From a virus: a DNA stretch of 23,372 nt. The stretch's first letter is position 1, and each line of letters opens with the position of its first letter. A program made the position numbers and the translations under genes. The notes below the pieces were generated by a model. That model was not told the origin of the DNA and did no database searches. It saw nothing but the letters and a program-made list of their open reading frames with translations. The DNA lies in IMG/VR virus record IMGVR_UViG_3300042542_001655, positions 1 through 23,372 of that record; one strand, given 5' to 3'. Positions 1 through 23,372 of the stretch are shown piece after piece.

Positions 1-651
1 AACGCTGAATCATTAAAGACTTTCACGGCAAAACTCAAAGAGGCATTTGCTGCGTTCAAACCTGAAGAGGTTGCAACTGAACAAACATTCGGAATGGCTA
101 CTTTGCCTGATGGCTCTATCCTTAAGTGGGATGGTGAACCTGCGGTAGGTACGGCTGTTATGGTTGAAACCGCAGAAGGTGATGTACCTGCCGTTGACGG
201 TGAATACACATTAGAGGATATGACTACTATCGTAATTGTTGGCGGTGTTATCGCTGAAATTAAGAAAGTAGAGTCAGAGGTTGAAGTTGAAACACCTGAA
301 GCGGTTGCACCCGTTGCACCTGTTGCACCTGCTGAAATGCCAATGGCAAAAGAGGTAATCGAGCGTGTTGAAAAAGTGCAAAAGTTTGCAGAAGATGAAT
401 TGGCTGCTATTAAAAGCAACATCACCGCAATGAGCGAACAGGTATCTGTAATGGTTGCACAAAACGAAGAGATTAAAAAATTCAAAGAGCAATTCAGCGC
501 GTTTCAGTCAAGCGTTACAAAGGCTATCGACGAACTTGGTGATGCACCACAGAATTCAGAGCCAGTACGCAACGAATTCCGCAATGAAGAGAACCAACAA
601 AGCGTAGAAGAGCGTATTGCAGCTACACGCGCTAAGTTGTTTAACCGATAA
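1..651 (+). CDS. Scaffold / prohead-protease C-terminal region (5' partial)
   Basis: The reading frame is open from the first base, so the gene begins upstream and about 216 residues are visible. An ATG at 94 exists but is unlikely to be the true start. The visible part has a beta-rich segment built around 'DGS', 'GEPAVGTAV' and 'DGEYTLED' (bases about 94-270), then a Pro/Ala/Glu linker with repeated 'APVAPVAP', then a long charged helix (bases about 340-520) predicted to be coiled coil, and a polar tail. This layout, directly before the capsid gene, matches the scaffolding end of fused phage protease-scaffold proteins. No protease catalytic residues lie in the window, so the protease part is inferred. 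It could also be a separate scaffold protein. Role: guiding assembly of the procapsid shell. Confidence 0.6.
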   Translation, partial: NAESLKTFTAKLKEAFAAFKPEEVATEQTFGMATLPDGSILKWDGEPAVGTAVMVETAEGDVPAVDGEYTLEDMTTIVIVGGVIAEIKKVESEVEVETPEAVAPVAPVAPAEMPMAKEVIERVEKVQKFAEDELAAIKSNITAMSEQVSVMVAQNEEIKKFKEQFSAFQSSVTKAIDELGDAPQNSEPVRNEFRNEENQQSVEERIAATRAKLFNR

Positions 652-686
652 TCAAAATAATTACTAACTAATAAAAATTACACAAA

Positions 687-1673
687 ATGGCATTTGATTT
701 AACAGGGATGACCAATCACGTAACCGACGAAGCGGCAGACCTTCGCTCGATTGCGATTTATTCACCCGTAACAGTTCCACTTGTTACCGTTGTAGAAGGT
801 ATCAAGTATTCCGAGCGTTTGACATACTTCGATGTTGATCCTCAATTCCAAGCAGACAGCACTTGTGCTACTGTTAACCCTTCAGGAGATTCTGGTAACT
901 TCGATCAGATCACTTTGACAGTTGATAACTTCAAAGTTGAGTTGGATTGGTGTTTCAAAGATCTTGACGCAAAATCTCTTCGTCGTTACTTACGCGCTGG
1001 TGCTAAGTTGGACGAGAATTCTGCGCCACAGTTAGTATCTGCTATTATGGCGCGTACCGCTGAGAAGATCGCTGCAAACCTTGAGTCTGCTTACTGGCAG
1101 TCATCTAAAACACAAGGTGCTGCAACAACTAACCTAAAGCAGTTTAACGGTTTCATTCAGACTATTGAAACTATCGGTGGTTATGTTAACTCTAACACAA
1201 CTAACGAAACTTCAATCACTACTCAGAACGTAATCACTATCTTCGACAACCACTGGTTGTCAGTTCCTGCTGCTATGAAGCGCAAAGAAGATTTGATCAC
1301 TTGTTGCGGTGATGATACTTTTGATAAGTTGGTTATCAAAGTGAAAGATTCTAACTTCTTCCACTATTCTGCATCTGCTGCAGACATCGCTGCTCGTCGT
1401 ATCACTTTACCGGGTACAAACATGGTGATCCAAGCCGTACCGGGATTAAACAGCGACAACACTGGATTAAGCGGTATGCCTTCATTGTTTAAGAACCGTA
1501 TCTTCACTTTCTATAAGTCTAATTTGATCATCGCTACTGACCAAGAGTCTGACAGCACCGATTGGATGACTTGGTACGAGAAGAAGGATGACAAGTTGTA
1601 TGCACGTGTTCGCATGAAGTTTACAACTGGTGTGTTCTTCCCTCAGCACGTAGTATCTTTCAAGACTGCATAA
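687..1673 (+). CDS. Major capsid protein
   Basis: A 328-residue protein directly after the scaffold-like gene. The length, position, lack of Cys-rich or enzymatic motifs and the strongly biased codons point to a very abundant virion protein. The beginning (a polar N-terminus, then 'SIAIYSPVTVPLVTVVEGIKYSE') and the beta-rich end ('KLYARVRMKFTTGVFFPQHV') fit the HK97-like capsid proteins of Bacteroidota phages, although no single diagnostic motif is visible. The start ATG follows an A-rich leader without Shine-Dalgarno, as is usual in this phylum. A hairpin terminator follows the gene, consistent with separate high-level expression. Assembly role: forms the icosahedral shell around the scaffold. 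The call rests on context and general resemblance. Confidence 0.75.
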   Translation: MAFDLTGMTNHVTDEAADLRSIAIYSPVTVPLVTVVEGIKYSERLTYFDVDPQFQADSTCATVNPSGDSGNFDQITLTVDNFKVELDWCFKDLDAKSLRRYLRAGAKLDENSAPQLVSAIMARTAEKIAANLESAYWQSSKTQGAATTNLKQFNGFIQTIETIGGYVNSNTTNETSITTQNVITIFDNHWLSVPAAMKRKEDLITCCGDDTFDKLVIKVKDSNFFHYSASAADIAARRITLPGTNMVIQAVPGLNSDNTGLSGMPSLFKNRIFTFYKSNLIIATDQESDSTDWMTWYEKKDDKLYARVRMKFTTGVFFPQHVVSFKTA

Positions 1674-1687
1674 TTTATAACCTGAAT

Positions 1688-1719
1688 GGTAGTAGCCCCG
1701 TAAGGCTACTGCCTTTCTT
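1688..1719 (+). terminator. Hairpin terminator after the capsid gene
   Basis: The arms AGTAGCC (1691-1697) and GGCTACT (1704-1710) are perfect complements around a six-base loop. Adding a T-G wobble and two G-C pairs extends the stem to 10 bp (1688-1713). It is followed by a short T-rich run (TTTCTT). The weak T tract suggests partial termination or 3'-end protection of the capsid mRNA rather than a full stop. Confidence 0.6.
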
Positions 1720-1732
1720 AATAATATAACAA

Positions 1733-2245
1733 ATGGCTTGTAACATTAATCAATCTTTTGCCTTAGACTGCCGCGATAACGTAGGTGGTATTAAGGAAGT
1801 AAAGATCAAAACATATTCGAGTGCCTTAATTGGCATTGCGGTTACATCAGGTCAAGCCACATTAAGCGGTCAAGGCTTGACGGGTTGGTATAAGTTGGAA
1901 TGCGAAGAGGCTACGGCTACAGCATCTGATAACGGTACTACATCACGTGAGAATGGCACTACCATGTATGCTCCGACAGTTAACTACGTGTACAACGGCA
2001 AAACGGCTGCATTCTTAAATGAATTGCAGAAATATCACGGTGGTACATTCGAAGTTGCTGTTAAGTATAACAACGGTGCTATCCGCTTATTTGGTTATGA
2101 GAACGGGTTGTTCTGCAGCGCATCTGTTGATGAGTCAGGAACAACTTACGGTGATCGTAACGGCTACACAGTTACCTTTACAGGAATGGAAAAGGTAAAA
2201 GCACCGCACATCACTAATAACTGGGACGTTTTAGTTTCCGCATAA
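1733..2245 (+). CDS. Putative major tail tube protein
   Basis: A 170-residue protein between the capsid and portal genes. It is beta-rich, with the pattern 'GTFEVAVKYNNGAIRLFGYENGL' then 'SGTTYGDRNGYTVTFTGME' near residues 105-155. That order (a short strand pair naming an NG turn, then a Ser-Gly loop and a NGY-x-(V/L)-T-(F/L)-T strand) is what I associate with tail-tube proteins of Bacteroidota phages. The N-terminus 'MACNINQSFALDCRDNVGGIK' holds two cysteines. It is bounded by terminator hairpins on both sides, so it is probably made in large amounts like the capsid. A head decoration protein is the main alternative. The family link is by eye only. Confidence 0.5.
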   Translation: MACNINQSFALDCRDNVGGIKEVKIKTYSSALIGIAVTSGQATLSGQGLTGWYKLECEEATATASDNGTTSRENGTTMYAPTVNYVYNGKTAAFLNELQKYHGGTFEVAVKYNNGAIRLFGYENGLFCSASVDESGTTYGDRNGYTVTFTGMEKVKAPHITNNWDVLVSA

Positions 2246-2285
2246 ATTCTGCTCGGGGTTTTGGTTTTCCCCTTGTTTTGGTTTG

Positions 2286-2315
2286 CCCCGTGAAAGCTCT
2301 TCACGGGGTTTTTTT
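2286..2315 (+). terminator. Strong intrinsic terminator
   Basis: A perfect 9-bp stem CCCCGTGAA / TTCACGGGG (2286-2294 and 2300-2308) with the five-base loop AGCTC is followed directly by seven T residues (2309-2315). It lies 40 bases after the tail-tube-like gene. This is the clearest rho-independent terminator in the window. It separates the capsid/tube genes from the portal group, so the following genes need read-through or their own promoter; no TAnnTTTG box is visible in the 40 bases after it. Confidence 0.9.
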
Positions 2316-2355
2316 ATTATTATTAAACGAAACGTGATTACGTAATTTTATTAAT

Positions 2356-2715
2356 ATGATTCAGGTTACCAAAGGCATCAGTCAAACATTGGTATTTACG
2401 TTAAAGGAAAAGACTACGTTAACGAGTCCTTACTATTTGTTTTACTGCGTTGGTCAGGGCAAGAACAACGTAGTAACGTGGATTGCACAACCTACGTCAA
2501 GTGATGATCGTAAAGATCAATTTACATTTATTGAAGGCACAACGGCATCGTTAAGTGAGCAGATATACAACTACTTTGTGTACGAACAGACAAGCGCGGT
2601 TAATACAAATCCAAGCCTTGCGACATCATTAGTAGAGCGCGGACAGATGAAAGTTAACGATGTTAACGAACAGGAATATCAGTTGCCTAATAGCACAACA
2701 CAATATCACTTCTAA
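2356..2715 (+). CDS. Small phage structural protein, function unknown
   Basis: A 119-residue beta-rich protein, with 'TLVFTLKEKTTLTSPYYLFYCVG' at residues 11-33 and 'YNYFVYEQTSA' near residues 71-81. It looks like a small immunoglobulin-like or jelly-roll-type protein often found among Bacteroidota phage virion genes, but I cannot name a fold or role with confidence. It has no signal peptide or membrane segment. Its stop overlaps the A of the portal ATG by one base (TAATGG), so the two are likely translationally coupled. Candidate roles are a head or tail accessory protein; an assembly factor for the portal is possible. Confidence 0.5.
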   Translation: MIQVTKGISQTLVFTLKEKTTLTSPYYLFYCVGQGKNNVVTWIAQPTSSDDRKDQFTFIEGTTASLSEQIYNYFVYEQTSAVNTNPSLATSLVERGQMKVNDVNEQEYQLPNSTTQYHF

Positions 2716-4610
2716 TGGAGGAAAATAAAAACATACTTCCCGTAATTAAATGGAATGCTTTTAACAATAGAAAGCGTCCTGAATTCGTGGAAATTAAAAA
2801 TACGGATATAATTAAGAGCGGTGAGAAAAACGACTTCCCGTATTACTTGACCGATTTATATCGTCGTAGCGCATTACATTCGGCTATCATCAACGCGAAG
2901 GTGAATTACATCGCAGGTCGTGGATGGACTTTTGAGCGTAGCGCATACATGAGCGTGGCGCAGCGTTCGTTAGCTGAAAATCTAATTAAGCAGCCATTTG
3001 CGGACATGGATTTGACCGAGTCGACGTTACGATGGACGCGCGACTTTGAAATTCACAATATGTTCGCGGTGTTGGTGAAGTGGAGCAAGAATAAGCGCAC
3101 GGCTACGTTAGAACACATCGACGTTGCTAACTTACGCACGAATGAAGATACTACCGAGTTTTATTACACGAGAAAGTGGTATGTAATGAAAAACGGTAAG
3201 CGGATCGAGAATAAAAACTTCGCAGAAGAGAAGGATTATAAGGTTTATCCTGCCTACGATCCTAACGACCGTAATGGTGATCAGATATTTTTCTATTCAG
3301 TGTTCCATCCTGATCAGTACGTGTATTCATTGCCTGTCTATTATGGCGGTGTAACTTGGATCGAGAATCACATTGCCTATTCTGATTTTCAATATCAAAA
3401 TATCACCGCGTCATTCTCACCAATGATGCAGGTTAAGATCTACGGGAATATCCCTGACGAACAAAAGCAGGACGAAATAACGGACGGCATTACAAAGAAT
3501 TTCACAAGTCCGGAAGGTAAGCGAATGATTGTAGGCTTTTATCAAAGCCGTGATAGTTCAACGGACGTGGAGGCTATTAATGTTCCGGATCAGTCAACGC
3601 TTTATAAAGAAGTTGCAGAACAGTCGGAGTTAAATATATGTTCAGCACATGAATTCCCGAAACTGTTATTAGGCATTACCACTGCAGGTGCGTTAGGGCA
3701 GCGTAATGAGTTGGTTGTGATGGAAGAGTCTTTCTACAATCGTTACGTGGTTAGCCGTCAGCGTTGCATTGAGTATGTGTTCAACACAATCGCACATGAT
3801 TTGGGGTTACCTATCAATCTTAAGTTACAGCGCGTTAAATCAGTTGATTGGATGCCGAGCGATACAGCTATCGAGAACGCTTTAGGTGTTGATGGATTGC
3901 GTAAGTACGTGTTATCACGCTTGGGCATGGAGGATTCGCAATACATGAAGTATAGCAACGTGAAGCCTAACGCAAATTTGCAGCTGTTCACAAAGTACGG
4001 TGTTGATGCAGCGAAATATGAGGTGGTGAAGTTTCGCGATTTGGAAACCGAGAACGCGGACGAAGTAGAGGTAAGCGAATCGGATTTTATGACATTCGCA
4101 AAGGCTGAAATAAAGTCATTAGATCGTGTGGTATTGGATTTATTAAACAAGGACGCGTTTATGCCATCAGAGGAAATCGCAAAGGTGGCAAAGGTTTCTA
4201 TCGGTGATGTGAAAGACACGATTGATCGTTTGCGTGAAGCAGGACGCATCAAATACAGCCCTGAAAAGATCGCAGGTGATAAGGTTGGCGCGTATGAGTT
4301 GACCGAGAAAGGTTTGCAGACGCTCGAAGAGAATCCCGCACGAACAGAGCCGTTAAAGGTTATGTACCGTTATGAATTAGGAGCAAACGCACCTAAGTTA
4401 GTTGCAGGTGGTAAGTCGCGTCCGTTTTGCGTAGAATTGATGGATATGAAGCGACTTTATAGCCGTGAGGATATAAACGCGATGAGCGTAGAGGAAGGTC
4501 GCAATGTGTGGAGTCTACGCGGTGGTTGGTACACGAATCCAAATACAGGTGTAGCGCGTCCGCAATGCAGACACACTTGGCAGCAAGTAATCGTTAAAGA
4601 AAGACAGTAA
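2715..4610 (+). CDS. Portal protein with winged-helix-like insert and MuF-like C-terminus
   Basis: A 631-residue protein. Residues 1-430 look like a phage portal: 'YYLTDLYRRSALHSAIINAKVNYIAGRGW' near residues 43-71 is the hallmark N-terminal helix pair, and 'GITTAGALGQRNELVVMEESFYNRYVV' near residues 320-347 fits the long stem helix. The portal ring sits at one capsid vertex and is the gate for DNA packaging and tail attachment. Residues about 470-535 carry a helix-helix-wing pattern ('PSEEIAKVAKVSIGDVKDTIDRLREAGRIKY'). Residues about 568-631 have 'RPFC...YSREDINAM...GGWYTNPNTG...CRHTW', which resembles the C-terminal end of MuF-type minor head proteins and could bind a metal through Cys/His. 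Finding the portal downstream of the capsid gene is not the common order. Confidence 0.75.
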   Translation: MEENKNILPVIKWNAFNNRKRPEFVEIKNTDIIKSGEKNDFPYYLTDLYRRSALHSAIINAKVNYIAGRGWTFERSAYMSVAQRSLAENLIKQPFADMDLTESTLRWTRDFEIHNMFAVLVKWSKNKRTATLEHIDVANLRTNEDTTEFYYTRKWYVMKNGKRIENKNFAEEKDYKVYPAYDPNDRNGDQIFFYSVFHPDQYVYSLPVYYGGVTWIENHIAYSDFQYQNITASFSPMMQVKIYGNIPDEQKQDEITDGITKNFTSPEGKRMIVGFYQSRDSSTDVEAINVPDQSTLYKEVAEQSELNICSAHEFPKLLLGITTAGALGQRNELVVMEESFYNRYVVSRQRCIEYVFNTIAHDLGLPINLKLQRVKSVDWMPSDTAIENALGVDGLRKYVLSRLGMEDSQYMKYSNVKPNANLQLFTKYGVDAAKYEVVKFRDLETENADEVEVSESDFMTFAKAEIKSLDRVVLDLLNKDAFMPSEEIAKVAKVSIGDVKDTIDRLREAGRIKYSPEKIAGDKVGAYELTEKGLQTLEENPARTEPLKVMYRYELGANAPKLVAGGKSRPFCVELMDMKRLYSREDINAMSVEEGRNVWSLRGGWYTNPNTGVARPQCRHTWQQVIVKERQ

Positions 4611-4611
4611 G

Positions 4612-5187
4612 ATGAGTACAATTAATAAACCGTTAATGCTGAAGCCTAATGACGAAGGCTTGTTGGCATACGTAGAATCAACATACGATCAGAATCAATT
4701 GTGCGAAATCATTTGGGATACGCAGCGTCAACACATTAGACCGATATTAGGTAGTGCGTTGTACGATGAGATTTTATCGCAGATTCAGAATAACAACTTG
4801 ACGCAATTGAACACGACATTGCTGAACCTATACATCAACCCGGTGATGAAGTTCTACGTGTTGGCTAATGGGTTGTATGTGTTCAATTATAAGATCCGTC
4901 AAAAGGGAATGGTTACCATGAATAGTGATAATTCTAATCCTGCGAGTATTTCGGAGTTGGATCGGATGTATAAGTACTTTGACGATAAGGGACAAACGGA
5001 TGCAGATATGCTTATGCGTTACCTTGTCGAGAATGACGATAATTACCCACTATACAAAGATGCTGGAGATGGATTTGATACTATTCATCCAACAGGTCAA
5101 CAATACAATGTAGGCTTTTATATGGGTAGCTATCGCAACGGATATAACCCATGTGGTACAGGAGATGAAAACACAATTGACTTCTAA
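4612..5187 (+). CDS. Putative head-tail adaptor (DUF6712-like)
   Basis: A 191-residue, mostly helical protein that starts two bases after the portal stop. Residues 25-60 ('YDQNQLCEIIWDTQRQHIRPILGSALYDEILSQIQ') match the recurring pattern of Bacteroidota head-tail adaptor proteins, where an early helix is followed by 'LG..LYDEI'. A central helical region (residues 65-100) is followed by a polar segment and a Gly/Tyr-rich tail. Position right after the portal supports a ring-forming connector under the portal. The ATG has a weak purine run (GACAGTAAG) before it. The DUF number is from memory and was not checked. Confidence 0.55.
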   Translation: MSTINKPLMLKPNDEGLLAYVESTYDQNQLCEIIWDTQRQHIRPILGSALYDEILSQIQNNNLTQLNTTLLNLYINPVMKFYVLANGLYVFNYKIRQKGMVTMNSDNSNPASISELDRMYKYFDDKGQTDADMLMRYLVENDDNYPLYKDAGDGFDTIHPTGQQYNVGFYMGSYRNGYNPCGTGDENTIDF

Positions 5188-5314
5188 AAATGCTAAGAAG
5201 ATATTAAAATTCTTAGCCGACAAACAGGATGACAAGTTACAGTCAAATAACAACGCTGAATCAACTGATCGCAAACGTTCAGGAGATAGCAACGCAGCAC
5301 CGACAAATAAATGA
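5165..5314 (+). CDS. Candidate 49-residue ORF inside the connector region
   Basis: An ATG at 5165, inside the end of the adaptor gene and preceded by ACAGGAG, opens a 49-codon frame ending at the TGA at 5312-5314. The product starts 'MKTQLTSKNAKKILKFLADK', a basic amphipathic helix, and ends in a polar low-complexity tail. The last 86 bases overlap the next gene in another frame, so the tail may be constrained by that gene. The Shine-Dalgarno-like spacing and the helix argue for a real gene; the overlap and lack of a recognisable family argue against. Treat it as a candidate. Confidence 0.3.
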   Translation: MKTQLTSKNAKKILKFLADKQDDKLQSNNNAESTDRKRSGDSNAAPTNK

Positions 5315-5900
5315 CTTCAAGTACGGTAATACTTGGGAGCATTATTCGTCAGGGACTACAAACACGCCTGAACTATGGTGTAATGTAGAAAGCGCAACGC
5401 GTAACATTAACAGCACCATTTACACTATCCGATTCTGGGTAGTTGACAATGTTATACGCGGTGAACTTGACGAGTTAGAGCGTCATAGCGACCTTGTATT
5501 GATTGCTGAAGATATTATTGCACAACTTCGCAACCCTGCTTATAAGTGGCTTGTAAGTCGTACGCAGTCGATCAATATCGATTTGCTTGTCGAGTATTCG
5601 CCAAAGAATTTTGCAGGTGCATCTTTTAGTATAGACGTAGAAATAAGTAAAGCGGATGAGCGTTGCAACATCCCATTTATTGCGCCTCCTATTAGTGGTG
5701 GTGGTGGTAGTGGTGGCGGTGGCGATTGCGATGATGCGAACGTGAGAAACAGCAATGCAAGTTATACGCAAACGGTAGCCAGTGGAGCAACATTAACATT
5801 ACCGGATACAACGGTTAACGTGTACGTGAATAACGTGTTGGAAGATACGGTTACAATAGTAACATTAGGAAATGAAACAATAAACATAGTATGGCAGTAA
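5229..5900 (+). CDS. Neck / tail-completion protein with Gly-linker and beta tail domain
   Basis: A 223-residue protein. Residues 1-150 are an alpha/beta domain ('YTIRFWVVDNVIRGELDELERHSDLVLIAEDIIAQLRNP', residues 65-103), which resembles tail-terminator or tail-completion proteins placed after the connector. Residues 156-164 are the flexible linker GGGGSGGGG. Residues 165-223 form a small Thr/Val/Asn-rich beta domain ('SGATLTLPDTTVNVYVN...INIVWQ') that recurs in Bacteroidota phage structural proteins. The 3' end overlaps the tail fibre gene by 10 bases. The function is inferred from position and fold impression, not from a catalytic or diagnostic motif. Confidence 0.5.
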   Translation: MTSYSQITTLNQLIANVQEIATQHRQINDFKYGNTWEHYSSGTTNTPELWCNVESATRNINSTIYTIRFWVVDNVIRGELDELERHSDLVLIAEDIIAQLRNPAYKWLVSRTQSINIDLLVEYSPKNFAGASFSIDVEISKADERCNIPFIAPPISGGGGSGGGGDCDDANVRNSNASYTQTVASGATLTLPDTTVNVYVNNVLEDTVTIVTLGNETINIVWQ

Positions 5901-7168
5901 CGGTAAATATAGATAGTCAGATAGTCGTAAAAACGGCGGCGCAATGGGCAGCGGATAGTACCGTGTACTCATCGCAGCGTATATTGGTTACGTCTGATGT
6001 AACTTACACTAATTCTGATCAGCGTAAATTTAAGATCGCTGACGGTGTGCAGACGTGGTCTAACTTGGATTATATGCCTATCGCGCAAACATTAGCGCAG
6101 GTATTAGCGAATGACAACGACACGAACAACTTAGACATAGTAAGTCCAAACGGCAAGTCTATTGTTGCGGTTCATAATCAATACATCCGCTTATTGCACG
6201 ACGATGGCAATGACTCGGAGTTGTATCTTCATTCAGCTGACGCTACATTAAAAACGGCTACGGGTGGGTTTTACGTTAATGAAACAGCGTTAACAGACAC
6301 GAAGCACATTCAAATCAAAAGCGCGTCAACAACTATACAGCACGACACAACGGTAAGCATAAATACGCCTAATGTTAATTTGCCACAAGAGACGGCTTCA
6401 CGTATTGCTATTTTTGATGCGAGTAAAAACGTTAAGGCAGCAAATACAACTACCTATCCTGACCTTACCGAATTAAGTTACATTAAGGGTGTCACATCAG
6501 CGATACAAACGCAATTAAACGGCAAACAAGCTACGCTTACAAACCCTGTAACGGGAACAGGCACTAACAATGAAATAGCTGCGTTCAATTCCACAGGTAG
6601 CACGATCACTTCGTTAACTACCGCTACGTACCCATCACTTACTGAATTGTCGTATGTTAAGGGTGTTACATCTGCAATACAAACGCAGATAAACAATGGT
6701 GTTCGTTCAATTTATCAGGACTTTACCGTAAGTTCTGCTTTAACAGGCACAACATCAATTACTTTGATTAATAGTGCTTTAATTCCTGCTAATACGGTTA
6801 CTGTCGGAAAAAGAATAGAAATATTGGTAAGGGCTTTACGAAGTACGACATCAGGAAATGGGAGTAATTATTTGTATTTCAACACATCCGCAAGTTTATC
6901 AGGCGCAACTCAGATCGGAATACAAACGGTCGCTGCTCGTATGTACTCAATGCAACGTCAGTTGTGGGTACGATCATCTACCGAATCGGAGACAATAAAC
7001 TCATCAACATCAGTATCAGCATCAGATCCAGCAGCATCAACGGCAAACGTAGCATGGACTATATTAAATATAGACTGGACGGCTAACGTATATATAATTC
7101 AAGCATTTGCAAATGCTGCAAATGGCGATAGCACTACATCACGAGGTATGGTAATTACAATAATTTAA
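5891..7168 (+). CDS. Tail fibre / receptor-binding protein
   Basis: A 425-residue protein. Residues 13-62 ('KTAAQWAADSTVYSSQRILVTSD' to 'RKFKIADGVQTWSNLDY') match the N-terminal domain common to phage tail fibres and tropism proteins, where a 'TAAEW...' start leads to 'FKIGDG...W..L.Y'. The middle (residues 188-270) holds two near-identical repeats typical of trimeric fibres. Residues 271-425 form a Ser/Thr-rich beta domain that probably contacts the host surface. No intramolecular chaperone (peptidase S74) end is visible, so the fibre may fold unaided or need an accessory protein; the 66-residue protein encoded directly after could be one, but that is speculation. The gene overlaps the neck gene by 10 bases. 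Confidence 0.7.
   Translation: MAVTVNIDSQIVVKTAAQWAADSTVYSSQRILVTSDVTYTNSDQRKFKIADGVQTWSNLDYMPIAQTLAQVLANDNDTNNLDIVSPNGKSIVAVHNQYIRLLHDDGNDSELYLHSADATLKTATGGFYVNETALTDTKHIQIKSASTTIQHDTTVSINTPNVNLPQETASRIAIFDASKNVKAANTTTYPDLTELSYIKGVTSAIQTQLNGKQATLTNPVTGTGTNNEIAAFNSTGSTITSLTTATYPSLTELSYVKGVTSAIQTQINNGVRSIYQDFTVSSALTGTTSITLINSALIPANTVTVGKRIEILVRALRSTTSGNGSNYLYFNTSASLSGATQIGIQTVAARMYSMQRQLWVRSSTESETINSSTSVSASDPAASTANVAWTILNIDWTANVYIIQAFANAANGDSTTSRGMVITII
6452..6700 (+). repeat. Two 25-residue fibre repeats
   Basis: Codons at 6452-6526 and 6626-6700 encode the same segment with few changes: 'TYPDLTELSYIKGVTSAI' and 'TYPSLTELSYVKGVTSAI', each followed by QTQ and a short polar end. The units are spaced by 174 bases (58 codons). 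The nucleotide sequences differ at many third positions, so the repeat is old and kept at protein level. Such repeats usually form the shaft of a trimeric fibre. Confidence 0.75.
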
Positions 7169-7170
7169 TT

Positions 7171-7371
7171 ATGGAACATATAATCAAAAATGACTTAGAA
7201 GTTAATTGGAGAAATAATCAATTAACATTCGTGTCAACTACTAAAATCGACGATAATATCGCACAAGTAGAATTTGAATCATGCGTGGTTTTATTTGTTG
7301 CAAATGATACAACTATAAATAATATATTGTGCAAAAGTGCTGACGAAATAGTTACAGCATTTAACAAATAA
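7171..7371 (+). CDS. Small hypothetical protein next to tail fibre
   Basis: A 66-residue acidic protein starting two bases after the tail fibre stop. It has an alternating hydrophobic pattern ('NQLTFVSTTKIDDNIAQVEFESCVVLFVAND', residues 15-45) that suggests one small beta sheet followed by a helix. There is no signal peptide or membrane segment. It is more AT-rich than the fibre body. Its place between fibre and holin fits a fibre accessory or assembly factor, but nothing in the sequence shows this. No family recognised. Confidence 0.5.
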   Translation: MEHIIKNDLEVNWRNNQLTFVSTTKIDDNIAQVEFESCVVLFVANDTTINNILCKSADEIVTAFNK

Positions 7372-7377
7372 CACCGC

Positions 7378-7776
7378 ATGAAATTCGTGAGAAAATTAAT
7401 TGAACATTTAACACATTTGCCTGAGTTGGCAATCGTGTACTTTTCACCTGCAGCAGGTCAGATCCTTTGGGTGATACTTGCAATACTAACCGATACAGCA
7501 ACTGGCGTTTGGGCTGCAAAGAAAGCAGGTGAAAAGATTAACAGTCGTAGGTTAGCGGACATCGCACCGAAGATGCTTGTGTACATATTAGGCTTGTTAT
7601 TAGCACACGCTTCGGACGTTACTTTTGATTTACCAAACAAGTTCGGCATTTCCGCGCTATCTGTTGTATCTTTGGCATTTGCAGGTATTGAACTTAAATC
7701 GATCGATGAAAACTTTGAAAAGGCTACCGGACACGGGGTATTTAAAAAAGTCATCAACGCGATAAAGAGAAAGTAA
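7378..7776 (+). CDS. Phage holin
   Basis: A 132-residue membrane protein. Hydrophobic segments lie at about residues 20-45 ('QILWVILAILTDTATGVWAA'), 65-80 ('MLVYILGLLLAHA') and 92-106 ('ISALSVVSLAFAGIEL'), with a basic C-terminus ('KKVINAIKRK'). The 'ILTDTATGVWAAKKAGEKINSRRLADIAPKMLVY' pattern matches the phage_holin_4 (Cph1-type) family, in which a conserved Asp-x-x-x-Gly follows the first membrane helix. Holins open the inner membrane at the end of infection, letting the amidase encoded downstream reach the peptidoglycan. It starts seven bases after the preceding gene's stop. Confidence 0.8.
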   Translation: MKFVRKLIEHLTHLPELAIVYFSPAAGQILWVILAILTDTATGVWAAKKAGEKINSRRLADIAPKMLVYILGLLLAHASDVTFDLPNKFGISALSVVSLAFAGIELKSIDENFEKATGHGVFKKVINAIKRK

Positions 7777-7792
7777 ACCAAAACAAAAAAAC

Positions 7793-8779
7793 ATGGGAGA
7801 ACTAAAACTGCAGGGAAGGATCGTGTTAGAGTATATGCTCAAGAACCCTGATATACCGGCATTAACGGCAGCAAGGGCGATCTATAAAAAGAATCCTGAA
7901 GTTTATACATCGGTTGAAGCCGTGCGCTCTCTCATTAGAGCGTTAGTTGGTAGCAACGGAAAAAAAAGTTACCCGGACAAAAGAATAGCACGACCAAAAC
8001 GCAATCAGTCGTCGCACTTATTACCATTGTCTGAAGCGGGAAGCCGTGAGGATTTTATTATACCAAAGGGTATAATACGCTTAGGTATATTATCAGATAT
8101 TCATTTGCCTTATCACGATGAACAAGCGTTAACGGCTGCTATTCAGAAACTAAAAGAGGAAAAGGTTAACGGTGTGTTACTCAACGGTGATACGATCGAC
8201 TTTTATCAGTTGTCGTTTCATGAGAAAGATCCGCGTGTACGTTCGTTTGCTTATGAAATCGAGGTGTTTTATAAGTTCTTAGAGTATTTGAAACAAGAGT
8301 TGGACTGTCCTATTTATTTCAAAATTGGAAACCATGAGGATAGATACAATAGGTATATGCGACTTAAAGCACCTGAATTATTGGACATACCAAACTTTAA
8401 TTTAGCGGAGGTGTTGCAGTTCGGAAAATATGGCGTGATTAAGATTGACAGCCTACAACGCATCAAAGCGGGGAAGTTTACGATCTATCACGGTCATGAG
8501 TTTAAAGGTAGCGGAGGCGTTTACCCTGCGCGTTGGTTGGCGTTAAAAAGCAAAATCAGTTCAGCGGTTGGACATTTTCACAAAGACAGCGAGTACCACT
8601 TTACAGATAGTGATGGCAAAGATTACGTGTGCCATTCGTTTGGATGCTTGTGTGATTTATCCCCTGATTACTTACCAGAGAATGACTGGACGCATAGTTG
8701 CTCAATTATTACAATAGACCATAAAACGGGAAATTATGTCATCAGAAAGCACCGAATCGTCGGAGGCAAAATCTACTAA
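7793..8779 (+). CDS. Calcineurin-like metallophosphoesterase with N-terminal extension
   Basis: A 328-residue protein with all the metal-binding motifs of the calcineurin-like phosphoesterase superfamily: D102-x-H104 ('SDIH'), G132-D133 ('NGDTID'), G179-N-H-E182, H233/H235 ('YHGHE') and G260-H261-x-H263 ('VGHFH'). The catalytic set is intact, so it should cleave a phosphodiester or phosphomonoester; the substrate is unknown, with DNA ends or nucleotides being reasonable for a phage. Residues 1-65 form a helical extension that could bind DNA ('PALTAARAIYKKNPEVYTSVEAVRSLIRAL'), followed by a basic linker. The leader carries the AACCAAAA motif seen before early genes. It lies between holin and amidase, an odd place for a nucleic acid enzyme. 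Confidence 0.85.
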   Translation: MGELKLQGRIVLEYMLKNPDIPALTAARAIYKKNPEVYTSVEAVRSLIRALVGSNGKKSYPDKRIARPKRNQSSHLLPLSEAGSREDFIIPKGIIRLGILSDIHLPYHDEQALTAAIQKLKEEKVNGVLLNGDTIDFYQLSFHEKDPRVRSFAYEIEVFYKFLEYLKQELDCPIYFKIGNHEDRYNRYMRLKAPELLDIPNFNLAEVLQFGKYGVIKIDSLQRIKAGKFTIYHGHEFKGSGGVYPARWLALKSKISSAVGHFHKDSEYHFTDSDGKDYVCHSFGCLCDLSPDYLPENDWTHSCSIITIDHKTGNYVIRKHRIVGGKIY

Positions 8780-9053
8780 TTACACGCTGCCTGAAGGCTA
8801 CCCGATGCTCAAGTTTCCTATTGTCAGCTACAATGAGGAACAAGAGTTATATTACAAGCGTAATTTCACAATCAACTACGAAGCGGACTATGTGTTGCAC
8901 TTTCACGCTGACAAGGTAAACGGAGAAAGTTGTACGCGTGTGATATTAGCTTCGGGATATGAGTATATTTGCGCGATGACTGAAAGTAAGTTTACTCAGT
9001 TAATTGAGCCTTATTTCTTTTTCCAATTCATTCAAAATAATTCCAATGGGTAA
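8736..9053 (+). CDS. Small hypothetical protein in the lysis block
   Basis: A 105-residue protein whose start overlaps the phosphoesterase by 44 bases and whose end overlaps the amidase start by 8 bases. The first 17 residues are Ser/Glu/Thr-rich, probably because they share bases with the upstream gene. The rest has several aromatic beta-like strands ('YYKRNFTINYEADYVLHFHAD', residues 39-59) and a hydrophobic end ('LIEPYFFFQFIQNN'). No family is recognised. The overlaps on both sides make it a likely genuine, co-translated gene. It could modulate lysis or be an unrelated passenger. Confidence 0.6.
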   Translation: MSSESTESSEAKSTNYTLPEGYPMLKFPIVSYNEEQELYYKRNFTINYEADYVLHFHADKVNGESCTRVILASGYEYICAMTESKFTQLIEPYFFFQFIQNNSNG

Positions 9054-9519
9054 GTTAACGTACTTGGTGCTGCATTGCACCGCAACGCCTGAAGGTCGTG
9101 CTGTAACAGCTGATCAGATAAGATCGTGGCACACATCACCTCCGCCACAGGGCAGGGGATGGAAACAGGTTGGCTATTCGGCGATGATTCACTTAGACGG
9201 TAAGGTCGAGATTTTAACACCATTCGACGAAGATGACGATGTAGAAAAGTGGGAGGTAACAAACGGTGTAGCGGGTATTAATTCAATTAGCCGTCATATT
9301 GTGTACGTTGGCGGTACTGATAAGAATGGACGGGCAAAGGACACACGTACACAGGCGCAACGGATTGCGATAGATAATTTTGTAAAACAAACTATCGCAG
9401 CGCATCCGAGTATTAAAGTAGCAGGACACAATCAGTTCGCACCTAAGGCGTGTCCGTGCTTTGACGTTCCGACATACTTGCGCTCTATCGGTGTTGATGA
9501 AACAAACATCCACAGATGA
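9046..9519 (+). CDS. N-acetylmuramoyl-L-alanine amidase (endolysin)
   Basis: I place the start at ATG 9046 (157 residues), because the family begins right at 'TYLVLHCTATPEG'; an in-frame TTG at 9004 would only add 14 unconserved residues. The zinc ligands and catalytic residues of the T7-lysozyme type amidase_2 family are present: H10, Y44 ('VGYSAMIH'), H128 ('AGHNQFAPK'), K134 and C136 ('KACPCFD'). The spacing H128-K134-C136 equals that of T7 lysozyme H122-K128-C130. It cuts the amide bond between N-acetylmuramic acid and L-alanine. There is no signal peptide, so it needs the holin for export. It overlaps the spanin-like gene by ATGA. Confidence 0.9.
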   Translation: MGKLTYLVLHCTATPEGRAVTADQIRSWHTSPPPQGRGWKQVGYSAMIHLDGKVEILTPFDEDDDVEKWEVTNGVAGINSISRHIVYVGGTDKNGRAKDTRTQAQRIAIDNFVKQTIAAHPSIKVAGHNQFAPKACPCFDVPTYLRSIGVDETNIHR

Positions 9520-9977
9520 AACGCTTTGACATTTATTTCGTAGGTGTGTTGGTTGTGCTTTGCGTGTGGTTTATTCGCACGTGTGAAAAGCATCCAAGCG
9601 TTGACATGAAACCATTGGAGCAGCAAATCGACAGCCTACGTGATGCGATTAATAAGCGCGACACGTTGATTGTGCATCGTGATACTGTAATAAAGCAAAC
9701 AAGCCGAATTAAAGAGTTGACACGGGAGTATATTACGCACGTTGACACCGTGTTAAAGTTGCAGATATGCGACACGTTAGCGGTTGCCTGTGATAGCCTT
9801 GCGGATCGTTACCGTGAGCAGGATAGCGTTTTTAGGGCGCAAATCTTCGATTACAGGCAATTAGTAAGCAAACAGGATAGTTCTATTCAGTTGTTAAAAA
9901 AGCAGCGCACACGACGATTTATCGCAGGATTTGGAGTAGGTTTTGCAACTGGTGTTATAGTTCCGCGAATTCGCTGA
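9516..9977 (+). CDS. Spanin-like membrane coiled-coil protein
   Basis: A 153-residue protein with an N-terminal membrane anchor (residues 6-22, 'IYFVGVLVVLCVWFI'), a long helical region with heptad-like charge pattern (residues 30-130) and a second, Gly-rich hydrophobic stretch near the end ('FIAGFGVGFATGVIVP'). It follows the amidase by an ATGA overlap. This is the arrangement of Rz-like spanins, which disrupt the outer membrane after the wall is cut. The C-terminal hydrophobic stretch would suit a one-gene (unimolecular) spanin, although such proteins usually use an N-terminal lipoprotein signal, which is not evident here. The last 23 bases overlap the opposite-strand nuclease gene. Confidence 0.6.
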   Translation: MKRFDIYFVGVLVVLCVWFIRTCEKHPSVDMKPLEQQIDSLRDAINKRDTLIVHRDTVIKQTSRIKELTREYITHVDTVLKLQICDTLAVACDSLADRYREQDSVFRAQIFDYRQLVSKQDSSIQLLKKQRTRRFIAGFGVGFATGVIVPRIR

Positions 9978-10248
9978 TCTTACGAAGTACATTGGTAGCA
10001 TCTGCAACTGATCGCACTATAAACAACAGACCACCGTTCCAGTTATCAAAGAATTCTTTTTGATCGTCAGTTAACTTACCCTTTGGCATCTTTACCTCAA
10101 CAAGTGCTGTAATGCCGCGATAACCTACGATAAGGTCGGGTACACCTTTACCGGATAGCTGATGCACGGACGCGCCGAATGATCTGAATTCCTCTATTAT
10201 TTCCCGTTCGTTTTGGTCGCGTTTGGCTGCCTGTCTGTTGATGCTCAT
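9955..10248 (-). CDS. VRR-NUC domain nuclease
   Basis: The only minus-strand gene in the window, 97 residues from the ATG at 10248 (a TTG at 10254 would add two residues). It shows the PD-(D/E)xK-type nuclease core: an N-terminal helix with Glu residues ('NEREIIEEFRSFG'), then G-V-P-D38-L ('GKGVPDLIVGYRG'), then E51-V-K53 ('ALVEVKMPKGKLTDDQKEFF'), with Gln63 in the following helix. This is the minimal VRR-NUC layout of stand-alone phage nucleases, related to Holliday-junction resolvases and often placed among replication genes. A TAATTTTG sequence sits just upstream of the start on the same strand and may be its promoter. It is convergent with the spanin-like gene and overlaps it by 23 bases. 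Confidence 0.85.
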   Translation of the reverse strand: MSINRQAAKRDQNEREIIEEFRSFGASVHQLSGKGVPDLIVGYRGITALVEVKMPKGKLTDDQKEFFDNWNGGLLFIVRSVADATNVLRKISEFAEL

Positions 10249-10354
10249 GCCCAAAATTACGCGGAATTGCGTACTTTCTTAGGTTATTAACTAAAAATAA
10301 TTGTATTGATTATCAAGCAGTTACGAAAATTTAACAAAAATAATTGCATAAATG

Positions 10355-10385
10355 TTTGCAGGTAACAAAAGTGTTACTACCTTTG
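10355..10385 (+). promoter_or_regulatory. Bacteroidota-type promoter for early region
   Basis: TTTG at 10355-10358 and TACCTTTG at 10378-10385, with 19 bases between them, match the Bacteroidota sigma-A consensus (TTTG, 19-21 bases, TAnnTTTG). Transcription would begin about 10390, some 20 bases before the first early gene. The 106 bases between the nuclease start (10248) and this promoter are AT-rich and hold no gene. Confidence 0.8.
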
Positions 10386-10410
10386 ATCCATCAAACTAAA
10401 ACAATAAGCC

Positions 10411-10578
10411 ATGAATAAATTTATATCTATCCTACAAAAATACGGGCGTGTAAAAGTTACTGTATATTATAATCGCGATTACAGTAAGCCGTATTCTTTT
10501 ATATCAAAAGATATTAGCGATATTCATCCTATAATGGAATCTACTTCCGATGATGTACACTTTGCAATACCTGATTAA
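10411..10578 (+). CDS. 55-residue hypothetical protein, first early gene
   Basis: An ATG at 10411 opens 55 codons ending with TAA at 10576-10578. The product starts 'MNKFISILQKYGRVKVTVYY' and is rich in Tyr, Ser and Asp; it could form a small beta hairpin followed by a polar helix. It is the first gene after the strong promoter at 10355-10385 with a normal-length leader, so it is probably expressed early. In this position phages often place small proteins that reprogram the host, but the sequence itself shows no function and I recognise no family. The 75 bases after it carry no gene, only a short GC-rich patch (10603-10620) and the CCAAA leader of the next gene. Confidence 0.55.
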   Translation: MNKFISILQKYGRVKVTVYYNRDYSKPYSFISKDISDIHPIMESTSDDVHFAIPD

Positions 10579-10653
10579 AAACTAAAACTAACACCAACGG
10601 GGCGCAGCATCCTACACTGCATTAACTTAAAACCAAACCAAAATTACACGACC

Positions 10654-10854
10654 ATGAACAACAGTAAATTTTTATCAATCAACTGGAAAGACGCTAAGCA
10701 ATTAATCGATGACGGTAAATTAATCGCAACACATCGCAATTACGGGCAAATCCACAATCAAGGCGAATACACAATAAGTGCAGACGGCAATCGACTTTAC
10801 AAGCGCAGCCTTTCTTCGCCTAAATCTCAATATTATTTAATCGCAACAGTTTAA
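10654..10854 (+). CDS. 66-residue hypothetical early protein
   Basis: A small basic protein. It has a helix-like start ('NWKDAKQLIDDGKLIATHRN', residues 10-29) followed by short strands ('GEYTISADGNRLYKRSL'). The ATG follows the leader AAAACCAAACCAAAA (10629-10643), the same kind of motif that precedes many genes in this region. No membrane segment or cysteine. Its order in an early cluster of short genes suggests an accessory role, but I do not recognise a family. Confidence 0.55.
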   Translation: MNNSKFLSINWKDAKQLIDDGKLIATHRNYGQIHNQGEYTISADGNRLYKRSLSSPKSQYYLIATV

Positions 10855-10877
10855 TCACACTTAAAACCAAAACCAAA

Positions 10878-11159
10878 ATGAAACAAGAAATCAAAGCAGC
10901 AGCATTCGGTCTATTATTCATCGTGCTATTTGTTTGGATGTACGAACGAGCAATGACCGACCATGAGGAAAAAACATTGTTACACCGCCAAGAGGTCGAA
11001 GGCAAAACAGCGGATAGCAGTTACATCCGGTGTATGGATTGCATCGAGCGTTGGAATCACAAACGCGCTACAATGCCTGAACATCGCAACTTAAAAGACA
11101 GCGCAATAATCGGTGCTTGTCGAGGGTTGTGGCTAAGAAAGGAGGTGAAAGGTGAGTAG
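10878..11159 (+). CDS. Small single-pass membrane protein
   Basis: A 93-residue protein with one clear membrane helix at residues 6-22 ('KAAAFGLLFIVLFVWMYE'), followed by a charged cytoplasmic or periplasmic domain with three cysteines ('RCMDCIERW' and 'GACRGLW'). The CxxC could hold a metal or a disulfide. The leader is AAAACCAAAACCAAAATG. Its last eight bases overlap the next gene, and the perfect Shine-Dalgarno of that gene lies inside its 3' end. Function unknown; small membrane proteins in early phage operons may alter the host envelope or exclude other phages, which is only a guess here. Confidence 0.55.
   Translation: MKQEIKAAAFGLLFIVLFVWMYERAMTDHEEKTLLHRQEVEGKTADSSYIRCMDCIERWNHKRATMPEHRNLKDSAIIGACRGLWLRKEVKGE
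11139..11148 (+). promoter_or_regulatory. Perfect Shine-Dalgarno before a GTG start
   Basis: AAGGAGGTGA is complementary over 10 bases to the usual 3' end of 16S rRNA and ends three bases before the GTG at 11152. Most other starts in this window have no such site. It decides the GTG start of the following gene, which lies within the previous coding sequence. Confidence 0.75.
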
Positions 11160-11385
11160 ATTAATCAGCATTTACCTATACGTAAGTATCGACGGGGATA
11201 GGCACGAAATTGAAATCATCCGCGATACGGAAGGGTCAGCGCATCAGCACATTGACGAAGGCGATAGATGGACAGCACCATGCGCTATGGACATTGTTGA
11301 CCTTGACAAGTACGACGAAGCAATTAGCGAGACAGTTGCAGAAATGCGCGAATTGTTAATCAATAAACTAATCGAAACCAATTAA
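11152..11385 (+). CDS. 77-residue acidic hypothetical protein
   Basis: Starts with GTG, supported by a perfect Shine-Dalgarno at 11139-11148. Residues 4-25 form beta strands ('LISIYLYVSIDGDRHEIEIIRD') and residues 53-76 an acidic helix ('YDEAISETVAEMRELLINKLIE'). It is markedly acidic, with His residues near the middle ('SAHQHIDEGDRW'), a composition seen in some phage anti-host or DNA-mimic proteins, but no such function can be shown. It overlaps the upstream membrane protein gene by eight bases. Confidence 0.55.
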   Translation: MSRLISIYLYVSIDGDRHEIEIIRDTEGSAHQHIDEGDRWTAPCAMDIVDLDKYDEAISETVAEMRELLINKLIETN

Positions 11386-11396
11386 AACCAAATATT

Positions 11397-11648
11397 ATGA
11401 AGTACTACAAAACACCACTACAAGACCTATTCTGCGTCAACGAAGTCGGACGCGGCACGTACATCGAAACGGACGGATTAACGCACATCAGCATCCGGTT
11501 ATTCACTCACGCTGAATTAACCAAAGAAGGCAACAACTTAATGATCACGGCTGCGGACTATACCGACCGCGATGTCGTGGAAATTGACTTGGATACGTTC
11601 AAGGCTATTCTCGGACGATTCTCATTAACAGCATACCTGCACATATGA
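11397..11648 (+). CDS. 83-residue hypothetical protein
   Basis: Small alpha/beta protein without membrane segments; acidic in its second half ('YTDRDVVEIDLDTFKAILGRF', residues 55-75). The leader carries AAAACCAAATATT before the ATG. Its stop overlaps the ATG of the following micro-gene in an ATGA, so the two are probably translationally coupled. No family recognised. Confidence 0.5.
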   Translation: MKYYKTPLQDLFCVNEVGRGTYIETDGLTHISIRLFTHAELTKEGNNLMITAADYTDRDVVEIDLDTFKAILGRFSLTAYLHI

Positions 11649-11728
11649 CTTGGCGTACCTTAATAATAGCAACGCTGTTATTACTTGCGATCAGCGTAAT
11701 TATTGACGTAATAATAAATAAATTATGA
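11645..11728 (+). CDS. 27-residue membrane micro-protein
   Basis: An ATG at 11645 opens 27 codons ending with TGA at 11726-11728. Both ends form four-base ATGA overlaps: with the previous gene's stop (11645-11648) and with the next gene's ATG (11725-11728). The product begins 'MTWRTLIIATLLLLAISVII' and is one hydrophobic helix with a basic start and a short polar end ('NKL'). The length and helix suit a single-pass membrane protein, and the double coupling is strong evidence that this short frame is translated. Function unknown. Confidence 0.6.
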   Translation: MTWRTLIIATLLLLAISVIIDVIINKL

Positions 11729-12237
11729 TACACAAAATAATAACCACAAAAAACTATCTACTTGTTGTAGATGAATCAGAGATTAAAGAAGGTGATTGGT
11801 GTTTAGCAGATATACCTAATGGATATTTTTATGGGATTGTAAAATATAATGGAGCATTTGCTAAACATTACTATAAAAAAATCATAGCACATCTTCCAAT
11901 CAACAACTCACCAATACTTGAAGGTGTAGACTTACTACCACCATATTCCCGACATCAAGAAGATGGTCTTGAGGAATTAGCTGAAGAATGGGAAAATAAA
12001 GGAGATTTTACAAGTGGATATTCATTCAAGGCAGGATACAACAAAGCCCGTGAGAAGTATAAGTACACAGAGGAGGATATTCTTGATGCTTGGGAATTAG
12101 GAGCTTCAGAAGGACTACCATTAACGATGGAAAAAAAGAATAATTTAATTAAGCACCTACAACAACCAAAGATGCCTGTTGGGTTTTTAGAAAAGGGTTC
12201 ATATAACGGTACTTGGGTAGGAGAATATATTTATTAA
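11725..12237 (+). CDS. 170-residue conserved-looking phage protein, AT-rich
   Basis: The N-terminal half is beta-rich ('KIITTKNYLLVVDESEIKEGDWCLAD', residues 4-29, then 'GIVKYNGAFAKHYYKKIIAHLP'), resembling a small barrel domain. The second half is helical and acidic ('DGLEELAEEWENKG') with an 'AWELGASEGLP' helix. Proteins of this look are widespread in Bacteroidota phages and mobile elements as hypothetical proteins; I know of no assigned function. It is clearly more AT-rich than its neighbours and uses different codons, so it was probably acquired separately. It starts through an ATGA overlap with the micro-protein gene. Confidence 0.65.
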   Translation: MIHKIITTKNYLLVVDESEIKEGDWCLADIPNGYFYGIVKYNGAFAKHYYKKIIAHLPINNSPILEGVDLLPPYSRHQEDGLEELAEEWENKGDFTSGYSFKAGYNKAREKYKYTEEDILDAWELGASEGLPLTMEKKNNLIKHLQQPKMPVGFLEKGSYNGTWVGEYIY

Positions 12238-12254
12238 ACAAATTAAGCTAAATC

Positions 12255-12425
12255 ATGACTTATTCACAACGAGTAACACAAAGACAAAAAGCATTAGGCG
12301 TGTCATCCACAGCCATAGCAAGAAACCTAAACATCAGCCGTAAAACGCTTTACGAACGATTCACAAAGCACAACTGGAAAGACGGCGAAAGAATTATTTT
12401 GCGAAAGTTGTATGGAATTGAGTAA
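12255..12425 (+). CDS. 56-residue helix-turn-helix protein
   Basis: An ATG at 12255 gives 56 codons ending at TAA 12423-12425. Residues 13-40 ('ALGVSSTAIARNLNISRKTLYERF') match a helix-turn-helix: a Ser-Ser-x-x-Ala-Ile-Ala start, an Asn-Ile-Ser turn and a recognition helix with Arg-Lys-x-x-Leu-Tyr. It is basic and small, as for Cro-like or excisionase-like regulators. It ends nine bases before the -7 box of the promoter for the recombination genes, so a role in controlling that promoter is plausible but inferred. Sigma or transposase-type HTH origin is an alternative. Confidence 0.6.
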   Translation: MTYSQRVTQRQKALGVSSTAIARNLNISRKTLYERFTKHNWKDGERIILRKLYGIE

Positions 12426-12441
12426 CAATTTTGTATCTTTG
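12408..12441 (+). promoter_or_regulatory. Promoter for the recombination operon
   Basis: TATCTTTG at 12434-12441 is a perfect TAnnTTTG -7 box, with TTG at 12408-12410 about 23 bases upstream as a weak -33 element. The predicted transcript starts near 12446, giving a short leader that consists almost wholly of the AACCAAAAACCAAA motif before the ATG at 12464. Confidence 0.7.
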
Positions 12442-12463
12442 TCGAAACCAAAAACCAAATAAC

Positions 12464-13186
12464 ATGAAAACCAAAAAAGAAGATGGGGTGGAATACCCTG
12501 ATGGATTCTTTGAAGAATCAACAACGACCGAACAAACCGAGCAGCCTACGACCGAAGTAGTGCCGGTAGAACAAGAGCAACCTACGGAAGTCGCACAACT
12601 ACAACCGCGACAGGTTAACCTATCGAACGTGTCCGTGTTCAGCAATGCAGAATCGTTCGAACTTGCACAACGTCAGGCGAAGGTGTTATCCGCATCGCAG
12701 TTAGTGCCTAAGACTTATCAGGGTAACATCGCTGACTGCATCATCGCAATTGAAACCGCGTCACGCATTGGAGCATCGCCTTTGATGGTTATGCAGAACT
12801 TGTACATCGTACACGGCAAACCTGCATGGAGCAGCAACTTTCTTATCGCAACGCTTAACGCTTCACCTAACTGGGGTGCTATCGGTTACGAGGAAAATAC
12901 AGACAACGGTGGATCATGCCGAGCCTATTCCGAAGATAAGCGCACGAGTGAATTGAAGTACGGCATCTGGGTAAGTATGGTGATGGCTAAGGCTGAAGGG
13001 TGGAGCGAGAAGTCAGGTAGTAAGTGGAAGACAATGCCACAGTTAATGCTCAGATACCGGGCAGCGGCATTCTTTGTACGTCAGTTTGCGCCTGAAATTA
13101 GTATGGGTATCCACACCTATGAGGAAGTGATCGACGTGCAATCAAAGCCGTATGTTGAACCTAATAAGTCGAAGTGGCATGAGTAA
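12464..13186 (+). CDS. RecT-like single-strand annealing protein
   Basis: I use ATG 12464 (240 residues), because it follows the promoter and the CCAAA leader. Residues 1-50 are a Glu/Thr/Pro-rich linker. The core, residues 60-225, contains 'CIIAIETASRIGASPLMVMQNLYIVHGKPAWSSNFLIA', 'GIWVSMVMAKAEGWSEKSGSKWKTMPQLMLRYRAAAFFVRQFAPEI' and an acidic end, which fits RecT/Bet-type annealing proteins of Bacteroidota phages. These coat single-stranded DNA and pair it with a complementary strand. The YqaJ exonuclease encoded next, overlapping by eight bases, is the usual partner. The identity is well supported by context but was not searched. Confidence 0.75.
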   Translation: MKTKKEDGVEYPDGFFEESTTTEQTEQPTTEVVPVEQEQPTEVAQLQPRQVNLSNVSVFSNAESFELAQRQAKVLSASQLVPKTYQGNIADCIIAIETASRIGASPLMVMQNLYIVHGKPAWSSNFLIATLNASPNWGAIGYEENTDNGGSCRAYSEDKRTSELKYGIWVSMVMAKAEGWSEKSGSKWKTMPQLMLRYRAAAFFVRQFAPEISMGIHTYEEVIDVQSKPYVEPNKSKWHE

Positions 13187-13823
13187 TCTAATCGAAAGTT
13201 ACACGCCAGAATGGTACGAGCAACGTGTTGGGAGGTTTACAGCCTCCCGACTATCGGAACTGTTAACTAAGCCACGTGGTAAGTATCATCCTATTGTGTT
13301 GGAGAAGGTCGGTGAAATCCTTACAGGTCAATCAGCGGACAACACGTTCATGAGCGAGGAAATGCAGCGCGGTTTGGAGTTAGAACCGTTGGCTATTAAA
13401 TGGGCAGAGCGTAACACCGGGTTAAAGATGGAAGCGGAGTCATACTTTAAAACGTGGGATGAGTGCGACGCCTTCGGTGCTACGTGTGATCGTGTAGGTA
13501 TGACCGATGACGGGCATAAGGTGATCGTTGAGGTTAAATGCCCTAAAACAAAGACGCACATCGAGTATTGCTGCCTTATTGAATCAGCGGAAGATTTAAA
13601 AGCAGTTAACAAGGATTACTACTGGCAGATCGTTGCAGGTGCAATAGTTCACGATGCGCGGCACGGACTGTTCGTTTCATTTGACGATCGCATTAACGAA
13701 GATTGTGGGCTATTCCTGTTATTCTTTGAAATACCTGAAGATGACATCGAGACTGGCAAGGCTGCCATATTAAAAGCCGTAGAACAACGTAATTACTTAG
13801 TAAGTACACTTAAAAACAACTAA
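13179..13823 (+). CDS. YqaJ-family viral exonuclease
   Basis: 214 residues from ATG 13179; an ATG at 13152 would add nine residues that lie inside the previous gene. Motifs of the YqaJ/lambda-exonuclease fold are clear: 'WYEQRVGRFTASRL' (residues 12-25), E67/E69 in 'RGLELEPLA', D104 in 'GATCDRV', E118-V-K120 in 'VIVEVKCPK', and Q140 in 'YYWQIV'. It digests one strand of double-stranded DNA from the end so that the RecT-like protein can anneal it. The pair is a complete phage recombination module. The stop is two bases before the next gene. Confidence 0.9.
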   Translation: MSNLIESYTPEWYEQRVGRFTASRLSELLTKPRGKYHPIVLEKVGEILTGQSADNTFMSEEMQRGLELEPLAIKWAERNTGLKMEAESYFKTWDECDAFGATCDRVGMTDDGHKVIVEVKCPKTKTHIEYCCLIESAEDLKAVNKDYYWQIVAGAIVHDARHGLFVSFDDRINEDCGLFLLFFEIPEDDIETGKAAILKAVEQRNYLVSTLKNN

Positions 13824-13825
13824 CA

Positions 13826-14086
13826 ATGAAAACTCAAAGACAAGCATTGATCACAGCATTTATTCAAGAACGCAATTTAACGACCATTACAGCGTTTAAA
13901 CTAACCGGAAGTATGAAACTACCATCACGTGTAGCAGAGTTCGAGGAAATGGGGTTAAAGTTCAAAAAAGAGCCATCCGTGTTTAAGACGCGATACGGAA
14001 CAAGTGGCAGGTTCACTACCTACACGCTTGTTAATAAGTCCGACGCAAAAAAATTGCTCAAAGGTATGCAGAAAAGTAAAAAGTAG
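13826..14086 (+). CDS. Winged-helix protein (HTH_39-like)
   Basis: An 86-residue basic protein. The pattern 'MKTQRQALITAFIQERNLTTITAFKLTGSMKLPSRVAEFEEMGLKFKKE' (a first helix, 'LTTITA', a helix with 'LPSRVAELxxxG', then a strand) and the wing-like 'TYTLVNK' fit the small phage helix-turn-helix family HTH_39. The role is probably DNA binding, perhaps local regulation or replication. The ATG follows the exonuclease stop by two bases with a weak leader, so it belongs to the same operon. A promoter box begins directly after its stop. Confidence 0.65.
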   Translation: MKTQRQALITAFIQERNLTTITAFKLTGSMKLPSRVAEFEEMGLKFKKEPSVFKTRYGTSGRFTTYTLVNKSDAKKLLKGMQKSKK

Positions 14087-14094
14087 TATATTTG
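14087..14094 (+). promoter_or_regulatory. Candidate promoter -7 box before the folded RNA
   Basis: TATATTTG matches TAnnTTTG exactly and begins directly after the stop of the winged-helix gene. No TTTG is seen 19-21 bases upstream, so the -33 element is missing or weak. Transcription would begin about 14098-14101, exactly at the first arm of the folded RNA segment. Confidence 0.5.
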
Positions 14095-14100
14095 TTCATC

Positions 14101-14189
14101 GTTGCGGTCTCACCTTATTAGCAACTAACAACTTAAATGCCCATTGGCAGAAAGCAGACGTGAGACCCTGTGAGTATGTTGATGGGCAT
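14101..14189 (+). ncRNA. Candidate pseudoknotted RNA element upstream of HNH gene
   Basis: Three perfect complementary arm pairs are packed into 89 bases: GTTGC (14101-14105) with GCAAC (14121-14125); GGTCTCAC (14106-14113) with GTGAGACC (14160-14167); and ATGCCCAT (14137-14144) with ATGGGCAT (14182-14189). The second pair crosses the first and the third, so the fold would be an interlocked double pseudoknot rather than simple hairpins. It begins right where the promoter box at 14087 would start transcription and ends 12 bases before the HNH start codon. It may be a regulatory leader, a ribozyme-like element or a small RNA. I do not recognise a known riboswitch or intron core. The fold is predicted by eye. 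Confidence 0.5.
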
Positions 14190-14201
14190 ATTTATTTTAC
14201 A

Positions 14202-14744
14202 ATGGCTAAGAAAAAAATTCCGCAATTTGAACATTATTCAGTAGATGAATATGGAGTAGTTATCAATGAAAAAACAGGAAGAATAAGAAAGAAAGGTAAG
14301 AACAAAAAGGGTTATGAATTAGTAATGCTAAGTAATAATGGCATAACAAAAAGCTTTGTAGTTCACCGCCTTGTTTATGAATGTTTTGTTGGTGAGATTC
14401 CGGACAAATTAGAAATTAATCACATTGACGCTAATAAATCAAATAATCATATTAGCAACTTAGAATTAGTTACTCATACAGAAAACATTCAGAAAGCTGT
14501 TGAGATGGGTTTATTTCGTTCAGGAGCAACACATAAACTATCAAAAAAGATAGTAGCAATGGATCGAAATTTTGAGCATTATAATTTTGATTCTATTGGT
14601 CAAGCATGTAAGGCGTTAAAATTAAGACATACTGATATTTGGCGTGTATTGACAAGAAAGTGCAAGACTGCTAAAGGTTATGAATTTTATTATTGGGAGG
14701 ATTTTTATGGAACGGAAGAAGAAAGACTTCGCTGTCCTTTTTAA
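14202..14744 (+). CDS. HNH homing endonuclease (NUMOD4-HNH-NUMOD1)
   Basis: 180 residues from ATG 14202; the frame is open further upstream, but that part reads through the folded RNA and the winged-helix gene, so it is not coding. Residues 8-55 resemble NUMOD4 ('EHYSVDEYGVVINEKTG', 'GYELVMLSNNGITKSFVVHRLVY'). The HNH core is at residues 55-90, with H74, N79/N82 and N86 ('INHIDANKSNNHISNLELV'). Residues 115-167 resemble a NUMOD1 DNA-binding end. Such endonucleases cut DNA lacking their own gene and spread between phages. It is strongly AT-rich. Its last 38 bases overlap the replication initiator gene. Confidence 0.85.
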   Translation: MAKKKIPQFEHYSVDEYGVVINEKTGRIRKKGKNKKGYELVMLSNNGITKSFVVHRLVYECFVGEIPDKLEINHIDANKSNNHISNLELVTHTENIQKAVEMGLFRSGATHKLSKKIVAMDRNFEHYNFDSIGQACKALKLRHTDIWRVLTRKCKTAKGYEFYYWEDFYGTEEERLRCPF

Positions 14745-15525
14745 TATCGACAAGTGGCTTAAAGCTACTGCCGGAATGGATGCAGATGCGAGGGGGTGGT
14801 ATGTAAATTTACTGCTTCATCAGTACGACAAAAATGGATTGCCAAATAATTTGGAGGATTTGGCTTTACTTGCGGGTGTGAGATTTTCCGAGTTCGGAAG
14901 ATTTGAACATGTGTTCCAACATGTGTTGAAACAAAAGTTTCCTGTTTGCGAAGATGATAAATTAAGAAATCCTATTATGAATGAGATCATGATGGAACGA
15001 AATAATTTTCAAGACAAAAGAATTAAAGCAGGAAAAGTAAGTATAGCACTAAAGAAATATAGGTGTTCAGAGAGTTACAATGAGGATTGTGAATCATATT
15101 TTAAGTCATTAATTGATGAAAATACTGATATCAATAATGAACAAGTGTTCCAACACATGTTAGAAATGTGTTCCCAACACCTTATAAGTAGAAGTAGAAA
15201 TATAGAATTAATAAATAATAAGATAGGGGGTGTGGGGGAAAGACCTAACTACACACCATCATTATACAACCAACACGTCGAAGTTGATCAGTTAAAACCG
15301 ATCCTAATGCAGCGAACATCATGGCGCGACATTCAGCAACGCAACGGCAAGTACACGGATGAACAATTCGAGATAACGGTGAACGCTTTTATTTTACATT
15401 TGAAGGAGAAAGGCGAACTAACCAAGACTCCAAAGGACGCGCGATTCCATTACAATAATTTTGCTAAGTTAAAGCGATCAGAAAAGACAGTTGTAAAAGC
15501 ACCGGCATACAGAAAATTAGACTAA
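14707..15525 (+). CDS. Replication initiator (DUF1376 / DnaD-like organisation)
   Basis: 272 residues from ATG 14707, seven bases after a GGGAGG Shine-Dalgarno; an upstream ATG at 14680 adds nine unlikely residues. Residues 1-75 ('FNIDKWLKATAGMDADARGWYVNLLLHQYDKNGLPNNLEDLALLAG') match the winged-helix start of phage replication initiators of the DUF1376 type. The C-terminus ('DARFHYNNFAKLKR', residues 244-257) resembles the helicase-loading end. Location before DnaB supports origin melting or helicase loading. Bases up to about 15235 are AT-rich, and from there the composition switches to that of the phage backbone, so the gene looks chimeric. Repeated segments around 14907 and 15141 may be origin repeats. 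Confidence 0.7.
   Translation: MERKKKDFAVLFNIDKWLKATAGMDADARGWYVNLLLHQYDKNGLPNNLEDLALLAGVRFSEFGRFEHVFQHVLKQKFPVCEDDKLRNPIMNEIMMERNNFQDKRIKAGKVSIALKKYRCSESYNEDCESYFKSLIDENTDINNEQVFQHMLEMCSQHLISRSRNIELINNKIGGVGERPNYTPSLYNQHVEVDQLKPILMQRTSWRDIQQRNGKYTDEQFEITVNAFILHLKEKGELTKTPKDARFHYNNFAKLKRSEKTVVKAPAYRKLD
14907..15180 (+). repeat. 12-base repeats inside the initiator gene
   Basis: ACATGTGTTCCA (14907-14918) and ACATGTGTTGAA (14919-14930) are tandem copies; related copies follow at 15141-15176 (ACAAGTGTTCCA, ACACATGTTAGA, AATGTGTTCCCA). They are in frame and give the protein motif V-F-Q-H twice. Their placement resembles origin iterons located inside an initiator gene, as in phage lambda O, but a purely protein-level repeat explains them too. 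Confidence 0.35.
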
Positions 15526-15539
15526 CTAAAAAAACCAAC

Positions 15540-15716
15540 ATGAAATATTTAGTAACATACTCTGAAAACGGAATACAGAAAGCGTTTTATACAAATTGGT
15601 TTGACATTGAAAATAACTTTAATTCAGAAGTAGGAATGGTTGTTTTTGATTTGGTAAATCATAAGTATATGGTAAATAGTTTAGGATGGACAGATATTCA
15701 AGTAGACCATCTCTAA
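15540..15716 (+). CDS. 58-residue hypothetical protein
   Basis: ATG 15540 to TAA 15714-15716, beginning 'MKYLVTYSENGIQKAFYTNW' and ending 'GWTDIQVDHL'. The repeated strand pattern with Phe, Tyr and Trp and the 'MVVFDLVNHKYMVNSLGW' segment suggest a compact beta protein seen widely as a hypothetical in Bacteroidota phages. The leader AAAAAACCAAC just before the ATG is the early-gene type. The gene is AT-rich, unlike the preceding end of the initiator. No function known. Confidence 0.6.
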   Translation: MKYLVTYSENGIQKAFYTNWFDIENNFNSEVGMVVFDLVNHKYMVNSLGWTDIQVDHL

Positions 15717-15724
15717 GCCTTACC

Positions 15725-15807
15725 GCTAACGTTTGGCAGATAAGCGAAGGCACAAATAGCGTTGGCTTGTGCGGTTGGATTTGGGCTTTTGCTTATGTGC
15801 TGTTAGC
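15725..15807 (+). repeat. Long imperfect palindrome in the 15717-15906 gap
   Basis: GCTAAC (15725-15730) pairs with GTTAGC (15802-15807); GCAGATAAGC (15736-15745) pairs with GCTTATGTGC (15791-15800) with one mismatch; and inside, GCACAA (15750-15755) pairs with TTGTGC (15767-15772). The result is a long nested stem. It resembles the GCTAACGTTTGGC-type intergenic repeats I recall from Bacteroidota chromosomes, which is from memory. It may act as a terminator (T-rich stretch follows) or be a small mobile repeat. No gene was seen in 15717-15906 apart from this and the promoters. Confidence 0.65.
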
Positions 15808-15872
15808 TACTGTTTTTATTCTCTTTGATTATCAGCACTTTAGAAAATAATTTAAAAATATCTTTGAAAAAG

Positions 15873-15902
15873 TTTGCACAATCAAAATAAGCGTTATATT
15901 TG
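15873..15902 (+). promoter_or_regulatory. Promoter for a short AT-rich gene pair
   Basis: TTTG at 15873-15876 and TATATTTG at 15895-15902 are separated by 18 bases, close to the Bacteroidota consensus. A second possible -7 box, TATCTTTG, lies at 15859-15866. From the first, transcription would begin within a few bases of the ATG at 15907, so the message may be leaderless. Confidence 0.65.
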
Positions 15903-15906
15903 CATT

Positions 15907-16143
15907 ATGAAAATTCAATTAGAACAGATCAAAGGAACATTAAGAGATAGAGTTGATGCTGCTATTTCTCAATTAGAAAATGAAAAATGTGAAGTAATTG
16001 CATTTTTTAAATTTAACGATATTGACCATCAATATTCTTGGAGAAGCAAAGGAACTTATGTAGCGATAAGATATATAGCACCACATCACGGATTTCAACA
16101 ATATGCAGACAAAAGAATATACTTTGAAAAAGTTAAAAAATAA
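15907..16143 (+). CDS. 78-residue hypothetical protein
   Basis: 78 residues from ATG 15907, five bases after the promoter's -7 box; an earlier ATG at 15874 lies inside the promoter and is unlikely. It has an N-terminal helix ('LEQIKGTLRDRVDAAISQLENEK', residues 5-27) followed by beta strands ('CEVIAFFKFNDIDHQYSW', 'GTYVAIRYIAPHHGF'). The His and Tyr content is notable. It is very AT-rich. Its end overlaps the next small gene by 41 bases. No family recognised; the promoter position suggests separate expression, as for a moron or host-acting gene. Confidence 0.55.
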   Translation: MKIQLEQIKGTLRDRVDAAISQLENEKCEVIAFFKFNDIDHQYSWRSKGTYVAIRYIAPHHGFQQYADKRIYFEKVKK

Positions 16144-16288
16144 ACGTGGAGGCACTCGGCAAGGTTCGGGTGCTAAACCTAAATACAACGAGCAAACTAA
16201 AACAGTTGCTTTTCGCTGCCCATTGTCAAAAGTTGATGAACTAAAATTAATTATCAAGTCTAAACTTTCGGAGTGGTCAGTAAAATAG
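16103..16288 (+). CDS. 61-residue basic protein, possible small DNA-binding
   Basis: The pattern 'NKRGGTRQGSGAKPKYNEQTKTVAFRCPLSKVDELKLIIKSKLSEW' (residues 13-58) matches the widespread basic 'RGGxRxGAGRPK' N-terminus followed by a ribbon-helix-helix-like strand and helix, found in many phage and mobile-element proteins. The family is usually a small DNA-binding regulator. The frame overlaps the previous gene by 41 bases; a TTG at codon 8 (16124) would shorten the overlap. The 77 bases after it contain no gene; TATATTAG at about 16340 may be a weak promoter for dnaB. Confidence 0.6.
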   Translation: MQTKEYTLKKLKNKRGGTRQGSGAKPKYNEQTKTVAFRCPLSKVDELKLIIKSKLSEWSVK

Positions 16289-16365
16289 CAGCTAACTTGT
16301 AAATACACGCAACTGCATTCGCACATCCCGAAAATCATTATATTAGCAAATCAAAACCAAACCAA

Positions 16366-17769
16366 ATGGAGCAGAATAAAACCATATCCGCTAATGAGTT
16401 AGAGCGTATTGTCATTGGCACGTTGCTTATCGACGTTAACGCTACCAAAGCAGCGTTAGACATAATCGACGAGCGTTGTTTTTACGACAATAAGAACGCA
16501 CGTGTATTTGCAGCCATTGAACGGCTATTCCGTAGACATGAGGCGGTTGATCTTGTAACCGTTACGCAAGAATTAAAGTCGAGCAATGAATTAGAGGTTA
16601 TTGGCGGCATGGCTGTATTAAGCGATTACGCGATGCGTGTTGCATCTTCGCTACACCTTGAAGGACATTGCAGGTTATTGTTGGAGTATAAGATTAAGCG
16701 CGAGATTCTGCATAAATCCGAAAAACTGTTTACCAAGTCGCAGAACGAAAGCAGCGACGTGTTCGACTTACGCGATCAGGTAAAGGAGTTGTATGACTTT
16801 ATGCTTCAGGAAACGACCAAAGGCAAACAAATAGTCCATGTCGCGGAGGTAGTAAATACTGAGCGTGAGAATTACAATTTGAAGGCTGAGAATTACGCGA
16901 AAGGGTTACCAACGGGAGTTCGCACCGGGTTAACAGGATTGGATCGAATCTTGGGTGGCTTTCAGAATAGCGACCTTGTTATTTTAGCCGCACGTCCTGC
17001 GATGGGTAAGACGGCTTTGGTGTTAACCTTTGCAAAGAACTGCAACGTGCCTTCGGTGTTTTTTTCACTTGAAATGTCATCCCTACAATTAACGCAACGT
17101 CTAATAATGCAACACGCGCAAGTTGACGCGGAGCGATATAAGAACGGAATGTTGTCGCAGGTTGAATTGTTGGAAGTAGAGAAAGCACGTGGTAAGGTCG
17201 AGCGGATGCAGCTATTTATTGAAGACAAAGCAGGTATTGACTGGCAGGAATTACGATCAAAAGCGTTAAAGGAAGTAGAACGTGGAGCGAAGATTATATT
17301 TGTTGACTACCTTCAACTTGTAAATGTGCCAAGTGCAAAGAACCGCAACCGTGAAGCTGTAATATCTGAGATTAGCCGTGAGTTGAAAAAGGTTGCTAAG
17401 GATTGCAATGTGCCGGTAATAGCCTTATCGCAGTTGAGCCGTGCGGTTGAGGGTAGGGGGGATAAGATCCCACAGCTATCTGACCTACGCGAATCAGGAG
17501 CAATCGAGCAGGACGCGGACGTTGTTATGTTTATTCACCGTCCAGAATACTACGGAATTATGCAGGACGAAGGCGGTAATTCAACGCAAGGCAAAGCGGA
17601 GGTAATAATTGCTAAGCATCGCAACGGAGCGGTTGGAACGATCACGACTAACTTCATATCTTCGTGTACGTTATTTACCGACGACGAAGTAAGTCAACTA
17701 CAAATGCAACCGATGTACAATCCAAACACGGATGCGATAAAGAAATATCACGACGAAAATCCATTTTAA
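16366..17769 (+). CDS. dnaB: Replicative DNA helicase DnaB
   Basis: 467 residues, the normal length for DnaB. Residues 8-105 are the N-terminal helical domain ('ANELERIVIGTLLIDV'); the RecA-like C-terminal domain starts near 175 with 'LPTGVRTGLTGLDRILGGFQNSDLVILAARPAMGKTALVL'. The Walker A motif is at residues 209-217, with Walker B aspartate D314 in 'IIFVDYLQL', and the later 'LSQLSRAVEGR' and 'DLRESGAIEQDADVVMFIHRP' motifs are intact. It unwinds the replication fork as a hexamer. The ATG follows the AACCAAACCAAA leader. No primase, SSB or DNA polymerase was found in this window, so the phage may rely on host enzymes or genes elsewhere. Confidence 0.95.
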   Translation: MEQNKTISANELERIVIGTLLIDVNATKAALDIIDERCFYDNKNARVFAAIERLFRRHEAVDLVTVTQELKSSNELEVIGGMAVLSDYAMRVASSLHLEGHCRLLLEYKIKREILHKSEKLFTKSQNESSDVFDLRDQVKELYDFMLQETTKGKQIVHVAEVVNTERENYNLKAENYAKGLPTGVRTGLTGLDRILGGFQNSDLVILAARPAMGKTALVLTFAKNCNVPSVFFSLEMSSLQLTQRLIMQHAQVDAERYKNGMLSQVELLEVEKARGKVERMQLFIEDKAGIDWQELRSKALKEVERGAKIIFVDYLQLVNVPSAKNRNREAVISEISRELKKVAKDCNVPVIALSQLSRAVEGRGDKIPQLSDLRESGAIEQDADVVMFIHRPEYYGIMQDEGGNSTQGKAEVIIAKHRNGAVGTITTNFISSCTLFTDDEVSQLQMQPMYNPNTDAIKKYHDENPF

Positions 17770-17806
17770 CTAAATAACAATCAAATAAACCAAAAATTAA
17801 ATTAAC

Positions 17807-17995
17807 ATGAATGCAAAAATGTATGAAGATTTTTACAGCGGTAAAAATGAAGTAGATTTGACAGATGAACTGATTGAGCAAATTGTAAACGACAATAAAT
17901 GGGGTGATGTGGAATCACTTAAAGAATTGGCAGACATGGGAGCAAAATGGAACATAGTCAGAAACTCGGTTGTATTTCCTGCAGACTTTTTTTAA
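17807..17995 (+). CDS. 62-residue acidic hypothetical protein
   Basis: A small acidic, mostly helical protein. Residues 28-50 ('DNKWGDVESLKELADMGAKWNI') resemble half of an ankyrin-type helix pair, where a residue pattern with LKEL..MGA ends in a turn. This could be one degenerate ankyrin-like unit, but a single copy is too little to claim it. The ATG follows a leader with ACCAAAAATTAAATTAAC. It is AT-rich like the methyltransferase gene that follows. Function unknown. Confidence 0.5.
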   Translation: MNAKMYEDFYSGKNEVDLTDELIEQIVNDNKWGDVESLKELADMGAKWNIVRNSVVFPADFF

Positions 17996-17997
17996 CT

Positions 17998-18020
17998 AAA
18001 ACCAAAAACCAAAACCAATG
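17998..18020 (+). repeat. 23-bp leader repeat, left copy
   Basis: A run of three CC pairs separated by A tracts (A4-CC-A5-CC-A4-CC-AATG) ending in the ATG of the methyltransferase gene. An identical 23-bp copy lies at 18699-18721 and ends in the ATG of the DnaA-like gene. The unit between them is 701 bases, exactly one gene plus its leader. Confidence 0.85.
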
Positions 18021-18695
18021 GAGCGTAATAATATAAGAATTTTAGTAGCCTGTGAAGAAAGTGATGAGGTAAGAGGTAGGTTTGATCAAATGGGGTTTGA
18101 TGCGTGGAGTTGTGATTTACAAGAAAATAGAAACCCTAACGCGAAGCATTATAAACGAAGTGTTTTCGACATTATTGATGATAACTGGGATGCAATGATA
18201 GCCTTCCCCCCTTGCACACATTTAGCTGTAAGCGGTGCAGCTTGGTTTGAACAGAAACGCAAAGACGGAAGGCAGCAACAAGGGATAGACTTTTTTTTAG
18301 CAATAGCAAACGCAAATATTAAGCATATCGCAATAGAAAACCCTGTTGGAATAATGAGTAAACATTTTAGAAAACCTGATCAAATAATACAACCATATTA
18401 CTTTGGAAATGATACAAGAAAAACAACTTGTTTATGGTTAAAGAACTTGCCATTATTATATCATAATGAAGCAGCTAATTTATTTGATAATAATATAACT
18501 CATGTAAAACCATTGTTAATTGAATATGCAAGTAAAAAAAGTAAGACAGGTAAAAGGACGTATTCTGGAGCAGCTGCTAAATGGTTTGCAACAAAAGAAG
18601 AAAGAAGTAAGGTAAGATCAAAAACGTTTCCCGGTATAGCACAAGCAATGGCTGAGCAATGGGGAAACTATTTAATTAATCAATACAAAAAATAA
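18018..18695 (+). CDS. Phage cytosine-C5 methyltransferase-like protein
   Basis: A 225-residue protein with the hallmarks of small phage C5-methyltransferase-like proteins: 'ILVACEESDEVRGRF' (residues 8-22, SAM-site-like), 'WSCDL' (30-34), 'IAFPPCTHLAVSGA' with the catalytic-type P64-P65-C66, and E107-N-P ('IAIENPVGIMSKHF'). It is much shorter than full methyltransferases and has no clear target-recognition domain. The usual 'CEFSG' of related phage proteins reads CEESD here, so SAM binding may be altered. The role could be modifying phage DNA against restriction, or a nucleotide. It is AT-rich and flanked by identical leader repeats, suggesting recent gain. Confidence 0.75.
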   Translation: MERNNIRILVACEESDEVRGRFDQMGFDAWSCDLQENRNPNAKHYKRSVFDIIDDNWDAMIAFPPCTHLAVSGAAWFEQKRKDGRQQQGIDFFLAIANANIKHIAIENPVGIMSKHFRKPDQIIQPYYFGNDTRKTTCLWLKNLPLLYHNEAANLFDNNITHVKPLLIEYASKKSKTGKRTYSGAAAKWFATKEERSKVRSKTFPGIAQAMAEQWGNYLINQYKK

Positions 18696-18698
18696 ACC

Positions 18699-18721
18699 AA
18701 AACCAAAAACCAAAACCAATG
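18699..18721 (+). repeat. 23-bp leader repeat, right copy
   Basis: Identical to 17998-18020, base for base. Preceded by one more CC-A4 unit, so the right-hand array has four CC units. It serves as leader for the DnaA-like gene; recombination between the two copies would remove the methyltransferase gene cleanly. Confidence 0.85.
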
Positions 18722-19219
18722 AAAATTCCGGCAGAAAAATTCAAACACGAACTTTTTAATTCAGTTCAGGAAGTATTTGACGTAAACTACTTACAGTTAG
18801 CAAGTGCATCGAGACTTGGATATTTAACGCTTGTCCGACACCTTTGCATGAACTTAATGCGTGAATACACAACGCTAACCACACCAATGATAGCAGCTAC
18901 ATTTAACCGCGACCATGCTACGGTAATTCACGCTGCTAAGCGACATCTGTTAAAAGACAATCCAAGAGCGGATAAGAATTACCATGATGCATACATCAAC
19001 CTAATGAAGTCCTTATCGCCTAAGTTGATGCTGTTATTGACGGGCAACGTGCCGGTGTTAAATTTAACGATCATGGGTTACGACCTGCAAAAGTTAATCA
19101 ACCTTCGCAATTTCTTCAGCGACATCGGAGATAAGAATAACGTTAGCATGATGAACATCTACATCGAACAATTCAGAAACATAGAGCGCGAAGCTTTAGC
19201 ATTGGAGTATGTCAACTAA
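18719..19219 (+). CDS. DnaA domain-IV-only protein
   Basis: A 166-residue protein. Residues 30-80 ('ASRLGYLTLVRHLCMNLMREYTTLTTPMIAATFNRDHATVIHAAKRH') match the DNA-binding domain IV of bacterial DnaA: the arginine-rich first helix, the 'IA..F.RDHATVIHA' signature (R64-D-H-A-T at 64-68) and the following basic helix. The AAA+ ATPase part of DnaA is absent. Residues 100-166 are a helical extension with no recognised family. It should bind DnaA-box-like DNA and may recruit or block host DnaA at an origin, or regulate transcription. It lies near DnaB and the initiator, which fits replication control. Start chosen after the CCAAAA leader. Confidence 0.8.
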   Translation: MKIPAEKFKHELFNSVQEVFDVNYLQLASASRLGYLTLVRHLCMNLMREYTTLTTPMIAATFNRDHATVIHAAKRHLLKDNPRADKNYHDAYINLMKSLSPKLMLLLTGNVPVLNLTIMGYDLQKLINLRNFFSDIGDKNNVSMMNIYIEQFRNIEREALALEYVN

Positions 19220-19258
19220 AAGTAAATAAGTGCCAAATAAACACGTTTATTAATAACG

Positions 19259-19266
19259 TAAGTTTG
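19259..19266 (+). promoter_or_regulatory. Possible -7 box before the sigma-like gene
   Basis: TAAGTTTG fits TAnnTTTG and would put the start of transcription at or next to the GTG at 19272, so the message would be leaderless. No -33 TTTG is visible. A short palindrome-like ACGTT...AACGT (19243-19259) lies just upstream and could be an operator. Confidence 0.35.
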
Positions 19267-19271
19267 ACAGC

Positions 19272-19823
19272 GTGAATCGAGATCAGATTATCGCAGAATT
19301 GTATACTCACAAAGAACTTAAACGTGCTTTGCGAAAGTATGCGATTAGCGCGGAAACACGCGACGATCTTTGGCACTATGTTATTGAGGCAGTTTGCAAG
19401 TTACCTGAAGAAAGTTTGTTGCAGTTACATTCATCAGGACGATTAAAGCACTACGCGTTTATTACTTTGCGGAATTTAGCAGGTAACACGCGTAGTGTTT
19501 ACTTCAAAGAGTGCGGCTTGAATGAGTTTAAGTTGACAATGGACGAAGTGGATGTGATAGCGGATGAAGAGGACGTGGATCAGTTGCCAGTTATCGAAAT
19601 GGATCAATTCAAAGCGTTCTTAGATTATGCAGCGCGTGAACGTACTGATATTACGATGGAGGCTATTGTTACGCGTGAATATATTAATTACACACCTATT
19701 AAGCGTAGAAGCTATCGGGACTTTCAAATAGTAACCGGAATACATTATAGCAGCGTTTGCGTGTACGTTAAACGAATGGTAAAAGAATTTAACCAAAACC
19801 AAAACCAATGCGTATCTCATTAG
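19272..19823 (+). CDS. Phage sigma-70-like factor
   Basis: 183 residues from GTG 19272. Residues 10-75 ('YTHKELKRALRKYAISAETRDDLWHYVIEAVCKLPEESLLQLHSSGRLKHYAFITLRNL') resemble sigma-70 region 2 of small phage sigma factors. Residues 146-172 ('KRRSYRDFQIVTGIHYSSVCVYVKRMVKEF') look like the region-4 helix-turn-helix that binds -35 type DNA. It could redirect host RNA polymerase to late phage promoters, which would explain why no TAnnTTTG box is seen before the structural genes. The end 'NQNQNQ' is encoded by the CCAAAA leader of the next gene, which overlaps this gene by 16 bases. Confidence 0.6.
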   Translation: MNRDQIIAELYTHKELKRALRKYAISAETRDDLWHYVIEAVCKLPEESLLQLHSSGRLKHYAFITLRNLAGNTRSVYFKECGLNEFKLTMDEVDVIADEEDVDQLPVIEMDQFKAFLDYAARERTDITMEAIVTREYINYTPIKRRSYRDFQIVTGIHYSSVCVYVKRMVKEFNQNQNQCVSH

Positions 19824-20965
19824 TAATGACAGGCACACCGGATCATCCCATCAGAAACGGGATGGACTTGTATCGTCTGTATATGCCGTATAGTAAGGTC
19901 GAAGGCGTTACGATCAACCTTAAGCACGATCTTATCGGTGCAAAGTTGGACGCGGACGTATACGTCATTAATCGCGCTTATCCTGTTGAGTTATTTCGAT
20001 ATATTAAGGATCGAGGTAAAAAGATCATTCTCGACCTTGACGATCACTGGGACATTCCTACGTGGCATCGTCTGCACCCGAAGCGATTAGAAGCAAACAT
20101 TCAACACGCTAAGTCGTTGAAGTTAGATAACGAGGCGCAAATGTTACAGCGTCAATTGGACGAGGTGGTAAGTTGGAAGCATCAACTAAATGAGGTTGTT
20201 AAAATTGTGGACGCGGTTACCGTGTCGACACCCATGTTATCTGCTTACTATGTTAAGCAATTTGGCATACTTCCTACAATTATACCAAACACGATTGCAC
20301 CTGAAATAACACGCTTTACTACAAAGAAGCAACCATCACGATTTACTCGCTTTGGGTTTATCGCAGGAACATTCCGGGAGCGTGATGCAGCATTAATGCA
20401 CAAAGGCATTCAGCGTTCGTTTAAGGATCAGGAATTGAAGGGAAGGTGGCAGTTGATCCAGACATTCAACGCGCACGGTAGCTATGCTGAGCAAGAGCGC
20501 AACTTTACCAACAACTACACGAACGTATCGGAGTGGTATCGGGATTACCTTAAAAAGTTTATCGAGCAAGGCAACCATGTTGCGAATCAGCAATGGTACA
20601 AACGCGTGTGGGCTATGGATGCTGTTAACTACGGTAAGATGTACGAAGAAGTTGATGTGGCACTTATTCCTATGCAGCACGGTGTATTTAATTCCTGCAA
20701 ATCAGAGTTGAAGTTGATCGAGGCAGGTTTTACTGGATGCGCTGCAATAGTATCGGATGTCATGCCGTATGCACCTTATTTGGAAAGCAACGTCAACTGC
20801 ATAGCTACTAACGAAGATCAGGGGTGGTATCGCGGAATCCGTGAACTGACTTTGAACAAAGAATTACGTCATAAGTTAGCTTGGAATCTTCAAGAGACAA
20901 TGTTTGAACACTTTAACCATAACCGCGCAGATGCAGCGGTACACACACTACTTAACACATTATGA
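19808..20965 (+). CDS. GT-B glycosyltransferase (GT4-like)
   Basis: A 385-residue protein with the two-domain layout of GT-B enzymes. The first domain contains 'KIILDLDDHWDIP' (residues 72-84) and the end of that domain 'VDAVTVSTPMLSAYY'. The second domain has 'GFIAGTFRERDAALMHKG' and the nucleotide-sugar site 'SELKLIEAGFTG' with E300 and E305 (the E-x-n-E motif), then 'CAAIVSDVMPY'. It should transfer a sugar from a nucleotide donor; acceptor unknown. It opens the glycan cassette with a CCAAAA leader that lies inside the sigma-like gene, and overlaps the next gene by ATGA. Confidence 0.8.
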   Translation: MRISLVMTGTPDHPIRNGMDLYRLYMPYSKVEGVTINLKHDLIGAKLDADVYVINRAYPVELFRYIKDRGKKIILDLDDHWDIPTWHRLHPKRLEANIQHAKSLKLDNEAQMLQRQLDEVVSWKHQLNEVVKIVDAVTVSTPMLSAYYVKQFGILPTIIPNTIAPEITRFTTKKQPSRFTRFGFIAGTFRERDAALMHKGIQRSFKDQELKGRWQLIQTFNAHGSYAEQERNFTNNYTNVSEWYRDYLKKFIEQGNHVANQQWYKRVWAMDAVNYGKMYEEVDVALIPMQHGVFNSCKSELKLIEAGFTGCAAIVSDVMPYAPYLESNVNCIATNEDQGWYRGIRELTLNKELRHKLAWNLQETMFEHFNHNRADAAVHTLLNTL

Positions 20966-21636
20966 AGATCGGTATAGGGGTAACAGGATGCACACGTCCT
21001 GAACACGTACAGACGTGCGTGGATGAGATTAAAAAGCACACGCAATTGGATCACAAGTTAGTCGTAATGATTGACGAGAAAAAGAAAGGCGTTGCATGGA
21101 ATAAAAACCAATGCCTTGAGGCTTTAAAGGATTGCGACTATGTATTTTTATTTGATGACGATTGCTTTCCACGTGCAAAAGGATGGGAAACATTCTTTAT
21201 TGAACATTCCAAGCGTACAGGTAATCAACACTTCATATATCAACACGAAACATTGCAGGTTACGCAGATTAAATGCGTGGATGACATTGCTCATTACAAC
21301 AATTGTAATGGCTGCATGATGTTCTTTACCCGTGCTTGTTTAGATTGCATTGGTAGCTTTGACGAGTCATTCGGGGTATATGGCTTTGAACACGCTGACA
21401 TGAGCGTACGTGCTAACTTATCAGGGTTTACACAAGCGGACTTCGTTTGTCCTATCGGAGCAAGTCAGTACGTTTATTCTTTAGACTTAGATAACTACAT
21501 CGAATATCCTATTGAACACCGTCCGTCTTTATTTCCTGACGAAATCGCACAGGCTGTAAAGGTTAGCCGTGAACGATGGGTTAATAAACTGAATAACGAA
21601 TTAAAACCAAAGCAAGATGAAAAAGATTCTAATTAA
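20962..21636 (+). CDS. GT-A glycosyltransferase (GT2-like)
   Basis: A 224-residue protein beginning 'MKIGIGVTGCTRPEHVQTCV', the nucleotide-binding start of GT-A glycosyltransferases. The metal-binding DxD is D65-D66-D67 in 'YVFLFDDDCFP', and 'GFEHADMSVR' (residues 141-150) supplies the catalytic acidic pair. The protein is shorter than most GT2 enzymes, but both key motifs are present. It starts through an ATGA overlap and ends 20 bases into the next gene. It probably adds one sugar to a glycan on the virion or host surface. Confidence 0.75.
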   Translation: MKIGIGVTGCTRPEHVQTCVDEIKKHTQLDHKLVVMIDEKKKGVAWNKNQCLEALKDCDYVFLFDDDCFPRAKGWETFFIEHSKRTGNQHFIYQHETLQVTQIKCVDDIAHYNNCNGCMMFFTRACLDCIGSFDESFGVYGFEHADMSVRANLSGFTQADFVCPIGASQYVYSLDLDNYIEYPIEHRPSLFPDEIAQAVKVSRERWVNKLNNELKPKQDEKDSN

Positions 21637-22285
21637 GTACGCATCCCGTCAACGTCCGGATAAGTTTGCGCGTGGTATGGATAGCATCATGAAGGCGACG
21701 AACAAAAGTCGCATAACGGTGTTGGTATCATTAGACAAAGACGATCCCGAATTACTGCAATATCACCGCGTAATGGAACACAACCCAGATTTGCGCGTTA
21801 TTTGTTTAATTGGTACATCCTACGGTAAGATAGATGCTATTAACCGTGATATGCACACTTTACAAGATTGGGATATATTGGTCAATTTTTCCGACGACAT
21901 GGTGTTTACTGTCGATGGGTGGGATGACATAATCGAGCAACAATTTACTGACGAACCTTTGTTCCTGCATTTACCTGACGGACATCAGAATGAGAACATC
22001 AGCACGATGTCTATTATGAATAAAGCGTACTACAATCAGGACGGCTACATCTACCATCCATCCTATAAGTCATTATGGTGCGACGTTGAAGCAACGGAGG
22101 TGGCAAAGTTACGCGGTCAGCACAAATACGTAGGCGTTCGCATTTTCGACCACTTGCACGTAGCATGGGGTAAGGCTGAATGGGATGCTTTGTACGTTAA
22201 GAATGAGAACCGTGAACTTTGGAATCATGACGAACAAGTTTACCACACACGCAAAGCAAACAATTATGAACTACAGCCAAAATAA
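21617..22285 (+). CDS. GT-A-like glycosyltransferase
   Basis: A 222-residue protein with a GT-A-like start ('KKILIKYASRQRPDKFARGMDSIM', residues 2-25, then 'TVLVSLDKDDPE') and an S92-D-D94 metal-binding-type motif in 'ILVNFSDDMVF'. A His-rich second half ('DHLHVAWGKAEWDALY') may hold the catalytic site. No complete family can be named from memory; the three-gene context makes a sugar transferase the best reading. The ATG follows TTAAAACCAAAGCAAG and overlaps the previous gene by 20 bases; its own end overlaps the next gene by 20 bases. Confidence 0.65.
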   Translation: MKKILIKYASRQRPDKFARGMDSIMKATNKSRITVLVSLDKDDPELLQYHRVMEHNPDLRVICLIGTSYGKIDAINRDMHTLQDWDILVNFSDDMVFTVDGWDDIIEQQFTDEPLFLHLPDGHQNENISTMSIMNKAYYNQDGYIYHPSYKSLWCDVEATEVAKLRGQHKYVGVRIFDHLHVAWGKAEWDALYVKNENRELWNHDEQVYHTRKANNYELQPK

Positions 22286-22868
22286 CGAGCAGGAAATAAT
22301 CCTGAATTACTTTGCTGGTAAGACTGGCAGGTTATTGGACATCGGAGCAAATGACGGTAAGACGTTCAGCAATAGCTACGCACTTATTGAGCAGGGGTGG
22401 GGTGGTATCTTGGTTGAGCCATTGCCATCGTGCGTTAAAAAGTTAAAAAAGTTGCACGGTGAAAATAACAAAGTAACAATCATTGATGCTGCTATTGTTT
22501 CCGTACCTACGGACGAAAAGATAAAGTTTTACGTTAATGATCCGCACATTCCTAACGATGACGGGTTATTAAGTACGGCTGTCGTGTCCGAGAAAGATCG
22601 TTGGAAGGGATTAAACTTTAACGAAATCGAAGTTGACGCATACACCTACACTGACTTATTTGACGGTGAGAAATTCGACTTTATAAGCATCGATGCTGAA
22701 GGTATGGATTACGCGATACTTCGTCAGATCGACTTAACTAAGACGGAGTGCAAGTTATTGTGCGTAGAGTTTAATGGTGTCAACCCACAAGTATACCTTG
22801 ACTATTGCGTGAAACACGGAATGCAAGAAATTCACCGGAATAATGAAAATCTAATCTTTGCAAAATGA
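22266..22868 (+). CDS. FkbM-family methyltransferase
   Basis: 200 residues from ATG 22266; an earlier ATG at 22185 lies far inside the previous gene and adds unrelated residues. The SAM-binding motif 'LLDIGANDGKTFSN' (residues 23-36, D25-x-G-A-N-D-G), the acidic partner 'LVEPLPSC' (E51) and the FkbM hallmark 'FISIDAEGMDYAIL' (D143, E145) are all present. FkbM enzymes O-methylate sugars or glycan precursors, so this would cap or modify the sugar built by the adjacent transferases. It joins the next gene by an ATGA overlap. Confidence 0.85.
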   Translation: MNYSQNNEQEIILNYFAGKTGRLLDIGANDGKTFSNSYALIEQGWGGILVEPLPSCVKKLKKLHGENNKVTIIDAAIVSVPTDEKIKFYVNDPHIPNDDGLLSTAVVSEKDRWKGLNFNEIEVDAYTYTDLFDGEKFDFISIDAEGMDYAILRQIDLTKTECKLLCVEFNGVNPQVYLDYCVKHGMQEIHRNNENLIFAK

Positions 22869-23372
22869 AAACTATCGAACAATACATAGCTGAAATTATT
22901 GACGAGAAGGACGAATTATTATTTTTTGAGTTTGGAATGTACGATGCTTATCACACGTATATTATGCTCGACATGATTCCGAGTAGCAAGAAATTTGAGT
23001 ATCATGGCTTTGAAATGATCGACTGGCTATACAATCAAATAGTTGATAAGAAAAAAACATACGCAAACGGTCAGATGCATTTGGTTAACAAAGCAATATC
23101 CGATAAAACAGGGATTAAGAAGTTTTACAAATCGGGAGGCAAACGTGATGAAAATGGACAACTAAAAGAACATTATTATGGCAGTAGTTCAATAGTTAAG
23201 CCCGTAGAAGTTACAAACGTATTTCCGGCAATGAACTTTACTGAGTCGCAAGTGGAGTGCATAAAATTAGACGATTACGTGAATGAGTCAGGGTTAACTG
23301 GCAAAGTGATTGATTTTATTTGGGCAGACATTCAAGGAGCGGAACATCTGTTAATTAAAGGCGGAGTTAATA
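22865..23372 (+). CDS. Second FkbM-type methyltransferase (3' partial)
   Basis: ATG 22865 overlaps the previous stop (ATGA); 169 residues are visible and the frame runs off the window. The start 'MKTIEQYIAEIIDEKDELLFFEFGMYDAYHTYIMLDMI' replaces the usual DVGAN motif with 'EFGMYDAYHT', while the later part 'CIKLDDYVNE' and 'DFIWADIQGAEHLLIKGG' is the standard FkbM end (D and E of 'ADIQGAE'). It is probably a diverged FkbM methyltransferase acting on the same glycan. Whether the altered SAM motif binds SAM cannot be judged from sequence alone. Confidence 0.75.
   Translation, partial: MKTIEQYIAEIIDEKDELLFFEFGMYDAYHTYIMLDMIPSSKKFEYHGFEMIDWLYNQIVDKKKTYANGQMHLVNKAISDKTGIKKFYKSGGKRDENGQLKEHYYGSSSIVKPVEVTNVFPAMNFTESQVECIKLDDYVNESGLTGKVIDFIWADIQGAEHLLIKGGVN

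Follow-up and report, generated by a model that had tools for sequence, protein, structure and literature searches.

Results

Genes and promoter at the locus

The window, i.e. the whole stretch of 23,372 nucleotides analysed (positions 1 to 23,372 of IMG/VR virus record IMGVR_UViG_3300042542_001655), carries three consecutive genes of interest on the + strand. The first encodes a winged-helix HTH_39 protein of 86 aa (13826-14086; Pfam PF14090, 6.7e-6) and could be aligned in the relatives. The second encodes an HNH_3 / I-HmuI-type NUMOD endonuclease (14202-14744; Pfam). The third encodes a replication-initiation or primosomal protein with a DUF1376-like N-terminal and a DUF7833 C-terminal part (14707-15525). 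This replication gene is the gene that usually follows the RNA described below, and the HNH gene is an insertion between the leader and the replication gene that lies outside the RNA. The likely start of the replication gene lies inside the 3' end of the HNH gene (14707-14744, 38-bp overlap). Furthermore, the HNH start ATGGCTAAGAAA copies the usual replication-gene start of the relatives.

The 3' end of the HTH_39 gene holds the -33 region of a promoter. In an alignment of 14 leaders, this region contains the element TATG (14065-14068; TTTG in several relatives), which we take to be the -33 element from what is known of Bacteroidota promoters. A spacer of 18 nt separates it from the -7 box TATATTTG (14087-14094), giving a promoter of the type TTTG-N18-TATATTTG. 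The box, which the first-pass annotation had noted as a TAnnTTTG box just before the first pairing arm, is indeed present with a gap of 6 nt to that arm. It showed small changes only in 14 of 14 leaders, and its distance to the first helix (P1) was 6-8 nt in all of them, irrespective of the RNA type. The geometry of Bacteroidota promoters presumably places the transcription start at P1 or a few nt before it.

Predicted fold of the leader

Three perfect arm pairs of 5, 8 and 8 bp had been claimed between the box and the HNH gene, the second pair crossing the other two. Arms and crossing pattern were recovered exactly, with a total span of 89 nt. P1 pairs GTTGC (14101-14105) with GCAAC (14121-14125) and forms a hairpin at the predicted 5' end of the transcript. 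P3 pairs ATGCCCAT (14137-14144), which varied little in sequence, with ATGGGCAT (14182-14189). Helix 2 pairs GGTCTCAC (14106-14113), within the P1 loop, with GTGAGACC (14160-14167), within the apical loop of P4, and thus crosses P1 and P3 by joining the loop of one hairpin with the loop of the next. P4 consists of GCAG (14154-14157) and CTGT (14168-14171), which frame the 3' arm of helix 2; its first pair is G.U in the window and A-U in L005. The minimum-free-energy fold adds an inner extension of P3 (TGGCA, 14145-14149, with TGTTG, 14177-14181; five pairs, three of them G.U), which is invariant and therefore outside the reach of a covariation test. A U-rich linker, ATTTATTTTACA (14190-14201), leads from P3 to the start codon, and its first 10 nt are invariant among RNAs of this type (type A). 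The distance from the end of P3 to the ATG is 12 nt in the window and in type B (see below), and 15 nt in L007-L009.

Nested folding of three type A sequences predicted the P1 hairpin and a long P3/P4 hairpin in all three, with both helix-2 arms in or facing hairpin loops. Because both arms fall in hairpin loops, the modelled element is better named a loop-loop (kissing-hairpin) pseudoknot, with an 8-bp kissing helix as its tertiary contact. The minimum free energy was 2.5 SD below that of shuffled sequences in the window, and only 1.3 SD below in L028.

A mini-ORF, ATGCCCATTGGCAGAAAGCAGACGTGA (MPIGRKQT*, 14137-14163), begins at the first base of the P3 5' arm. It was rejected as a conserved peptide (ATGCCC...TGA), being kept in the group 1 phages and without its stop in group 2. 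An open reading frame across the leader in the frame of the HNH gene was likewise rejected, as stops in L007 and L028 show that it is not conserved.

The first-pass annotation held that such interlocking was unlikely by chance. This stood as far as the expected frequency is concerned, which was 0.01 per dinucleotide-shuffled window (100 shuffles, one strand). However, the window contains a second perfect 5/8/8 interlock at 19395-19497, within a coding gene. In an alignment of four relatives read by eye, this second interlock showed no compensatory pair, and its few differences fit the drift of coding sequence; it is probably due to chance. Hence, perfect arms alone are suggestive, and the proof has to come from covariation.

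Relatives and covariation of the type A leader

Searches of IMG/VR yielded an identical copy (L001) and six relatives (L005-L010) with the element at the same place. None of these six has the HNH gene, and the RNA immediately precedes the replication gene. A scan for GCCCATTGGCAGAAA revealed a second group in more distant phages (L021, L028, L040, L047, L071), whose proteins are 47% (YqaJ) and 59-60% (DnaB) identical to those of the window. The RNA of the second group matched the window in 87 of 101 columns (about 86%), compared with about 68% DNA identity in dnaB. Hence, the RNA is more conserved than the neighbouring genes. In total, about nine distinct type A and three distinct type B sequences are known.

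Covariation of type A was tested on six distinct sequences. In helix 2, four of the eight pairs were changed on both sides (G-C/C-G twice, C-G/U-A and U-A/C-G) and none was broken. None of 500 shuffled controls matched the covariation score, 3-4 of 500 matched the count of both-side changes, and the signal was lost when the partners were slid against each other. P1 showed no variation among the sequences tested, and P3 showed one change from U-A to U.G and one pair broken in two relatives. As the arms of P1 and P3 hardly vary, the covariation of type A comes almost wholly from the kissing helix. Between the window and L028, the aligned RNA differs by 12 base substitutions, of which 6 fall in the kissing helix and are all complementary. 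Hardly any change is seen in the internal loops TGGCAGAAAG and (T/G)AGTATGTTG. Under random placement, the probability of the matched changes was about 0.0007 for window/L028, 0.004 for window/L005 and 0.0008 for L135/L261 (type B); these are simple comparisons that are not fully independent.

Across types A and B, four of four one-sided changes that preserve pairing do so through G.U on the + strand, whereas on the opposite strand the same four would be A.C mismatches. This favours a + strand RNA over a feature of double-stranded DNA or of the minus strand. The absence of compensatory changes in the arms among homologues had been named beforehand as evidence against the element; instead, half of the helix-2 pairs proved compensatory. 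The proposal of a structured RNA was thereby borne out, for an RNA that begins at the promoter box. Since related phages change both partners together, the comparison indicates that the element folds as two hairpins with locked loops.

A second, dissimilar leader at the same promoter

L135 and L139-L142 share the promoter box but carry a different RNA (type B) behind it, one in which model R1 saw no similarity. Its 5' hairpin is GGTC(GTAGCT)GACC, and the loop GTAGCT pairs with AGCTAC about 85 nt downstream, which sits inside the helices AATCCCGT/ACGGGATT and AACACGG/CCGTGTT. In L261, the kissing arms GTAGCT/AGCTAC are replaced by CTGACA/TGTCAG. Six pairs of type B are changed on both sides, four of them in the kissing helix (of six pairs), one in P1 and one in P4. 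Type B thus has the same topology as type A with dissimilar sequence, and ends exactly 12 nt before the ATG. When L028 was compared with L135, L139 and L261 (about 90% identical), the DNA alignment ended at the promoter box and resumed within the replication gene. This break implies that the leader cassette was replaced from the transcription start onward.

Type B also contains a short open frame of about 34 codons (MSQAIYYNPVWGALTRRVDLSQQLPVLNTSTGFTF / MIAISYDPVWGILTRRVDLSQLSVVLNTSTGFTF; L135:6903-7038, L139, L261:1798-1932). It covers most of the RNA, stops just before the next ATG and shows several synonymous third-position differences. These differences suggest that type B may encode a small protein besides folding. 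In the pseudoknot arm, the amino acids are altered so as to preserve the pairing.

Exchange of genes behind the leader

The replication gene combines exchangeable N-terminal parts (DUF1376, Lin1244_N, HTH_36, DUF6291 and others) with a DUF7833 C-terminal part, and PHROGs names the products primosomal or replication initiation proteins. Modular recombination is strong: the N-terminal DNA-binding modules vary, and the DUF7833 end remains constant (window 14707-15525, L005, L006, L007, L009, L028, L135). One N-terminal module is common to L006 (type A) and L261 (type B), and another to the window and L139. These shared modules imply that RNA type and protein module are exchanged independently. 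In total, the RNA precedes at least five different N-terminal modules of the initiator as well as the HNH gene, and is therefore not dependent on the downstream protein.

The slot between leader and replication gene has twice received an endonuclease gene, HNH in the window and GIY-YIG in L139-L142. In L139, behind a type B leader, the GIY-YIG domain gene lies at 3560-3859 in this slot.

Database and literature searches

The first-pass annotation recognised no known RNA class, in agreement with our scan of the window against Rfam 15, which gave no match at the gathering threshold. At permissive thresholds, types A and B gave chance-level matches only. No further copies were found within the phage, each phage having one copy. 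Models of both RNA types, run against 296 Bacteroidota genomes, returned only chance-level matches in AT-rich sequence. A search of 198 Bacteroidota genomes for DUF7833 genes, as a source of more leaders, found none. Cultured-phage and plasmid collections contained no homologue by DNA similarity, and the human-gut phages with the nearest DnaB (L242-L244) gave no model match.

Two known kinds of RNA were considered and rejected. Type III toxin-antitoxin RNAs are tandem pseudoknot repeats before a toxin gene, whereas here a single copy precedes a replication gene. The hammerhead core CUGANGA was sought by eye and is not conserved. In the literature searched, nothing relevant to leaders with a kissing loop or pseudoknot in phages of Bacteroidota came up, and no description of this RNA. 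In a survey of candidate RNAs that we checked for similar phage pseudoknots (PMC2864571), only the STAXI motif was loosely comparable. The STAXI pseudoknot occurs in two or three repeats near DNA-handling genes (PMC2864571); the phage RNA shares this neighbourhood, but is a single-copy leader with different sequences.

Other features of the window

Three further stretches stood out in the comparison with the relatives. A noncoding palindromic stretch at 15720-15835 (TAACGTTTGGCAGATAAGC...GCTTATGTGCTGTTAGC) is about 89% identical to L021, is missing from L005 and looks like an integron attC site or like a small mobile element. At 16128-16335, a gene of 61 aa (16103-16288) together with the stretch after it reaches 87-89% DNA identity to the distant L021 and L028, whereas the dnaB gene next to it stands much lower (about 68%). 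Finally, upstream of small early genes, a short noncoding block at 10577-10640 (CGGGGCGCAGCATCC...) is kept in L005, L028 and L139, and is a possible further regulatory element.

Discussion

As in a cis-acting 5' leader, the RNA is flanked by a promoter box and an ATG in all leaders examined, and its secondary structure is kept through compensatory change. We think it reasonably probable that the element is a cis-acting structured 5' leader, about 100 nt long, of the replication-initiation operon of Bacteroidota phages, which would most likely gate translation initiation or act as a standby structure for it. Transcription would start at P1 or a few nt before it, from the TATATTTG box. The RNA would then fold into a short 5'-terminal hairpin, P1, and the long P3/P4 hairpin, whose loops would pair as the 8-bp kissing helix. 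This compact fold would end 12-15 nt before the start codon, which corresponds to the edge of the ribosome footprint. It is chiefly this fixed distance to the ATG that argues for a role at initiation. We found neither an alternative sequestering structure nor a ligand site, hence gating of translation is what we infer. Most likely, the leader would act in cis on whatever gene follows, and it may also protect the 5' end of the transcript. The near-invariant nucleotides of the internal loops (GAAA, GAGUA and neighbours) could be the contact site for a regulator, which might be a small molecule or a protein of phage or host. The HNH gene would be a later insertion that borrows the leader.

The first-pass annotation suggested that the element might control the HNH/initiator message. 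The initiator part of this suggestion fits our results, and the RNA probably controls expression of the replication gene; a special tie to HNH does not fit, because the RNA is kept without HNH. In favour of its other suggestion, a relic or partner of a mobile intron-like unit, an I-HmuI-like NUMOD HNH gene lies directly after the RNA, and a GIY-YIG gene takes the equivalent place after the type B leader of L139. This reading was contradicted by the relatives, which retain the RNA without HNH in six close phages and in the second group (L005-L010, L021, L028, L047, L071), in contrast to an HNH-associated mobile RNA of the intron or HEARO kind. Moreover, endonucleases of two unrelated families behind two unrelated RNAs imply that the slot attracts endonucleases and that the RNA is not theirs; we regard a mobile-unit origin as extremely improbable. 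Chance complementarity of the arms can hardly be maintained either. The perfect interlock in coding DNA would speak for it, but it is already contradicted by the compensatory changes that two unrelated RNA types show at one slot.

The main rival to a cis-acting leader is an attenuator or a separate small RNA ending at the U-rich tract. Here, P3/P4 and the tract (ATTTATTTT, or TACTTTTT in type B) would terminate transcription, and the RNA of ~100 nt would act in trans or limit read-through into the replication gene. The tract does not vary within type A and is rich in U in type B as well, and a GC-cored helix immediately precedes it. However, a terminator scan found none, and the constant short distance to the ATG suggests coupling to that gene. 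In addition, relatives such as L005 have no other promoter box from the RNA to the gene, so that the transcript must run through into the gene. We therefore consider termination at the tract unlikely, though not negligible. The compact pseudoknotted fold of the leader and the near-invariant internal-loop nucleotides would agree with an undescribed class of ligand-binding riboswitch or of self-cleaving ribozyme. Against it, Rfam gave no match at gathering or permissive thresholds, no known ribozyme family was found, riboswitches do not usually act on replication initiators, and the phage has neither metabolic genes with it nor a second copy; we judge this quite doubtful. Still less probable is a fold that works as single-stranded DNA, for instance as part of a replication origin. 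The element does adjoin the replication-initiation gene, and covariation would preserve such a fold equally. Yet the four one-sided changes pair only through G.U on the + strand, the element is bounded by the promoter box just before and the ATG just after it, no iterons were seen, and in type B a short open frame covers most of the element.

Beyond the cis-acting leader, types A and B might belong to a series of interchangeable kissing-hairpin cassettes without homology to one another, with phages swapping one leader for the next at the replication-operon promoter. Divergence of the loop-loop code would then make regulation specific to each phage and prevent cross-regulation between co-infecting relatives. 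We offer this as a long shot.

These results describe an undescribed RNA family supported by covariation, which controls, or at least precedes, the first committed replication step of Bacteroidota phages. To our knowledge, little is known of control at the RNA level in these phages. Two dissimilar RNAs of one kissing topology that replace each other at the same transcription start in nearly identical phages constitute a natural experiment, through which the function becomes directly testable by swapping leaders.

Several known systems share features with the phage RNA. Pseudoknots occur in the leaders of the S15 and S4/alpha ribosomal-protein operons, where they bind a ribosomal protein that the operon itself encodes. 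Like the phage RNA, these are pseudoknotted mRNA leaders just upstream of, or touching, the initiation region; in contrast, the phage RNA is a candidate leader without a known binder and has a loop-loop pseudoknot. Furthermore, hosts of the Bacteroidota type make little use of Shine-Dalgarno control, in contrast to the hosts of the S15 and S4/alpha systems. HEARO and other HNH-associated RNAs lie upstream of an HNH gene, as does the RNA in the window, but the phage RNA persists without HNH, is much shorter and has no Rfam match. In topology, type B comes closest to the Pistol ribozyme, in which a 5' hairpin of about 5 bp has a 6-nt loop that pairs into a stem further downstream. The phage RNA differs from Pistol in that it has no Rfam match, its kissing partner lies inside an extra helix, P4, and the position of P3 is different; a conserved cleavage-site context as in Pistol was not found in it. 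Loop-loop helices of 6-8 bp are likewise known from ColE1 RNAI/RNAII and TAR-TAR*, and in type B the loop of 6 nt is wholly paired. In contrast to these systems, the phage loops kiss within one RNA, and the partners covary in the same transcript.
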